This document shows positions 1-64,000 of a stretch of DNA of 64,000 nt, piece by piece (within the stretch, counting starts at the first letter, position 1; each line of letters begins with the position of its first letter). Source of the DNA: Croceivirga thetidis (GTDB lineage Bacteria > Bacteroidota > Bacteroidia > Flavobacteriales > Flavobacteriaceae); assembly GCF_012272815.1 (NCBI RefSeq), contig NZ_JAAWWL010000001.1, forward strand, positions 248,001 through 312,000, read 5' to 3'. The notes below the pieces were generated by a model, which ran no database searches, was not told the origin of the DNA, and saw only the letters and a program-made list of their open reading frames with translations. Made by a program: the position numbers and the translations under genes.

Positions 1-1510
1 TACCCGAGAAACCATGCTTGAATTTTTTGTCATCAAAGCCATAGGCCATATATCCTTCCAAACGCCAAGGGTCATTTTGCCCAAAATAAGTTCGTGCTCC
101 ACCACGTACCCGAATTCCTTCAGCATCATTGATTCCAAAAGTGCTGTAAAGGTCACCTATGTCAATATTCCATTTATCGATTTCTATGTAACCGGAACCT
201 AAGACACTGACGATATCGTAATAGGTTCGAAATTTTGGAACGGTCTGCAACGTATCCAGCAACTTAAAAATGCTCGATTCATCGTCATTGAGTTTTTCCA
301 AACGGGCGTTCTTCCAAAAGAGGCTATCTTGCTGAAAGACCCTTGGGTCATAAGGGTCCGATTCGGCCTTGTAGAATTCTTCAGGTCTCTCTAAATTAAA
401 CGTATAATTATCAAAAACAGTAGTTCGTTTCCCGTATACCCCCCTGGATTCCTCTTTTTTAGAAAAGGCAAAATCACTCAACATGTAATCACGTTTGAGC
501 AAGAAAACCGAATCACTGACCACATCGAACTCTTGTTCAATATAAATCTCTTTGACCCAATTAATGTTGGCGCTCTTCGTGACCTCCATGTTTATTTTCT
601 TCACAGCATAAGTGGTGTCGTTCACCCAAAAATCACCTTTAAAGGTCAATTCGTTTTTACGCCGTGGGTAATAAATAATGTTGTAGCACCATTTGTCGTC
701 TATAAACGTACTATCGGATAATACATAATTGTAAACATCAACACCTGTTCGAGATAGTGGACTCGTAAAACTTTTATCAAAAAATTTCAGATAGTTATCG
801 TAAATGTCATAATCGGAGTATAAGTCTTCAACAAAGGCGGTAATGGCTTGGTTCCCTCCAAAGCCGGAATTTTTATTACCTAGCACATCCTCTTTCTTTA
901 ACTGTAATCCGTTATCACCGTAAACCTTTGAAAAAACCTCGTTCAAAAACATTGGTAGATATGTTTTACCTGTAATACGCGAGGTATCCAAATCTTCAAA
1001 CATGAATTCAAGACCCTTGAACATTCTACTTTTAATCAAGGCACTATCAATGGTATTTAAGTCGAATTCTACTTTTTCATATTTATCATACTGGTAGCTT
1101 TTATACTTGAATACACCATTCTCACGCTTTTTTGACCAAATCTTCTTTAAAATATCAATCGCGGGATTGTCTTTTTTCGATTGTTTTCCTGTGTATACAA
1201 TGACTTCCTGCAGTTGTTCCGTAGCTTCTTTTAGAACAATTTGCATGTTGTAATTTACCTTACCCGCTAGGGTTATTTCCTTGGTTTCATATCCTATAAA
1301 AGATACTTCAATGGTATTGTAATCACCTTCGGATTCGTAATAAAAGCGACCGTTATCATTGGTAATGGTTCCCTCTGAGGAATTTGGGAACAAAACATTT
1401 GCAAAGGCAATGGGGTCGCCATTTTCATCTTGTACAATACCGCCAATCTTTGTTTGGGTATAGCCCAAAATAAAAACCAACAAGAATACTGGAAAAAGGA
1501 ACTTTTTCAT
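1..1510 (-). CDS. DUF5686 / carboxypeptidase-regulatory-like outer-membrane protein (partial, 3' end outside window)
   Basis: About 503 N-terminal codons are visible; the gene runs off the left edge. Translation from the ATG at 1510 gives a signal peptide (residues 1-19, ending GYTQ), then a carboxypeptidase-regulatory-like beta-sandwich at about 20-105 (GGIVQDENGDPIAFANV, VSFIGYET), then a long region typical of DUF5686 with WVNDTTYAVKKI-like strands. Family members are surface or outer-membrane proteins of Bacteroidota of uncertain function; the regulatory-like domain resembles the N-terminus of SusC/TonB-dependent proteins. No TonB plug is seen in the visible part. Function is not established; the family call is fairly secure. 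Confidence 0.82.
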   Translation of the reverse strand, partial: MKKFLFPVFLLVFILGYTQTKIGGIVQDENGDPIAFANVLFPNSSEGTITNDNGRFYYESEGDYNTIEVSFIGYETKEITLAGKVNYNMQIVLKEATEQLQEVIVYTGKQSKKDNPAIDILKKIWSKKRENGVFKYKSYQYDKYEKVEFDLNTIDSALIKSRMFKGLEFMFEDLDTSRITGKTYLPMFLNEVFSKVYGDNGLQLKKEDVLGNKNSGFGGNQAITAFVEDLYSDYDIYDNYLKFFDKSFTSPLSRTGVDVYNYVLSDSTFIDDKWCYNIIYYPRRKNELTFKGDFWVNDTTYAVKKINMEVTKSANINWVKEIYIEQEFDVVSDSVFLLKRDYMLSDFAFSKKEESRGVYGKRTTVFDNYTFNLERPEEFYKAESDPYDPRVFQQDSLFWKNARLEKLNDDESSIFKLLDTLQTVPKFRTYYDIVSVLGSGYIEIDKWNIDIGDLYSTFGINDAEGIRVRGGARTYFGQNDPWRLEGYMAYGFDDKKFKHGFSG

Positions 1511-1593
1511 AAAAAGTAAACCCAAGAATGGGAAGTTTGGTTTCGTTTTTTGATTAAAGTGTAATATCTACCAAAAATTGTTCCTTTTTTAAC

Positions 1594-1626
1594 TAAAAAG
1601 CCTCGTTAAACTAAATTAACGAGGCT
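1594..1626 (-). terminator. Rho-independent terminator of pdhB
   Basis: Perfect 11-bp inverted repeat (AGCCTCGTTAA at 1599-1609, TTAACGAGGCT at 1616-1626) with a 6-nt loop. Read on the minus strand it is followed by TTTTA. It lies 23 nt past the pdhB stop codon. Confidence 0.8.
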
Positions 1627-1648
1627 AATATAAGATGGTTTTTATCTT

Positions 1649-2629
1649 CTATTCTTTGTATAACACTTTCTTAACAGCTTTTACAACGTCATTGCTGTTA
1701 GGCAACCATTCTTTTAACAAAACTGGGGAATATGGTGCAGGTGTATCTGCTGTATTCAACTTAACAACAGGCGCATCCAAATAATCAAAAGCCTTATCCT
1801 GGACTTGATAGGTAATTTCAGTAGCTACGTTTCCAAAAGGCCATGCCTCTTCAAGAATAACCAATCTATTGGTTTTCTTTACTGAATTAATGATAGTATC
1901 ATAGTCCATAGGGCGAACAGTACGGATATCGATAATCTCACAACTGATTCCTTCTTCTGCCAGTTCATCAGCAGCCTTGTAGGCTTCTTTAATGATTTTT
2001 CCGAAAGACACGATTGTCACATCAGTACCGGCCCTTTTGATATCGGCTACGCCTAAGGGAATTGTATACTCACCTTCTGGCACATCACCTTTGTCCCCAT
2101 ACATTTGTTCTGACTCCATGAAAATAACTGGATCATCATCCCGTATCGCCGACTTCAACAAACCTTTGGCGTCTGCTGGATTTGAAGGAACAACAACTTT
2201 CAACCCTGGGCAGTTTGCATACCAACTTTCAAAAGCTTGAGAGTGCGTTGCAGCCAATTGACCTGCCGAAGCTGTTGGACCTCTAAATACAATTGGACAA
2301 TTAAACTGGCCACCACTCATCTGACGAATCTTTGCAGCGTTGTTTATGATTTGGTCAATACCAACCAACGAGAAGTTAAAGGTCATAAATTCAATGATGG
2401 GTCTGTTGCCAATCATGGCAGAACCAACCCCAACACCGGCGAATCCTAGTTCGGAAATTGGTGTATCAATCACACGATCCGGACCAAACTCATCCAACAT
2501 TCCTTTTGATGCTTTGTAGGCACCATTATATTCTGCAACTTCTTCTCCCATTAGGTAGATGCTATCATCATTTCGCATCTCTTCTGACATGGCTTCACAA
2601 ATTGCCTCTCTAAATTGTAGCGTCTTCAT
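1649..2629 (-). CDS. pdhB: Pyruvate dehydrogenase E1 component, beta subunit
   Basis: 326 residues, the usual length for a separate E1-beta chain. It carries the transketolase-type pyrimidine-binding domain (residues 1-180, including EEVAEYNGAYKASKG and ELGFAGVGVGSA) and the C-terminal transketolase domain (about 195-320, with IVSFGKIIKEA and ILEEAWPFGNVATE). With E1-alpha it forms the thiamine-diphosphate heterotetramer that decarboxylates pyruvate and acetylates E2 lipoyl groups in the cytoplasm. The alpha subunit and E2 are not in this window, so the gene stands alone here, divergent from etfBA. A branched-chain 2-oxoacid dehydrogenase beta subunit is the main alternative. Confidence 0.93.
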   Translation of the reverse strand: MKTLQFREAICEAMSEEMRNDDSIYLMGEEVAEYNGAYKASKGMLDEFGPDRVIDTPISELGFAGVGVGSAMIGNRPIIEFMTFNFSLVGIDQIINNAAKIRQMSGGQFNCPIVFRGPTASAGQLAATHSQAFESWYANCPGLKVVVPSNPADAKGLLKSAIRDDDPVIFMESEQMYGDKGDVPEGEYTIPLGVADIKRAGTDVTIVSFGKIIKEAYKAADELAEEGISCEIIDIRTVRPMDYDTIINSVKKTNRLVILEEAWPFGNVATEITYQVQDKAFDYLDAPVVKLNTADTPAPYSPVLLKEWLPNSNDVVKAVKKVLYKE

Positions 2630-2664
2630 AAATACTGTAACTATTCCCTTTTGTTAAAGCGGAA

Positions 2665-2672
2665 CAAAAATA
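2665..2672 (-). promoter_or_regulatory. Candidate -7 box of pdhB
   Basis: On the minus strand the sequence is TATTTTTG, a match to the Bacteroidota TAnnTTTG consensus, 36 nt upstream of the pdhB ATG. No good -33 element is visible, so the call is tentative. Confidence 0.45.
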
Positions 2673-2720
2673 GGAAAAAAGGATGCACCTTTCAGCATGG
2701 ATTTTCGTCAAAACGACGTA

Positions 2721-2750
2721 AAAATTTATTATGCATGCATAATAAATTTT
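2721..2750. promoter_or_regulatory. Perfect 30-bp palindrome, operator candidate (pdhB/etfBA intergenic)
   Basis: Both 15-bp arms are exactly complementary and the centre is TGCATGCA. It lies between divergent pdhB and etfB, and its right half covers the place where the -33 element of the etfB promoter should be, as expected for a repressor operator. A 22-bp stretch of it (2722-2743) recurs identically at 28143-28164, upstream of the SGNH lipoprotein gene. The binding protein is unknown; a dimeric TetR- or MarR-type regulator is inference. Confidence 0.6.
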
Positions 2751-2760
2751 AGAATATTCT

Positions 2761-2768
2761 TATCTTTG
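2761..2768 (+). promoter_or_regulatory. -7 box of the etfBA promoter
   Basis: TATCTTTG matches TAnnTTTG, 22 nt before the etfB ATG. The expected -33 position falls inside the adjacent 30-bp palindrome. Confidence 0.6.
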
Positions 2769-2790
2769 TGCCGAATTAAAAATAAGACCT

Positions 2791-3537
2791 ATGAAGATAT
2801 TGGTTTGCATTAGTAATGTGCCCGACACAACTTCAAAAATAAACTTTACGGACGGTGACACCAAGTTCGATACCAATGGTGTTCAATTTGTCATAAATCC
2901 GAATGATGAATTCGGTTTAACCCGTGCCATGTGGTTCAAAGAAAAGCAAGGTGCAACCGTGCATGTGGCCACAGTTGGTGAAGCTTCTGTAGAACCTACT
3001 ATGCGCAAGGCCCTGGCAATAGGGGCTGATGAGGGCATACGTATAAATGCCAATCCAACTGACGGCTTTTTTGTTGCCCGTCAATTGGCCGAAGTAGTTA
3101 AAAAAGGAGAATATGACCTTGTCATTTGTGGTCGTGAATCCATTGATTACAATGGTGGAATGGTTCCAGGAATCTTATCCTCCCTACTAGGAATGAACTT
3201 TGTAAACACCTGCATCTCGCTTGAAATCGATGGAACTTCAGCTAAAGCAATACGTGAAATTGATGGTGGTAAGGAAACTTTGGAAACCAGTCTTCCGTTG
3301 GTAGTTGGAGGACAAAAAGGCCTAGTGGAAGAGAGTGATCTTAAAATTCCAAACATGAGAGGTATTATGATGGCGCGTAAAAAGGCATTAAATGTTGTTG
3401 AGCCTAGCGATGCCCCCTCTATGACCAGCGATAAGAAGTTTGAGAAGCCAGCACCTAAGGGTGATGTGAAATTGGTAGACGCCTCAAATGTTGGCGAGTT
3501 GATAGATTTATTACATAACGAAGCAAAAGCAATCTAA
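2791..3537 (+). CDS. etfB: Electron transfer flavoprotein, beta subunit
   Basis: 248 residues, the normal size for EtfB. The N-terminus (MKILVCISNVPDTTSKI) and the central RESIDYNGGMVPG / LPLVVGGQKGLVEES segments match the ETF adenine-nucleotide-binding fold. With EtfA it forms the FAD heterodimer that takes electrons from acyl-CoA dehydrogenases and passes them to the quinone pool via ETF:quinone oxidoreductase. It is 3 nt upstream of etfA, so the two form an operon. The operator-like palindrome overlapping its promoter suggests that fatty-acid or branched-chain catabolism controls it; this is inference. Confidence 0.94.
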   Translation: MKILVCISNVPDTTSKINFTDGDTKFDTNGVQFVINPNDEFGLTRAMWFKEKQGATVHVATVGEASVEPTMRKALAIGADEGIRINANPTDGFFVARQLAEVVKKGEYDLVICGRESIDYNGGMVPGILSSLLGMNFVNTCISLEIDGTSAKAIREIDGGKETLETSLPLVVGGQKGLVEESDLKIPNMRGIMMARKKALNVVEPSDAPSMTSDKKFEKPAPKGDVKLVDASNVGELIDLLHNEAKAI

Positions 3538-3540
3538 AAG

Positions 3541-4509
3541 ATGTCAGTATTAGTATATACGGAAACGGATAACGGTAAATTCAAAAAAAGTGCTTTTGAG
3601 GTGGCCTCTTACGCACATGAAGTAGCTTCACAACTTGGCGAATCGGTTACGGCTGTAGCCTTTAATTGTAATGAAGCAGATGCTGTTGGAGCGAATGGTG
3701 TTTCAAAGGTTTTAAATATTTCCGATTCGCAATTAAATACATTTAACGCCAATGCCTATGCAAACGCAATTGCACAGGCTGCTGAGGCAGAGGGTGCCAA
3801 AACAATAATAATCAGTTCAAGTGCAGATAGTAAATACCTAAGTGGCATTTTAGCTGCCAAATTGAATGCTGGTTATGCGCCCAACGTGGTTGCAGCACCC
3901 GAGAGCACCTCTCCTTTCGTAGTCAAAAGAACCGCCTTTAGTAACAAAGGTTTTGCACATACCGAAATTACTGCAGACACCAAAATAATCGGTGTTTCAA
4001 ACAATGCCTTTGGTGTGGTTGAAAATTCGACTTCGGCTGCTATAGAAGCATTCAATCCTAGTTTAAGTGATGGCGATTTTTCAACGAAATCTGTTGAAGT
4101 CGACAAAGTTGTAGGAAAAGCAACTATAGCTGATGCTGATATTGTTGTTTCAGCAGGAAGAGGGTTAAAAGGACCTGAAAACTGGGGAATGGTAGAAGAA
4201 TTGGCAGATATTTTAGGTGCAGCCACTGCTTGCTCTAAGCCAGTTTCAGATTTAGGATGGCGACCACATGGTGAGCATGTTGGGCAAACAGGAAAACCAG
4301 TTGCAAGTAACCTTTACATTGCTATTGGCATTTCAGGTGCAATTCAACATTTAGCTGGTGTCAGTTCTTCAAAAACAAAGGTTGTAATCAATAATGATCC
4401 TGAAGCCCCTTTCTTCAAAGCAGCAGATTATGGCATTGTTGGTGACGCTTTTGAAGTAGTGCCGGAACTCATCGAAAAATTAAAGGAATTTAAAGCACAA
4501 AACGCTTAG
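3541..4509 (+). CDS. etfA: Electron transfer flavoprotein, alpha subunit
   Basis: 322 residues, full length. The C-terminal FAD-binding signature is clear: SAGRGLKGPENWG, then DLGWRPHGEHVGQTGK and LYIAIGISGAIQHLAG near residues 205-285. The N-terminal half is the EtfA alpha/beta domain. It is the FAD-carrying partner of EtfB, encoded 3 nt downstream of it, and the operon closes with the terminator at 4537-4583. Confidence 0.95.
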   Translation: MSVLVYTETDNGKFKKSAFEVASYAHEVASQLGESVTAVAFNCNEADAVGANGVSKVLNISDSQLNTFNANAYANAIAQAAEAEGAKTIIISSSADSKYLSGILAAKLNAGYAPNVVAAPESTSPFVVKRTAFSNKGFAHTEITADTKIIGVSNNAFGVVENSTSAAIEAFNPSLSDGDFSTKSVEVDKVVGKATIADADIVVSAGRGLKGPENWGMVEELADILGAATACSKPVSDLGWRPHGEHVGQTGKPVASNLYIAIGISGAIQHLAGVSSSKTKVVINNDPEAPFFKAADYGIVGDAFEVVPELIEKLKEFKAQNA

Positions 4510-4536
4510 TTTTTTGTTAATTTGTCCTTTTGAGGG

Positions 4537-4583
4537 GCTGTTCAGATAATCGCAAAAGCCGCTTATTTGAACAGCTTTTTTTT
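4537..4583 (+). terminator. Rho-independent terminator of etfBA
   Basis: GCTGTTCA (4537-4544) pairs with TGAACAGC (4568-4575), followed by eight T residues. It lies 28 nt past the etfA stop and 18 nt before the next start codon. Confidence 0.8.
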
Positions 4584-4600
4584 GATTTTCGTAGGGATAT

Positions 4601-5230
4601 ATGAGTTTAGTACGACTGAAAATAAAGGGAATATCCTATAGCCAAACCCAAAATGGGGCCTATGCGCTAATTCTCAATGAAGTTGATGGTGACCGAAAAC
4701 TACCAATCGTTATTGGTGCATTCGAGGCGCAGTCCATAGCAATCGCTTTGGAAAAGGAAATCAAACCTCCTCGACCCTTAACACACGATCTTTTCAAGAA
4801 TTTTGCCGATAGATTTCAAATTGTGGTAAAGCAAGTCATCATCCATAAATTGGTTGATGGTGTCTTCTACTCAAGTGTAATATGCGAAACTGAAGAAAAA
4901 GAAGAAATAATTGATGCTAGAACCAGTGATGCCATAGCATTGGCCCTTCGGTTTGATGCACCAATTTTTACCTATAAAAACATTTTAGATAAAGCTGGTA
5001 TCTTCTTAAAGTTCTCTTCTAAAGATAAAGAGGACGATGACGATGATGAAAGCATCATGGTGGATGAAATTCTGCAAGAAAGCGAAACTGTAGAAATTGA
5101 GTCAGACCCAACAAGTTCATTACGTCAAATGACCATTGATGAACTAAATGCCGAATTGGACAAAGCCGTTGCCAACGAAGACTACGAAAAGGCGGCCAAA
5201 CTTCGAGATGAAATCTCAAAACGAAGCTAA
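4601..5230 (+). CDS. Bifunctional nuclease family protein (DUF151) with C-terminal UVR motif
   Basis: 209 residues. Residues 1-135 are the DUF151/bifunctional-nuclease domain (KLPIVIGAFEAQSIAIALE, DARTSDAIALALRFDAPIF). An acidic linker (DKEDDDDDES) leads to a UvrB/UvrC-type motif at about 175-209 (EDYEKAAKLRDEI). The UVR motif normally mediates contact between UvrB and UvrC, so a protein-interaction role is likely. Plant homologues have been described with nuclease activity, but bacterial function is poorly defined. The gene is 12 nt upstream of the CNT transporter and probably cotranscribed with it. Confidence 0.85.
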   Translation: MSLVRLKIKGISYSQTQNGAYALILNEVDGDRKLPIVIGAFEAQSIAIALEKEIKPPRPLTHDLFKNFADRFQIVVKQVIIHKLVDGVFYSSVICETEEKEEIIDARTSDAIALALRFDAPIFTYKNILDKAGIFLKFSSKDKEDDDDDESIMVDEILQESETVEIESDPTSSLRQMTIDELNAELDKAVANEDYEKAAKLRDEISKRS

Positions 5231-5242
5231 GTCATCTACTCC

Positions 5243-6664
5243 ATGGGAAAGCGATTTCTACTATTTGTTTCACTTTTTTTGCTTGTTTGCTTATCAGCTT
5301 TTTCCCAAGAAACTTCAATAGTTACAGAAACTGTAGTAACCGATTCGTTGGTTCCGAATGAAGGATTTTCTTTTAATTCTTTATGGCGCGGTGCATTGGG
5401 AATGTTCGTATTAATTCTCATTGCATATATATTCAGTGCTAACAGAAAAGCAATTAATTGGAAGACTGTTGGTATAGGATTAGGATTACAACTTATCATC
5501 GCAGTAGGAGTTTTAAAGGTTAGGTTTGTTCAAATCATATTCGAATGGATAGGGGAAAGATTTATTGATATTCTGGAATTCACTAGAGTTGGCAGTAAAT
5601 TTTTATTTGAAGGTTTAGTCGTAGATATGGATACGTTCGGCTACATCTTTGCTTTTCAAGTTCTGCCCACGATTATCTTCTTTTCAGCACTAACATCGGT
5701 CCTGTTTTATTTAGGGATTATTCAGAAGGTAGTCAAAGGGTTGGCTTGGCTCTTAACAAAATCGTTAGGTATTTCGGGCGCGGAAAGTCTATCAATTGCT
5801 GGCAACATATTCTTAGGACAAACGGAAGCACCTTTACTGATAAAGGCTTATTTAGAAAAAATGAATAAGTCTGAAATTCTATTAGTAATGATTGGTGGAA
5901 TGGCCACCGTAGCAGGAGCCGTTTTGGCGGCTTATATTGGATTCTTGGGTGGTGATGATCCTGAATTACAATTACTATTTGCAAAGCATTTATTGGCCGC
6001 TTCGGTAATGGCCGCTCCAGGAGCTATTGTAATTTCAAAAATTTTATATCCCCAAACTGAAAAAATAAACACCGATGTCAAAGTATCGCAAGATAAAATA
6101 GGTTCGAATATTTTAGATGCAATTGCTAACGGAACAACTGAAGGTCTAAAACTCGCAGTGAACGTTGGTGCAATGCTTTTGGTATTTGTTGCATTTATCG
6201 CGATGATCAATGGTCTATTGGATTGGGTTGGAGATTGGACCACACTAAACAACTGGATTGCGGATAATACTGCTTACAAGAAATTTTCGCTAGAAGCCAT
6301 ACTGGGTACAATATTTGCCCCTTTAATGTGGCTTATTGGGGTTAATGGTGAGGATATAATGCTTATGGGCCAATTACTAGGTATAAAACTCGCAGCGAGT
6401 GAATTCATTGGTTATATTCAACTTGCTGAGCTCAAAAATATGGCTAGCGCTACCCATCTTACGTACAATAAATCGGTAATAATGGCGACTTATTTGCTTT
6501 GCGGTTTTGCCAATTTTGCTTCTATTGGTATTCAAATCGGTGGTATTGGTTCTTTGGCTCCCGGGCAGCGAAAAACCCTGTCTGAATTCGGTATGCGGGC
6601 AGTTTTGGGCGGTACCTTGGCCTCTCTTATTTCTGCTACCATAGCTGGAATGATTCTTGGATAA
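5243..6664 (+). CDS. Concentrative nucleoside transporter (NupC/CNT family) with signal-peptide extension
   Basis: 473 residues. After a cleavable-looking signal sequence (residues 1-22, ending AFSQ) and a short exported segment come the hydrophobic helices of a CNT carrier. The signature GQTEAPLLIKAYL at about residue 190 belongs to the nucleoside-binding site, and GVNGEDIMLMGQLLG and GFANFASIGIQIGGIG are the C-terminal substrate/ion motifs. It should import nucleosides with Na+ or H+ across the inner membrane. It precedes thyA, which fits a nucleotide-supply theme. The N-terminal extension is longer than in E. coli NupC. Confidence 0.9.
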   Translation: MGKRFLLFVSLFLLVCLSAFSQETSIVTETVVTDSLVPNEGFSFNSLWRGALGMFVLILIAYIFSANRKAINWKTVGIGLGLQLIIAVGVLKVRFVQIIFEWIGERFIDILEFTRVGSKFLFEGLVVDMDTFGYIFAFQVLPTIIFFSALTSVLFYLGIIQKVVKGLAWLLTKSLGISGAESLSIAGNIFLGQTEAPLLIKAYLEKMNKSEILLVMIGGMATVAGAVLAAYIGFLGGDDPELQLLFAKHLLAASVMAAPGAIVISKILYPQTEKINTDVKVSQDKIGSNILDAIANGTTEGLKLAVNVGAMLLVFVAFIAMINGLLDWVGDWTTLNNWIADNTAYKKFSLEAILGTIFAPLMWLIGVNGEDIMLMGQLLGIKLAASEFIGYIQLAELKNMASATHLTYNKSVIMATYLLCGFANFASIGIQIGGIGSLAPGQRKTLSEFGMRAVLGGTLASLISATIAGMILG

Positions 6665-6787
6665 TGTTCTATAATGAACATGTGATTACTTCCCATTAGT
6701 TGATAATTTTTTTATAACTGATTTGTTCAATAGCTGTATTAGAATTTCCTACTAACTACTTTTAATTTTTAAATTAGAATTTGGACG

Positions 6788-7612
6788 ATGAAGCAGTATC
6801 ATGACCTTTTAAAACATGTTCTTGAAAATGGAAACCAAAAAGGGGACCGTACAGGTACGGGAACCCTTAGTGTATTTGGTTATCAGATGCGATTTGATTT
6901 ACAGGAAGGTTTTCCTATGGTTACAACCAAAAAGCTGCATCTCAAATCAATTATTCACGAACTTCTGTGGTTTTTAAAGGGTGATACCAATATTAAATAC
7001 CTTCAAGATAACGGAGTTCGAATTTGGAACGAATGGGCTGACGAAAATGGCGATTTAGGACCCGTTTATGGTCATCAATGGCGCAATTGGAACAGTGAGG
7101 AAATCGACCAAATCAAAGAAGTTATTGAAACTTTAAAAACCAATCCCAATAGCCGACGTATGTTGGTCAGCGCATGGAACCCAAGTGTTTTGCCAGATAC
7201 CTCAGTTTCCTTTTCCGAAAACGTTTCAAATGGTAAAGCGGCACTTCCTCCCTGTCACGCTTTCTTTCAATTTTATGTAGCTAATGGCAAACTAAGTTGC
7301 CAATTGTACCAACGCAGTGCCGACATCTTTTTGGGCGTACCTTTTAATATTGCCAGCTATGCGCTATTCACCATGATGATGGCACAAGTTTGTGGTTACG
7401 AGGCAGGAGATTTTATACACACCTTTGGTGATGCGCATATTTATAACAATCATTTGGAGCAGGTAGAATTACAATTGTCAAGAGAACCACGCTCTTTACC
7501 TACTATGCGCCTAAATCCTGAGGTTACAAATATTTTGGACTTTACTTTTGATGACTTTACCTTATTAAATTACGATCCACATCCACATATCAAAGGAGAG
7601 GTTGCCGTTTAA
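6788..7612 (+). CDS. thyA: Thymidylate synthase
   Basis: 274 residues, about ten longer than E. coli ThyA because of an insert (about residues 140-150) just before the active site. The nucleophile is Cys156 in [12 protein letters not shown]; the folate/dUMP motif [17 protein letters not shown] and the phosphate-binding GDRTGTGT loop are intact. It methylates dUMP to dTMP using methylene-tetrahydrofolate and releases dihydrofolate. Dihydrofolate reductase, which recycles that product, is encoded at 17833-18327. Confidence 0.97.
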
Positions 7613-7623
7613 TCAAGGTTTAA

Positions 7624-8889
7624 ATGAAATTTTTTTTTCGACCAAAGAATAAGAATGAATTAAATCGTTTTTTAAAAGCGTTACATTTTCTATCCGCAGC
7701 TGGAGCGCTTTTCGTGTTTTTTTTTACACTCAAAACATTTCCGGTAGAACTAAATATTTTTATTCTTTCGGTAGCAATCCTTTATTTGATTCCGATATTT
7801 ATAAAGTCAAATAAATTTTCAAAGTTTAATTCGATTTTCAATGCATTTATTATCCCAATATGGTTTGCTACGGCCATACTACTTTTCGGGGGATACTTTG
7901 CTCAGGCCTTAGCTTCAGTTACTTTAATTTTCATAAGCTATATCCTTTTTAGAAAAGAATCGAAACTTAGGCTTGTTGTCATAGTCTATCAAATTTTGCT
8001 TTTCATTATACCCACCATTTATATTGCATTCTATGGCCCCTATTTTGGGGTGATTGATATTCCTTTTGATGAAATCATTGTTTACTTCTGTTGTATTACT
8101 TGGCTATCGATAACTTTTGTCATTTACGATGAACAAAAAACCAAATCATTTACCAAAAAACTTGAAGCAAAGAATGAAGATTTAATTCAGTTAAATACGA
8201 GCATCAATGAAAAGAATCATCAGATTGAAGAATTCACTGCCATCTTATACCACGACCTAAAAGAGCCCGTGAACAACATTTTAGCTTTTTCAAAGGATCT
8301 CTTAAAAAAAGCTAATGAATTGGAATCACAATTACCAATAGAAATAACAGATAATTTAAATTTTATTACCCAGTCATCTAGTAGAATGAATCAGTTAATT
8401 CTAACTATTTCTGATTATACTAAAATCGGCAAGGAGCGATTAAAAAAAAACATCGATTGCAACAAACTTGTTAGAGAAGTGCTTGATGATATCGCAGCCA
8501 AAGTCACAAGTACCAAAACTGAGATTAATGTGGGGAATCTTCCAACGGTTTATGGTTATGCAACAGAATTAAGAATGCTTTTCCAAAACTTAATATTGAA
8601 CGCTATAAAATTTAAAAAACCGGACCAAGTTGCCAAGATTCGAATTTCATACTTTACAAATGATAATTATTATCAATTTCAGATTGTAGACAACGGGATT
8701 GGAATTCCAACAATTCAATCCAAAAAAATTTTCGATGCCTTTATTAGGCTAAACTCCAGACAAAATTACGAAGGGGTTGGTCTAGGGCTTTATAATGCCA
8801 AGAGAATTATTGAAATGCATAATGGTTTGATATGGGTTGAATCGAAAGAAGACAATGGAAGTACGTTTAATTTTACTTTGGAGAAATAA
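7624..8889 (+). CDS. Membrane sensor histidine kinase
   Basis: 421 residues. Five or six membrane helices occupy about residues 20-170, a short coiled coil follows (EKNHQIEEF), then a HisKA dimerisation domain with phospho-acceptor His210 (YHDLKEPVNNI) and a HATPase domain (N box LILNAIKF, G1 DNGIGI, G2 GVGLGLYNAK). No periplasmic sensor domain of note, so the signal is probably membrane-borne. It starts 11 nt after thyA and may share its transcript. No response regulator is adjacent. Confidence 0.88.
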   Translation: MKFFFRPKNKNELNRFLKALHFLSAAGALFVFFFTLKTFPVELNIFILSVAILYLIPIFIKSNKFSKFNSIFNAFIIPIWFATAILLFGGYFAQALASVTLIFISYILFRKESKLRLVVIVYQILLFIIPTIYIAFYGPYFGVIDIPFDEIIVYFCCITWLSITFVIYDEQKTKSFTKKLEAKNEDLIQLNTSINEKNHQIEEFTAILYHDLKEPVNNILAFSKDLLKKANELESQLPIEITDNLNFITQSSSRMNQLILTISDYTKIGKERLKKNIDCNKLVREVLDDIAAKVTSTKTEINVGNLPTVYGYATELRMLFQNLILNAIKFKKPDQVAKIRISYFTNDNYYQFQIVDNGIGIPTIQSKKIFDAFIRLNSRQNYEGVGLGLYNAKRIIEMHNGLIWVESKEDNGSTFNFTLEK

Positions 8890-8900
8890 ATTTTTAATTG

Positions 8901-8918
8901 GTGATAAATATTTATCAC
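8901..8918. repeat. Perfect 18-bp palindrome in a convergent intergenic region
   Basis: GTGATAAATATTTATCAC is an uninterrupted palindrome 11 nt after the histidine-kinase stop. It sits where two genes converge, so an operator role is unlikely; it may form a short hairpin at the 3' end of the kinase message. Confidence 0.4.
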
Positions 8919-8945
8919 GAAAACCAGGCTAATTCGCTAAAAATG

Positions 8946-8975
8946 AGAGCGCCCAAACAAGTGTTTGGGCGCTCT
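8946..8975 (-). terminator. Strong hairpin between convergent genes
   Basis: A 14-bp inverted repeat (8946-8959 and 8962-8975, core GCGCCCAAAC) lies 58 nt past the stop of the repeat lipoprotein on the minus strand. There it is followed by CATTTTTAG, a weak T tract. On the plus strand no T run follows, so it probably serves the minus-strand gene. Confidence 0.55.
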
Positions 8976-9032
8976 GCCATCCAACTAAATAAACAAAACA
9001 TCTCAGGAATTGATATTCCTTTTCATAACAAA

Positions 9033-10772
9033 TTAATTCCGTGTAACGGTAATGGAATTCGAAAGTCCGTAGAGTCCTTCCAAGTCATCAACATTGTTAC
9101 CCATGGCCAATCCAGTCAGTCCGTCCTCATAGCGCATATACCAAATCAGACAGACACCTGGTCCTGCAGCATCAAAATCTACACCTTCAACATCCATTAA
9201 AGTTGGTGGCAACCCTAAAATATTTCCTTGATCATCAGTAATTACCCATGTTCTATTTGTGCCGGTCGCATTAGTCGCATCCAAAGAAATACCGCTAACC
9301 ATATCGGGGGTTCCGTCTACATCAAATGTGAAAGGTCCTCCTGAAATTGTACCGGCATTCGGGTTTCGATAGACCCTAATTGAATTTGAGAGGGCAAAAA
9401 ATCCATCCAAATCCGCTGCATTTTCACCAGCTTCAAGTCCTGTAATTCCATCCTCATAGCTAATGTGCCAAATCAAACAAAGACCAATTCCAGCACCATC
9501 AAAATCAACACCTTCCACAGCATCTAAGGTTGGGGGCAAACCAAGAATATTCAAGTCTTCGTCTGTGATTATATAGCCTTGATTACTGCCTGTTATATCA
9601 GTATTATCCAACGAAATACCACTCACCATGTCAGGGGTACCGTCTACTGAGAACATAAATGGACCACCTGTTAACGAACCGGCATTCAGTCCATTTCTAT
9701 TGACAACAACAAAGTTTGAGAGCGCATGCAATCCTGTTAAATCATCTAAGTTCTCCCCAGATTCCAATCCACCCAAGTCGGTAGAATAGGTCAAGTGATA
9801 AATATAACATGCACCCACTCCTGCGCCATCAAAATCAACACCCATAACTGCTTCGAGAGTTGGTGGGATGCCCAAAATATTTTTATTATCATCGGTAATG
9901 ACATACGTCTGGTTCGCACCGTTTAAGTCAGAATCATCCAATGCAATCATACTAACCATATCTGGATTACCATCTACCAAAAAGTTATAAGGACCTCCGG
10001 TCAACGACCCTGCATTCAGCCCAACACGGTCAACTTCAACAAAGTTTGAAAGTCCGAATTGTCCCGTAAGATTGTCCAAATTTCCACCGGCTTCCAAGCC
10101 GCCTAAACCAGTGGAATAGGTAAGGTGATAGATGTAACAAGAGCCCACTCCTGCCCCATCGAAATCCACACCCATAACTGCTTCAAGAGTCGGTGGAATA
10201 CCCAAGATGTTTCTTGAATCATCTGTTATCACATAGGTCTGATTGGCTCCAGTCAAATTTGAATCTTCCAGACTAATTTCACTCACCATATCAGGTAGAC
10301 CGTCAACAACGAATTCATAAGGACCCCCGGAAAGGGTGCCTGCATTCAAAGCACCACGAGCAACCATTATAAAATTCGATAGGTCAAATTCTCCTGAAAG
10401 AGCATCGAGGTTTTCCCCCATGGCTAAACCTGTCAATCCCTCTTGATGGGTAATATGATAAATGTAGCAATCACCTACACCAGCACCATCAAAATCTACG
10501 CCTTCAACAGCTTCCAAACTGGGTGGTAAACCCAAAATATTTCTTGCGTCATCGGTAATTACAAAAGATTGTACATCTCCGGTACCACTAAAGTTATTTA
10601 GTGTAATACCGCTTACCATATCTGGCACACCGTCAACCACAAAACTAAATGGACCACCAGCTAAGGTTCCAGCATCAAGTACCAATGGAGTTTCTGCGTC
10701 ATCATCCCCATCACAACCTACAATCAATAGAACTGTTGCTAAACTTGCTAAAAATGTTTTTACGTTGTTCAT
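9033..10772 (-). CDS. Lipoprotein with five tandem 107-110-residue repeats
   Basis: 579 residues from the ATG at 10772. That start gives a proper lipoprotein signal (MNNVKTFLAS...LLIVGC, Cys20 followed by an acidic DGDDDAE stretch); an upstream in-frame start would bury it. The rest is five repeats beginning at residues 34, 144, 254, 364 and 473. Each runs GGP[FY]xFxVDGxPDMVS, VITDD, NILG[LI]PPTL, VDFDGAG, then a single Cys before IYH or IWH, and ends LSN. Similar repeats occur in secreted flavobacterial proteins, but I know no assigned function. The lipoprotein signal and acidic stretch suggest cell-surface exposure. The single Cys per repeat (five in all) is notable. Confidence 0.72.
   Translation of the reverse strand: MNNVKTFLASLATVLLIVGCDGDDDAETPLVLDAGTLAGGPFSFVVDGVPDMVSGITLNNFSGTGDVQSFVITDDARNILGLPPSLEAVEGVDFDGAGVGDCYIYHITHQEGLTGLAMGENLDALSGEFDLSNFIMVARGALNAGTLSGGPYEFVVDGLPDMVSEISLEDSNLTGANQTYVITDDSRNILGIPPTLEAVMGVDFDGAGVGSCYIYHLTYSTGLGGLEAGGNLDNLTGQFGLSNFVEVDRVGLNAGSLTGGPYNFLVDGNPDMVSMIALDDSDLNGANQTYVITDDNKNILGIPPTLEAVMGVDFDGAGVGACYIYHLTYSTDLGGLESGENLDDLTGLHALSNFVVVNRNGLNAGSLTGGPFMFSVDGTPDMVSGISLDNTDITGSNQGYIITDEDLNILGLPPTLDAVEGVDFDGAGIGLCLIWHISYEDGITGLEAGENAADLDGFFALSNSIRVYRNPNAGTISGGPFTFDVDGTPDMVSGISLDATNATGTNRTWVITDDQGNILGLPPTLMDVEGVDFDAAGPGVCLIWYMRYEDGLTGLAMGNNVDDLEGLYGLSNSITVTRN
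9036..10673 (-). repeat. Five tandem coding repeats of about 330 bp
   Basis: Units start near 10673, 10343, 10013, 9683 and 9356 on the minus strand. Units 2 and 3 are the most alike in protein sequence (LTGANQTYVITDD, ANQTYVITDD, YIYHLTYST) and units 4 and 5 are alike (LIWH or LIWY, YEDG). This pattern fits stepwise internal duplication. Nucleotide similarity is high enough to allow recombination between units. Confidence 0.85.
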
Positions 10773-10985
10773 TTTTATGTTTTTGAATTTTGGTTCAAAG
10801 AACTTTAGAAGATGTTGCAGAAAAGTCACATAAAATTCAATTTTTTTAATTCATTGATTTACTGATGTTTAGATTTTTTTTAGTGTATTTTAAGCTAGGA
10901 AAGTGCATTTCTTGCGACAGAACGTAAACGAATGGGGATTATACCGTGAACATTTCGTGATATTTCACACTTTAATTTGTCTTAA

Positions 10986-11690
10986 ATGAAGAACGTACTC
11001 ATAATAGAAGATGATCCGGAGATTTTACAATTGTTGGAAATTCACCTTAAAGACTTGGGCTGCAGCACCAATTCAGCCAGACAGGGTGATACCGGATTGC
11101 GCATGGCTGTTGAAGAGGAGCCTGATTTGGTAATCTTAGATGTCATGCTTCCTGAAATGGACGGAATTGAGGTCTGCCAAAAAATAAGGGCCAACAACGT
11201 TAAATCTCCTATAATGATGTTAACCGCACGTTCTGAAGAGATTGATAAAGTATTGGGACTCGAGGTTGGGGCAGATGATTACCTGACAAAGCCCTTTAGT
11301 GTAAGAGAATTTATAGCCCGTGTCAAAGCCATCTTTAGAAGGCAAAAAATGAGTGATAACGGTAAACTTCATTCCGATAGTCCTAAACCAATGAAATTCG
11401 ATAACCTTTCCATTGATTTAGAAAAGCGGAAAGTTGTCCTTGATGACGAACGAATAGAATTATCGCCGAAGGAGTTTGAATTATTAGTACTGTTATCTTC
11501 CAACCCTGGCAAAAGTTACGACCGAGCTAAGCTATTAAATATGATTTGGGGGTATGATTTTAAAGGGTATGAACATACCGTTAACTCGCACATCAACAGA
11601 TTAAGATCAAAAATAGAACCTGATATGGCCCATCCCAAATTCATATTAACTACTTGGGGTGTTGGTTACAAATTCAATGAGGAACTATGA
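10986..11690 (+). CDS. OmpR/PhoB-type response regulator
   Basis: 234 residues: receiver domain at 1-120 with acidic pocket (IIEDD near residue 8), phospho-acceptor Asp52 in VILDVMLPEMDG, Thr in MMLTARS and Lys in LTKPFS; then a winged-helix DNA-binding domain at about 135-232 (LSPKEFELLVLLSSNPG, VNSHINRLRSKIE, TTWGVGYKF). It overlaps the downstream kinase gene by 4 nt, so the two are a translationally coupled two-component pair. Targets are not visible. Confidence 0.93.
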   Translation: MKNVLIIEDDPEILQLLEIHLKDLGCSTNSARQGDTGLRMAVEEEPDLVILDVMLPEMDGIEVCQKIRANNVKSPIMMLTARSEEIDKVLGLEVGADDYLTKPFSVREFIARVKAIFRRQKMSDNGKLHSDSPKPMKFDNLSIDLEKRKVVLDDERIELSPKEFELLVLLSSNPGKSYDRAKLLNMIWGYDFKGYEHTVNSHINRLRSKIEPDMAHPKFILTTWGVGYKFNEEL

Positions 11691-13180
11691 ACAAAAAATT
11701 ATTTTCAAATAGACTCATCAAAAAGTTGATGCTGGCATTTATATCAATTCTTGTACTTGCCGGAATTGGATATACGGTCGCGACCTTATATTTTTCCAAC
11801 CAACATTTTAGCGAGACCAATCAACGCTTGCACGCCAATCTTGCAAAGGATTTAATTGAGGAGAAATTTTTGGATGCAAACCCAATTGACAGCTTGGGCA
11901 ATGTGAACAAGGCACTCTTTGGAGACCTTATGCATGATATGATGGCTGTAAATAGAACCATAGAAGTGTACTTATTGGACCCTGAAGGAAATGTACAGTA
12001 TTCAGTTGTATTAGACCATGACAATCCAGATGCTAAGCCAGAAAAAGTAGCTCTAGGCCCAATAAAGGAATTCATTGCCAAAGGAGGACAGGAATACGTT
12101 TTGGGAGATGACCCCAGAAATCCATCCGAACAAAAAGTGTTTTCAGCGGCAAAATTTGATAAGGGCGGTCACAAGGGTTACATCTATATTATATTGGCAG
12201 GAGAGGATTTTTTGAATACCAAAAGCACCCTACTTGAAGGTTATACGTTAAAAATAGGTACTGGTATTTCTTTGGTAACCCTTTTGTTCGCAGGTATTCT
12301 TGGTATACTCTCCATTTGGTACCTGACCAAAAACCTCAGGGAAATCAACCACGCCGCGGAACGATTTCAGGAAGGGGATTTAGCTTATCGAATTGCTGAT
12401 GATAATGCCACTGACCTTACAGGTCTTGCCCAAACCTTCAACAATATGGCAGAAACGATAGTTTCTGACATGGATAAAATCAAATCGCTCGAAAAACTAC
12501 GAACAGAATTAATTGCCAATATTTCTCATGACCTTCGTACCCCTTTAGCCATTATTCAAGGCTATGTAGAAACCCTTCAAATGAAAGATGATAGCCTCTC
12601 TGATGATGAGCGTGTGGATTATCTCAAAAAAATAAATTCAAGTAGTGAACGTCTTTCTAAATTAATTGGTCAGCTTTTTGAATATTCTAAATTGGAAGCC
12701 AATCAAATTCAACCCAATAAAGAACCGTTTTTGATTTCTGAATTGGCCAATGACGTTCACAGAAATTATCAGGTTTTGGCCAAAAAGAAGAACATTGAGT
12801 TGAAACTGGAAATGGAAGAAAAAACCCCTTTGGTCTTCGCAGATATTTCTTTGGTAGAAAGGGCCATCCAGAATTTGATGGACAATGCACTAAAATTCAC
12901 TCCTGAAAATGGTGAGGTTGTGGTTCGAATCGTTCCTTCAGAAAAAGATGTTGAGATTACCATAAAAGACTCAGGTCCTGGTATTGCCAAAGAGAACCAA
13001 CAATTGGTTTTTGAAAGGTACCGCCAGACCAAAACTGGAAAAGAAAAAGAAGGCGCTGGGCTAGGTTTGGCAATCGTTCGCAAGATCATGGACTTGCACA
13101 ACGCTAGTATCAAAGTCTTCAGTAGGCCAAATGAGGGTACTTCATTTAGTTTTAGCCTACCAGTGTATCAAATGGGCTAA
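11687..13180 (+). CDS. Sensor histidine kinase with HAMP domain
   Basis: 497 residues. TM1 is at about 13-33 and TM2 at about 185-210, enclosing an extracytoplasmic sensor of about 150 residues. A HAMP domain follows (RFQEGDLAYRIADDNATDLTGL is split around residue 235), then HisKA with His281 (NISHDLRTPLAIIQGY) and HATPase (N box LMDNALKF, DSGPGIA, GAGLGLAIVRKIMDLH). It phosphorylates the regulator encoded just upstream. The architecture matches envelope-stress kinases of the BaeS/PhoR class. Confidence 0.92.
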   Translation: MNKKLFSNRLIKKLMLAFISILVLAGIGYTVATLYFSNQHFSETNQRLHANLAKDLIEEKFLDANPIDSLGNVNKALFGDLMHDMMAVNRTIEVYLLDPEGNVQYSVVLDHDNPDAKPEKVALGPIKEFIAKGGQEYVLGDDPRNPSEQKVFSAAKFDKGGHKGYIYIILAGEDFLNTKSTLLEGYTLKIGTGISLVTLLFAGILGILSIWYLTKNLREINHAAERFQEGDLAYRIADDNATDLTGLAQTFNNMAETIVSDMDKIKSLEKLRTELIANISHDLRTPLAIIQGYVETLQMKDDSLSDDERVDYLKKINSSSERLSKLIGQLFEYSKLEANQIQPNKEPFLISELANDVHRNYQVLAKKKNIELKLEMEEKTPLVFADISLVERAIQNLMDNALKFTPENGEVVVRIVPSEKDVEITIKDSGPGIAKENQQLVFERYRQTKTGKEKEGAGLGLAIVRKIMDLHNASIKVFSRPNEGTSFSFSLPVYQMG

Positions 13181-13182
13181 TA

Positions 13183-13312
13183 CCATTTTAATCATAAAAT
13201 GGACCATTCAAACTTATTCATTTTCCGCCTTGCTTTCTTATTTCACAATTTACTTAACTAGGGCTAAGTAAATTACTTATTGCGTCGCAAAACGAAAAAG
13301 CAATTTCGTTTT
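13183..13312. other. Three consecutive perfect hairpins in the 226-bp gap before egtB
   Basis: The gap contains CCATTTTA/TAAAATGG (13183-13202), AATTTACTTA/TAAGTAAATT (13247-13274) and AAAACGAAA/TTTCGTTTT (13289-13312), each with perfect arms of 8-10 bp. None has a long T run. The first may end the two-component operon. The cluster could be a structured RNA or leader; a TATATTTA box at 13384-13391 may be the egtB -7 element. No protein-coding content is visible. Confidence 0.4.
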
Positions 13313-13406
13313 CGGTAATCCATTTTATAATCAAGCTAGTATTAAGTTTGTCTTAAGCTTTCCGACCCAACATTCGAAAACCGTATATTTAGAAAAAACG
13401 TTTTTG

Positions 13407-14567
13407 ATGTTACTTACCGATACGCTTGTAGATTTCTTTATAGCGACCCGAAAACATTCCGAAGAACTTTGCCAACCACTTGAAACAGAAGATTATGTAG
13501 TACAACCCATAGTCGATGTGAGTCCACCAAAATGGCATTTGGGCCATACAACTTGGTTTTTTGAAGAATTCATCTTAAAACCCCATGCTAAGGATTATAC
13601 CGAATTCGATGAAGACTTTTCCTTCGTTTTTAATAGTTACTACGAAACTGTCGGCAAACGCGTAGTACGATCAGACCGCGGTAATTTAAGCCGACCTTCG
13701 GTCAAAAAGGTTTACGAGTACAGGACATACGTTACCACAGCTATCATAAAAATGTTCCAAACAGAGCAGCAAAGTGACATCTATGATTTATTGGAAATAG
13801 GCATTCATCATGAAAAACAACATCAAGAACTATTATTGACCGATATCAAGTTTATTTTGGGCAATAATCCATTGTTGCCGGTCTATTCCGATAAACTTAA
13901 AGAGCATCCTTTAGAAGAACATAAGTCTGATTGGTTAACCATCGAAGAAGGTGTTTACGACATCGGCCATAGTACCGGTTCATTTTGCTACGATAATGAA
14001 CTCGGTCGTCACAAAGTGTATTTACAGGCCTACAAAATCTCGAATAAATTGGTCACCAATGCTGAATTTTTAGAATTCATCAATTCTGGTGGATACGAGC
14101 GATTTGACCTTTGGCATGCAGAAGGTTGGGACTGGGTAAATCAAAATCAAATTAAAGCTCCATTATATTGGCACCAAGTTGACAATGACTGGTATTTTTA
14201 TAGCCTTGCAGGTTTACAAGAAATACAACCGAATGCACCTTTGACCCACATATCGTATTATGAAGCTTTTGCGTTTGCCCAATGGAAAGGGCTTCGATTA
14301 CCTACGGAATTTGAATGGGAGGCTGCCCAAGGCTTTTTTTCATGGGGAGCTAGGTGGGAATGGACCGAATCTGCTTATTTACCCTACCCAAATTATCAAA
14401 AAGCAGATGGGGCACTTGGCGAATATAATGGCAAGTTCATGGTAAGCCAGAAAGTATTGCGGGGAGGCTCAATTGCAACTCCTGAAAACCATACCCGACC
14501 GACTTATAGAAACTTTTTTCACCCTGAGCTTCGTTGGCAATATACCGGATTAAGGTTGGCCAAATAA
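13407..14567 (+). CDS. egtB: Ergothioneine-type sulfoxide synthase, EgtB family
   Basis: 386 residues from the ATG at 13407; an in-frame TTG just upstream is a less likely start. Residues 1-150 are a DinB-like helical bundle with the iron-binding histidines (HLGHTTWFFEEF and HHEKQHQE, the HxxxHxE motif). Residues 175-386 are a formylglycine-generating-enzyme-like domain (LRLPTEFEWEAA, VLRGGS, YTGLRLA). The family uses non-haem iron and O2 to join trimethylhistidine to a thiol donor as a sulfoxide. The egtD gene follows 16 nt downstream. No EgtA or EgtC is present, so cysteine rather than gamma-glutamylcysteine may be the donor; this is inference. Confidence 0.88.
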   Translation: MLLTDTLVDFFIATRKHSEELCQPLETEDYVVQPIVDVSPPKWHLGHTTWFFEEFILKPHAKDYTEFDEDFSFVFNSYYETVGKRVVRSDRGNLSRPSVKKVYEYRTYVTTAIIKMFQTEQQSDIYDLLEIGIHHEKQHQELLLTDIKFILGNNPLLPVYSDKLKEHPLEEHKSDWLTIEEGVYDIGHSTGSFCYDNELGRHKVYLQAYKISNKLVTNAEFLEFINSGGYERFDLWHAEGWDWVNQNQIKAPLYWHQVDNDWYFYSLAGLQEIQPNAPLTHISYYEAFAFAQWKGLRLPTEFEWEAAQGFFSWGARWEWTESAYLPYPNYQKADGALGEYNGKFMVSQKVLRGGSIATPENHTRPTYRNFFHPELRWQYTGLRLAK

Positions 14568-14583
14568 TATCGACTATAAACCT

Positions 14584-15552
14584 ATGCAAGAGAACACCAC
14601 CCAAATTGCCAACTCAGTATTTGCCGAGGAAGTGCGTAAGGGATTGACTGATTTCCCAAAACATTTATCTTCAAAATATTTTTATGACGCCACCGGTGAC
14701 GAGCTTTTTCAGCAGATTATGGCCATGCCGGAATATTATTTGACCAATTGTGAGTTTGACATTTTAGAACGGAACAAAGCGGCACTTGCAAATTTATTTG
14801 GAGAAGAAGTAGACGACTTTAGCCTTTTTGAACTCGGAGCTGGTGATGGTAAAAAGACTAAAATTCTATTGAAGTATTTATCTGAAAAAGGCGTCGAATT
14901 TGACTATCGTCCCATTGACATTAGTCAAAATGCATTGGACCAATTGGAGGCTTCCATTAATTTAGAACTCCCAAAAGTTAAAATAAACACCTTACAAGGA
15001 ACTTATTTTGACACCTTAAAAACAATTGGTACAGCACATAATAAGAGAAAAATTATTTTGTTTTTAGGTTCCAACATTGGAAACCTCCTGCATCCGCAGG
15101 CTATTGATTTTCTAAAGCAACTTAGGGCGGCCATGAATGAAGGTGATCTTTTGTTTATGGGAATGGACCAAAAGAAGAACCCACAGACCATTTTAGATGC
15201 TTATAACGACAAGGCCGGCATAACTGCCGCATTCAACAAAAACGTGCTAACTCGAATTAACAACGAATTAGGTGGAGATTTTAATTTGGACAACTTTATC
15301 CATTGGGAAGTATATGATCCTGAAACTGGTACGGCGAAAAGTTATTTAGTTGCTCAACATGAATGCAAAGTTCGACTTGAGGCATTGGATTTGAATGTGC
15401 GATTTAAACCTTGGGAAACAATTCACACGGAAATTTCGCAGAAATATGACGATGAAGTCGTCAGTTGGCTTGCCAATGAGGCTGGTCTTAGTTTAGTCAC
15501 CAGTTTCGCTGATGAAAAAAATTATTTTAAAGACTACATTTTTAAGAAATAA
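14584..15552 (+). CDS. egtD: L-histidine N-alpha-methyltransferase, EgtD family
   Basis: 322 residues, full length for EgtD. SAM-binding motif I is FELGAGDGKKT (about residues 80-90); the family's FLGSNIGN and MGMDQKKNP motifs follow, and the N-terminus has the typical LSSKYFYDATGDELF. The enzyme methylates histidine three times to give hercynine, the substrate of EgtB. It is 16 nt after egtB and 7 nt before the DUF427 gene, so the three form one operon. Confidence 0.92.
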   Translation: MQENTTQIANSVFAEEVRKGLTDFPKHLSSKYFYDATGDELFQQIMAMPEYYLTNCEFDILERNKAALANLFGEEVDDFSLFELGAGDGKKTKILLKYLSEKGVEFDYRPIDISQNALDQLEASINLELPKVKINTLQGTYFDTLKTIGTAHNKRKIILFLGSNIGNLLHPQAIDFLKQLRAAMNEGDLLFMGMDQKKNPQTILDAYNDKAGITAAFNKNVLTRINNELGGDFNLDNFIHWEVYDPETGTAKSYLVAQHECKVRLEALDLNVRFKPWETIHTEISQKYDDEVVSWLANEAGLSLVTSFADEKNYFKDYIFKK

Positions 15553-15559
15553 AAGTACT

Positions 15560-15841
15560 ATGAAAGCAATTTGGAATGGCCAGATCTTGGCTGAAAGCGA
15601 TGATACACTTGTGATTGAAGGAAACCATTATTTCCCGCCCGAGAGTATAAATAAGGACTTCTTTAAAGAAAGTGAAACACATACCAACTGCCCGTGGAAG
15701 GGTGTAGCTTCATATTACACGCTCGAAGTAGATGGCGAGAATAATGTTGATGCCGCTTGGTACTATCCTGAGACCAGTGAACTTGCAAAGCAAATAAAAG
15801 GATACATTGCTTTTTGGAAAGGAGTAACCATTGAGGGATAG
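15560..15841 (+). CDS. DUF427 domain protein
   Basis: 93 residues from the ATG at 15560; an earlier in-frame start would overlap egtD by 41 nt and add residues outside the domain. The DUF427 signature is visible: KAIWNGQILAESDD at the start and CPWKGVASYYTL in the middle, ending in AFWKGV. The family is small and of unknown biochemical role. The close spacing to egtBD suggests a link to that pathway, but the direct evidence here is only position. Confidence 0.85.
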   Translation: MKAIWNGQILAESDDTLVIEGNHYFPPESINKDFFKESETHTNCPWKGVASYYTLEVDGENNVDAAWYYPETSELAKQIKGYIAFWKGVTIEG

Positions 15842-15855
15842 ACCATCCCTCAATG
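15829..15855. terminator. Hairpin between convergent DUF427 and CBM48 genes
   Basis: CATTGAGGGAT (15829-15839) pairs perfectly with ATCCCTCAATG (15845-15855) around a 5-nt loop. It includes the DUF427 stop codon and ends 8 nt before the end of the opposite gene. Neither strand has a strong T tract, so termination is plausible but not certain. Confidence 0.5.
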
Positions 15856-15862
15856 ATAAAAT

Positions 15863-16159
15863 TTAAACTGTTACTACGGCATTTTCGGTTCCCGCATAAT
15901 CATTCCATGCGTAGCCGTCGGCTTCTGTATCATTGGTGTAATTACCATCAATGATATACCTGAATTCATAGGTATTTTCATTTGGTAATTCAAAGGTACC
16001 CTTGAATGTACCGTTCTTTAACTTTTTAAGGGTACTCCCCTTTGGTTTCCAATTGTTGAAGTCCCCAACTACAACAACTTTTTTGGCTTCTTCTGCTGGT
16101 ACGGTAAAAGTAACCTTGCAAATTGGCTTACTTTTTAGATACTGTTTTTTTATTGGCAT
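15863..16159 (-). CDS. Stand-alone glycogen-binding (CBM48/AMPK-beta-like) protein
   Basis: 98 residues that form almost nothing but one early-set/isoamylase N-terminal-type domain: VVVVGDFNNWKPKGSTLKKL, FELPNENTYEFRYIIDG, ending with DYAGTENAVVTV. In enzymes this fold binds alpha-glucans. As an isolated cytoplasmic protein it lacks any catalytic partner here; carbohydrate sensing or glycogen binding is the natural guess. Such short proteins are common in Flavobacteriaceae, but no role is established to my knowledge. Confidence 0.82.
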   Translation of the reverse strand: MPIKKQYLKSKPICKVTFTVPAEEAKKVVVVGDFNNWKPKGSTLKKLKNGTFKGTFELPNENTYEFRYIIDGNYTNDTEADGYAWNDYAGTENAVVTV

Positions 16160-16290
16160 GTTGTCAAAATTTGGGGTAAAAGTATTGCGATTTTTTTCTG
16201 GTTTTTAAAAGTCAAAAAAAGATTTATCGATACTTACAAATGCTTGCAAAAAAAATTAAAACTTGATAAAAACAAGGGCTAAAATTTTAA

Positions 16291-17397
16291 TTATTTCATC
16301 CGGAGGGTTTGATTTAATGTTCGAAGAACCAGTTCAATATCTTCAATAGTATTGTAAAAATGAAACGAAAAGCGAACACCTCCAGCACGTTGGGCACAAC
16401 TTATTTCTTTTTCAAGTAGCGCTTGAAACTGGGCATCATTCAATTTGAGATTAAAGATGGTACTATGTTTATTACGTTTTTGGGTGATATCATTTAAAAT
16501 TCCCAAATCGGAAAATCCCTCTTTGGCTAATTGGGCAATCTTTTGGTTATGTGCGGTTATTTTTTCAATCCCTATACGTTCTAAAAAGGCAATTGAAAAT
16601 TTCAAACTTCCAAAGTTGAACGAATCCAAATGCCCTGGCTCTAATTGTTTCTTAAATGGTATTCCATTTCGTTTCGTTGGGTCGCCATTCACAGAACCAC
16701 AGCCAACACTTTTTAAACGAAAACGTTCAACAGCAGTTTCTGAAAATAAAAAGAAGCCATTACCATAGCCACCCAACATCCATTTATATCCACTTGCGCC
16801 CAGAACATCAATTCCAGATTCGCCAAAATCAAGGCCGTACATGCCACAGAATTGGGTGCCATCAGCCACAATCAGCAAATCGGGGTAGGCCATTTTTAAT
16901 TTCTTAAAAAAATCAAGGGTGATGAACAATCCTGTTGCCCATTGAACAACACTTAAGACCAAGACATCAATCTTTTTTTCTCGAACAACATCAAAAATCG
17001 CCTCCTCTAGGGTATTCGAAATCTTGACGTAGTGACATTCAAAGCCTCTGTCTTCAACCGGCCAATTAACAGAAGGATAATCCGTTTCCAAAAGCAGGAT
17101 TTTGCTTTTTTTGTCCAAACCCTCAAAAAGAAAATTCCAGCCGATACTGAAATTGGGAACTAAGGCCACACTTTCCCTATCGCAATTAAAAAAACCGGCC
17201 AAAGCTTCCTTGGTCTCTCCGAGAATGCCCATACTGGCCATTTTCATATCGCCTCCGCCAAACAAAAAGTCTAAATCATGTTCTTGGCGCCACTCCAATA
17301 AATCCTCATAGAGCAAACCAGAAGTTGCCGTATTGGCATACAAGCATTTTTTAAGTACCGGAAATTGTTTTCTAGCGGATTCTAAGGTCAAGTCCAT
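16291..17397 (-). CDS. Class V aminotransferase-fold PLP enzyme (possible EgtE-like lyase)
   Basis: 368 residues from the ATG at 17397 (a GTG lies one codon upstream). Fold-type I PLP enzyme: ANTATSGLL near the N-terminus, LIVADGTQFCG with the Asp that contacts the PLP ring, and the Schiff-base lysine in GASGYKWMLGG. The C-terminal RFSFHFYNT carries the substrate-carboxylate arginine. The family includes cysteine desulfurases, isopenicillin-N-epimerase-like proteins and the ergothioneine C-S lyase EgtE. Being about 750 bp from egtD, on the opposite strand and beyond the CBM48 gene, makes EgtE possible; the sequence alone does not prove it. Confidence 0.78.
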   Translation of the reverse strand: MDLTLESARKQFPVLKKCLYANTATSGLLYEDLLEWRQEHDLDFLFGGGDMKMASMGILGETKEALAGFFNCDRESVALVPNFSIGWNFLFEGLDKKSKILLLETDYPSVNWPVEDRGFECHYVKISNTLEEAIFDVVREKKIDVLVLSVVQWATGLFITLDFFKKLKMAYPDLLIVADGTQFCGMYGLDFGESGIDVLGASGYKWMLGGYGNGFFLFSETAVERFRLKSVGCGSVNGDPTKRNGIPFKKQLEPGHLDSFNFGSLKFSIAFLERIGIEKITAHNQKIAQLAKEGFSDLGILNDITQKRNKHSTIFNLKLNDAQFQALLEKEISCAQRAGGVRFSFHFYNTIEDIELVLRTLNQTLRMK

Positions 17398-17440
17398 CAC
17401 TTTTTTTTTGGTCTATCTTTGTGATTAAAGATAGCCAAAC

Positions 17441-17836
17441 ATGCTTTTTAAAAAGAAATCGAAATCCGAAACCGCAGTTGACCTGGAGCAACACGATTTG
17501 TTGGAGCATGCCCAAGAGCGGATTGCCCAAAAAAAGCGGTTATATGTACATTTCGTCATCTTTCTTATTGGTAGTGTATTTCTTATTCTTATCAATAAGA
17601 TTTTAAAATACGGTGAATCTTACGACTGGTTCATTTGGGCCATAACTGCTTGGGCCTTTTTATTCGTAATCCACGCTTTTAATGTTTTTGTCACCAATAA
17701 ATTCATGGGCAAAGAATGGGAACGAAAGCAACGCGAAAACTTAGTGGCCAAACAAAAGGCGAAAATTGCTGAATTACAAAAGGAAATTGAAACTGAGTTT
17801 CCAATGGGCAGTATTAATAAAAAAAAAGAGGATTGA
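17441..17836 (+). CDS. 2TM-domain membrane protein
   Basis: 131 residues. Two hydrophobic helices at about 37-57 and 67-88 are flanked by charged segments, the layout of the 2TM domain family widespread in Flavobacteria. The C-terminal tail (WERKQRENLVAKQKAKIAELQKE, split by position) is a probable coiled coil. Function unknown; some family members are fused to LytTR-type regulators. Its stop codon overlaps the TTG start of folA (TTGA), so the two are coupled. Confidence 0.8.
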   Translation: MLFKKKSKSETAVDLEQHDLLEHAQERIAQKKRLYVHFVIFLIGSVFLILINKILKYGESYDWFIWAITAWAFLFVIHAFNVFVTNKFMGKEWERKQRENLVAKQKAKIAELQKEIETEFPMGSINKKKED

Positions 17837-18327
17837 GTAAAATTATATTGATTGCAGCAGCTGGAGAGAACAATTCTTTAGGCATCAATGGCGACTTGCC
17901 ATGGCATTTACCCGACGATTTTAAACGCTTCAAAAAACTGACTTCCGGGCATAAAATCGTTATGGGTAGAAAGACCTTCGAAACATTTCCGAAACCTTTG
18001 CCCAATCGTGAGCATGTAGTAATTACAAGGGATAAAAATTACCTGCCAAAATTCGATTGCAAGTTGTTCCATTCAATAGAAGACGCCATTGGTTATTCTT
18101 CAGTAGATGCAGAGGTATTTATAATAGGTGGAGGAGAAATTTACAAGCAAGCTATGCAATTTGGTACTCATATTGAATTGACTCGCGTTCATGGGGAATT
18201 TCAAGCAGACACTTATTTTCCTGAAATAGATGAAAACGAATGGAACCTGGTAAATGAGGAGTTTCGTTCCAAGGACGACAAGCACAAATACGATTTTACC
18301 TATCAAACTTTTGAGCGAAAGGTTTAA
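17833..18327 (+). CDS. folA: Dihydrofolate reductase (TTG start)
   Basis: 164 residues. The NADPH/folate motifs are intact: IAAAGENNSLGINGDLPWHLP at the N-terminus (read in two parts), Asp in the LPDDF segment, VMGRKTFETFP, and FIIGGGEIYKQA. No ATG occurs before the first conserved strand, so translation must begin at the TTG that overlaps the preceding stop codon. The enzyme reduces dihydrofolate made by ThyA back to tetrahydrofolate. Confidence 0.94.
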   Translation: MSKIILIAAAGENNSLGINGDLPWHLPDDFKRFKKLTSGHKIVMGRKTFETFPKPLPNREHVVITRDKNYLPKFDCKLFHSIEDAIGYSSVDAEVFIIGGGEIYKQAMQFGTHIELTRVHGEFQADTYFPEIDENEWNLVNEEFRSKDDKHKYDFTYQTFERKV

Positions 18328-18347
18328 CCCGAAACTTGAATTTAAGT

Positions 18348-19130
18348 TTAAAAGTCCAAAAAGGAAATTTCAGTATTTGCTTGGGGAACAAAACTAGAGA
18401 GGACTTCAACATCAGCATTTGTAAAAAATTGATGTGAACCAGCAGAACTATCAAAATCTCCTAAACCTTCTGTTTCTAAAATTGATTTGGTTTGTTTTGC
18501 GACCGCAAAACCGGAGTCGATAATCTGTACCGTTGAAGGTAATAGCGTTTTGAGAGTTGGTATCAAAAAAGGGTAATGCGTACAACCCAATACCAAGGCA
18601 TCGATATTTGCTTTGATCATAGGTTCTACATATTCAGCCAATAATTTTCTAGTTTCCTTTGAATTTGTCCTCCCAGCTTCGATAAGGGTTACCAAACCTT
18701 CACCTATTTGCTCTATTACGGTTATACCTGAAGCATACAACTTTGATGTATTCTGAAATAATTGACTGGATAAGGTTCCCTCGGTAGCAAGAATACCGAC
18801 TTTCTTTGTTTTTGTATTTAGCGCTGCAGGTTTAATGGCAGGTTCAATACCTATAAACTTGACAGGGTAATTTTCGCGCAAGACTTGAATGGCATTTGTT
18901 GTGGCGGTATTACAGGCAACTACAATAAGTTTACTGCCTTTCGCTAAAAGAAGCTCGGTGTTTTCTATGCATAGGGCTAGAATCTCATCTGTAGATTTGG
19001 TTCCATAAGGGGCATTTTTACTGTCGGCCAAATATATGGTTGACTCATTGGGTAATAACTGGTTAATTTCCTTCCAAATGGAAATTCCACCTACACCTGA
19101 ATCAAAAATACCTATAGGGCTTTGGCTCAT
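18348..19130 (-). CDS. murI: Glutamate racemase
   Basis: 260 residues. Both catalytic cysteines are in their usual contexts: VACNTATTNA (about residue 72) and LGCTHYPFL (about 183). The N-terminal GIFDSGVGGISI motif and the GIEPAIKPA loop are also present. It supplies D-glutamate for peptidoglycan precursor synthesis in the cytoplasm. It lies downstream of the OmpH/bamA envelope cluster on the same strand, but the terminator at 19141-19183 separates them. Confidence 0.95.
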   Translation of the reverse strand: MSQSPIGIFDSGVGGISIWKEINQLLPNESTIYLADSKNAPYGTKSTDEILALCIENTELLLAKGSKLIVVACNTATTNAIQVLRENYPVKFIGIEPAIKPAALNTKTKKVGILATEGTLSSQLFQNTSKLYASGITVIEQIGEGLVTLIEAGRTNSKETRKLLAEYVEPMIKANIDALVLGCTHYPFLIPTLKTLLPSTVQIIDSGFAVAKQTKSILETEGLGDFDSSAGSHQFFTNADVEVLSSFVPQANTEISFLDF

Positions 19131-19140
19131 GTCCTAAACT

Positions 19141-19183
19141 AAAAAAACCACTGGAAATTCAGAATACTGAACCAGCGGTTTTT
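19141..19183 (-). terminator. Rho-independent terminator after the OmpH genes
   Basis: On the minus strand AACCGCTGG pairs with CCAGTGGTT (one G-T wobble), followed by seven T residues. It lies 21 nt past the stop of the distal OmpH gene and just before murI. Confidence 0.75.
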
Positions 19184-19203
19184 AAATTTACTTTAATAAT
19201 GTT

Positions 19204-19722
19204 CTATTGTGCTTTTGAAAGCTCAACTTTTACGTCTGCCAATAAGTCTTTTCCTTTGGCAACGATAATACCTAAACCTGGGCTAGAATCAACCACATAG
19301 TCGTATCCTTGGGCAGCAGCTACCTTGTCAATAGCATTCTTGGCCTTTTCAGAGATAGGAGCAAAAAGTTCAGCCTGTTTTTTCTGCATTTCTTGCATAG
19401 CAGTGTTTTCAGCTTTTTTGATGTTTTGGTCCATACCTTGAAGCTCAATCGCTCTTTTTTGATTTTCTTCTTCTGTTTTTGAAGCAGCTTCTGTTTCGTA
19501 TTGCTTGTATTTACCTTGGAGTTCAGTGTAAGAACTTTCAATATCAGCACGGTAAGTTTCCTGCAATTTTTTCAATTCTGCTTGTGCCGCAATCATTTCA
19601 GGCATCTCAGCAAGTAGCTGTTGAACATTTATATGGGCAACTTTACTTTGCGCATTTGTAAATGAAGTGGCTGCAACAAACAACATCATCGCCACGGCTA
19701 TAATCCTAACATTTTTCATCAT
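19204..19722 (-). CDS. OmpH/Skp-family periplasmic chaperone (distal copy)
   Basis: 172 residues from the ATG at 19722; this start gives a clean signal peptide (IIAVAMMLFVAATSFTNAQ) whereas an earlier in-frame start would precede it with charged residues. The mature chain starts SKVAHINVQQLL, as in Skp, then has a long coiled-coil arm rich in Lys/Glu/Gln (about 60-130) and the C-terminal YDYVVDSSPGLGIIV strand. It should escort unfolded outer-membrane proteins to BamA, encoded upstream in the same run. Confidence 0.88.
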   Translation of the reverse strand: MMKNVRIIAVAMMLFVAATSFTNAQSKVAHINVQQLLAEMPEMIAAQAELKKLQETYRADIESSYTELQGKYKQYETEAASKTEEENQKRAIELQGMDQNIKKAENTAMQEMQKKQAELFAPISEKAKNAIDKVAAAQGYDYVVDSSPGLGIIVAKGKDLLADVKVELSKAQ

Positions 19723-19773
19723 CTGAGTAACTTTAAATTCGAGTTTTAATCTGTTTTTAGTGTTCAAAAATTT

Positions 19774-20604
19774 TTATCCTTGATTCGTTGAATCTTTTTC
19801 TTGTGTTTTACTTCGTTCCTGAATTTTGGCTTTACGTTTAGCCTCTCTTTCTTCCAACAATTTCTTTCTTCGTTCTTCGTAGGCCTTTTTACGTTCTTCC
19901 CGCAACTTTAATTGCTCAGCCCTTCTTTCTTCCATCTCTTTGGCCCTTGCCTCTTTCTTATCGGCAGCTTGGTCTTGTCGTTCTTTTAGCGCTTCGCTGA
20001 TTTCAGCATCGACCTCAGCCTCTTGCTCTTTAAATTCATCTAGCCGTTCTTTTAACTTTTGATCTTTCTTCGAAGCACTGACTTTTCTAGTCCTAGAAAT
20101 TTCTCGAAGAATCAAATCACTAACGTCGTGCCTATTTTGGGCATACAACATTACAACATCTGCTGATTTATCAAAAATAAAATCGTAGCGCCTTCCATTA
20201 CCTATTTTTTGTACCTCGTTGAATACTTGGTCTTGTATGGGTTGAATCAATAGTTTCTTTTGCAGAACCAAATCACCCTGGGGCCCAAAACGGTCTTGCT
20301 GATAATCCAACATTTCCTTTTCCAATATTTCAATTTCCTCTTCACGCTCAGCAATCAGTTCATCAGTTAAAAGAACTTTTTCCGCCATTAAATCCTTCTT
20401 CATTTGCTCAACCTTACTTTGCATCAACTCTATTTCTTGCTTCCACTTTTGCGCTTTTGCATTAAGTTGTTCTGAAGCATCTCGATATTCCTCTACATTT
20501 TCCAAAATGTATTCCATATCTACATAACCTATACGAACACTGCGTTGCGCTATGGTAAAAACGGAAGAAAAAAGTACCGTTATTAAAAAGAGTTTAGTCT
20601 TCAT
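19774..20604 (-). CDS. OmpH/Skp-family chaperone with long charged tail
   Basis: 276 residues, well above the 160-190 typical of Skp. Signal peptide 1-19 (ends TIAQ), then the Skp-like N-terminus (RIGYVDMEYILENV), coiled-coil arm and YDFIFDKSADVVMLYA. From about residue 180 a tail of Lys/Arg/Glu heptad-like repeats (EERRAEQLKLREERKK and similar) extends the coiled coil. It lies directly downstream of bamA and 51 nt upstream of the shorter OmpH copy. A role as a second, longer chaperone is inference. Confidence 0.86.
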   Translation of the reverse strand: MKTKLFLITVLFSSVFTIAQRSVRIGYVDMEYILENVEEYRDASEQLNAKAQKWKQEIELMQSKVEQMKKDLMAEKVLLTDELIAEREEEIEILEKEMLDYQQDRFGPQGDLVLQKKLLIQPIQDQVFNEVQKIGNGRRYDFIFDKSADVVMLYAQNRHDVSDLILREISRTRKVSASKKDQKLKERLDEFKEQEAEVDAEISEALKERQDQAADKKEARAKEMEERRAEQLKLREERKKAYEERRKKLLEEREAKRKAKIQERSKTQEKDSTNQG

Positions 20605-20700
20605 CCGTTAAACGAAGTTTGTATAGAAAATATCGTGCCAAAATAACCAATTCTTTTAAAATGAACGACTTAGGTTTTGAACTTATCGAAATTTTCTGGG

Positions 20701-23346
20701 TTAAAACTGTTGACCAATGATGAAGTGTGTTTGCCAACCGCTAGGTCCGACCGAATTAGGTCTGGCATCCGAATCGAATCCGTAGCCAAAATCAATGCCT
20801 AAAAGACCGAATGCTGGCATAAAAATACGCAGCCCCACTCCAGCTGATCTCTTTAACTGAAACGGATTAAAATCCTGAAAATTGTTGAATGCATTACCAG
20901 CCTCTAAAAAACTGAGAGCATAAATGGATGCTGCTGGTTTTAAGGTCAATGGATAACGCAATTCCAAGGAATACTTGTTGTAGATGGTTCCACCATCTTG
21001 TTCTAAGTTACCGGTAATTGGATTGTTACTAAAAGGTGTTAAGGAACTATTTTCATAACCCCTAAGTTGAATTACATCCCTACCATCCAAAGTAAAGTTT
21101 CCTAAACCATCACCCCCCACAAAAAACCGCTCGAAGGGTACATTACCAATATCATTGTTGTAATTACCTAAGAAGCCGAATTCAGCGTTTGTACGCAACA
21201 CTAGTTTATCTACCAGCCTGGTGTACCAATCACCTTTAAACTTGACCTTGTAATATTCCAGCCATTTGAAGCGCTCTTCTTCTATACTTTGCAATTCATT
21301 GATTTCTGCTGTTGTCAATGGTGTACCATCAGTTGCAGAGGCTGAAATTTCTTCACTTCTTAATTTAAGGGACTTAAAATCCTTGTTATTGAACAATAGT
21401 GAATATGGCGGGGTGAACTTGGCCGTAATCTCAAAATTAGAACCTGTAAGCGGGTAAATTCTACTAGGTCCTTGAGAACTTCTTGATATACCAATGGTAT
21501 AGGCAAATGAGTTCGAAGTACCATTACCGAAGTTGAAAAGACCGATGTTGTAATCATTGAACTCGTACAACTGGTAACCCAATGAATGTGAAATCGTAAA
21601 GAAGTCATCTGGCCACTGCACACGTTTTGCCAAACCAGCCGAAACCCCTGTTATTGAAAATCCACGATCGTCATCTCGTTGCAGACGCCCCTGTGAATCG
21701 AAATTGGCAGCGAATTGCTGAGTCCTTGAAAAGGATAGGTTAAAACGAACGGGTTTCTTTCCACCCATCCAAGGCTCTGCAAAATTTAAGCTATAAACCC
21801 TAAAGGTTCTACTTGCCTGTAAACGAAGGGCAAAAGTCTGCCCATCACCCATAGGTACGGGTTTGTATGCTTCACCCTTAAAAAGGTTTTGAATTGAAAA
21901 ATTATTGAACGAGAGGCCCAGGGTACCGATGAAACCTCCACCGCCATAACCTCCTTGGAGCTCTATTTGGCTTGAACCTGATTCTACCAAGCTATACTTG
22001 ATGTCAACAGTTCCGTCATTTGGATTTGGATTTTCGATATCCGGGGCTATTTGTTCCGCATCAAAAAATCCGAGTTGACCTAATTCACGAACTGTTCTTA
22101 CAATATTATCCTTGCTATACTTTTGCCCAGGTTTGGTTCGAAGTTCCCTGAAGACCACATGATCATTCGTTTTATCGTTACCGACGACGGTTACATGGTT
22201 CAAAAAGGTCTCTTTACCTTCAATTATGCGAATCTCAAAGTCAATGGTATCATTTATTGCTGAGATTTCCACAGGGTTTATTCGCGAGAATAAGTATCCA
22301 TTATTTTGGTAGAGGTTAGTGACATCCTCAGCATCAGGTTTTGAGTCATCAGCAATGCGTTCCTTGAGTAAGACCCCATTATAGGTGTCTCCCTTTTTTA
22401 TACCCAAAACTTGGGCCAATTGCCTATCAGTATAGACCGAATTACCTACAAAGTTGATATCTCCGAAGTAGTATTTATCACCCTCTTCAACCTTAATTTT
22501 CAATGCAATATTGTTATCATTGAGTTTAACAAAAGTGTCAGAAAGCACCCTTGCATCTCGATAGCCCTTTTCAGCATAAGCATCGACAAGTTTATCCAAA
22601 TCTTCTTGGTAATCAGCCTCTATATATTTTGACTTTTTCCAAAAACGATAAAACTTCTTTTGCTTGGTATTCTTTAAAGCCTTCTTAAGTTTTTTATCTT
22701 TCAACTTTTCGTTGCCTTCGAAGGTAATTTCCTTAATTTTCACCTTCTCACCCTTCTTAACATTAATTACCATGCTTTCAGAGTTGGTGGCTGAAGTATC
22801 AACAGAGGTTGCAATGCTGACCTTAGCATTTAAAAACCCTTGTTTTCGGTATTTGTTCGTTAAATAAGACTTTGTATTGGCGATAAGGCTTTCCGTAATC
22901 TTCTTCCCTTTTTTTAGGTCGGTATCATTTAATACCCCTTCAACTTTTCGTTTCTTGACCCCATAAACGGTAACGTCGGTCAAAGTAGGTCGCTCTTTGA
23001 TATTGAGTTCAAGAAATACTTTGTCACCTTCTATTTTGGTAATGTAAAATTTGATATCACTGAAGAGTTCCAGACCCCATAATTTTTTGATAACAGCACT
23101 GGTCTCTTCTCCTGGAATACGTAATTCCTGTCCAATACGAAGACCGGTATAGGTTTTAACCGTTTGTTCGTTGTAGCTTTTTACACCGGTTACTTCGAGT
23201 CCGCCAAGGATGTATGTTTTGGCATTGTCCAATGAGACACCTTGACAAAACACTGCGTTTGTTATCAGTAATAATAGGATAAATAATAGGGGGTTGTTGT
23301 ACGTCTTTGTCTTTCCCTCAGCTAAGTTGTTCGCTTGTCTTTCCAA
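20701..23346 (-). CDS. bamA: Outer-membrane assembly factor BamA (TTG start)
   Basis: 881 residues. Signal sequence to about residue 35 (ends NAVFCQ), five POTRA-type segments to about 430 (GGLEVTGVKSYNEQTVK, VTVYGVKKRKVEG, ITFEGNEKLKDKK, INFVGNSVYTDRQ, VTVVGNDKTNDHV), then the 16-strand barrel ending in IIGQQF with terminal Phe. It inserts beta-barrel proteins into the outer membrane. No ATG exists upstream of the signal peptide, so the TTG at 23346, inside the end of uppS, is the likely start. The 29-nt overlap with uppS implies coupling; the two OmpH genes follow. Confidence 0.95.
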   Translation of the reverse strand: MERQANNLAEGKTKTYNNPLLFILLLLITNAVFCQGVSLDNAKTYILGGLEVTGVKSYNEQTVKTYTGLRIGQELRIPGEETSAVIKKLWGLELFSDIKFYITKIEGDKVFLELNIKERPTLTDVTVYGVKKRKVEGVLNDTDLKKGKKITESLIANTKSYLTNKYRKQGFLNAKVSIATSVDTSATNSESMVINVKKGEKVKIKEITFEGNEKLKDKKLKKALKNTKQKKFYRFWKKSKYIEADYQEDLDKLVDAYAEKGYRDARVLSDTFVKLNDNNIALKIKVEEGDKYYFGDINFVGNSVYTDRQLAQVLGIKKGDTYNGVLLKERIADDSKPDAEDVTNLYQNNGYLFSRINPVEISAINDTIDFEIRIIEGKETFLNHVTVVGNDKTNDHVVFRELRTKPGQKYSKDNIVRTVRELGQLGFFDAEQIAPDIENPNPNDGTVDIKYSLVESGSSQIELQGGYGGGGFIGTLGLSFNNFSIQNLFKGEAYKPVPMGDGQTFALRLQASRTFRVYSLNFAEPWMGGKKPVRFNLSFSRTQQFAANFDSQGRLQRDDDRGFSITGVSAGLAKRVQWPDDFFTISHSLGYQLYEFNDYNIGLFNFGNGTSNSFAYTIGISRSSQGPSRIYPLTGSNFEITAKFTPPYSLLFNNKDFKSLKLRSEEISASATDGTPLTTAEINELQSIEEERFKWLEYYKVKFKGDWYTRLVDKLVLRTNAEFGFLGNYNNDIGNVPFERFFVGGDGLGNFTLDGRDVIQLRGYENSSLTPFSNNPITGNLEQDGGTIYNKYSLELRYPLTLKPAASIYALSFLEAGNAFNNFQDFNPFQLKRSAGVGLRIFMPAFGLLGIDFGYGFDSDARPNSVGPSGWQTHFIIGQQF

Positions 23347-24058
23347 ATCTTCGTTCCCTTTTCTGGTAACTGATTATAGCTTCAATTAAATGCTGTTCGC
23401 TAAAATCAGGCCAAAATACATCAATAAAAACTAATTCCGCATACGCTATTTGCCAAAGCAAAAAATTACTTATTCGGTGTTCCCCACTAGTACGAATAAG
23501 TAGGTCTACATCGGGCAGGTCATGCGTGTAAAGATGGGCATTTATGTATTGCTCATCAATAAGATCCGGCGAAATTAGGTTATTTTTAACTTTGGAGGCA
23601 ATATTTTTAACAGCTAAGGTCAACTCGTGTCGTGAACCGTAACTCAAAGCGAGGGTCAAGGTCATTCCAGAATTTTCAGAAGTCTTTTCCATTACTTCCT
23701 TCAGTTCACGATTGGCTTTTTTAGGTAGCGAGTCTATATTGCCAATTGTATTCAATCTAATATTATTCTCTTGTAACGTCTTTAATTCTTTCTTTAAAGA
23801 AGAAACCAGCAGCTTCATTAAGGTCTGTACCTCAATTTGGGGCCTGTTCCAATTTTCAGTGGAAAACGCATAAAGTGTTAGAAAATCAATTTGCAAACGT
23901 GCACAATTCTCAACGGTCTGGCGTACAGCTTCTACACCATTCTCATGCCCAAATACGCGAAGTTTTCCACGTTGTTTGGCCCATCTACCATTACCATCCA
24001 TGATTACGGCAATGTGCTTCGGAAGATTTTCTTTATCGATTTTGGTTTGGTCGTGCAT
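23318..24058 (-). CDS. uppS: Isoprenyl transferase (undecaprenyl diphosphate synthase)
   Basis: 246 residues. The cis-prenyltransferase signature is complete: HIAVIMDGNGRWAKQRG near residue 15 with the catalytic Asp, YAFSTENWNRP, and RTSGEHRISNFLLWQ with EL/VFID near the C-terminus. It makes the C55 lipid carrier used for peptidoglycan and surface polysaccharides. The uppS-bamA-ompH order with overlapping or close genes is standard in Flavobacteriaceae. Confidence 0.95.
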   Translation of the reverse strand: MHDQTKIDKENLPKHIAVIMDGNGRWAKQRGKLRVFGHENGVEAVRQTVENCARLQIDFLTLYAFSTENWNRPQIEVQTLMKLLVSSLKKELKTLQENNIRLNTIGNIDSLPKKANRELKEVMEKTSENSGMTLTLALSYGSRHELTLAVKNIASKVKNNLISPDLIDEQYINAHLYTHDLPDVDLLIRTSGEHRISNFLLWQIAYAELVFIDVFWPDFSEQHLIEAIISYQKRERRFGKTSEQLS

Positions 24059-24224
24059 TTATTTTGAACCCATTTACGTGCTTCGCACCGGCTAAAAATT
24101 ATGTTTCTGCACCCATTTTTTGTCTTTTAATCGCTTCGTGGCGCTGTTTATGCAACTCAAATGAAGTCGCAAACTGAGCACAATTCCATGTATTTCCGTT
24201 TCAATTCGAAAGGTTCAAATGGAA

Positions 24225-24932
24225 TCATTCAAAACAATCCTGACAAGGTTTGCGGCCAAAAGTGTAGGTTAGGGTAAACCCAGAAAAGACATACCAGTCA
24301 TCACTTAAAAAATTTCCGAACCTGAATTGTTCAAAATTCGAGTTTTCGGGATTACTGGCATCCAAGTTATCTGAAAAGGTATACCTCGCCCCTATTTCGG
24401 CACCCAGAATTAAAAACTGGTTTAACCGATATTTGGCCCCAACTGTCATGGGTATTGCAAAACTACCATCTTTTTGGCCAATATCCTGAACTTGTTGGGC
24501 ATCAATATAATAGAAGTCGTATCGGAAATAAGTGATTCCTGTGTAAAGATATGGCGTAAACGCTGGTCCAAGCTTGTGTAAGTTATATTCCACAAAGTTA
24601 AATTCAAGCCCTGCAGAATATTCTAGTATGGAGTTCTCAACTCGAAATGCACGTTGTTGTCTAGAAGGCTGGCTCGATTGAATATCTTCAGCGACCACAT
24701 TACCATAATAAATACTACCGCGCCATGCATAACGCTTACTCTTGTTCCATTTAAAAACGCCTCCAACGGCCAGGCCCGAAGGTAAAACGTAGTTGGTTCT
24801 CCCCACATCTCCAATCAAATTTGCACCACCACCAAAAAGTCCAATCTCGTAGGTTTGGGCCTTAATGGGCAATGCAAGTAGCATCAGCAAAAATGCCAAG
24901 CAGCATGTTCTCATAAAACGGTAAGATTGCAT
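24225..24932 (-). CDS. DUF6089 family outer-membrane beta-barrel protein
   Basis: 235 residues. Signal peptide to about residue 25 (ALPIKAQ), then a beta-rich chain of alternating hydrophobic residues with YEIGLFGGGANLIGDVG at the mature N-terminus. The C-terminus is FGRKPCQDCFE. The family is found upstream of uppS-bamA in Flavobacteriaceae and is presumed to be a small barrel. Function unknown; position suggests an envelope role. Confidence 0.8.
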   Translation of the reverse strand: MQSYRFMRTCCLAFLLMLLALPIKAQTYEIGLFGGGANLIGDVGRTNYVLPSGLAVGGVFKWNKSKRYAWRGSIYYGNVVAEDIQSSQPSRQQRAFRVENSILEYSAGLEFNFVEYNLHKLGPAFTPYLYTGITYFRYDFYYIDAQQVQDIGQKDGSFAIPMTVGAKYRLNQFLILGAEIGARYTFSDNLDASNPENSNFEQFRFGNFLSDDWYVFSGFTLTYTFGRKPCQDCFE

Positions 24933-25020
24933 TGATGATAAAAACAGGAATTACCCCTTTTCATCTCATATTTGTTCTGCTTGTAAAACTACTTTTAGCG
25001 CTAAATATTGTTTTGAGGTA

Positions 25021-25902
25021 TCAATTGCGCTTATCCTGACCCCATAACAACTTGTTACGAATTGTCTTCAGGAAGCTTTCAGATTTGTACTCAACCATTT
25101 TTATGGTGAAATCAGCCTTGCGAATACGTATTTCCTTTCCGTTGGGTATTGCTGCTATTCTTGAGTCGAGGGAAACCAAGTGGTTATCTTCCCTACCCGA
25201 AACTACGAGTCGAATTTCAGTATCATCAGGAATGACCAATGGTCTAGCACTGAGATTATGGGGTGCTATGGGAGTAAGCACCAATGACTTTGTAGTGGGT
25301 GCAATTACGGGTCCACCGCAACTTAAGGAATAACCTGTTGAACCTGTAGGGGTCGAAATAATAAGACCATCAGCCCAATAGGAACTTAAAAATTCATCAT
25401 TTAAGTAAGTGTCAACAGTAATCATAGAGGTGGTATCCTTTCTGCTGACCGTTATTTCGTTTAAAGCGAAATTCAACTCATCGAATTCCTTTATACCATC
25501 CTCCAATGAAATTTCGACCAAGCTCCGTTCCTCTATACTAAAGGCCCCATTTTGGAACTCGGTAACCACTTTTCGAACCTCATTTTTATCAAAGGTTGAA
25601 AGAAAACCCAGCCGACCTGTATTAACCCCTACTATAGGAATGCCCAAATCACCAACATAAGTTACTGCACGTAGCATGGTTCCGTCACCGCCAAAGCTTA
25701 CAAATAGGTCGAAGGAGGTATCCAACCCATTGCTCTGGTCAAATCTCTGGAAACTTCCCAATGCTAGTGATTCCGCCAAAAAATCGTAAAAATTCGTCTC
25801 GATGACAGCTTCCGCCTTCGCTTTTTTTAATTCATCGAGCAAGTCCAGAACAGGAGCAACCTGCTGCCCTTCATATACTTGGCCATAGATTGCCACTTTC
25901 AT
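25021..25902 (-). CDS. nadK: NAD kinase
   Basis: 293 residues from the ATG at 25902 (a TTG two codons upstream overlaps the CBS gene stop). The key motif GGDGTMLRAV (about residue 70), with the Asp of the GGDG loop, and the SPTGSTGYSLSCGGP-like signature (read STPTGSTGYSLS) are intact. It phosphorylates NAD to NADP in the cytoplasm. It follows the CBS-domain gene with a 2-nt gap and is probably cotranscribed with it. Confidence 0.95.
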   Translation of the reverse strand: MKVAIYGQVYEGQQVAPVLDLLDELKKAKAEAVIETNFYDFLAESLALGSFQRFDQSNGLDTSFDLFVSFGGDGTMLRAVTYVGDLGIPIVGVNTGRLGFLSTFDKNEVRKVVTEFQNGAFSIEERSLVEISLEDGIKEFDELNFALNEITVSRKDTTSMITVDTYLNDEFLSSYWADGLIISTPTGSTGYSLSCGGPVIAPTTKSLVLTPIAPHNLSARPLVIPDDTEIRLVVSGREDNHLVSLDSRIAAIPNGKEIRIRKADFTIKMVEYKSESFLKTIRNKLLWGQDKRN

Positions 25903-25904
25903 GC

Positions 25905-26561
25905 TCAAACATTTAAGTATTTGTTCAAGTAATCGGACCGCTGCTTTAAATCTTCAATAAAGAGATCATCATTGTTTCCAAAAACAACTTCGTAGTTGTA
26001 ACGCCGGAAGGTTTGGGTAACATCATTTAGGTTGGTTGACCCAATTTTCAAGGTAACTTGAACCACATCGTTTTGGCTATCACTTATAAATGCGCCAAGT
26101 AATCTCGTATTATTGCTTTCGACAATTTGCGATATTTCACTAAAGGAATAGTCCTTGATGCCCTTTGCTACGACCAAAATACCTCCAGGTTCAGTAAAAA
26201 AAGGTGTTCCAATAAATTCACCTACAACATCATTCAAATCGTAATGACCTATAATCTTACCACCTTCTTCAAGAATAGGTAAAATATTGGCTTCGTTACG
26301 GGCGAATTTCTCAAGTACATCCAACCAAGAGGTTTCAGCAGTAACAAAAAAGCTTTCTAAATCGTATCGGAACTGATCAATTTTTTGGTGAGCCTCAAAA
26401 CAAGCCAAATCATTTTCTGATAACAATCCCAAAAAAACTTCATTTTCAGAAATTGCTACATGAGAATAGGTAGTTTCCACAAAAAAATCAATCACCTCAG
26501 ACAAGGATGATTCAATGTCGAAAATAGGTAAGGTAGTAATTATTTGATTTTGAATGTTCAT
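25905..26561 (-). CDS. CBS-domain protein
   Basis: 218 residues from the ATG at 26561; upstream in-frame codons overlap the divergent pdxJ gene and lack domain similarity. Residues 1-125 are a CBS pair (YSHVAISENEVFLGLLSENDL, ILPILEEGGKIIGHYDLNDV split by position) and about 145-215 resemble an ACT-like regulatory domain. CBS pairs bind adenine nucleotides, so control of the adjacent NAD kinase is an attractive inference. No catalytic domain is present. Confidence 0.8.
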   Translation of the reverse strand: MNIQNQIITTLPIFDIESSLSEVIDFFVETTYSHVAISENEVFLGLLSENDLACFEAHQKIDQFRYDLESFFVTAETSWLDVLEKFARNEANILPILEEGGKIIGHYDLNDVVGEFIGTPFFTEPGGILVVAKGIKDYSFSEISQIVESNNTRLLGAFISDSQNDVVQVTLKIGSTNLNDVTQTFRRYNYEVVFGNNDDLFIEDLKQRSDYLNKYLNV

Positions 26562-26618
26562 AGCTCTTTCGTTATCGCAAAATACAAATAAACACAAGCA
26601 AAAGGCATGCCCAATTCG

Positions 26619-26626
26619 TATTTTTG
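26619..26626 (+). promoter_or_regulatory. -7 box of the pdxJ promoter
   Basis: TATTTTTG matches TAnnTTTG, 23 nt before the pdxJ ATG, in the 88-bp divergent region shared with the CBS gene. Confidence 0.5.
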
Positions 26627-26649
26627 CAGCTTCAAAGTTGAAAACCCAT

Positions 26650-27363
26650 ATGACAAAGCTAAGTGTTAACATTAACAAGCTGGCAACCCTTAGAAACTCA
26701 CGTGGCGGAAATGTTCCGAACCTCGTGAAATCAGCGCAGGATATTGAGGGTTTCGGAGCGCAAGGTATCACAGTGCATCCCAGACCTGATGAAAGGCATA
26801 TTAAATATCAAGATGCCCACGATCTTGCCAAAATAGTCACCACCGAATTTAATATTGAAGGCAACCCCATTCCGAAGTTCGTAGACTTGGTATTGGCAAC
26901 AAAACCAACTCAAGTGACCTTGGTACCTGATGCTGAAGATGCCATTACTTCAAATGCTGGTTGGGATACCAAAAAGCATAGGTCTTTTTTGGTCGATGTT
27001 ATTCAAACATTTAAATCTGCAGGTATTCGAACCTCCATTTTTGTTGATCCCAACAAGACAATGGTAGAAGGCGCTGCTGAGACCGGTACTGACCGTATTG
27101 AACTCTATACCGAAAGTTATGCGAAGGCCTATGCCGAAGGAAACCATAATGGCATTAAACCATTTACTGAAGCCGCTGAAGTTGCACAGAAAGTAGGATT
27201 AGGAATCAACGCTGGTCATGACCTAAGTTTGGATAATATCAAATTTTTCAAAGACCACATACCTGGCTTGCTTGAGGTTTCCATTGGCCATGCCTTGATA
27301 TGTGAATCAATTTACCTTGGTCTTGAGAACGTCATCAATATGTATATTCATCGCTTACAATAA
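26650..27363 (+). CDS. pdxJ: Pyridoxine 5'-phosphate synthase
   Basis: 237 residues from the ATG at 26650, which matches the usual PdxJ N-terminus (TKLSVNINKLATLRNSRGG); earlier in-frame starts would cross the promoter. Active-site motifs HPRPDERHI, the Glu in IELYTESYA, and GLGINAGHDL are intact. It condenses 3-amino-2-oxopropyl phosphate and deoxyxylulose 5-phosphate to PNP. Its stop codon overlaps the ATG of the next gene (TAATG). Confidence 0.95.
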   Translation: MTKLSVNINKLATLRNSRGGNVPNLVKSAQDIEGFGAQGITVHPRPDERHIKYQDAHDLAKIVTTEFNIEGNPIPKFVDLVLATKPTQVTLVPDAEDAITSNAGWDTKKHRSFLVDVIQTFKSAGIRTSIFVDPNKTMVEGAAETGTDRIELYTESYAKAYAEGNHNGIKPFTEAAEVAQKVGLGINAGHDLSLDNIKFFKDHIPGLLEVSIGHALICESIYLGLENVINMYIHRLQ

Positions 27364-28133
27364 TGCAGGAGCTACACTCTAAAATACTGGGTTCAGGCCA
27401 CCCTCTACTAATACTTCACGGTTTTTTGGGCATGTCCGATAACTGGAAAACGCTTGGGTCACAATACGCTGATAATGGGTTTGAAGTTCATTTGATTGAC
27501 CAACGAAATCACGGAAAGAGTTTTCACTCCGATGAGTTCAACTATCAAATTCTTGCAAATGACCTTCATGGGTATATCAACGCAAACCATCTTGTAGCAC
27601 CGGATATTTTAGGGCATTCCATGGGTGGTAAAACAGCAATGCAATTCGCTTGTTCTTACCCTAATCAGGTCAACAAATTGATAGTTGCTGATATTGCTCC
27701 AAAATTTTATCCACCGCACCACCAGTACATTGTAGATGCACTTACTGCATTGGAGATTACAAGTATCAACTCTAGGAAGCAAGCAGATGAAGCCCTGTCA
27801 AAACATTTATCCGATTTTGGGATTCGACAGTTTTTACTCAAAAATTTACACTGGGTCGAAAAAGGGAAACTAGGGTTTCGTTTCAATCTCGACATTTTAA
27901 AGGACCGAATGGAAGAAATCGGTGAAAACCTTTTGAGTTCAGATTCGTTTGAAGGCCATACACTTTTCGTTCGAGGAGACCGATCTGAATACATTTCCGA
28001 TCAAGACATCAATACCATTAAAAGCCATTTTCCTTCAGCGGTTTTAAAGACGGTTGAAAATGCGGGTCATTGGTTGCACGCTGAAAATCCGAAGCAATTT
28101 TTTGAAATTACCCTTGATTTTTTGATTAGTTAA
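27363..28133 (+). CDS. Alpha/beta hydrolase (YbfF-like esterase)
   Basis: 256 residues. Typical fold with the oxyanion segment LHGFLGMSDNWKTLG, nucleophile elbow GHSMGGKTA (Ser about 97) and catalytic His in ENAGHWLHAENP near the C-terminus. Members of this family include E. coli YbfF, a small-acyl esterase; the true substrate here is unknown. It overlaps pdxJ by one base, so the two are translationally coupled. Confidence 0.86.
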   Translation: MQELHSKILGSGHPLLILHGFLGMSDNWKTLGSQYADNGFEVHLIDQRNHGKSFHSDEFNYQILANDLHGYINANHLVAPDILGHSMGGKTAMQFACSYPNQVNKLIVADIAPKFYPPHHQYIVDALTALEITSINSRKQADEALSKHLSDFGIRQFLLKNLHWVEKGKLGFRFNLDILKDRMEEIGENLLSSDSFEGHTLFVRGDRSEYISDQDINTIKSHFPSAVLKTVENAGHWLHAENPKQFFEITLDFLIS

Positions 28134-28142
28134 AATTTATCC

Positions 28143-28164
28143 AAATTTATTATGCATGCATAAT
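28143..28164. promoter_or_regulatory. Second copy of the etf-type operator palindrome
   Basis: These 22 bases are identical to 2722-2743. The perfectly symmetric part is the 16-bp core centred on TGCATGCA (28149-28164). It is 17 bp upstream of the -33 element of the SGNH lipoprotein gene and 9 bp after the preceding stop codon. Confidence 0.6.
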
Positions 28165-28180
28165 TTTTTCACCCCTTTTA

Positions 28181-28211
28181 TTGGTGGAATGGCAATTTTA
28201 ATCTAGCTTTG
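28181..28211 (+). promoter_or_regulatory. Promoter of the SGNH lipoprotein gene
   Basis: TTG at 28181-28183 and TAGCTTTG at 28204-28211 (TAnnTTTG consensus) with a 20-bp spacer, 51 nt before the start codon. A second TATTTTTG at 28253-28260 is too close to the ATG to be the main -7 box. Confidence 0.5.
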
Positions 28212-28262
28212 AATCCTTCCTATTAACGCAAATATTTACTAAAACTAAACTCTATTTTTGAT

Positions 28263-29846
28263 ATGAAAAAGTTCCTCGCCCTGTTACTTTTCTCTGGGCT
28301 TTTCTTGATTTCATGTGAAGAGGATGAAGGTGTTGTGCAAACTGAAACACCCACTCCTGACCCGGTCGTTGTAACCAGTGGTTCCGCAAATTTTTCAAAT
28401 TATGTGGCCTTAGGTAATTCATTGACAGCAGGGTTTTCTGACGCTGCACTTTTTATAGCGGGCCAAGAAGCTTCATTTCCCAATATGTTGGCAAGCAATT
28501 TTGCACTAGCTGGTGGCGGAAGTTTCAACCAGCCTTTAATGGCCGACAATCTTGGAGGGTTGACACTGGGAGGCAACCCAATTTCAGGTAACAGACTAAT
28601 TCTCTCTTTTGCCAGTGGTTCACCTGCTCCTGTTGCTGTTCAAGGCCAAGGGGCTACCGAAGTCTCAAACATACTTAGTGGTAGCTTTAACAATATGGGT
28701 GTACCTGGTGCAAAAAGTTACCATCTATTAGCGCCTGGCTACGGTGATGTAGCTGGTGTGGCTTTGGGTACTGCGAATCCATACTTTGCCCGGATGGCAT
28801 CTTCTTCAACAGCAACCGTTCTTGGTGATGCAGCTGCACAAGGTGCTTCGTTTTTCACCTTGTGGATTGGAAACAATGATGTTTTGGGTTACGCCGTTTC
28901 TGGTGGTTCAGGTGTTGACCAAGCCGGTAACATAGATCCTAGCACCTATGGCGGCAGCGATATTTCAGATGTTAACGTAGTCGCTGGATCAATTGATGCC
29001 ATTTTACAAACTATGACTGCCACCGCAAGTGGAGGTGCAATTGCTAACATTCCTGATGTAACGGCAATTCCATTTTTAAACACGGTTCCTTTCGCTCCTT
29101 TAAGTCCAACAAATCCGGATTTTGCGCCACAGATTCCAGCGCTTAATGCGCAATTAGCAGGTTTGAACGCTGCATTTGATTTCTTGGGTGTTCCTGAAAG
29201 AAAAATTGAATTTAGCACAACTGCTGCCAGTGCGGTGGTTATTAAAGACGAAAGTTTGGCCGATATTTCTGCCCAATTGACCCAAGTTTTAGCTGGGGGC
29301 GGATTGGACATTGGAACTGCGACCGTATTAGGTTTGGTCTATGGCCAAGCAAGACAAGCCACGGCTGAAGATAAATTGGTTTTGACCAGTCAGGGTGTTA
29401 TTGCTCAGGTGAACACAGATGCCTTTGCCTTTTTGCAAAGTTTAGGTGTAGATGCAACCACTGCAGGTCAACTTTCCGTTAACGGAATTACTTGGCCATT
29501 GGAGGATCAATGGGTGTTAACACCTGATGAGCAGGCTACGGCAACTACTGCTATTGCGGCTTACAATCAAGTCATTGCCGGCTTGGCAGCTCAGTACGAT
29601 ATTGCCTTGGTTGATGCCAATGCATTCTTCGTTGAATTTGGAACAGCCGGTATTCTTTTACCTGACGGAAGTACGGTAACAACTGATTTTGGAACAGGTG
29701 GTGGATTTTCACTTGATGGGGTTCATCCTTCCCCAAGAGGGTATGCCATTTTGGCAAACCTTTTTGCTGAAAGCATCAATGCTAAATACGGTTCAACCCT
29801 ACCGGGAGTCAATCCTCTTGACTTTACGGGACTTTATATCAACTAA
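28263..29846 (+). CDS. SGNH/GDSL-family hydrolase, lipoprotein
   Basis: 527 residues with a lipoprotein signal (MKKFLALLLFSGLFLISC, Cys18, followed by EEDEG). Block I contains the nucleophile in VALGNSLTAGFS, block III the Asn in WIGNNDVLG, and block V the Asp/His pair in DGVHPSPRGY. It is likely a surface-anchored lipase or esterase; the large insert between blocks III and V is Ala/Gly rich. The upstream operator shared with etfBA suggests joint control with fatty-acid oxidation, which is inference. The terminator at 29869 follows. Confidence 0.87.
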   Translation: MKKFLALLLFSGLFLISCEEDEGVVQTETPTPDPVVVTSGSANFSNYVALGNSLTAGFSDAALFIAGQEASFPNMLASNFALAGGGSFNQPLMADNLGGLTLGGNPISGNRLILSFASGSPAPVAVQGQGATEVSNILSGSFNNMGVPGAKSYHLLAPGYGDVAGVALGTANPYFARMASSSTATVLGDAAAQGASFFTLWIGNNDVLGYAVSGGSGVDQAGNIDPSTYGGSDISDVNVVAGSIDAILQTMTATASGGAIANIPDVTAIPFLNTVPFAPLSPTNPDFAPQIPALNAQLAGLNAAFDFLGVPERKIEFSTTAASAVVIKDESLADISAQLTQVLAGGGLDIGTATVLGLVYGQARQATAEDKLVLTSQGVIAQVNTDAFAFLQSLGVDATTAGQLSVNGITWPLEDQWVLTPDEQATATTAIAAYNQVIAGLAAQYDIALVDANAFFVEFGTAGILLPDGSTVTTDFGTGGGFSLDGVHPSPRGYAILANLFAESINAKYGSTLPGVNPLDFTGLYIN

Positions 29847-29868
29847 GAGACCGACAAACATATTTTTA

Positions 29869-29895
29869 GGGCATCATTTTTGATGCCCTTTTTTT
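29869..29895 (+). terminator. Rho-independent terminator abutting the next start codon
   Basis: GGGCATCA (29869-29876) pairs with TGATGCCC (29881-29888) around a 4-nt loop and is followed by seven T residues that end directly at the ATG of the next gene. Confidence 0.85.
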
Positions 29896-30246
29896 ATGAA
29901 AACACTTTTACGTTTGGTACTCAGTGCCGTTGCAGTTGTCTTATTGGCAAAATTACTTCCAGGAGTTTTTGTGGACTCTTATGTAACCGCTCTTGTGGTC
30001 GCATTGGTTTTGAGCCTGTTAAAGTTTTTGGTAAAACCCGTACTCATTATTTTAACCCTACCCATAACGATTATCACTTTGGGTATTTTTCTGCTGTTTA
30101 TCAACGCAATCTTGATTTTGATGGCAGACTATTTCATTCCAGGGTTTGAGGTTAGTAGCATTTGGTGGGCCTTGCTTTTTAGCTTTCTGCTCTCGATACT
30201 ACAATCCATTTTTTATTCCCTGTTGAAAGAAGATAAAAAAAGCTAG
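29896..30246 (+). CDS. Small membrane protein of the 'phage holin family' (YvlD-like)
   Basis: 116 residues with four hydrophobic helices (about 4-22, 28-50, 55-80, 88-108) and the family pattern LKFLVKPVLIILTLPITIITLG. The name comes from a Pfam family also found in mycobacteria and Bacillus (YvlD); these are ordinary chromosomal membrane proteins, not evidence of a prophage. The ATG follows a terminator T tract with no leader, so translation depends on readthrough or an internal promoter. Function unknown. Confidence 0.8.
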   Translation: MKTLLRLVLSAVAVVLLAKLLPGVFVDSYVTALVVALVLSLLKFLVKPVLIILTLPITIITLGIFLLFINAILILMADYFIPGFEVSSIWWALLFSFLLSILQSIFYSLLKEDKKS

Positions 30247-30276
30247 CATAAAGGCTGGTTTTCAAGATATTTTAAC

Positions 30277-30307
30277 TTGTTCCAACAAAAAAAATAGGCT
30301 ACTTTTG
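30277..30307 (+). promoter_or_regulatory. Promoter of tig
   Basis: TTG at 30277-30279 and TACTTTTG at 30300-30307 (TAnnTTTG consensus) with a 20-bp spacer, 30 nt before the tig ATG. Confidence 0.55.
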
Positions 30308-30337
30308 CCATCCTTTTTTAAAAACAAAATTGGTCCT

Positions 30338-31660
30338 ATGAACATCACCAAAGAGCAGATAGACAAACTGAATGCAGTAGTTAAGGTTGCTATAACCAAA
30401 GACGACTACCAAGACAAGGTGAACAAGATTTTGAACGATTATCGAAAGCAGGCGAACATTCCTGGTTTTCGTAAAGGTCAAGTGCCTATTGGTCTTATCA
30501 AAAAGCAGTACGGTAAGGCCGTGTTGGTCGATGAGGTAAACAAGTTGCTTCAAGACAACCTCAACAAATATCTGACCGAAGAGAAGTTGGATGTTTTGGG
30601 AAATCCGTTACCAAAAGCACAGGATGATTTTGATTGGAACAATGAAAATTTTGATTTCGAATTTGAATTGGGATTGGCACCAGAATTTGATGTGAATTTG
30701 AAGACCAAAAAACCAGTCGTTCAGTTCAAAATCGTTGCCGATAAAAAAATGATTGATGAGCAAGTTGAGCGTATTCAGAAACAATACGGTAAGATGCTCT
30801 CGCAGACTGAAGTAAAAAAGAACTCTGAAGTAACGGGAACTTTTAAGAATGAGGCCGAAGAGATCGAGAACAAAACGACTATCGAGCTATCAAAAATCAA
30901 AAGTAAAAAGGGCATCGATACTTTGGTTGGAAGTAAAGTGGGCGACACTGTAACCATAAAAACCAAAGGACTTTTTAAAGAAGATTACCTCTTGGCTTCT
31001 GCCTTGGGTATTGCCAATGACAAGGCCGAAAAGCTAAATGTTGAAGTGTCATTCAACATTGATGAAATCAATGAACGCGAGCCAGCTGAACTTAACCAAG
31101 AGTTATTCGATAAGCTTTTTGGTGAGGGCAATGTAAGTTCAGCAGCCGAAATGAAGGCCAAGATCAAAGAGGACTCAGAAAAACAGTTCGAACAGCAATC
31201 CGATCAGAAGTTATTGAATGATGTTACCGAAAAACTCATCGATGATACGAAGTTCGAATTGCCTGCTGAGTTTTTAAAGAAATGGATTCAAGTAAGTGGT
31301 GAAAATCCTTTGACCGATGAGCAGGCAAGCGAAGAATATGAAAAGTCTGAAAAAGGACTTCGATACCAACTTATTGAAGGTAAATTGATTAAAGAAAATG
31401 ACCTTCAAGTAACCCTTGATGAAATCAAGGAATTCTCAAAAGGATTCATCAAATCACAAATGGCACAATACGGTCATATGAATCCAACCGAGGAAGAATT
31501 GGAAAACATTTCAACCCGTGTTTTGGGTAATCAGGAAGAGGTGAAACGCTTGTCAGAACAATTGATGAGTCAAAAAATGCTTGACTTGTTTAAAGAAAAG
31601 TCGAACCTTAAGGTAAAAGAGGTTTCTTATGAGAACTTTATAAAAGAGGCCTACAAATAG
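30338..31660 (+). CDS. tig: Trigger factor
   Basis: 440 residues from the ATG at 30338; an earlier in-frame start lies within the promoter. The ribosome-docking loop is recognisable (IPGFRKGQVPIGLIKKQYGK, the GFRxGxxP motif), followed by a degenerate PPIase-like domain and a long helical C-terminal domain (from about 240). It binds nascent chains at the ribosome exit. In many bacteria tig precedes clpP-clpX, as it does here, although a terminator separates tig from clpP. Confidence 0.95.
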   Translation: MNITKEQIDKLNAVVKVAITKDDYQDKVNKILNDYRKQANIPGFRKGQVPIGLIKKQYGKAVLVDEVNKLLQDNLNKYLTEEKLDVLGNPLPKAQDDFDWNNENFDFEFELGLAPEFDVNLKTKKPVVQFKIVADKKMIDEQVERIQKQYGKMLSQTEVKKNSEVTGTFKNEAEEIENKTTIELSKIKSKKGIDTLVGSKVGDTVTIKTKGLFKEDYLLASALGIANDKAEKLNVEVSFNIDEINEREPAELNQELFDKLFGEGNVSSAAEMKAKIKEDSEKQFEQQSDQKLLNDVTEKLIDDTKFELPAEFLKKWIQVSGENPLTDEQASEEYEKSEKGLRYQLIEGKLIKENDLQVTLDEIKEFSKGFIKSQMAQYGHMNPTEEELENISTRVLGNQEEVKRLSEQLMSQKMLDLFKEKSNLKVKEVSYENFIKEAYK

Positions 31661-31683
31661 CATTCTAAATAATGAGTATATTT

Positions 31684-31720
31684 ACGGTTCTGAAATAACG
31701 AGATTTCAGGACCGTTTTTT
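31684..31720 (+). terminator. Rho-independent terminator between tig and clpP
   Basis: ACGGTTCTGAAAT (31684-31696) pairs with ATTTCAGGACCGT (31703-31715) with one internal mismatch, followed by a T run to 31720. The clpP start lies 25 nt beyond, so clpP may depend on partial readthrough or its own promoter. Confidence 0.75.
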
Positions 31721-31744
31721 GTTTAAATGGATTTAAAAAATTCT

Positions 31745-32425
31745 ATGGATTACGCGAAGGAATTCGAAAAATTTGCCATCAAAGACCATGGGGTAAACAG
31801 CATGTACTATGACCAATTGATCAGTAGTATGTACCCTGTGAATATGACACCGAATATCATTGAAGAACGCAAAATGAACATTGCCGTTTTCGATGTATTC
31901 TCACGATTGATGATGGACCGTATCATTTTTATGGGTACAGGTATCAATGACCAAGTGGCCAATATTGTTCAAGCACAATTGCTTTTTTTAGAAAGTACAG
32001 ATTCAACAAAAGATATTTCTATTTACATCAATTCACCTGGTGGGGGCGTTTACGCGGGCTTGGGTATTTATGACACCATGCAGTTCATCAAGCCTGATGT
32101 GAATACCATTTGTACGGGCATTGCCGCCTCTATGGCTGCGGTATTGCTTTGCGCCGGCCAAAAAGGCAAACGCAGTGGACTGCCACATTCAAGGGTTATG
32201 ATCCACCAGCCCCTTTCTGGTGCGCAAGGTCAAGCGAGCGATATTGAAATTGCTGCAAAAGAAGTATTGAAGATCAAAGACGAATTGTACCATATCATCT
32301 CAAAACATTCGGGACAAACCTTTGATAAGGTTTATGAAGATAGTGACCGTGATTACTGGATGAAAGCACCAGATGCCAAAGAATATGGTATGATAGACGA
32401 AATTTTAGAGCGGGATCACGACTAA
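31745..32425 (+). CDS. clpP: ATP-dependent Clp protease, proteolytic subunit
   Basis: 226 residues from the ATG at 31745 (MDYAKEFEKF); an ATG six codons upstream is also possible. The catalytic Ser129 (TGIAASMAA) and His154 (VMIHQPLSG) are in their standard contexts, as is the SPGGGVYAGLGIYD loop. Fourteen subunits form the degradation chamber that works with ClpX, encoded 42 nt downstream. Confidence 0.96.
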   Translation: MDYAKEFEKFAIKDHGVNSMYYDQLISSMYPVNMTPNIIEERKMNIAVFDVFSRLMMDRIIFMGTGINDQVANIVQAQLLFLESTDSTKDISIYINSPGGGVYAGLGIYDTMQFIKPDVNTICTGIAASMAAVLLCAGQKGKRSGLPHSRVMIHQPLSGAQGQASDIEIAAKEVLKIKDELYHIISKHSGQTFDKVYEDSDRDYWMKAPDAKEYGMIDEILERDHD

Positions 32426-32445
32426 TTTCCGTAATTGCGGAAATT
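32424..32445 (+). other. Short hairpin in the clpP-clpX spacer
   Basis: AATTTCCG pairs perfectly with CGGAAATT around a 6-nt loop. It overlaps the clpP stop codon and has no T tract. It could be an mRNA processing or stability element between the two genes. Confidence 0.4.
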
Positions 32446-32466
32446 AATCCCCCGAAATAGAAGGTT

Positions 32467-33702
32467 ATGGCCAAAGAGAATTTAGAATGCTCGTTTTGTG
32501 GACGAAAGAAACCGGAGACCAATCTTTTGATTGCCGGGTTGGATGCACACATTTGTGACCGTTGTATTGAGCAGGCCTATAGTATTGTTGCTGAAGAGTC
32601 TAAACAGGCAAAAACCAACGATCTTTCTTCAGAATTGGTACTGAAGAAACCGATTGAAATTAAGGAATTTCTCGACACCTTCGTCATTGGACAAGAACGT
32701 ACTAAAAAGGTCATGTCCGTTGCTGTTTACAACCATTACAAGCGCTTGCTGCAACCAAAGAGCAAGGAAGACGAGATAGAAATTCAAAAAAGTAATATTG
32801 TAATGGTCGGGCAAACAGGTACGGGAAAGACCTTGATTGCCAAAACCATTGCGCGCATGCTTAATGTGCCCTTGGCTATTGTAGATGCAACCGTATTGAC
32901 CGAAGCCGGCTATGTCGGTGAGGATGTTGAAAGCATTTTAACCCGTTTGTTACAAGCGGCTGATTATAACTTAGAGAAAGCGGAACGTGGTATTGTTTTT
33001 ATCGATGAGATTGACAAGATTGCCCGCAAAAGCGATAATCCGTCGATAACACGTGATGTTTCTGGCGAAGGGGTTCAACAGGGACTTCTTAAGTTGCTTG
33101 AAGGTACTACAGTAAACGTACCACCAAAGGGCGGTCGCAAGCATCCGGATCAAAAATTTATTGAGGTAAATACGGAAAATATCCTATTTGTTGCCGGTGG
33201 GGCTTTTGATGGTATCGAACGTATCATTACCAAACGGTTGAACATGCAAGCCATTGGCTATAGTGCGTCCAAGGCAGAAGACACCCTTGACCACGAAAAC
33301 TTATTGCAATACATCATTCCAAAAGATTTAAAAGAATTTGGTTTGATACCTGAAATCATCGGGCGATTACCAGTATTGACCCATATGAATCCTTTGGATA
33401 AGAAAACACTTCGGGCCATTTTGACCGAACCTAAAAACGCTATCATCAAACAATATGAAAAACTGTTCTTGATGGACGGTATTTCGTTTACCATTACCGA
33501 GCAGGCCTTGGATTATATTGTTGATAAAGCCATAGAATACAAACTAGGCGCACGTGGTCTACGCTCCCTTTGTGAGGCCATTTTTACCGATGCCATGTTC
33601 GAAATGCCGAGTACCGAAGAAAACGAGTTTAAAGTTTCGAAAGCGTATGCCGAAGACAAACTTTCTTTGGAGACCATCAAAAAACTTAAGGCCGTTTCTT
33701 AG
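32467..33702 (+). CDS. clpX: ATP-dependent Clp protease, ATPase subunit ClpX
   Basis: 411 residues. N-terminal zinc-binding domain with four Cys (CSFCGRK and CDRCIEQ), Walker A GQTGTGKT (about 118-125), Walker [11 protein letters not shown], sensor and arginine-finger region ([22 protein letters not shown]). It unfolds tagged proteins and feeds them to ClpP. The operon closes with the terminator at 33728. Confidence 0.97.
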
Positions 33703-33727
33703 TGCACAAAATGATATCAAATAAAAA

Positions 33728-33750
33728 AGAGGCTTTAGGCCTCTTTTTTT
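33728..33750 (+). terminator. Rho-independent terminator of clpX
   Basis: GAGGC (33729-33733) and GCCTC (33739-33743) flank a 5-nt loop, followed by seven T residues; A residues upstream also let it act on the opposite strand for the convergent hydrolase gene. Confidence 0.75.
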
Positions 33751-33771
33751 ATATCGTACAAAAGCAATTAT

Positions 33772-34311
33772 CTATACCGCTTTCTTAATTACACCTTCCA
33801 ATAAAGCCAAGGAGACCTCATCGATGATTTTTTGGTCCGTATATAATTCGTGACCAAAATTTGGAATGATGGTCTTCTCAAGACCTAAATTATTTGCCCA
33901 CTCATCCGAAGGGGCATATTTGTCGTTTCCACCATAAATCAAATTCACCTCGCATTCCGGTCTTTCAGACTCCAATCGAATGCGGGTAGCTGAAACCAAG
34001 GTCATTGATTTTACCGGTAACCCTTGTAATGCGGCCTTGTAAGCAATAGTACCGCCAGTACTAAAGGCTAGAACATCAGTAGGCTCATTTATCTTCTTTA
34101 ATAAATGGGCAACCGCTGTATCAATTCCTCCCTCTACAAAAGCCTTATGCAAATTCTCTTTATTTCCTACCAACTCATTAACATGTGCTAACTGCTGACA
34201 ATCAAAGAAATCGATTTCGTAAGATTGTTGAAGATACCCAAAATATGAGGTAATCCAGAGGCCTTTTTTAACGCCCCACATGTCTGAAAGAACTAGTAAT
34301 TTATTCGTCAT
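33772..34311 (-). CDS. Small alpha/beta-hydrolase-fold protein
   Basis: 179 residues from the second Met (34311); the first possible start is three codons earlier. The pattern VLAFSTGGTIAYKAAL resembles a nucleophile elbow but with Phe-Ser-Thr-Gly-Gly instead of GxSxG, and a late His occurs in IPNFGHELYTD with an Asp in YGGNDKYAPSDEW. It is shorter than usual and lacks the early oxyanion strand seen in larger family members. Substrate unknown. It converges on clpX. Confidence 0.68.
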   Translation of the reverse strand: MTNKLLVLSDMWGVKKGLWITSYFGYLQQSYEIDFFDCQQLAHVNELVGNKENLHKAFVEGGIDTAVAHLLKKINEPTDVLAFSTGGTIAYKAALQGLPVKSMTLVSATRIRLESERPECEVNLIYGGNDKYAPSDEWANNLGLEKTIIPNFGHELYTDQKIIDEVSLALLEGVIKKAV

Positions 34312-34482
34312 AATTTGCAATTTTGTAAGATTTAGGATACAAACATGATAAAGAAACGACGGGTTTTGTAAAATATTGGTTGAATCAGAAAAAAGTTCGA
34401 CGAATTACGAAAACGTTTGCGAAAACATGGTTTTTTGACTGTTTTTTTTCACATCATCTGGCCATCATTTCAAATTTTAGTT

Positions 34483-34833
34483 TTACAATCCCGTATCCAC
34501 ATTAAAATTAGGACCACCACTAAGTTGAAATACGCCATAAGCTCCAAGAAGTACCCCACCCGGTATAGCGACCGTTTTTAAAATTGAAAACTTTGGCCGT
34601 TTAATGGCACTGACCTCGTTTTGTGCAATTCGCAAGGTTTTTCCATTCTGCCTTTTAAGCACCAATGTATCTTGATAGATTGCTATCAATTTCCCTTTTA
34701 ATTCTCGGTGGCTGGTTACCAACTTTACCCTTTCACCCAAGGCGATGTCTTGTGTTGGGTTGGATACCTTTTGATAACTGAAACAACCTGAAAGCAACAA
34801 GGACAAAATCAATATTGAAATTTTGACTTTCAT
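34483..34833 (-). CDS. Small lipoprotein of unknown function
   Basis: 116 residues with a lipoprotein signal (LILSLLLSGC, Cys17). The middle (VKLVTSHRELKGKLIAIYQD, TLVLKRQNGKTLRI) is predicted to be a small beta-barrel of SH3/Sm-like type, and the C-terminus has a hydrophobic glycine-rich stretch (AIPGGVLLGAYGVF). I do not recognise a named family. It is 9 nt downstream of another lipoprotein gene on the same strand. Confidence 0.62.
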   Translation of the reverse strand: MKVKISILILSLLLSGCFSYQKVSNPTQDIALGERVKLVTSHRELKGKLIAIYQDTLVLKRQNGKTLRIAQNEVSAIKRPKFSILKTVAIPGGVLLGAYGVFQLSGGPNFNVDTGL

Positions 34834-34842
34834 AGCAGTGAT

Positions 34843-35286
34843 TTAATCAGGAATCTTAACTAAGATGATGTCGGCAAATAGTACTCGGCCCTTTTCTTCA
34901 ACACGTTCTCCTCTGGTAGCGCTATACCTGACCTCCCTGGGAAATCGTGCCCGAATAAAGTATTTTCGGTCAACCCGGGTATCAATGATAACACTAAATC
35001 GTCCTTGGGCATTCGTTTTCACAACATCCGGTAATTGAAGTTCCTCGCAGGAGTGCCAGCCGCAGGGCCCTGATTCAATCATCACCAATTCTACATTGGC
35101 AAGTGGGGTTAGTTCGACATCCGGAATAGTTTCATAGTTTGAAACATAGGGTCCATCGTATTCAAAAACCCTTCCCTCAAATGAAATCAACTGGCGGTCT
35201 TCCTTTTTAGAACATGATAGAACAAGAAGGACAACAAAAAATAGTAGGTTGCTTTTCTTTAATAGAAATGTATTCGACTTTTTCAT
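34843..35286 (-). CDS. Lipoprotein of unknown function
   Basis: 147 residues; signal with Cys25 (VVLLVLSC, then SKKED). The chain contains a possible beta-sandwich with LANVELVMIESGPCGWHSCEEL and AQGRFSVIIDTRVDRKYFIRARF, resembling the carboxypeptidase-regulatory-like or transthyretin-like folds used by Bacteroidota surface proteins. Two extra Cys may form a disulfide. It lies between two other small envelope genes and probably shares their transcript. Confidence 0.62.
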   Translation of the reverse strand: MKKSNTFLLKKSNLLFFVVLLVLSCSKKEDRQLISFEGRVFEYDGPYVSNYETIPDVELTPLANVELVMIESGPCGWHSCEELQLPDVVKTNAQGRFSVIIDTRVDRKYFIRARFPREVRYSATRGERVEEKGRVLFADIILVKIPD

Positions 35287-35316
35287 CTTATTTCAGTTTA
35301 ATTGATACATCACTTT

Positions 35317-35778
35317 TTAAAATCGGGTTCCAAATGAGATTCCGCCCCAGGGGAGAATTTCCACTGGGTCATTATTAAATATGACAGGGCTAAAAGTGAT
35401 TTTCAGGAAGCCTTTATTTCGTTCAAAGAATTTTCGATAACCTAGAGCTGGTAGAAAAAATCCACCTCCGTTTCTATCTTTAATATTGAAAGCATAGGTA
35501 TAGGTCACACCAAGTTCAAGATGGTTGCCGTTCTTTAAATTGGAAAGGTGATACAGTCCCAACGGTATGGTAAAGTCTGAATACCCCCAAGTGGTCACAT
35601 AGCCAAGTCCGGCCCTTGCCAAGATGGGAACATCCTTGGTTAATTGTCTTTCGTAATTCACTGAACCGATTGGTCCTGCCCCACCAAGTTCAACGTAAAA
35701 GAAATTGCGTGATTCCTGTGCTGTACAGAAGTTGAATGCAAGAATCAAAAACAGTAATAGATTGGCGATTTTTCTCAT
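35317..35778 (-). CDS. Small outer-membrane beta-barrel-like protein
   Basis: 153 residues. Signal peptide to about residue 20 (AFNFCTAQ), then alternating strands (FYVELGGAGPIGSVNYERQL, GYVTTWGYSDFTIPLGLYHL, HLELGVTYTYAFNI) and a C-terminal aromatic residue (SFGTRF), typical of small outer-membrane barrels. Function unknown. First gene of a three-gene minus-strand run of envelope proteins (35778 to 34483). Confidence 0.65.
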   Translation of the reverse strand: MRKIANLLLFLILAFNFCTAQESRNFFYVELGGAGPIGSVNYERQLTKDVPILARAGLGYVTTWGYSDFTIPLGLYHLSNLKNGNHLELGVTYTYAFNIKDRNGGGFFLPALGYRKFFERNKGFLKITFSPVIFNNDPVEILPWGGISFGTRF

Positions 35779-35874
35779 GACTTCGAGTTTTAGTATTTCT
35801 CCAAAACTAGACGCATCCTACAATAAGGATATCCTGAAAAATCCAAGTTGTAGAAAATAGGACAACTACCCTCC

Positions 35875-37005
35875 TCAGCTGCTATGGCGTCTACGGAATT
35901 CTGAGGGAGATTCTTTGGCTATCTTTTTAAAGGCATTGTAAAAGGCCGATTTTGAATTAAATCCACATTCCAATCCAATTGCAACTATGGTATAATCTTG
36001 AAACGCTGAATTCGTCAAAAATTCTTTGGCAGCGGCTACCCGAGCATTATTGATATGGTCCGTAAAACCATGCCCGCTTTCATTGACCACTTTTGACAAG
36101 GTACTTACCCCTACCCCCAATTCTTCGGCAACCAACTCCAAACTTAAATTCGGATTTAGAAAAGATTGGTGTTCTCGAATGTGGATTTCAAACTGATTAA
36201 AACTGAGTTTTGACTTTGATGTTTTCGGAGAATTTCCGCCTTCAACGTTTATTGTAATGCCTGGTTTTTGTCCAGACAATACAGCCCTTAACTTTATCCG
36301 GTCTTTCAATAGTCGGTATTGAAAAAAAGCTTGATAAGCCACCCAGTAAATCAGAATACTGGAAACCAACCGCAAGGGATAATAGGATTCTGGTGCTTTT
36401 ATATCCTCCGAAAAGATATTCAATAGTACCGCAATCGCCCATAACACAAAAATGGCCGCGCCCCAACGAAGAAATATGCGAATCCACCGTAGGTTGTCAA
36501 ACACCAATATCGAAGCAAACAGTTTTTGATGCCTTCGCAAAACATCAATACACATCACAAAAAGACCAATGGAATAAACCAATGCAAAGCTGTCTTCAAT
36601 AAGGTTGTAATTTTCCAAACTTTGAATCGAAAGTGTTCCCTTTTGCACTCGGACCAAAAGCCATACCCGAATAAAAACAGCTATCAAAAATAGGCCTGAT
36701 GAGATACCGATAAGTGGATTTTTCTTCTTCTCGAGTTCTAGGTAATGCAGTAAAAACGAATAGAACATGGGCACAATCATCAAATACCAGGGAATGGTCA
36801 AAAATGGGGTCAGCACATCTGCCGAAAATTTTGCCTCCAAAGCCCAAGACTGCAAATTGTTCAAGGATAAAAACAGTACGAATAAGTTCAGAAATAAAAC
36901 GGGCCTCTCAATTCGTTTTCGAAGAAAGAAGGTAACCCCGATGAAGATAAAGCCATGAACGGCCCCAATCAGTAAGAGCAGGTTAAAAAGTTCATTAACT
37001 GACAT
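35875..37005 (-). CDS. AraC-family regulator with N-terminal membrane domain
   Basis: 376 residues. Seven hydrophobic helices fill about 1-235 (start LFNLLLLIGAVHGFIFIG), and a C-terminal AraC/XylS DNA-binding domain with two helix-turn-helix units (LVAEELGVGVSTLSKVV, IVAIGLECGFNSKSAF) covers about 275-372. A membrane-bound AraC protein should sense a membrane or extracytoplasmic signal directly. Its start lies 11 nt inside the 3' end of the GH3 gene, so the two are coupled. Targets are not visible. Confidence 0.86.
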   Translation of the reverse strand: MSVNELFNLLLLIGAVHGFIFIGVTFFLRKRIERPVLFLNLFVLFLSLNNLQSWALEAKFSADVLTPFLTIPWYLMIVPMFYSFLLHYLELEKKKNPLIGISSGLFLIAVFIRVWLLVRVQKGTLSIQSLENYNLIEDSFALVYSIGLFVMCIDVLRRHQKLFASILVFDNLRWIRIFLRWGAAIFVLWAIAVLLNIFSEDIKAPESYYPLRLVSSILIYWVAYQAFFQYRLLKDRIKLRAVLSGQKPGITINVEGGNSPKTSKSKLSFNQFEIHIREHQSFLNPNLSLELVAEELGVGVSTLSKVVNESGHGFTDHINNARVAAAKEFLTNSAFQDYTIVAIGLECGFNSKSAFYNAFKKIAKESPSEFRRRHSS

Positions 37006-38533
37006 CTTCTTTTAAAACCGATGAATTCAATGCCAATAATTCTTCCAGATGGGTACGTTCGTTTGAGAGTCGCGGTATCTTATGCTGACCACCCAATTTG
37101 TTCTTTGATTTCAACCAATCGTAAAAAAGATTTTCGCGGGCCACATGTATCAAAGGCATTCGCAAGGTAATGTTGTTATAGCGTTTGGCTTCGTAATCAG
37201 AATTCAGTGCCTTTAATGAATTATCCAACAATTCAATAAAGTAGTTCAAATTGTCGGGGAATTTCCGGAACTCAATCATCCACTCGTGACTGCCCTTTTC
37301 CTTATCCCGCATAAATACCGGGGCAACGGTATAGTCCTTGATTTGGGCACCCGTTTTTTCACAAACCTGTTTTAAGGCCTCCTCGGTGTTTTCAATAATA
37401 AGTTCCTCACCAAAAACATTGATGAAATGTTTGGTACGACCGGTAATTTTTATGCGATAGGGACGAACGGAAGTAAACCGTACCGTATCCCCAATTTTAT
37501 AACGCCAAAGGCCTGCATTGGTGGTGATAACCACGGCATAGTTTACACCGACTTCTACTTTCCAGATGGGAATGGCTTCACTGTCATCACCTACCTTACC
37601 ATGTACCGGAATAAATTCATAGAAGATTCCATAATCCAACATCAGCAGTAACTCATCGGAATGGTTTCTGTCCTGTATGGCAAAAAAGCCTTCTGAGGCA
37701 TTGTAGATTTCGTAATAGTTGAACCGCTTTCTGGGCAACAATTTTTGGTACTGCTCGCGATAGGGTACAAAGCTTACCCCGCCATGAAAATAAACCTCAA
37801 GATTTTCCCAAATCTCAAAAAGGTGGTTTTTACCCGTTCGCTCCAATACTTGGTTCAATAAGACCAGCATCCAAGAAGGAACTCCAGCCAAACTGGTCAC
37901 GTTTTCACGAATACTTTCCTCTATGATGGCGGTCAGTTTCTCTTCCCACTCGCTCATTAGGGAAACCTTATTGCTTGGGGTACTGCTGTATTCAGCCCAT
38001 AGCGGCATATTATCTATGAGAATGGCGGAAAGGTCCCCAAAGAAGGTACCGTTATCCTCGTATAGTTCTTTGCTGCCGCCCAAGCGAAGGCTTTTGCCCA
38101 AAAACAACTGTGAATTTTCGTTATTGTTCAGATAGAGGCACAACAGATCTTTGCTCGATTTGTAATGACAATCCTCCAAGGCTTCCGTACTCACCGGAAT
38201 GAATTTGCTTTTGGCATTGGTGGTACCACTACTTTTTGCAAACCACTTAATTTGGGTCGGCCAGAAGACATTGTTTTCCCCTTTTCGGGCACGTTCAATT
38301 AGTGGCGCTATTTGCTCATAGTTGACAATAGGTACCCGGTTCTTAAACTGATCGTAGTTAGAGATGTTTTCGAAGCCGTATTTTAAACCGAGTTCGGTAC
38401 CTTGGGCAAAGCTCACCAGCTGCTGCATCACCTCTTCTTGAACATCATCAGGATACTTCAAAAAAAGCTCAATTTGATGGTATCTTTTTTTGAGTAACCA
38501 AGACGCAATACTGTTAAATAACGGTATGGGCAT
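36995..38533 (-). CDS. GH3-family acyl-adenylating protein
   Basis: 512 residues, the usual length of GH3 proteins. Signatures of the adenylate-forming fold are present: WFAKSSGTTNAKSKFIPVS (about 100), YEIYNASEGFFAIQD (about 275) and LWRYKIGDTVRFTS (about 345). Plant GH3 enzymes conjugate amino acids to jasmonate or auxin; bacterial homologues are common in Bacteroidota but their substrates are not known. It is divergent from the DUF2797 gene, with a 49-bp shared promoter region. Confidence 0.85.
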   Translation of the reverse strand: MPIPLFNSIASWLLKKRYHQIELFLKYPDDVQEEVMQQLVSFAQGTELGLKYGFENISNYDQFKNRVPIVNYEQIAPLIERARKGENNVFWPTQIKWFAKSSGTTNAKSKFIPVSTEALEDCHYKSSKDLLCLYLNNNENSQLFLGKSLRLGGSKELYEDNGTFFGDLSAILIDNMPLWAEYSSTPSNKVSLMSEWEEKLTAIIEESIRENVTSLAGVPSWMLVLLNQVLERTGKNHLFEIWENLEVYFHGGVSFVPYREQYQKLLPRKRFNYYEIYNASEGFFAIQDRNHSDELLLMLDYGIFYEFIPVHGKVGDDSEAIPIWKVEVGVNYAVVITTNAGLWRYKIGDTVRFTSVRPYRIKITGRTKHFINVFGEELIIENTEEALKQVCEKTGAQIKDYTVAPVFMRDKEKGSHEWMIEFRKFPDNLNYFIELLDNSLKALNSDYEAKRYNNITLRMPLIHVARENLFYDWLKSKNKLGGQHKIPRLSNERTHLEELLALNSSVLKEDVS

Positions 38534-38582
38534 TTTAGGTATCTTTAGCTGGTGCTAGCTAAAATAACCATATTTTTTAACT

Positions 38583-39377
38583 ATGTTGTTCGAAGGCGTT
38601 CTACGTAAAATGACGACCGAATATCGGTCACCAATTCAATATTTTTTGATTCTTGAGGATGATGTACTGAACCTCAACCAGGCCTTAAATCGCAAACTCA
38701 AAATTGAGTTTATCAAATACCAGTGTTTGGGTACGGGCAAAAATGAACCCATTTACCGCCAAGGGTTCTGTAGGTCGTATTTTTTTGAATCTGCACAGGC
38801 CGGTGAATGGATCATGAAACCCGAACTCAGCAAGGCACATCTTGACATTGAAGACCGAGATCTGGAATACGAAAAGCGTGTGCAGTTGCAGCCCCATATC
38901 GTCTATTTGGCGAATAGCAGCAATGTAAAAGTGGGCGTGACCCGTAAAACGCAGGTACCCACAAGGTGGATTGACCAAGGTGCCCACGAAGCCTTGGAAA
39001 TCGTTGAAGTGCCCAACCGTTATTTGGCAGGTATTACCGAGGTGGCCTTAAAAGAACATGTCAGTGACAAAACCAGTTGGCAAAAGATGTTGAAAAACGA
39101 CGTTGAAGATGTCGACTTGGCCGAATGGCGTTCAAAATTAAAGGCCTACATCCCTGATGAGGCAGCTGAATATTTTATCGACTCCAAAACCGAAACCAAT
39201 TTGGAGTTTCCGGTGCTGCAATACCCTGAAAAAGTCAAAAGTTTGAACTTGGAAAAAACGCGCAGCTTTGAAGGGGTACTTAAAGGGATAAAAGGGCAAT
39301 ACCTCATCTTTGAAGACCAAACCGTGTTTAACGTTAGGGGGCATGAGGGGTACTATGTCGGATTGGATATCAATTAA
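38583..39377 (+). CDS. DUF2797 family protein
   Basis: 264 residues. The family's conserved stretches are visible: CLGTGKNEPIYRQGFCRSYFF near residue 50 (a putative metal site with Cys), HIVYLANSSNVKVGVTRKTQVPTRW around 105-130 (read in two parts; YLA..VKVG..R resembles a GIY-YIG-like start), and GGQ/KGQYL near the end. Function unknown. Head-to-head with GH3, a pairing found across Flavobacteriaceae. Confidence 0.8.
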   Translation: MLFEGVLRKMTTEYRSPIQYFLILEDDVLNLNQALNRKLKIEFIKYQCLGTGKNEPIYRQGFCRSYFFESAQAGEWIMKPELSKAHLDIEDRDLEYEKRVQLQPHIVYLANSSNVKVGVTRKTQVPTRWIDQGAHEALEIVEVPNRYLAGITEVALKEHVSDKTSWQKMLKNDVEDVDLAEWRSKLKAYIPDEAAEYFIDSKTETNLEFPVLQYPEKVKSLNLEKTRSFEGVLKGIKGQYLIFEDQTVFNVRGHEGYYVGLDIN

Positions 39378-39397
39378 ACCATTTTAAATAGAACACA

Positions 39398-40699
39398 ATG
39401 AACCTAAAAAATATACTATTGGCGCTAAGTGCCAGCTGTCTTTTCTTCGCTTGCAAAACCGAAAAAAAGGAAACAACAGTTGTCTTTGAAAAATTCCAAT
39501 TGGCCACCCCTGAATCGGTAGGCATGGTTTCCGATAGTTTGGCCAAAATAGCGGACTTGGTCAACGAATACGTCGCCGCCAAAAAATATCCAGGGGCAGT
39601 AACACTGATTGCCAAAAATGGAAAGATCATTTACGAATCTGAGGTAGGTTGGTCCGATACCACACGAACGGAACCCTATCGCAAAGACCACCTCTTTCGA
39701 TTGGCTTCGATGACCAAACCCATTGTTTCTGTAGCCGCCATGCAATTGGTGGAGCAAGGCAAACTTAAGTTGGAGGACCCTGTGGGCAAGTACATTCCCT
39801 CTTTTATGGAAACGGAGGTCTTGCAAGATTTCAATCCCGCTGATTCTTCGTACACCAGTGTGCCCAGCCAAAGTATCCCGACGGTAGCGCAACTGTTGAC
39901 ACATACGGCCGGGGTGCCCTACGGTTTTGTGAACCCACCGGTGTATGGTGCCATCTTGGCCAAAAACGGCATACCCGATTTGGCGACCCACCTGCCGATG
40001 ACCATTGAAGAGGCCGCTTCAAAATTGGGAGACCTGCCACTGACCCATGAACCGGGTTCACAATGGTTGTACGGCCTCAATACCGATGTCTTAGGCCGCG
40101 TGGTCGAAGTGGCCTCAGGCATGGCATTGGACGATTACGTTCGGGAGCATATTACACAACCCCTTGGGGTGGAGCATCTGGACTTTTATTTTCCAGATTC
40201 GCTGACCAGCAAATTGACCATACCCTATATGCCCACCCAAGATGGCACGGTAAGCCCACTACCAGAGTATATGGGGCCACTGTATATTCCCAACTATCCA
40301 ACGACTGGGGCCAAAACCTATATGAGCGGGGGCAGTGGAATGACAGGTACGGCCCGGGATTATTATTTGTTTTGCCAAGCGATGCTAAACGATGGTAGCT
40401 TGGGCGATGCGCAACTCTTAAAACCGGAAACCGCAAAGCTGATGCACCAAAACCAGTTAGATACCATCACCTATCCTTGGGGGGCGGGTGGCTTTGGTTA
40501 TGGCTTTCATGTAAGCACCGGTGAATCTGGCCGACCCGCAGGAAACTACAGTTGGGGTGGCGCCTTTAGTACTACTTTTTGGATAGACCCCACCAATGAA
40601 CTCGTGGTGATACAGCTACGACAGGTACTGCAATCACCCTATAACCAAGAAATTGATGGTAAATTGGCTCAGATCGTTTATGGGGCGTTGAAACAATAA
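39398..40699 (+). CDS. Serine hydrolase / beta-lactamase-family lipoprotein
   Basis: 433 residues. Lipoprotein signal (LLALSASCLFFAC, Cys19), then the class C beta-lactamase/esterase fold. The SxxK nucleophile is in LASMTKPIVS (about residue 108); a Tyr motif occurs at WLYGLNTDVLGR, and the third element is near GGSGMTGTARDY and YGFHVSTGESG. Such proteins are more often esterases or peptidases than drug-hydrolysing enzymes. The coding sequence is GC-richer than neighbours, giving long spurious antisense frames. Confidence 0.86.
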   Translation: MNLKNILLALSASCLFFACKTEKKETTVVFEKFQLATPESVGMVSDSLAKIADLVNEYVAAKKYPGAVTLIAKNGKIIYESEVGWSDTTRTEPYRKDHLFRLASMTKPIVSVAAMQLVEQGKLKLEDPVGKYIPSFMETEVLQDFNPADSSYTSVPSQSIPTVAQLLTHTAGVPYGFVNPPVYGAILAKNGIPDLATHLPMTIEEAASKLGDLPLTHEPGSQWLYGLNTDVLGRVVEVASGMALDDYVREHITQPLGVEHLDFYFPDSLTSKLTIPYMPTQDGTVSPLPEYMGPLYIPNYPTTGAKTYMSGGSGMTGTARDYYLFCQAMLNDGSLGDAQLLKPETAKLMHQNQLDTITYPWGAGGFGYGFHVSTGESGRPAGNYSWGGAFSTTFWIDPTNELVVIQLRQVLQSPYNQEIDGKLAQIVYGALKQ

Positions 40700-40724
40700 A
40701 CCGCAAAAACCAAAAATCTAAAAG

Positions 40725-40759
40725 TTGGGGTTGAGTATTGGCAAAACCCCAATTTTTTT
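40725..40759 (+). terminator. Rho-independent terminator after the serine hydrolase
   Basis: TTGGGGTT (40725-40732) pairs with AACCCCAA (40745-40752) and is followed by seven T residues. It marks the left edge of the restriction module region. Confidence 0.8.
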
Positions 40760-40904
40760 ATGGGGAAACCCTAAATAGCAAACTTCATTTTTTAATAAAC
40801 AGGGGTTTGTTTATTTTGGGGGAACCATTTACCAATCCCCTTTTACTTTTAAACTTTAAATCCTAATTTCTAACTAACCAAAGTCCGCTGACGCACAAAT
40901 ATTT

Positions 40905-41390
40905 ATGAACAAAAACAAATGGGTGCCCGGGGTAATTAAGGGACGAATTGCAGAAACTATTGTAGAGCAGCTTTTTATATCAATGGGGTTTCAAGTATTT
41001 AAATATGGAATGGAAAATTCCATTCCTGGTATTGCTGATTTGCTAAAGGGAGTTAGAGGCGATGTTTCTAAGAACATTCGTCAAATGCCAGATTTTGTGG
41101 TTTTTAAGGATAAGGAGGCTCATTTTATTGAAGTAAAATACCGTAAAAGTGGAAAGCTGGACTTAAAGGACATTGAAAATTATGGAGATTACCCCTTTAC
41201 CAATGCCTTATTTGTTTTGGTTACTCCAAAGCACATAAAATGTATTTCATACAAAGAGCTAAAAGAAGACAAGAAAATTCATGAAAAATGTAGAAATTGG
41301 TTGGGTAACCGTAAAGAATTTGAAACCTGTAAAGAACTGATTAGAGAGTATTGCGAGTATGCACTTAAGTTTTTTGAAAATGTTGATTAA
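40905..41390 (+). CDS. Stand-alone PD-(D/E)XK nuclease-fold protein
   Basis: 161 residues. Core motif is complete: Glu17 in the first helix (GRIAETIVEQLF), Asp63 in MPDFVVF, and Glu76-Val-Lys78 in HFIEVKYRKSG. This matches the catalytic triad of the restriction-endonuclease/Holliday-resolvase fold. The rest is a short helical tail. It is the first gene of a four-gene run, 6 nt before the methyltransferase. It may be an accessory cutting subunit or a control nuclease. No known system name fits it directly. Confidence 0.72.
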   Translation: MNKNKWVPGVIKGRIAETIVEQLFISMGFQVFKYGMENSIPGIADLLKGVRGDVSKNIRQMPDFVVFKDKEAHFIEVKYRKSGKLDLKDIENYGDYPFTNALFVLVTPKHIKCISYKELKEDKKIHEKCRNWLGNRKEFETCKELIREYCEYALKFFENVD

Positions 41391-41396
41391 TTCCAT

Positions 41397-44300
41397 ATGA
41401 GCCTGAACCAACCCCTTGAACAACTAAAATCCTTCCTCAATCAACTCTTCCAGTTCGATTCACAGGACTTGGATTTTGGTGTTTATAAAATTCTCCATTA
41501 CAAAAAGAAAGAAATTGCCAACTTCATTGACCAACTATTGGTAGACAAGGTAAAAGCAGAATTGCAGACTTTGTCAGCCGATGAAGCTAAGCAAGTCCAA
41601 GAGCAAATCTTAGAGTTTGAAAAGGATGATATCATCAAAGGATGGTTGGAAGCAGACGACAGTGAAAAGAAGACTCTTGAGAAGTTTGGTAAGGACAAAA
41701 TCAACCAATATCGAGAGCTAAAGGCCAAAGCCATTGAATCCTCTGTCTCTGTTGAAACTGAGAATCAGATTTACAACCATTTGACTTTATTCTTCTCTCG
41801 CTATTATGATAAAGGCGATTTTATCAGTAAACGAAGATTTGGTAAAAACGAGAAGTATGTAGTGCCTTATAACGGAGAAGAAACCCATTTTCATTGGGCT
41901 AATCAGGATCAATACTACATCAAATCATCTGAGACTTTCAACCACTATGCGTTTAAAGTGCAGACTGCAGATAGTAATCTTGTCGTGAATTTCAAACTAC
42001 ATAATGCACAACTTGAGCAAGGCAATGTAAAAGCCGAAGAAACCAACTTCTTTATGCTTTCTGATAAGTCGCCTGAAATCAAAGAAATAGACGAGAAGGA
42101 CCTACAATTTGTGCTAGCCAACAAGCAGCCTGATGTCAATGAAAAAGAAATAACCATCTACTTTGAGTACAGGCCACTGGGAGATGAAGAAAAGAAGAAA
42201 GTAAAAGGAAACAAAAAGCAAGATACTTTAGATGAATTAGCGTTTGATTTCTTAAAAAAGGAATTTGGCACCTATCCCACATTTGCCAATCTATGGAAAG
42301 AACAAGAGGGTAAACCTTTACTACTAAAAAAGCTTCAGCATTACACCCGAAAGAACAAGCACGATTTCTTTATTCACAAGAACTTGAAAGGCTTCTTAGA
42401 GCGTGAGTTGGATTATTACATCAAGAGTGAATTGGTAAACATAGATGACCTCTTTGTAACTGACACAGATTCACACTTTGACCGACTCAAGCACAACCTG
42501 AAAACCATTAAAATATTCAAGTCCATTGCCGACACCATCATTGAATTTGTTAGTCAGATTGAAGACTTCCAAAAAAAGCTGTGGGAGAAAAAGAAGTTTG
42601 TGTTAAGTACCGAATGGGTAATTACTATTGACCGCTTAGTAGAGTACCTAGGCGAAGAAGCTGCCAAACCCATTTTGGAAGAAGTCATTAAAAATGAAAA
42701 GCAGGTAGCGGAGTGGACTGATTTGTTTGGTGACAAGAGAGCTCCCAAAGCAATTGAAGACTTAAAAGCAGACTTGCATACTTGGAAAAAGCTACCAATT
42801 GATACTTCGTACTTCCCTACAGGATTTAAAATCGACCTTGTTAATTTACTTTCAAAGTCAATAAACTTATCAGATTCGCTAGATGGGCACATTTATGATT
42901 CAGATAATTACCATGGCCTTCATTTATTAAAGGAAGCCTATACTGGTAAGATTAACAATGTTTACATAGACCCTCCATACAATACGAGTGCTTCTGAGAT
43001 AATCTATAAAAATAGTTTCAAGCATTCTTCCTGGGCTTCCTTGATTGAGAACAGAATTGAAGTTGGGAAACCACTATTAAGTGTCAATGGGAATTTATGT
43101 GTAACTATTGATGATGTCGAGATGCCTTCACTTTCTATGATAATGTCCAAGATTCATGGACCAAAGAATATTGCAGGTGTTATAGCTATTCGTGCTAATC
43201 CCTCTGGAAGGCCAAATGAAGCAGGATTAGCAATTGCTCATGAATATGCGATTTTTGCTAAATCTAGTTCCGACTCAAAAATTAAAAAGCTTCCAAGAAC
43301 TGACGCTCAGTTAGAGAGATATAAAGAAAAAGATGATACGAGCATTTTTGAATGGAGAAATTTTAGAAGGGAAGGTTCAAACTCTGATAGAACAGATGGA
43401 AAACGACAATGGTACCCCGTTTACGCAAATCTCGCGGAAGGGACAATTCGAATACCTAAAATGGAGTGGCAAGATGAATCAGAACTGTGGTCGATTAAAG
43501 AGAAGCCGACAAAATCAGAAACTGAGATTTGGCCAATTACGGATGACGGAGTCGAGAAAAATTGGAGATGGAGTGAAGAGAATGTTCGTAAAGATTACTC
43601 ACAGTTTCTTACAAAAAGAAATAAGAAAGATTTTCCTCAAGTGTACTATAAATTCAGGCCTAACACGGACGGAATAACGCCTTTGACATTTTGGCAAGAT
43701 GCAAAATACTCCGCTACTGAGCACGGAACAAAAACATTAAAATCTTTATTTAATCAAGCCAAGTTTTCATATCCAAAATCAATTTGGGCTGTAAAGGATT
43801 GTTTGTACATCATGGGGAATGAGCGTAATTCAATAAATCTAGATTACTTCCCTGGTTCTGGGACTACATTTCATGCGGTTCAACTTTTGAATAAAGATGA
43901 TGATGGTGAAAGAAAGTGCTTACTTATTGAACAAGGACAATACTTTCATACTATTTTAGTTCCCCGAATTAAGAAAGTCGCCTATTCTTTCGATTGGAAG
44001 GATGGCAAACCCAAAGATGGCAGTATGAATGGTCTTGGGGTTTTTTTCAAGTACCAACGCTTAGAGCAATATGAAGAAGCCCTAGAAAACATAGCCTTCA
44101 ATGCTTCAGAAGATGCCATACAAAAAGCATTAGAATTTGAGCAGTACATCCCTAAATACTTTTTGGAGTTTGAAACTAAAGGCAGTCAAACCCTAGTGAA
44201 TACAGCCGTCATGCAAGACCCTTGGGATTACAAACTCAAGGTATGGGATGGCTTTACGTATGATACTGAGCAAGCCGTTGATTTGGTAGAAACCTTCAAC

Positions 44301-44576
44301 TACCTCATAGGGTTACACATGCAGAAATGTATCACTAAAGAACTCAATGGCAAAAAGTACCAATTCATTTACGGTCACAACAATGCCAATAAAAACATTT
44401 TGGTGGTATGGCGCTCAGTAAAAGATTGGAATGTAAATGATTTCAAAGCAGATGCAGCCACATTAAAAACAGAACTCAAAACCTTTGAATATGACCTACT
44501 CTACATCAATGACCAGGCACATATAGAAGGTTATCAACCCATTGAAGAAGTATTCAAAAACAAAATGCTACCATAA
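41397..44576 (+). CDS. Type III-like DNA adenine methyltransferase (Mod)
   Basis: 1059 residues, longer than classical Type III Mod (about 550-680). The catalytic motif IDPPYNT has its Asp at residue 525 and the SAM-binding motif FPGSGTT is at 818, i.e. motif IV before motif I as in beta-class N6-adenine enzymes; the roughly 290 residues between them should hold the target recognition region. About 490 residues precede the catalytic core, with charged helical segments, and about 200 follow. It is 2 nt upstream of the helicase gene. It should protect host DNA by methylating adenine at a specific site. Confidence 0.88.
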   Translation: MSLNQPLEQLKSFLNQLFQFDSQDLDFGVYKILHYKKKEIANFIDQLLVDKVKAELQTLSADEAKQVQEQILEFEKDDIIKGWLEADDSEKKTLEKFGKDKINQYRELKAKAIESSVSVETENQIYNHLTLFFSRYYDKGDFISKRRFGKNEKYVVPYNGEETHFHWANQDQYYIKSSETFNHYAFKVQTADSNLVVNFKLHNAQLEQGNVKAEETNFFMLSDKSPEIKEIDEKDLQFVLANKQPDVNEKEITIYFEYRPLGDEEKKKVKGNKKQDTLDELAFDFLKKEFGTYPTFANLWKEQEGKPLLLKKLQHYTRKNKHDFFIHKNLKGFLERELDYYIKSELVNIDDLFVTDTDSHFDRLKHNLKTIKIFKSIADTIIEFVSQIEDFQKKLWEKKKFVLSTEWVITIDRLVEYLGEEAAKPILEEVIKNEKQVAEWTDLFGDKRAPKAIEDLKADLHTWKKLPIDTSYFPTGFKIDLVNLLSKSINLSDSLDGHIYDSDNYHGLHLLKEAYTGKINNVYIDPPYNTSASEIIYKNSFKHSSWASLIENRIEVGKPLLSVNGNLCVTIDDVEMPSLSMIMSKIHGPKNIAGVIAIRANPSGRPNEAGLAIAHEYAIFAKSSSDSKIKKLPRTDAQLERYKEKDDTSIFEWRNFRREGSNSDRTDGKRQWYPVYANLAEGTIRIPKMEWQDESELWSIKEKPTKSETEIWPITDDGVEKNWRWSEENVRKDYSQFLTKRNKKDFPQVYYKFRPNTDGITPLTFWQDAKYSATEHGTKTLKSLFNQAKFSYPKSIWAVKDCLYIMGNERNSINLDYFPGSGTTFHAVQLLNKDDDGERKCLLIEQGQYFHTILVPRIKKVAYSFDWKDGKPKDGSMNGLGVFFKYQRLEQYEEALENIAFNASEDAIQKALEFEQYIPKYFLEFETKGSQTLVNTAVMQDPWDYKLKVWDGFTYDTEQAVDLVETFNYLIGLHMQKCITKELNGKKYQFIYGHNNANKNILVVWRSVKDWNVNDFKADAATLKTELKTFEYDLLYINDQAHIEGYQPIEEVFKNKMLP

Positions 44577-44578
44577 CC

Positions 44579-47500
44579 ATGCAACTAGAAAAACAACTTG
44601 TCCTTTTCAGGTACATCTTGCATCAGTTGGGTTATGAAGCCTTTGAAGACTTGCGAGATGAGTTTAACTGCAAAGAGTCAGGCACTAGTTCAACGGGCTA
44701 TACCTATTTTGCCAGTGCTTTAATGTCTAACTCAGACAAACTCATTGAAGATAGAGAGATACAGCAATACGATGAAGCCATCCAGGGCTATGAGAAAAAA
44801 CTCCGAGAAAACCGAGCTGAACCGTTTCTCACATTCAAATACTACCAATGGTTTGCCTTGCTATTCACCGAGTACTTTTTTGACCAATACAGCAACAATT
44901 CAAATCAACTAATTACCAAGCTGAATGAATATGCTGAAGGAAGCAAAGACTTTAAGCAAATAGAAGTCTACTCAGAAAAAGACTTGAAGAAATTGGCTTA
45001 TTGGATGGCTACCGGAAGTGGCAAAACCCTTTTGATGCATTGCAACTATTGGCAAATCACTAAGTATTTCAAAGAATGGGAAAACATCATTCTAATAACC
45101 CCAAATGAAGGATTAAGCAGGCAACATTATGAAAGTTGTATTGAAAGTGGTATTCCTGTAAAGCTCTATTCAGGAAGTGAAGAAAGCCTAAAAACAAAAG
45201 AAGGTGAAATACTCATTTTAGAGATTACTAAATTGGTTAAAGACAAGGAGGGAGAAGGTGTAAGTGTGGATGTCGATTACTTCTCAGAGTCAAAGAACTT
45301 AGTATTCATTGATGAAGGACACAAGGGACAAAAGTCCGAAGAAAGAGCATGGAAGAATCTTAGAGAGCATTTGACTCGTGGCGAAGGTTCTTTCACCTTC
45401 GAGTATTCAGCAACCTTTGGTCAGATCATCACCAACAGCACTAAAGACTTATTACAGGAATACGGTAAGTCCATCATTTTTGACTACTCCTATCGCCATT
45501 TCTATACAGATGGTTATGGCAAAGACTTTAGTGTGTTCAACCTTGACACCAAAAACGAATACAGTGAGGAACAAAATAAGCTACTTCTTGCAGCTAGTTT
45601 GTTAGGTTATTACGAGCAGCTTGAACTGTTTGAGAAATATGAAAAAGAGCTGCGCCAATACAATATCGAGAAGCCTCTTTGGGTATTTGTTGGAAGCCGT
45701 GTAATTGGCACTGGTAAAACACAATCGGATAAATCGACTGTCTCTGATGTTTCTAGGATTATAAAGTTCTTTAAGTATGCACTTGCATCACCTGCTTCTT
45801 TGCAAGTGGATATTGACAAAATACTTAATGAAAGCACAGGGCTAAGAGATGCAGATGGAAATGACATTTTCAAAGGACACTTTGAACACCTTCGAACATT
45901 TAAACCCATAGCTGAATCTATCCTTAGCAAAGTATTCAATGGTATTGGAAACATAGAAGCATTTCAAGTAAAACAGGCAGAAGGTGAAATTGCGTTAAAG
46001 ACAAAAACCAGTGATCAGTACTTTGCCGTCATTAATATTGGTGATGTACCGAAGTATACCAAAACACTTGAAGCAGATACTGAAGGAGAATTGACCATTC
46101 AAGATGATAATTTTTCCAACTCATTATTTCAAGCCATTTCAGAGACTAACTCTACCATCAATATCCTAATTGGATCTAAGAAGTTTATCGAAGGTTGGAA
46201 CTCATGGAGAGTTTCAAGTATGGGTCTTATGAACATGGGTAAAAGTGAAGGTGCTCAAATCATTCAGTTGTTTGGTCGTGGTGTTCGTCTAAAAGGTAAA
46301 AACCTATCCCTAAAACGAGAAGAAGCTAACGCTCCTTACCATATCCGAGCACTACAGAACATTTCAATAATGGGCTTGAACGCTTCTTACATGAATCGTT
46401 TCTTAACGGAAATAGAAAAAGAAGTTCCTGATTACACCAATATTCCAATAGAAATCAAACTCAACCATGAAGAGCTGTGGGATGGACAAATAATGACCTT
46501 CAAAAAGCAAGAAGGAAAATCCTTTAAGGATGAACTGATTGAATTGAAATATAGCGCAGATGTGGCGAAAAGGGTTACTATTGACATGCGTAATAAAATC
46601 AGCATTGCAGCAGGTGGTTTCAATAGCCAGGTGGCAGAAGATGTTTTAGACTATCAGGAGAATTTCCTCAAGGAGTTTCGAGACTTTATCGACTACAACG
46701 CTCTTTTATTGGAAGCCAACAGATTCAAGTTGCTTAAAGGGTATCACAACTTAATTGTAAATCAACTTGTGCTATCCGAGCTTATAGCAAGTGGCGGCTT
46801 CAATCTATTAAGTCACAAAGGTCAATTTGGCATCAACGGAGCTATTTTAGGCAAAATACAGGGAGTTGCTGTGAGCTTGGTAAAAGACTATATCAATAAG
46901 TTCTATGCTGATAAAGAAAAGGCTTTCCTTTCCGAACACCTTACTTATGATATGCTCTCACACAAAGAGCATGAAGCAATGTTCCCCGCTTCTCATACTA
47001 TGATTGTGAAGGTGCCCAAAAAACAAGATTTGTTCATTAAAGAATTAGAAGCTAAGATAAAAGTGATGTATGAGAAGGATGATACGACGCTTCCATCTAT
47101 TCACTTTGATAAGCACCTTTACTCGCCGATTGCCTCAATAGCTGATGGCAAGAAGTTCAAAGAGATTAAAACTGTTCCTGTACGGTTAAATGAAGGTGAA
47201 AGAGACTTTATAGACCATTTGCGCCAGTTCGTAAAGGAATCAGATAAATTCAAGCACAAACAGCTATTTGTGCTCCGTAACCTATCGGTTAAGGGTATTG
47301 GTTTCTTTATGGATAGCTCTTCATTTTACCCTGACTTTATCCTTTGGGTAGTTGATGGCAAAACGCAGTACATCTACTTCCTTGATCCGAAGGGGATTTT
47401 ACTAGGAGAAACACACTTCAATAATCCCAAAGTATTATGGTGCAATAACGATGCATCCACTTTGGAAGCTAAAATTCAAGCTGACTTAAAAAATGACAAA

Positions 47501-47674
47501 AAAGACGTTGAAGTTCACATTTCGGCATTCATTCTATCAGTAACACCGTTTGAAAAAGTCAGAAAGGTTTGGAGCGATGGTAATGTTACTAAAGATGATT
47601 TTGCTGAGAACAAGGTGCTTTTTATTGAGAAGAATAAGTCTTACTTAAGTTCAATATTTGGACATATAGAGTGA
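44579..47674 (+). CDS. Type III-like restriction subunit (Res): helicase plus nuclease
   Basis: 1031 residues. SF2 motor: Walker A ATGSGKT (144-150), DEGH motif II (Asp245), SAT motif III (about 277) and motif VI QLFGRGVR (from 563). C-terminal nuclease: PDF with Asp919 and, in the ExK position, DPK (Asp936-Pro-Lys938), a PD-(D/E)XK site with Asp in place of Glu. It should translocate or slide on DNA with ATP and cut it when two unmodified sites are found. Encoded 2 nt after mod and overlapping the next gene by 1 nt. Confidence 0.9.
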   Translation: MQLEKQLVLFRYILHQLGYEAFEDLRDEFNCKESGTSSTGYTYFASALMSNSDKLIEDREIQQYDEAIQGYEKKLRENRAEPFLTFKYYQWFALLFTEYFFDQYSNNSNQLITKLNEYAEGSKDFKQIEVYSEKDLKKLAYWMATGSGKTLLMHCNYWQITKYFKEWENIILITPNEGLSRQHYESCIESGIPVKLYSGSEESLKTKEGEILILEITKLVKDKEGEGVSVDVDYFSESKNLVFIDEGHKGQKSEERAWKNLREHLTRGEGSFTFEYSATFGQIITNSTKDLLQEYGKSIIFDYSYRHFYTDGYGKDFSVFNLDTKNEYSEEQNKLLLAASLLGYYEQLELFEKYEKELRQYNIEKPLWVFVGSRVIGTGKTQSDKSTVSDVSRIIKFFKYALASPASLQVDIDKILNESTGLRDADGNDIFKGHFEHLRTFKPIAESILSKVFNGIGNIEAFQVKQAEGEIALKTKTSDQYFAVINIGDVPKYTKTLEADTEGELTIQDDNFSNSLFQAISETNSTINILIGSKKFIEGWNSWRVSSMGLMNMGKSEGAQIIQLFGRGVRLKGKNLSLKREEANAPYHIRALQNISIMGLNASYMNRFLTEIEKEVPDYTNIPIEIKLNHEELWDGQIMTFKKQEGKSFKDELIELKYSADVAKRVTIDMRNKISIAAGGFNSQVAEDVLDYQENFLKEFRDFIDYNALLLEANRFKLLKGYHNLIVNQLVLSELIASGGFNLLSHKGQFGINGAILGKIQGVAVSLVKDYINKFYADKEKAFLSEHLTYDMLSHKEHEAMFPASHTMIVKVPKKQDLFIKELEAKIKVMYEKDDTTLPSIHFDKHLYSPIASIADGKKFKEIKTVPVRLNEGERDFIDHLRQFVKESDKFKHKQLFVLRNLSVKGIGFFMDSSSFYPDFILWVVDGKTQYIYFLDPKGILLGETHFNNPKVLWCNNDASTLEAKIQADLKNDKKDVEVHISAFILSVTPFEKVRKVWSDGNVTKDDFAENKVLFIEKNKSYLSSIFGHIE

Positions 47675-48657
47675 TGACCAAAATAGAGATTCATGAGCAC
47701 GTGCTTCAATTTTTGATTGAACAAAAGATTAATTTTTTACCAAGACAAACGAATCGAGATAATAAACTGAAAAAGCAAGAATGGTTTTTAAATGGACCAG
47801 GTTACAATTGTTTTTCTTTCTGGACTGGTTTTGATGGTGATAGAAAAGTTCCAAAAATAGCATTGTTTTTCAGTTTAGAAGCACCATTTCAACTAAGATT
47901 GGTTCTTAATTCAAGAAGCGATTTCTCGGCTCTGTCTTTATTGGAGAATATTGCCAATGATTTGGGGTTAAAACCAAAACCAAATCGGAAAAACGAATGG
48001 TCAAAGATTCTTGGAAAAAAACTTAGCGAAATTTTAGAATTACAAATAGCCATTAAAGAATTCATCAATAATGAAAGACTTATAATTGACGAATTGGTTG
48101 ACAAACATAACCATCCAAAAATTAAATCGATTTCCGATGAAAAATTTCTTAAAGTAATTACCAACCTCAATAAATATAGAGATACAAAAAACCGACTTGA
48201 TTTTTCATCATCAAATATCGTTGGAGCTAGAAAAAGACTCAAAAGAAAAGGGGTAAAGTCAAAATCTGAAGAGACAGAAATACGTTCTTTTCTAGCCGAA
48301 AGACTAGCAATAAAGAAAACACATAACAAGCTCCAAAATCAGTTGTTCAAAAACCTTTCGAAAAAACACCCACAGGGCCATTTGATAATGGAAGAGAATT
48401 ATATTGATTTAAAGTTTGAAGATGATAAAACTATTTCCTTGTACGAAGTAAAACCTTATTCCTCTGTAAATCGTTGCATAAAAGAATCATTGGGTCAACT
48501 AATGGGATATTATTACAATCTTCAAAATCCTCATAACAAAACCGTTCAACTATTTATTGCAGGACCTAATGAACTAAGTAATTCAGATAAGGACTATTTA
48601 AACTTTATCAAAAATCAACTAGAAACTGATTTAGACTACTTAGCTATTGATTTATAA
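47674..48657 (+). CDS. Second PD-(D/E)XK nuclease-fold protein of the restriction module
   Basis: 327 residues from the ATG at 47674, which overlaps the res stop by one base (TGATG); a GTG one codon upstream is possible. Residues 1-220 are a Lys-rich, mostly helical region with a possible beta start (GPGYNCFSFWTGFDGDRK). The C-terminal domain carries Asp245 (NYIDLKF), Glu258-Val-Lys260 (LYEVKPYSS) and Gln275 (SLGQLMGYYY), the PD-(D/E)XK triad with a trailing Gln. The tight coupling to mod-res implies a role in the same system. Confidence 0.72.
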   Translation: MTKIEIHEHVLQFLIEQKINFLPRQTNRDNKLKKQEWFLNGPGYNCFSFWTGFDGDRKVPKIALFFSLEAPFQLRLVLNSRSDFSALSLLENIANDLGLKPKPNRKNEWSKILGKKLSEILELQIAIKEFINNERLIIDELVDKHNHPKIKSISDEKFLKVITNLNKYRDTKNRLDFSSSNIVGARKRLKRKGVKSKSEETEIRSFLAERLAIKKTHNKLQNQLFKNLSKKHPQGHLIMEENYIDLKFEDDKTISLYEVKPYSSVNRCIKESLGQLMGYYYNLQNPHNKTVQLFIAGPNELSNSDKDYLNFIKNQLETDLDYLAIDL

Positions 48658-48670
48658 AATCCTACGATTA

Positions 48671-50329
48671 TTATTCCTTCTTTTTTTCATCATCTGGTTT
48701 TTTAACTATTGGTTTAAGTGATTCTTTTTTAGGCTTTTCGATAAGGTCAATAGCATTTATAGTATTTATAGCTTTTAATTCATTTTTGGATAGTGCTTCT
48801 TTGGTCAAATATATTCTCCTTTTTTTTCCAGTAGATTCGTCTTTCCCGATACTCTCAAAATACAAACGAAATTTTTTGGTTTGGAGCAGTTTTACTGTTG
48901 GCTTTTCTAATATTCTATTTAACCAACCGTAGAAAAGTACTGGGTCATCATCTTCAAAAAGGTAAACCTTCTCCTGGTAGCCGTACCTGTCAATTTTTAA
49001 TATGTAATTTTTGATAGAGTCCTTACTTTCTACATTTGCTTTGACTTCAAAAACCTTCTTGCAGTAATCATATTTAGAAATTGTAGGTTCTTCTAGCTGT
49101 GATATGTCATCATCGGCTATTCTATAAAATTTTACACGATCATCAAACTCACCAATATTATTGCCAATTTCAAGATTCTTCACACCACGAACCACTCCGT
49201 CATATGCAACATCAAAGGAGAACTCCATGTCTTCTGTTTCATTACACTGTATATAACCTACATTGTAACGCTTAACATCTATTTTATTGGCCTCATTTAG
49301 GTCGTATTCATTGAACATATTGGAAAAATCAAAGACATTTGCTGACTGCCCCTCCTTAAACTTCATTGTGGCCGTTAATACCACATTATCGGTAATACCT
49401 GCCAAAGGGCGTCCTCTCTGCGCTACAGTAATTGTTTTAGGGGTAAAGGAAAAACTTGTTTTAATGGTGCTCTTTTTTAAGGTCAGATTCTCTTTGATAT
49501 TTTCTGTGTTATTGTAACCTAATTCAGCAGAAACACCCTGGTTCACTTCGCTGGAATTTGATGTTGAATCGGTTTGAGTTGTATTATTGCTTTGATTTGA
49601 ACCACTTAGTACACTAGAAGTTGGCGTTTCACTTGCATCAAATTCATTCTGAGTATCAGAATTATTTGTGCCCGTTGTAGATTCTGAAACTGTATTTGAA
49701 GAATTTCCATTGTTGATTTTAGCGCCTAATTCTGCAGCAATCTTACTGTTAAACGTAACCTCGTTGGTCCTTTCTAATGTCCCTAAATCTATAGTTTCCA
49801 GTTCATTTTCTATACGATCAATCGAGTAAATCTTTATGTTACTATTATTTAAGCATAAAGTGGTATTTAAAAACTCTAATCTAGTATTGTCATGCATTAG
49901 ACTATCATGGGTATAGAATTTTTTAATATTTGAAAATAAAAATCGCGCTTTAAAACTTGTTAAGTTAATATCACTTTTAGAGGTTGTCTTTTTTTTTGGT
50001 TCCTCGACTTTACTTAAAGGTTCTTTTATTAACTCAATTATTTTGGCTGCTGAATTTGTGTTGTCCCCTAGAACTTTTAACAAGGTATGCGGTATACTAT
50101 CTCGCAAATCAAAAAAGGTTTTGGCCTTTTCTTTTTCTTTTTTCGGTTCAGAAGGCAAAGGAAGTAGACTCACAGAAACATCAATGAAATTGTCATTTTT
50201 AACACTAGAATCATATTCGTAGGGACCATTTTTCCAATGAGAAATTTCTGTGGTAGCACCACAAGAAATTAATAACATTATAAAAGTGAAAATGCTTATA
50301 ATATTCTTTAAAAATGTTCGCTTTTTCAT
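48671..50329 (-). CDS. Large lipoprotein with low-complexity linker, unknown function
   Basis: 552 residues. Signal with Cys23 (FTFIMLLISC). Residues about 190-265 are a Ser/Asn/Thr-rich linker (NSSNTVSEST, NQSNNTTQTD) lying between two short similar segments ending AELG. The C-terminus is Lys/Pro rich (KPKKESLKPIVKK). No family recognised. It is convergent with the restriction module and 3 nt downstream of the small gene at 50333-50821; base composition is lower in G+C than in the core genes around it. Confidence 0.6.
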   Translation of the reverse strand: MKKRTFLKNIISIFTFIMLLISCGATTEISHWKNGPYEYDSSVKNDNFIDVSVSLLPLPSEPKKEKEKAKTFFDLRDSIPHTLLKVLGDNTNSAAKIIELIKEPLSKVEEPKKKTTSKSDINLTSFKARFLFSNIKKFYTHDSLMHDNTRLEFLNTTLCLNNSNIKIYSIDRIENELETIDLGTLERTNEVTFNSKIAAELGAKINNGNSSNTVSESTTGTNNSDTQNEFDASETPTSSVLSGSNQSNNTTQTDSTSNSSEVNQGVSAELGYNNTENIKENLTLKKSTIKTSFSFTPKTITVAQRGRPLAGITDNVVLTATMKFKEGQSANVFDFSNMFNEYDLNEANKIDVKRYNVGYIQCNETEDMEFSFDVAYDGVVRGVKNLEIGNNIGEFDDRVKFYRIADDDISQLEEPTISKYDYCKKVFEVKANVESKDSIKNYILKIDRYGYQEKVYLFEDDDPVLFYGWLNRILEKPTVKLLQTKKFRLYFESIGKDESTGKKRRIYLTKEALSKNELKAINTINAIDLIEKPKKESLKPIVKKPDDEKKKE

Positions 50330-50332
50330 AAT

Positions 50333-50821
50333 TTATAATATTTCAAAGATTGAATAAATTTGGGTTGTTGAACTTCCCATGCATTCATTAGGGTCGGTCT
50401 CATGAAATCTAGCAATTATTTCATCGCCTATACTTACACCGTTACAACTAATCGCACCGTCATTTACTGAATAATATTCTGTTGAAGAAGGTAACGGCAC
50501 ATCATCTCCAGGATCCAAATCATCAGTATTTTCAAGAATTCTGATAATATCTCCTTTCTTTAAATTATCGAAAAAATCAAGTCTAGATGTAGAATCAAAA
50601 TTAAAATCAGTGAATAGATGATTTATTTTAGTTCTTGCATAGGCGTGATTATAATTTGTTTGTCTAATGAAATTGACTACTTTATTTTGATTGGTTTCTA
50701 AGGTAACACTAATGAATTTACCATTATTCATTAAAAAATACTTGCCCGTATCCTTATTCAACCATTTTATTTTTTTATCACTTTCCAATTTTTGAAAAGC
50801 TGTTTGCATTTCAGAATTCAT
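50333..50821 (-). CDS. Small protein of unknown function
   Basis: 162 residues, no signal peptide. The first half is basic (MQTAFQKLESDKKIKWLNKD) and a KKGDIIRILENTDDLDPGDD stretch lies near 87-106, followed by three Cys in the last 45 residues. I do not recognise it. It lies 3 nt upstream of the lipoprotein gene, so the two probably form an operon opposite the restriction module. Confidence 0.52.
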   Translation of the reverse strand: MNSEMQTAFQKLESDKKIKWLNKDTGKYFLMNNGKFISVTLETNQNKVVNFIRQTNYNHAYARTKINHLFTDFNFDSTSRLDFFDNLKKGDIIRILENTDDLDPGDDVPLPSSTEYYSVNDGAISCNGVSIGDEIIARFHETDPNECMGSSTTQIYSIFEIL

Positions 50822-51227
50822 CTTTTCTTTTTTGCCTTACATTGAAGTGGTAAATATATTTTTTCAATAAAATGTGTTCCATACCCAAATATGGGTATTT
50901 TAAAGAGCGGGGGGATTTATGAGCGTATTAACCAAAATCGAAAATTTCCCTTACAACTTAAACTAAACTATTTTGTTTTTGAGTTGGGCGAGGGAGACTT
51001 GTGGTTGACTATTATTTAAATATAACAATTGTGTATTAAAATGGGAAACACATTTAACCCTAGCATTTCTATTTTGAAAATGTCCCAACTAATGATTTAG
51101 TGATAACATCTACGGAGAGATAACAGACAATTTTTCTAAAGAATAAAAACCAAAAAGACGTTTAAATAGTATTGGTTTTATTCTCCGATAACCCGTTGAA
51201 TCGAGTTTTTGAGTACAGTCCTAAACC
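50822..51227. other. 406-bp gene-free stretch at the right edge of the accessory block
   Basis: No convincing ORF or RNA gene. It holds a short inverted repeat ATACCC/GGGTAT (50881-50898) and, 44 nt past the AsmA stop, a hairpin of GAATAAAAACCAA (51141-51153) with TTGGTTTTATTC (51172-51183), which may end the asmA transcript on the minus strand. A promoter for the 50821 gene should lie at its left end. Together with the terminator at 40725 it frames the 10-kb accessory block. Confidence 0.5.
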
Positions 51228-53936
51228 CTAAGGTAAATCCGGTTTCGTAGAATCCTTCTTTTTCTTCTTCCCTAACAATCCTCCAAGAATATTAGTGGCC
51301 GCATCTTTTACTGCATCTTTTTGTTCCGTAGAATCAGTGGCTGTGCTGTCTTTCTTTTTTCCCAACAAACCACCAAGGGCATCCGCTAGCCCAGAACCCT
51401 GGGTTTGGGTGGAGTCGGTTTTCTCGCCGCCCAATAGTCCGCCGATTAAATCTTTGGCCTTTTCCTTGCCCTGGTCGAGGAGTTTTTGTTTTTGAATTTC
51501 CACCAATTGTTTGGTCAAGTTTGACACTCCCGAAGTTAAATCTGTGGTGACCTTGGGGCTGGTGTAATTACCGCCAATATTGGCGATGACCGGTATGGTC
51601 AACTCTTTTAAACTATCGTCGTTAATTTGGGCAATCAGCTTGTTCACCTCAGCACCCAAATATTTGGCCGGCACATCAAGCGTCGCCTGGTATTGCAGTT
51701 GCGCATCAAAGGTATGCGTACCCCATAGGTTGATGGCGATGTCTTTGTATTTGAGTGAAATCGGTTTGGTGGCCACTTTACCATCTTTAAAAGAGAGGGC
51801 TGTTTTTAAATCGCTTACATCAAGCTTATCAAAATCGATAAAGTCGAATTTTTGGTCCAAAGCGGCAAGGGCCGGGGCATTTCGGGTATCTACTTTGGTC
51901 GATAGCAATTGCCCCAACAAATCCCCAGAAAGGGAGCCCAAACTTGGGGTCATGTCATCTTTCAGGTTTCCGGAAAGTTTAATGTCGGAGTTCAGCTTGC
52001 CCTGAAAAGCCTTCGCGACAGGGGCCAATACTTTAAAGAGGTCCAAGGCCTGAAAAGATTCTGCGATTTTAAAGCCCTCAATACCAAGGCCCATATCAAA
52101 AGTGGAGATTTCACCTTTGGTGCTTACCGTGCCATTCATCGCCAGTTTTCCATCAAAAATATCGGAACTCAGATTTTCTAAAGTTGCCGTTTCGTCCTTG
52201 ACCAACAAACGCCCTTTTATATTTTTGAGGTTTAGGTTGTCGTACAATACCGAGTTGGCAAAAGCATCAATGGTGGCATCCAAGAAACTGGGTATTTTAA
52301 TCCGCTCCGTAGTTTGGGTTGGCACATCTTCTTCAAGTGTCTCCTCATCAACGGCTTCTTCCACCATAAAATCATTTACGGCAAAGGTGTTGGACTGCAG
52401 CTTAAACCGGCCTTCCAGATTTTCATCGTTAAAGGCATAGCCCAACAAATTCGTCAAAGTACCTGTGGCTGCAAAATCAGTTTGGCCCGTCTTTCCACTG
52501 AATTTATCCAAAGAAACCGTTGTCGGATTAAAGGTCAAAGCGGCTTCTTGTATGTCGACCGGATTTTTCAACTCTTCCGATTCGTAATGAAACCCGCTTA
52601 GACTCGCCTTACCACTGGTTTTGGTGTTTTGGTATTGGTGGTTTTCCAAAGAAGCCATATCAAAGGCGGTGGTGACGTCCGCAGTCAGTAGTCCTGTAAG
52701 TCCGTAATCGGCCGGCATGGGATAGGCCTTTGAAATGTTGGCCAAATTTATCTTTCCGTCGGCATGCATATTCACCTTGGTGTTACCCAACAACTCCCGA
52801 ATCTTGGCATTTAGGTTGAATTTATCCTCATCAATCTGAAAACTCAGGCGATTAATATTGACATAAGTGTCTTCTGTGATGCCGGTTTCGTTGTTGATTT
52901 GGGTATCGATAAACACATTGCGTACCGCCTTGGGCAAATCGGCATATTTAAACGAAGCGTTGTTTGAATTGATGTTGATGTTAAAGGTGGGAATATGGTC
53001 ATCGTCCACAATTCCTTTAAACTGCCCATCCACTTCAAAATTACCGGTAGTAGTCACCCCATCAAGATTGCTGGCATAGGCTTCAGGAATCACGGCCAAA
53101 AAGTTTTTAAAGTCCGAAGAAGGGGTTTTGAATGAAATGTCCACTTCTTGGTTCTCCTCATTGACTTTTACAAAACCGTCAAACACCAAAGGCAGTTGGT
53201 TCACTAAGGCCTTGTTTTCTAAAAAGGAATATTTGTTTTCGTTTAAATCGATGCCGATTAGGGCATCAAGTGCCACCTTGTTTTTATTCAGGTATTGGGT
53301 ACTGTCCATCTCAAAAGACACCAAGGCATCCGTTTTGGTCTGCAATTGTGAATTCGCCAACGACAAATCTCCCGAACCGGAATGGTTCATTTCAGAAATG
53401 ACCAAGTGCATACCTGTGGCAAAATCGTCATAGATAACCTCGGCATTGGTGATGGCATACTCCTGTAAATCCAACATAAAGTTGGAAGCTTTTTCTTCTG
53501 TAGCAGGTGCTGTTGTTTCCTCCTCCAAGGCAATGTCGTAATTCGCATTCTCCTCGGCATCCACTTTAATGTGCAGCTTGGCCTTGTCCAACAACAATTT
53601 CTTGATACCTATCGGTTCTTCAGCCGATTTAAAGAGCTCTTTGATTGACATATCCAATTCAATATCTCCAGCTGAAAACAGCGTATCGCCTTCAAAGGGA
53701 GCCTTGTTGACCAATGAAACGCCTTTTAAATCCACATAAGCATCTGGGAAACTTTTGATTAGGCTCAGATTGGCATCCTCAAAATCAAGGGTGGCATTCA
53801 TGCTTTGGTTTGCCTTGTTCTTGATAATGTCAGCAATCTTCGCTTCCAGAAAAAAAGGTACCGCGATTAGCAATCCTATTAAAACCAAAAGGGTAATCAC
53901 TACTATTTTTAAGACGCGTTTTTTCTTTTTTGCCAT
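51228..53936 (-). CDS. AsmA-like envelope protein
   Basis: 902 residues. One N-terminal membrane helix (about 8-30, VITLLVLIGLLIAVPFF), then a very long repetitive beta-strand-rich region typical of AsmA/TamB-like bridge proteins, with the AsmA-like C-terminal domain around 600-790 (LKGRLLVKD, ISTFDMGLGIEGF). The C-terminal tail has repeated LGGLLG-KKKDST units. Family members are tied to phospholipid transport between inner and outer membranes. It is the largest ORF of this segment, and stands alone. Confidence 0.84.
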   Translation of the reverse strand: MAKKKKRVLKIVVITLLVLIGLLIAVPFFLEAKIADIIKNKANQSMNATLDFEDANLSLIKSFPDAYVDLKGVSLVNKAPFEGDTLFSAGDIELDMSIKELFKSAEEPIGIKKLLLDKAKLHIKVDAEENANYDIALEEETTAPATEEKASNFMLDLQEYAITNAEVIYDDFATGMHLVISEMNHSGSGDLSLANSQLQTKTDALVSFEMDSTQYLNKNKVALDALIGIDLNENKYSFLENKALVNQLPLVFDGFVKVNEENQEVDISFKTPSSDFKNFLAVIPEAYASNLDGVTTTGNFEVDGQFKGIVDDDHIPTFNININSNNASFKYADLPKAVRNVFIDTQINNETGITEDTYVNINRLSFQIDEDKFNLNAKIRELLGNTKVNMHADGKINLANISKAYPMPADYGLTGLLTADVTTAFDMASLENHQYQNTKTSGKASLSGFHYESEELKNPVDIQEAALTFNPTTVSLDKFSGKTGQTDFAATGTLTNLLGYAFNDENLEGRFKLQSNTFAVNDFMVEEAVDEETLEEDVPTQTTERIKIPSFLDATIDAFANSVLYDNLNLKNIKGRLLVKDETATLENLSSDIFDGKLAMNGTVSTKGEISTFDMGLGIEGFKIAESFQALDLFKVLAPVAKAFQGKLNSDIKLSGNLKDDMTPSLGSLSGDLLGQLLSTKVDTRNAPALAALDQKFDFIDFDKLDVSDLKTALSFKDGKVATKPISLKYKDIAINLWGTHTFDAQLQYQATLDVPAKYLGAEVNKLIAQINDDSLKELTIPVIANIGGNYTSPKVTTDLTSGVSNLTKQLVEIQKQKLLDQGKEKAKDLIGGLLGGEKTDSTQTQGSGLADALGGLLGKKKDSTATDSTEQKDAVKDAATNILGGLLGKKKKKDSTKPDLP

Positions 53937-53972
53937 GGTATGTGTTTGGACACAAAACTTAGGGAAAAGTCA

Positions 53973-54680
53973 TTAATCCAGCGTAATCTCTTCCCCTAAC
54001 TTTAGGTTAAATCTTTTTCTTAGAAGATATACGAACAAATAGAGAAAAGGGGTGTCGATAAACGCTATAAAAATCTTAAAAAGAAAGCCACTGATGACCA
54101 AGCCATAGAATAGGTCCCAAGGCAGTACCCCAAAAATGCAGAGTAGCCCAACCACGGTCACCGTATCGACCAATTGTGAAGAGAAGGTAGAGAAGTTATT
54201 ACGCAACCACAGCATCTTGCCCTTGGTCACCCGTTTCCAGAAATGGTAAATGGAAATGTCAATATACTGGGCAAACAGGTATGCCAACATCGAGGCCAAA
54301 ACCCCAAGGGGCGACAGCCCAAATACCTGGGTAAAAGTTTCATCACCGATGGGCGAGCTTTCTATTGCTGGGGCCACATTGGCCAAATAAATAATTCCCA
54401 TGGAAAATACCGAGGCAAAAATACCAGCCGTAACCACTTGATTGGCCTTCTTTTTACCGAAAATCTCTGAAATCAAATCGGTAATCAAAAAGGTAATGGG
54501 GTAGGGTAAAATACCCACCGAAATCTCAAACAAGGGTGCCCCAAAAACGGTCACATCACCAAAGGGTTTCCAGTAGAAAAACTTTTGAAAAATAAGGTTG
54601 GAAACGACCAAGGAGGTGATAAACAATGCCCCGAGGTAGAGGTAAATCCGAAAAGCAGTTTTTTGGTCTTTTTGGTTCAT
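53973..54680 (-). CDS. Queuosine-precursor transporter (YhhQ/VUT family)
   Basis: 235 residues with six hydrophobic helices. The family signature is visible as FEISVGILPYPITFLITDLIS followed by EIFGKKKANQVV (read in two parts) and QLVDTVTVVGLLCIFG in the C-terminal half. Members import preQ0/preQ1 or related bases for queuosine synthesis. No que genes are near. The 74-bp inverted-repeat element lies just upstream. Confidence 0.86.
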   Translation of the reverse strand: MNQKDQKTAFRIYLYLGALFITSLVVSNLIFQKFFYWKPFGDVTVFGAPLFEISVGILPYPITFLITDLISEIFGKKKANQVVTAGIFASVFSMGIIYLANVAPAIESSPIGDETFTQVFGLSPLGVLASMLAYLFAQYIDISIYHFWKRVTKGKMLWLRNNFSTFSSQLVDTVTVVGLLCIFGVLPWDLFYGLVISGFLFKIFIAFIDTPFLYLFVYLLRKRFNLKLGEEITLD

Positions 54681-54700
54681 GGAAAAAGGTCTCGACCTAT

Positions 54701-54774
54701 TTTGTCATTCCGAAGGCAATGAGGATTCCCTTATTTCAAGGAAAAGATTTCTCGCTTTTGCTCGAAATGACAAA
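54701..54774. repeat. Dispersed intergenic palindromic element (REP/MITE-like)
   Basis: A 74-bp unit with terminal inverted repeats TTTGTCATTCCGA (54701-54713) and TCGAAATGACAAA (54762-54774), one mismatch. It lies wholly in the 99-bp spacer between the sppA stop and the transporter start. Sequences of this kind (TCATTTCGA...GAGAAATC) are familiar as multi-copy intergenic repeats in Bacteroidota; copy number in this genome cannot be seen from one window. Confidence 0.65.
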
Positions 54775-54779
54775 TACGA

Positions 54780-56540
54780 TTACTTAATATTCAATTCGTA
54801 AGGCATTCGTGCTTGAACGCCTTGGTTCTCAGTCATTTTTTTGAGGGATGTCAACACTTCGTAGGCCTCATCACCAATTTCTTCCTTAAGGAGTGAATTG
54901 CCCAATTTTAGTTTGGCTGAACTAAGGTCTTCCATCAACAATTCAAAATCCGATTTGTACCGTGGGTATTTACGAATACCAAATGATTCTATTTCGGCCA
55001 GTTCAGCGGCGACCTCAATTGCCTTATCCAATCCGCCCAACTCATCAACCAGTCCAATTTTTTGGGCTTCCACCCCACTCCATACCCGACCTTGGGCGAT
55101 GGCATCTATCTCTTCGAAGGTCTTCTGACGCCCTTGGGCCACTAAACTCACAAAGGTATCATAGGTCTCTTCAATGCTTTCTTCAACCTGCGAACGAAAC
55201 GATTCGGTCATAGGTTCAAACAACGAATAATCGACCGAATTAGCATTGGTACCCACTTGTTCGGCATTGACACCGATGTCTTCAGAAAGTTCACTGATAT
55301 TTGGTATCGTACCAAAAACACCAATGGAACCCGTAATCGTAGTCGGTTCGGCAATTATCCTATCTGCTGCTGCGGCGATATAATAACCACCTGAAGCCGC
55401 AATATTACCAAAGGAAACCACTACCGGTTTCGTCTGGCGCGTCAACTCGACTTCGCGCCAAATAATATCCGACACCAACGAACTGCCCCCAGGGGAATCC
55501 ACCCGAAGTACTACGGCCTTTACTTTTTCATTTTCACGTGCTTTTTTCAATGCTCGATTGATAATGCCTTGACCAATAACATCTTTGGTGCCTTCACCAT
55601 ATAGAATCTCGCCCTGGGCATAGACAACGGCAATCTTATCGGTGCCCGATGGCTTGCCTTTGGTTTGGGCCACAACACCATAATCCTCTAGCGAAATACT
55701 GTTGATTTTATCATCTTCACCCAAGCCTAATTTTTCACGTAGTTGTGCATCAAACTCATCATGGAACAAGGTGCCGTCAATCAAACCACTTTCAACTGCA
55801 AAGGCCGGCAATCTGGCCCCAAGGGTATCGGCGATGCTATTTAAGTTTTCGGTTGAAATGTTTCGAGATGTTGAAATGTCTTCCAACATACTGTCCCAAA
55901 TTGACGTTATCAATTCCTTAATCTGTTGGCGGTTTTCATCACTCATGGTATTCGACAAAAAGGGCTCTACGGCACTTTTATATTTTCCATGGCGGATAAC
56001 CTCCATTTTGATTCCTGTCTTTTCCTGTAAATCCTTATAAAAAAGAACCTCAGAAGCCAATCCCTTAAAATCCATTCCCCCTTGTGGATTTAGATATACC
56101 TTATCGGCAATACTGGCCAACCAATAGTCTTTTTGGGAGTAGAAATCGGCATGGGCCAATATGAACTTACCTTCTGATTTAAAATCAGCCATGGCCCGAC
56201 GAATCTCTTGGGTCTGTGCCATACCAGCCAGCGAAAAACTGGTTCCAAGGCGAATACCCTTAATATTTGGATCTGTCTTAGCCACTGTAATAGCGTGCAA
56301 AATTTCATCCAAACCTTGGCCTTCAGAAAAGAGGCTACCAAAAGGGTCTTCTGGATTGTTACCCAAATAATCGTATATCGGTTCAGAGAGACTAATATCC
56401 AATACTGAATTTTCCTTAACTGTAATTCCGTCGCCTGCACTGCCAACGAGGGCAGCAAAAATGAAGAACATCACCACTAAAATTCCGAATGCGATAAGGC
56501 AACCCAGTATGGCCGCCAATAGATTCCGCAAAAACTTCAT
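54780..56540 (-). CDS. sppA: Signal peptide peptidase SppA (67K type)
   Basis: 586 residues from the ATG at 56540; this start begins directly with the membrane anchor (MKFLRNLLAAILGCL), whereas an earlier Met adds eight polar residues. Two tandem SppA/S49 domains: the general-base Lys is in RHGKYKSAVEPF (about 195) and the nucleophilic Ser in NIAASGGYYIAAAAD (about 400), as in E. coli SppA. DSPGGSSLVSD and ITGSIGVFG complete the site. It degrades cleaved signal peptides in the inner membrane. Confidence 0.94.
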   Translation of the reverse strand: MKFLRNLLAAILGCLIAFGILVVMFFIFAALVGSAGDGITVKENSVLDISLSEPIYDYLGNNPEDPFGSLFSEGQGLDEILHAITVAKTDPNIKGIRLGTSFSLAGMAQTQEIRRAMADFKSEGKFILAHADFYSQKDYWLASIADKVYLNPQGGMDFKGLASEVLFYKDLQEKTGIKMEVIRHGKYKSAVEPFLSNTMSDENRQQIKELITSIWDSMLEDISTSRNISTENLNSIADTLGARLPAFAVESGLIDGTLFHDEFDAQLREKLGLGEDDKINSISLEDYGVVAQTKGKPSGTDKIAVVYAQGEILYGEGTKDVIGQGIINRALKKARENEKVKAVVLRVDSPGGSSLVSDIIWREVELTRQTKPVVVSFGNIAASGGYYIAAAADRIIAEPTTITGSIGVFGTIPNISELSEDIGVNAEQVGTNANSVDYSLFEPMTESFRSQVEESIEETYDTFVSLVAQGRQKTFEEIDAIAQGRVWSGVEAQKIGLVDELGGLDKAIEVAAELAEIESFGIRKYPRYKSDFELLMEDLSSAKLKLGNSLLKEEIGDEAYEVLTSLKKMTENQGVQARMPYELNIK

Positions 56541-56608
56541 TTGTTCATAATTTATAAGGGGCAAAGATAACCAAAGTGGTATTGTTTTGATATTTTGCCG
56601 ATTGGTTT

Positions 56609-57760
56609 ATGGAAGTAAAGCATTTGGTTTATCTATCGCTTGGGAGTAACATGGGCAATCGCCTCATGCACCTGCAAAAGGCCATTTTTGAATTGGACGC
56701 TGATGCTGGTGCTGTGGTCAAGGTCTCTCCCATTTATGAAAACCCTGCCATGGGTTTTGAGGGCGATGATTTTTTGAATATCTGTGTTGGCCTAGAAACG
56801 GTCTTGGATCCCTTTCAACTGTTGAACCTCTTGCTTAAGATTGAGTTAGACCATGGACGAGAGCGTTTTGCAGATGGTAAGTACACTTCAAGACCCCTCG
56901 ATATTGACATCATTTATTATGACCAATATATCATTGATGAGGAAAACTTAATTGTTCCGCATCCGCATATGCCGGACCGCAAATTTGTCTTAAAACCACT
57001 GGCCGATATAGCCCCGCAATTTTACCATCCCGGTTCAAAAAAGGATACTCGAAACTTATTGCAGGAATCACGCGACAAAACCAAACTGGCTAAATTGGAC
57101 AAAAAACTCTTTCGCAACCGAAAAGAGCTCTTTGCCCGTTTTCAATTTTTGACCATTGAGGGTACCATAGGCGCTGGAAAAACAAGTTTGACACAAAAAA
57201 TCGCCGAAGACCTCAACGGAAAGCTCATTTTGGAACGGTTTGCGGACAACCCCTTCCTACCAAAGTTTTATGAGGACCAATCGCGTTATGCATTTCCTTT
57301 GGAAATGTCCTTTCTGGCAGATCGCTACCAGCAATTCACCGAAGACATTGCGCAATTTGATTTGTTCAAGGATTTTATCATTAGTGATTACGATGTTTCC
57401 AAATCTTTGATTTTTGGTGGAATCACCTTGCAGCAAGAAGAATTTGAGCTCTACCGGAAGCTTTTTAATTTAATGCATAAAGAGATAAAGAAGCCTGAGG
57501 TGTATTTCTATTTATACCAAAATACGGACCGACTGTTGGAAAATATCGCTAAACGGGGTCGGAGCTATGAGAAAAATATTGAGCGGGATTATCTCGAAAA
57601 AATCAATGCTGCCTATTTGAATTACCTAAAGACCATTCCTGAGGCTAATAAACTAATAATCAATGTTGAACAGTTTGATTTTGTGGAGAACCAAGCGGAC
57701 TATGACACGATGTTGGGCATAATGGAAGAGAAACTTATTGCTAACATTTTCTTTACATAA
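56609..57760 (+). CDS. folK: Fusion of HPPK (FolK) and deoxynucleoside kinase
   Basis: 383 residues. Residues 1-160 are 6-hydroxymethyl-7,8-dihydropterin pyrophosphokinase (YLSLGSNMGNRL, SPIYENPAMGF, TSRPLDIDIIYYD, VPHPHMPDRKFVLKPL). Residues 178-383 are a deoxynucleoside kinase-like P-loop domain: GTIGAGKTS (185-193), a Glu/Arg-rich active site (ERFADNPFLPKFYED) and the LID (RGRSYEKNIERDY). It should make the pterin pyrophosphate for folate and salvage deoxynucleosides in one chain. The fusion recurs in Bacteroidota; it links folate to dNTP supply (compare thyA and folA nearby). Confidence 0.92.
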   Translation: MEVKHLVYLSLGSNMGNRLMHLQKAIFELDADAGAVVKVSPIYENPAMGFEGDDFLNICVGLETVLDPFQLLNLLLKIELDHGRERFADGKYTSRPLDIDIIYYDQYIIDEENLIVPHPHMPDRKFVLKPLADIAPQFYHPGSKKDTRNLLQESRDKTKLAKLDKKLFRNRKELFARFQFLTIEGTIGAGKTSLTQKIAEDLNGKLILERFADNPFLPKFYEDQSRYAFPLEMSFLADRYQQFTEDIAQFDLFKDFIISDYDVSKSLIFGGITLQQEEFELYRKLFNLMHKEIKKPEVYFYLYQNTDRLLENIAKRGRSYEKNIERDYLEKINAAYLNYLKTIPEANKLIINVEQFDFVENQADYDTMLGIMEEKLIANIFFT

Positions 57761-57847
57761 TTTCACAAAATGTTTGCATATAACGATTGGTTTTATTTTA
57801 TTGCACCAGCTTTAATCGAGAAGCTAACTAACTCAAACTATATATAA

Positions 57848-57877
57848 AACCTCTGGTCAACGCCGGAGGTTTTTTTG
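57848..57877 (+). terminator. Rho-independent terminator of folK
   Basis: AACCTCTGG (57848-57856) pairs with CCGGAGGTT (57863-57871; one G-T wobble), followed by further T residues to 57876. It lies 87 nt past the folK stop, between convergent genes. Confidence 0.8.
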
Positions 57878-57893
57878 TTTGACCCGGTTTTGG

Positions 57894-58424
57894 TTAAAGG
57901 GTGCGTTTTTGCCATAGGTCCCAAATCACCACCCCTGCACTTACGGAGATGTTCAACGAGTGTTTTGTTCCAAATTGCGGAATTTCAAGAACCCCATTAC
58001 AGGCCGAAACTACCTCTTGGGCAACCCCTTTAACCTCATTACCGAAAACAACGGCATAAGATTGATCTGAATGTACCTCAAACGTATTGAGCAATTGCGC
58101 GCCTTCAGCTTGTTCAATAGCTTGAACATTCACCCCTTGCTTTTGTAATTCCAAGACCAAGTCCAAGGTGCTTTCACGATATTCCCAGTCGACACTTTCC
58201 GTTGATCCCAAAGCGGTCTTATGAATATCTTTATGCGGTGGTTTTGCGGTAATACCACAGAGGTAGATTTTTTCAATTAGAAAGGCATCCGCGGTACGAA
58301 AAACCGAACCGATGTTATTCAGGCTTCGGATGTTATCCAAAACAATGATAATTGGAGTTTTTTTGGCCTCTTTAAAAGAGGGGATATCCAAACGGTTTAA
58401 TTCGGCATTGGCGAGTTTACGCAT
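57894..58424 (-). CDS. SpoU/TrmH-family RNA methyltransferase
   Basis: 176 residues, the short catalytic-domain-only form. The three SPOUT motifs are present: IVLDNIRSLNNIGSVFRTAD (about 25-45), VVFGNEVKGVAQE (about 120) and LNISVSAGVVIWDL (about 155). These make the knotted SAM site. It should 2'-O-methylate a nucleotide in tRNA or rRNA; the exact target cannot be read from the sequence. Divergent from mutS. Confidence 0.88.
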   Translation of the reverse strand: MRKLANAELNRLDIPSFKEAKKTPIIIVLDNIRSLNNIGSVFRTADAFLIEKIYLCGITAKPPHKDIHKTALGSTESVDWEYRESTLDLVLELQKQGVNVQAIEQAEGAQLLNTFEVHSDQSYAVVFGNEVKGVAQEVVSACNGVLEIPQFGTKHSLNISVSAGVVIWDLWQKRTL

Positions 58425-58513
58425 AACTTATCCACTTTTGGTTGGTAAATATCAACATCGGGCCGAAATTTAAGGGGCAAGGTATAAATTCGAAAGAATT
58501 AAAACGATTTTTC

Positions 58514-61132
58514 TTGGCCGGTTCAAAAAGTAAAAAGGAAACCCCTTTGATGAAACAATACAATGCCATTAAGGTAAAGCATCCCGATGCGTTGTTATTG
58601 TTTCGTGTGGGTGACTTTTATGAGACTTTTGGAGAAGATGCGGTCAAGGCCGCACAAATTTTGGGAATCGTTCTTACGCACAGAAATAACGGTGGTGACC
58701 AAACCGAATTAGCAGGTTTTCCCCACCACTCTTTGAATACCTATTTGCCGAAATTGGTTCGTGCGGGACAACGGGTTGCCATTTGCGACCAATTGGAAGA
58801 CCCTAAACAGACCAAAACCATTGTCAAACGTGGCGTAACCGAACTGGTTACACCAGGTGTAGCCCTGAATGATGATATTCTAAACGCCAAAAGCAACAAC
58901 TTTCTAGCGGCGGTACATTTTGGTCGGAAGAAATTAGGGGTTGCCTTCTTGGATATTTCAACCGGTGAATTTCTGACCTCAGAGGGTACCCCTGAACAAG
59001 TGGACAAACTACTCCAGAATTTTGCGCCCAACGAGGTACTGGTTTCAAAAAACCATAAGCTTGAATTTAACGATAGTTTCGGAAATCACCACCACACCTT
59101 CTATTTGGAAGATTGGATTTATCAAGAGGACTATGCCAACGAAAGCCTGAACAACCATTTTAAAACCAACTCGCTTACTGGTTTTGGGGTTGCGCACCTG
59201 CAGGAAGGCATCATAGCCTCTGGGGCTATTTTGCATTACCTATCCGAAACGCAGCATCGGCAATTGCAGCACATCAATAAACTGCAACGTATCGCAGAAG
59301 AGGACTATGTATGGATGGATCGCTTTACCATGCGAAATTTGGAGCTGCACCATAGCACCAATCTAAATGCCATTACACTGCTCGAAGTTATTGACAAGAC
59401 CATTTCACCCATGGGAGGTCGTTTGCTAAAGCGTTGGCTGGCGCTACCATTAAAACATAAAGAACAAATTGAGGAGCGTCTGAACATTGTTTCGCATCTT
59501 TTTGATGCTGAGGAACTACTCAAGAAAATCAGGCATTGGGTCAAGCAAATGGGTGATTTGGAACGCTTGATTTCAAAAGTGGCGACAGGAAAAATCAATC
59601 CAAAAGAGGTCGTTCAGCTAAAAAATTCCCTTGAAGCGGTGCTCCCCTTGAAAAATCTGACTGTGCAATCGGACAATCCCTCGTTGAAAAAACTGGGCAA
59701 CCAATTGGATTCTTGTGATGCGCTTCGAACCAAGATCATGGAAATACTTTCTGAAGAGGCACCGGTAACCATAGGCAAAGGAAAAACCATTGCAGATGGC
59801 TATTCTGAAGAACTGGATGAGTTGCGCGCGCTTGCCTTTTCAAGTAAGGACTACCTAGATAAAATGTTGGAACGGGAAACCGAGGCAACGGGTATCACTT
59901 CCTTAAAAATTGCCTCTAACAATGTTTTCGGGTATTACATTGAAGTCAGAAACACACATAAAGACAAAGTTCCCGAGACATGGGTTCGCAAACAGACCTT
60001 GGTCAATGCCGAACGCTATATAACCGAAGAACTCAAAGAATACGAAAGCAAAATCTTAGGGGCTGAAGAGCGCATTTTAAGTCTAGAGCAACAACTCTTT
60101 CAACAATTGTTGGTGTGGATGCAAGAGTACATTACACCCGTACAGCAAAATGCCCAATTGATTGCCCAACTTGACTGTTTGGGTGGTTTTGCAATTTTGG
60201 CCAAAAGCAACAACTATGTGCGCCCCGAAATGGATGACAACACGGTTCTTGAAATCAAGGAGGGACGACACCCGGTTATTGAAAAGCAATTGCCCTTGGG
60301 TGAAAGTTATATCACCAACGATGTACTCTTAAATCGTGAAGAACAGCAAATCATCATGATTACAGGGCCCAATATGAGCGGTAAATCAGCAATCTTGAGG
60401 CAGACCGCCTTAATCGTACTATTGGCTCAGATGGGAAGCTTTGTTCCGGCACAATCCGCAAAAATTGGAGTGGTTGATAAAATCTTTACTCGGGTTGGGG
60501 CCAGTGATAACATCTCAATGGGCGAATCGACCTTTATGGTTGAGATGAACGAAACGGCTTCGATTCTGAACAATTTGTCAGAACGTAGCTTGGTTCTACT
60601 AGATGAAATTGGTAGGGGCACCAGCACCTATGACGGTATTTCCATCGCTTGGGCCATTGCGGAGTACCTTCATGAACACCCATCAAAGGCAAAGACCTTG
60701 TTTGCCACACACTACCATGAACTCAATGAAATGACTTCGACTTTTGAACGCATTAAAAACTATAATGTGTCAGTCAAAGAATTGAAAGACAATGTGCTCT
60801 TTTTACGAAAATTGGTACCTGGCGGTAGCGAACACAGTTTTGGAATTCATGTTGCAAAAATGGCTGGCATGCCACAACAAGTGGTGCAGAAGGCCAATAA
60901 AATTCTTAAGAAGCTTGAAAAGTCTCATTCAAGTGAAGAATTGACGGATAAATTGCAGGTGGCCCAAAATGAAATGCAGTTGAGTTTCTTTAATTTGGAT
61001 GACCCCCTATTGGAAGAAATCAAGGAAGAGATTTTACATCTGGACATTGATACCCTTACACCCGTTGAGGCCTTGATGAAGCTCAATGAAATCAAGCGAC
61101 TTCTTAGCAAAAAGAAAAAGGCGACTTCTTAG
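58514..61132 (+). CDS. mutS: DNA mismatch repair protein MutS (likely TTG start)
   Basis: 872 residues from the TTG at 58514. No ATG precedes the mismatch-binding domain; the TTG at 58514 begins [20 protein letters not shown], matching where flavobacterial MutS usually starts, and a TTG 72 bp upstream (58442) gives an extra unrelated stretch. The mismatch motif Phe-Tyr-Glu is in [11 protein letters not shown]; Walker A GPNMSGKS, Walker [13 protein letters not shown] and the ATHYHEL signature are intact. It recognises base mismatches and starts repair with MutL. Confidence 0.93.
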
Positions 61133-61145
61133 CCCCTCACCCTGA

Positions 61146-61165
61146 CCCTCTCCTTTAGAAGAGGG
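61146..61165 (+). other. Short hairpin after mutS
   Basis: CCCTCT and AGAGGG flank an 8-nt loop, preceded by CCCCTCACCCTGA from 61133. The whole looks like a fragment of the common CCCTCTCC-type intergenic repeat and may serve as the mutS terminator; only a short A run, no T tract, follows on the plus strand. Confidence 0.45.
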
Positions 61166-61199
61166 AAAAATCGATACTAAATTTCAAAGCGAAATTTCT

Positions 61200-61228
61200 T
61201 TTGAAATTGGATAAATGTTTTAAATTTG
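61200..61228 (+). promoter_or_regulatory. Promoter of the tRNA-Gly gene
   Basis: TTTG at 61200-61203 and TAAATTTG at 61221-61228 (TAnnTTTG consensus), with a 17-bp spacer, 35 nt upstream of the tRNA. Confidence 0.6.
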
Positions 61229-61263
61229 CATCCGCACTTTTATAAGTGTGCGTTCTTTATCAT

Positions 61264-61336
61264 GCGAAAATAGCTCAGTTGGTAGAGCATCACCTTGCCA
61301 AGGTGGAGGTCGCGGGTTCGAATCCCGTTTTTCGCT
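61264..61336 (+). tRNA. tRNA-Gly (anticodon GCC)
   Basis: 73 nt cloverleaf: acceptor GCGAAAA pairs with TTTTCGC, discriminator T; D arm CTCAGTTGGTAGAG; anticodon arm CACCTTGCCAAGGTG with GCC; T arm GCGGGTTCGAATCCCGT. No CCA encoded. The anticodon reads GGC/GGU. Confidence 0.95.
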
Positions 61337-61340
61337 CAAA

Positions 61341-61363
61341 AACGCTGCTTGCAGCGTTTTTTT
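61341..61363 (+). terminator. Rho-independent terminator after tRNA-Gly
   Basis: AACGCTGC (61341-61348) pairs with GCAGCGTT (61351-61358); the T run extends to 61363. It begins 5 nt after the tRNA, so the downstream tRNA-Leu should need its own promoter or readthrough. Confidence 0.75.
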
Positions 61364-61380
61364 ATTTAAGTCCTAAAGTT

Positions 61381-61465
61381 GCTCGAGTGGTGGAATTGGT
61401 AGACACGCCGGACTTAAAATCCTGTGGGCATTTTGCCCGTGCGGGTTCAAGTCCCGCCTCGAGTA
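61381..61465 (+). tRNA. tRNA-Leu (anticodon TAA)
   Basis: 85 nt class II tRNA. Acceptor GCTCGAG pairs with CTCGAGT (first pair G-T wobble), discriminator A. Anticodon loop CTTAAAA gives TAA, reading UUA. Long variable arm with stem GGGC/GCCC; T arm GCGGGTTCAAGTCCCGC. The anticodon stem CCGGA/TCCTG contains one C-T mismatch at its second pair. No CCA encoded. Confidence 0.93.
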
Positions 61466-61476
61466 CTAATAATTGC

Positions 61477-61505
61477 AAAAGTCACAACTTAGGTTGTGAC
61501 TTTTT
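61477..61505 (+). terminator. Rho-independent terminator after tRNA-Leu
   Basis: AAAAGTCACAAC (61477-61488) pairs with GTTGTGACTTTT (61493-61504), ending in a T run. It begins 12 nt after the tRNA. Confidence 0.8.
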
Positions 61506-61592
61506 GTTTTGATGACCTTTGTATACTTGGTTTGTGAAAAGTTCGAAAAACTAAAAGCAATCTAAAAAGGATTGACCTTTTCGTTTTCAACA

Positions 61593-61636
61593 GGTTCGAG
61601 CTGGGGCTCTACGCAGTGAATTCCCGCCTCGAGTAC
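61593..61636. repeat. Partial duplicate of the tRNA-Leu 3' end (attachment-site-like)
   Basis: The 15-bp sequence TCCCGCCTCGAGTAC at 61622-61636 repeats exactly the 3' end of tRNA-Leu (61452-61466). A T-loop-like GGTTCGAG lies at 61593-61600 just before it. Such duplicates arise when an element integrates at a tRNA 3' end. No integrase is seen in the window, so this may be a scar, or the element may lie between or beyond the repeats. Confidence 0.45.
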
Positions 61637-61717
61637 CTATTAAAGAAAAATCAAGGAAATCTACTTGGATTTTTTATGCGATAATTATTTTATTAATCAG
61701 TTATGGATTAATATGGT

Positions 61718-62314
61718 TTATCTATCCTTTAGTTTAATTATAATTACAAATATTTGTAGCAGTATAACGATTGCAAATAAGGATAAAAGTAAAATACGGT
61801 ACGGCAAGGCAATGTCGTAATAGGAAGTAAATAGAAGTAAAATACTGAAGGCGTTAGCAAAAATTATTGTCAAAAGCAACATAAATCTGGAAGACTTTTG
61901 TACACTAAAAAGTTTACTGCTTTTTGGACCCTTAATATGTTCCCCAACAGAAACACCATTGGGAACCGAAGATTGTGAAAAAAGAAGTTGCCTCAAATTT
62001 CCTTTAACCCCTTGGTAACCTTTTAAAACACGACCAATTCGCGTTACATTTATTAAAATGAAAAGGGTGAATAGAATAAATATTTGTAAAAGTATCATAC
62101 CAAGTATTACCTGAAGTTCACCTATTTCTACTTTTTTTAGATTAAGTAAGGTAGAATACAAACCTATTATTGCAAAAAGTGCAGTAAAGAAAAAGTTCAT
62201 ATATCTTATCCTAGTATTTTCTAGATGTCTATAATGACTCCAAGCTTGCGAATACTCCGCAAGAAGTACGTTTATATCATGAGTATCATTCTTTTTCTCT
62301 TTTTTCTTACCCAT
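61718..62314 (-). CDS. Four-helix membrane protein of unknown function
   Basis: 198 residues. A basic N-terminus (MGKKKEKKN) and a short soluble helix (YSQAWSHYRHLENTRIRYMN) precede four hydrophobic helices at about 38-58, 68-90, 145-165 and 170-195. A cytoplasmic loop of about 50 residues separates helices 2 and 3. I do not recognise a family. It is next to the tRNA-Leu duplicate and could belong to an inserted segment. No partner gene is adjacent. Confidence 0.62.
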   Translation of the reverse strand: MGKKKEKKNDTHDINVLLAEYSQAWSHYRHLENTRIRYMNFFFTALFAIIGLYSTLLNLKKVEIGELQVILGMILLQIFILFTLFILINVTRIGRVLKGYQGVKGNLRQLLFSQSSVPNGVSVGEHIKGPKSSKLFSVQKSSRFMLLLTIIFANAFSILLLFTSYYDIALPYRILLLSLFAIVILLQIFVIIIKLKDR

Positions 62315-62506
62315 TTTTGTTCCAAATTAAGTTTCCTATTCCCAGCTCGAATTTGAACTACTTTATCTTTTCTTCTTCCCAAAATCAACAGCACTGCAAA
62401 ACTGATTCCAATTTCAAATTAATTTCAATTACAAGAAAGAAACATAATTTAAAATGATTTAAACAGTCTTGAGGTTCAAAAATTTACACTAAATAGTATC
62501 GTCTTT

Positions 62507-63079
62507 CTACCCTTTATAAGGTTTTGATGATTCCGTCCAGGGCACACAACCCGAATATCTACCCGGAATTGGGCTATAGTCAAAAGCCTCAACCATTACA
62601 GTTTCACTTGTGAAATAACCTGAAACGACTAGGTTTTTCATCAATGAGAAATAATGGGTCTTTGGCTCCGGAACATCTATTTGGGTTTCCGCAAAAGAAA
62701 TTGCTTCATCTTGAATATCCATCAATAAATTTTTCTTTTCTGCTACTGAAAGGCGTTCAAATGGCTTACCATTTTCAGCAATGCAGCGTTCCTCAAAAGT
62801 TGTCAATCCCGTCAGAAAGACATCTTTATCCTCTTCCATAAAACAAGCATTCACCGTGTCTATAATGTAATCGCCTAAATTGAGGTCAATACTCCCCGGC
62901 AGGTTGGCTGTTTTGGGTAGAATCGTTTCAGCGATTTCATTTAGCAGGCCTATATCCTTGTCGGTTAATGATGACCAAACCCGTGGTTCAACCTTACACG
63001 ATTGCAATATCAACGACGGAACGACCAAAGTTCCGCCCATAGCCAATAACGATTGTTGTAAAAATCTTTTTCGATGCAT
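62507..63079 (-). CDS. Gluconate 2-dehydrogenase subunit 3-family protein
   Basis: 190 residues. The N-terminus RKRFLQQSLLAMGGTLVVPS is a signal sequence (Tat-like but without a full twin-arginine motif), with a lipobox-like SC at about 28. The body has LLNEIAETILPKT and GLTTFEERC patterns of the small (gamma) subunit of FAD-linked periplasmic dehydrogenases. It is 3 nt downstream of the GMC oxidoreductase gene, its expected partner. Substrate is not evident; a sugar or polyol is usual. Confidence 0.85.
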   Translation of the reverse strand: MHRKRFLQQSLLAMGGTLVVPSLILQSCKVEPRVWSSLTDKDIGLLNEIAETILPKTANLPGSIDLNLGDYIIDTVNACFMEEDKDVFLTGLTTFEERCIAENGKPFERLSVAEKKNLLMDIQDEAISFAETQIDVPEPKTHYFSLMKNLVVSGYFTSETVMVEAFDYSPIPGRYSGCVPWTESSKPYKG

Positions 63080-63082
63080 GGT

Positions 63083-64000
63083 CTATAGGTTTTGTTTTTT
63101 TAATTCTCGTACTGCAAAATCAGCCGCTCTTGCTGTAATTGCCATATAGGTAAGCGATGGATTCTGGCAGGCACTTGAGGTCATACAGGCGCCATCGGTC
63201 ACGAATACATTTTCACAACCCCAGACTTGGTTGTTTTTGTTCAAGACCGAAGTTTTAGGGTTCCTTCCCATACGAGCGGTGCCCATTTCATGAATGTTCA
63301 ACCCAAAATTTCTGTTCATAGGGATTTCTTCGAGGTCGGTAAATCCAGCCTTATCCAACATCTCAAAAGCCGATGCCACCATATCTTTCTGCATATTCAA
63401 CTCGTTCGTCTTGAATTCTGCATCGATTTCCAGCAATGGCATTCCCCATTCATCAGTTTCCGATTTACTCAGACTGACCTTGTTCTCATGATAAGGAAGA
63501 CATTCCCCCATACCGGACATTTGAATTTTCCATGGCCCCAATGAGGTTAAATTAGTTTTCAACTCCTCTCCTATCAATGTTTCACTCATTTCAGTTCCCA
63601 CATTTCTTGTTCCCCCAACCGAATAGGCATAGCCCCGTTTAAAGTCAGTTTGTCGGTCATTACCAAAATTTCTGAACCTGGGGAGATAGGTTCCTGTTGG
63701 TCGTTTTCCAAAAAAATACTGATTTTCAAAATCAGAAGAGGTTCCTTCAACGCGAGCATTGTAGTTGTGGTCCATAAGGTTGTGTCCAAGCTCTCCGCTA
63801 TCATTGCCTAAGCCGTCTGGAAAACGTGAAGATTTTGAATTCATCAAAAGCAATGTGGAATTCAAAGTGGCAGCATTAACGAAGACAATGCGTGAATAGA
63901 ACTCCATCTCTTCTTTCGTATTGGCGTCGATTACCTTGACACCCTTCGCCTTTTGGGTTGTTTTATCATAGATTATCGAATGCACCACCGACATAGGTCG
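63083..64000 (-). CDS. GMC-family FAD oxidoreductase (partial, C-terminal part)
   Basis: 305 codons of the C-terminal half are visible; the start lies beyond the right edge (the frame is open through 64000). GMC C-terminal domain is clear: NIHEMGTARMGRNPKTS with the catalytic His, and VFVTDGACMTSSACQNPSLT with the second active-site Asn/His region. It oxidises an alcohol or sugar in the periplasm, with the small subunit encoded just downstream. Membrane cytochrome partners are not in view. Confidence 0.88.
   Translation of the reverse strand, partial: RPMSVVHSIIYDKTTQKAKGVKVIDANTKEEMEFYSRIVFVNAATLNSTLLLMNSKSSRFPDGLGNDSGELGHNLMDHNYNARVEGTSSDFENQYFFGKRPTGTYLPRFRNFGNDRQTDFKRGYAYSVGGTRNVGTEMSETLIGEELKTNLTSLGPWKIQMSGMGECLPYHENKVSLSKSETDEWGMPLLEIDAEFKTNELNMQKDMVASAFEMLDKAGFTDLEEIPMNRNFGLNIHEMGTARMGRNPKTSVLNKNNQVWGCENVFVTDGACMTSSACQNPSLTYMAITARAADFAVRELKKQNL

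Follow-up and report, generated by a model that had tools for sequence, protein, structure and literature searches.

A type III restriction-modification pair beside two apparently swappable nuclease-like genes in a strain-variable island of Croceivirga thetidis

The window, a stretch of 64,000 nucleotides from Croceivirga thetidis (assembly GCF_012272815.1, contig NZ_JAAWWL010000001.1, positions 248,001 to 312,000 of the forward strand), carries a cluster of four genes that we call A, mod, res and D. We consider it probable that this cluster is a type III pair assembled in a strain-variable island together with two independently mobile nuclease-like genes. The cluster is a composite of known kinds of component and a recurrent, unannotated, restriction-associated nuclease family, and its outer genes look like swappable parts, not fixed members of a four-gene machine. 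Gene order, domains and catalytic residues, the switching of A between partners, the modularity of D and the insertion itself were all observed directly.

Organization of the cluster and its genomic insert

An earlier note on this DNA described four tightly packed genes, and we find the same arrangement: in the list of open reading frames of the window, four co-directional plus-strand frames fill 40905-48657, with 6 nt between A and mod, 2 nt between mod and res, and the res stop overlapping the D start as TGATG. The features of the region are as follows.

38583-39377, DUF2797 gene, left flank of the insert
39378..51227, no strand, strain-variable insert containing the cluster, flanked by DUF2797 and an AsmA-like gene
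40812..40819, plus strand, TATTTTGG block upstream of A, identical in 7/7 aligned upstream regions
40905..41390, plus strand, gene A, 161 aa, PD-(D/E)XK protein with D63, E76 and K78
41397..44576, plus strand, mod, 1059 aa, type III DNA methyltransferase with DPPY and FPGSGTT
44579..47674, plus strand, res, 1031 aa, type III restriction subunit, helicase with C-terminal PD-(D/E)XK motif
47671/47674..48657, plus strand, gene D, 328/327 aa, predicted chimera of an N-domain (about 1-175) and a PD-(D/E)XK domain (about 200-328)
51228-53936, AsmA-like gene (named by eye), right flank of the insert

Gene D starts either at GTG 47671, as called by the ORF finder, or at ATG 47674, and it is the ATG numbering that gives D245, E258 and K260. 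The TATTTTGG block is near the Bacteroidota -7 consensus TAnnTTTG, and we take it to be a possible promoter element; scans for sigma-70 promoters (29 versus 23.5) and for terminators (5 versus 5.5) were both close to chance.

The window DNA can be aligned with that of two congeners (G718 and G164) until 39377, and the alignment resumes at about 51252-51262; the cluster is missing at the corresponding site in both (L089 and L090). The distance from the DUF2797 gene to the AsmA-like gene is 11.9 kb in the window, 2.1 kb in G718, where the interval consists of two ORFs of 155 and 400 aa (the latter without a Pfam match), and 0.35 kb in G164, where it is nearly empty. Besides the four-gene cluster, the insert contains a Beta-lactamase-family (PF00144) hydrolase gene, which retrieved only paralogues when used as a query in the two congeners, and two genes without a Pfam match. 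Its ends show neither a tRNA nor a convincing direct repeat, such repeats being short or imperfect, and the tRNAs of the window lie solely at 61264-61466. The G+C content is 0.34 for A, 0.37-0.38 for mod and res and 0.31 for D, compared with 0.42-0.44 for the flanking genes, and this inequality among the parts fits piecewise assembly. Two low-G+C minus-strand genes without a Pfam match, at 48671-50329 and 50333-50821, are convergent with D, and the product of the former has a lipoprotein-like N-terminus by eye.

The Mod-Res pair

The middle pair had been read as type III, and profile searches and motif alignments bear this out. Mod matches the PADLOC MTase_III profile (PDLC03646, 5.6e-159, residues 12-1040) and Pfam N6_N4_Mtase (2.6e-17), and its relatives in the PDB include Mbo45V (5.1e-29) and EcoP15I Mod (6.9e-14). 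Res matches PADLOC REase_III (PDLC03654, 2.6e-123, best stretch 294-1027) and Pfam ResIII (2.4e-13); a phmmer search with Res returned nothing at 1e-3. Alignment with five other Mod proteins places DPPY before FPGSGTT, and alignment with six other Res proteins reveals a Walker A motif, DEGH, SATF, GRGVRLKG and a C-terminal YPDF...FLDPKG. The identity to the aligned homologues is 32-38%, and the PD...(D/E)P(K/H) motif is present. With a beta-class methyltransferase (DPPY, FxGxG) and an SF2 helicase joined to a C-terminal PD-(D/E)XK domain, Mod-Res is, as judged from its sequence, an ordinary type III restriction-modification pair. It shares with EcoP15I and the Mbo45V Mod family the beta-class order of DPPY before FxGSGTT, a helicase-nuclease Res and the mod-res pairing, but differs from them in the 1059-aa Mod with its long N-terminal extension and in the two extra nuclease-like genes on either side. 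Here, as for the outer genes below, we infer all enzymatic functions, as well as a common transcript and the way in which the four genes share the work: as in other type III systems, Mod would methylate one strand of an asymmetric site, and Res would translocate and, with ATP, cut between head-to-head sites that are unmethylated.

Matches to Res at 1e-10 were found in 3 of 199 family genomes, the window's included (the G058 relative has 38% identity over the full length and the G152 match is partial), and in 33 plasmid records. In-line accessory genes occur elsewhere on this Mod/Res branch: a helicase gene, ATP-dependent or SNF2-type, precedes mod in five of the seven plasmid loci examined (L071-L074 and L076), and in one of the seven (L073) AAA and DUF4276 genes separate mod from res. 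Such accessories, like the tight spacing with its TGATG overlap, the intact cores of both outer proteins and a 187-aa gene near res in L070 that is PD-(D/E)XK-like by eye and lacks a Pfam match, would be expected if the cluster were a dedicated four-component extended type III system with A and D as required subunits. We nevertheless judge this improbable, because its parts were found apart. The combination occurs only in the window's genome among the samples searched, some of which may omit near-identical genomes; in tblastn searches at 1e-3, the window's Mod, Res and D were unmatched in all 18 remaining intact loci that carry A, its Mod and Res in all 10 loci with relatives of the D domains, and A and D in the seven plasmid loci and in L049, the locus of the G058 relative. 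A also lacks an adjoining type III mod-res in 17 of 19 intact loci. Both outer genes thus occur mostly away from mod-res, an outcome that the earlier note had named as one that would refute its proposal. What the earlier note had proposed thus survives in part: two extra nuclease-fold proteins do stand beside a type III mod-res, and their catalytic residues are kept, not lost, in homologues, but the four-gene combination, proposed to be an extended system, was seen once. A fixed four-gene system was rejected on that ground.

Two further arrangements around relatives of this pair deserve mention. In L049 (3297-4792), an ORF that resembles Mod is set apart from the relative of Res by two genes, one a Fic gene (Pfam 2e-11), the other 348 aa long, RhuM-like by eye and unmatched in Pfam. 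The 187-aa gene of L070 (9088-9651) is convergent with the mod-res of a haloarchaeal plasmid.

Gene A and its neighbours

The PD-(D/E)XK cores that had been assigned to the outer genes are conserved in both, each retaining the D...(D/E)XK residues: D63, E76 and K78 of A are invariant in 17/17 aligned members (alignment A8), and D245, E258 and K260 of D in 5/5. A does not reach the cut-off of any family in Pfam, NCBIfam or PADLOC. Its family has weak Pfam similarity to VRR_NUC (17/17 members, best 4.9e-4), DpnII (10/17, best 2.3e-4) and Hjc (4/17), and it resembles the DpnII, VRR-NUC and Hjc nucleases to that extent; the window copy, however, scores under the gathering score for all three, and its relatives carry, in addition, a zinc ribbon and long motifs that do not vary; KGRI, YGME and HIKC are among those invariant across the 17 rows. 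The N-terminal zinc ribbon (C4, C7, C18, C21) is found in 16 of the 17 aligned proteins, and only the window copy is without it: this protein begins directly past the ribbon position, although the DNA upstream still aligns with that of the relatives, and it may behave differently from them. Comparison with eight relatives gave pS values of 0.64-0.83, with synonymous sites near saturation, and pN values of 0.08-0.11, which indicates strong purifying selection. On these sequence comparisons A is not a spurious ORF; the same possibility was rejected for D on the strength of its conserved relatives. The structural model of A is of low confidence (mean pLDDT 52), and its weak Foldseek resemblance to a Holliday-junction resolvase (E 0.2) is uninformative; phmmer against the PDB found nothing, and a profile search gave ribosomal-protein noise.

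The A profile matched in 14 of 397 family genomes, a count that includes the window's genome, fragments in G753 and G598, a weak match in G752 and a broken copy in G011. Across the phylum it matched in 5 of 395 genomes, at six places, again with the window's genome. The single sequence as query found 7 of 199 family genomes, the window's included, and, in a separate set, four named genomes; the closest named relatives are Muricauda/Flagellimonas of the Flavobacteriaceae. No match appeared in the plasmid search and no relatives in the viral-contig scan. The counts that follow refer to 19 intact loci encoding 17 distinct proteins (the window, L012-L016, L021-L024, L031-L035 and L063-L066) and exclude G079, G752 (weak), the G753 and G598 fragments, the broken G011 copy (L017) and a Phocaeicola plasmid match (H4).

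In 12 of these 19 loci (raw count) A adjoins a restriction gene on the same strand at 0-65 nt, adjacency in four type IIG loci being counted to F8, a small gene that leads into the IIG gene. The partners are of several types. Type III genes adjoin A twice, in the window (gap 6) and in L013 (gap 2), whose mod-res has no match to the window's; type IIG genes four times (L021-L024), through the common 216-aa F8; an Eco57I-type methylase once (L063, 1 nt overlap); and type I genes five times, following A in L016, L064 and L065 and preceding it in L033 and L034, the HsdR of L033 being broken. A thus precedes the restriction genes in 10 of the 12 loci and follows HsdR in two. In the A tree, one clade (97/97) unites copies beside type III, IIG and Eco57I-type genes with copies beside no restriction gene, which argues that A switches partners. 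From sequence and neighbourhood, A appears to be a recurrent restriction-associated family that combines a zinc ribbon with a PD-(D/E)XK core and has neither name nor annotation.

The remaining seven loci (L012, L014, L015, L031, L032, L035 and L066) lack a restriction gene at this distance from A, so that its association with restriction is not an obligate one. Near A in these loci are a convergent McrBC-component gene (L012), a Fic gene about 0.2 kb upstream (L014), an Old-like ATPase gene 10 nt upstream (L032), an HNH gene 69 nt upstream (L035) and a type I operon 1.4 kb away, past an opposite-strand gene (L066); no defence-like neighbour was found in L015 or L031. Such loci keep alive a second explanation, by which A is a passenger of islands, such as a nuclease that serves the recombination or transfer of mobilisable elements, and adjoins restriction genes only because they share an insertion spot; D would be a stand-alone defence gene that happened to insert after res. 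The relaxase- or primase-type mobilisation genes upstream of A in L013, L014, L021-L024 and L066 (with Pfam confirmation in L013) are in keeping with this, as is the weak likeness of the low-confidence A model to a Holliday-junction resolvase. The close, same-strand placement beside restriction genes or F8 in 12 loci is not, and we regard the passenger explanation as rather unlikely.

In the reading that we prefer, A would be a Bacteroidota accessory nuclease, repeatedly placed in the operon of an island's restriction system, be it type I, II/IIG or III, and would most likely aid the processing or destruction of restricted DNA, not the choice of target. The three restriction classes (I, II and III) are regarded as mechanistically separate. 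One conserved nuclease family found repeatedly beside all three would point to a common step after recognition or cutting, for which fragment degradation, a block to re-ligation or control are candidates and which has had no named component so far. A more far-reaching and tentative proposal makes A a 'universal' accessory of restriction in Bacteroidota: a PD-(D/E)XK nuclease with a zinc ribbon that would plug into systems of type I, II/IIG or III and enhance or complete their action regardless of enzyme class, while the promoter and A stay in place as a constant head and entire systems are exchanged behind them; the window copy would have shed its ribbon and been joined by a new one-gene sensor-nuclease, D, with a Septu/McrB-type N-domain. 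A literature search of titles and abstract openings did not find an accessory nuclease common to several restriction types, and one may exist in print beyond those parts of the sources. WYL-domain regulators, which are reported to co-localise with diverse defence systems (PMC9122601), are comparable to A in that members of one family are found repeatedly next to defence systems of unrelated kinds, but they are transcription factors, unlike a zinc-ribbon PD-(D/E)XK protein.

F8 (e.g. L022, 10487-11137; 216 aa) intervenes between A and the type IIG enzyme, of which two different ones occur in these loci, and may therefore be a restriction accessory too; the L022 copy has no match in Pfam or PADLOC. 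In L034 (8536-12909) HsdR, A and a T5orf172-domain gene are tightly packed on one strand, and the same genome holds a second, identical A adjoining a broken HsdR (L033). The broken A of L017, outside the locus count, is fairly near a DISARM DrmA gene.

Gene D and its domains

The earlier description of D did not include its PtuA-type N-terminal domain. Residues 1-181 match the first 188 of 584 positions of the PADLOC PtuA1 profile (PDLC00287, 1.6e-13), and the same domain heads PtuA proteins beside PtuB (L018, L047) as well as AAA_5 (McrB-like) proteins beside a McrBC-component gene (L020, L048). The AAA_5 protein of L048 has an EVE domain as well, and there EVE, rather than the common N-domain, may be the modification reader. 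The N-domain matched no Pfam family, had no relatives in the viral-contig scan and gave no usable AlphaFold model (pLDDT <40).

For the C-domain (200-328) AlphaFold gave a confident model, with pLDDT 65-91 in the blocks from residue 211 on and an alpha-beta-beta-beta-alpha-beta order. Along with the catalytic triad, a downstream Q is invariant in 5/5 aligned C-domains, the invariant positions being H, N, Q, E, ID, E-x-K, GQ and Y, and the domain carries a Q-x3-Y motif. The best Foldseek match of D was the nickase N.BspD6I (E 1.2e-3), with nothing at 1e-3 or better; phmmer against the PDB gave only E values of 0.07-0.13, and neither a profile search with the C-domain nor a phage search with D found a match. 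Behind other N-terminal regions the C-domain recurs in a type I locus (L019), before AbiH (L039), after genes that include a restriction S subunit (L040), in a locus without annotated defence context (L041) and on two viral contigs (L042 and L043). Whole D matched in 4 of 199 family genomes, its own included, and the other three matches span one domain only; the N-domain profile matched in 3 of 395 phylum genomes and the C-domain profile in 3 of 199 family genomes, with the window's genome in both. D has a two-domain layout of interchangeable parts, adjoining a methyltransferase operon, and its sequence indicates a chimera of a Septu/McrB-type N-domain and a modular PD-(D/E)XK domain.

The match to the N-terminus of PtuA1 links D with Septu (PtuA/PtuB), but D has a PD-(D/E)XK domain in place of the ATPase and no neighbouring PtuB; assignment of D to Septu was rejected because there is no ATPase domain and no PtuB match among the four proteins. 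Septu is reported to cleave a tRNA (PMC13096335), so the common N-domain need not concern DNA modification; the word 'Septu' has no occurrences in the passages of PMC11090510 that the analysis covered. D is also like the type IV systems (McrBC; EVE-HNH), which cut only modified DNA and need no cognate methyltransferase, in joining an extra domain to a nuclease and in an N-domain that heads McrB-like proteins. It differs from McrBC in lacking a GTPase and in having an N-domain without a Pfam match. EVE-HNH is a sensor-nuclease fusion of the type IV, modification-dependent kind (PMC7897488), and by layout D resembles such a one-protein, type IV-like sensor-nuclease.

In the preferred reading D, which begins within the stop of res, would be a sensor-nuclease made of one polypeptide, and it most likely would provide a second, type IV-like line against DNA or an infection state that escapes Mod and Res. 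Its G+C of 0.31, below that of mod and res, suggests that it may have joined the cluster late and may not be functionally coupled to it. D is a further case of a domain that has moved, here between Septu, proteins of the McrB-like kind and a nuclease of plain build, and this spread makes the role of the N-domain directly testable. In L048 (4832-10348), a retron-type reverse transcriptase gene (RT_III-A, 2.5e-128) lies directly upstream of the McrBC-like pair that carries the N-domain of D.
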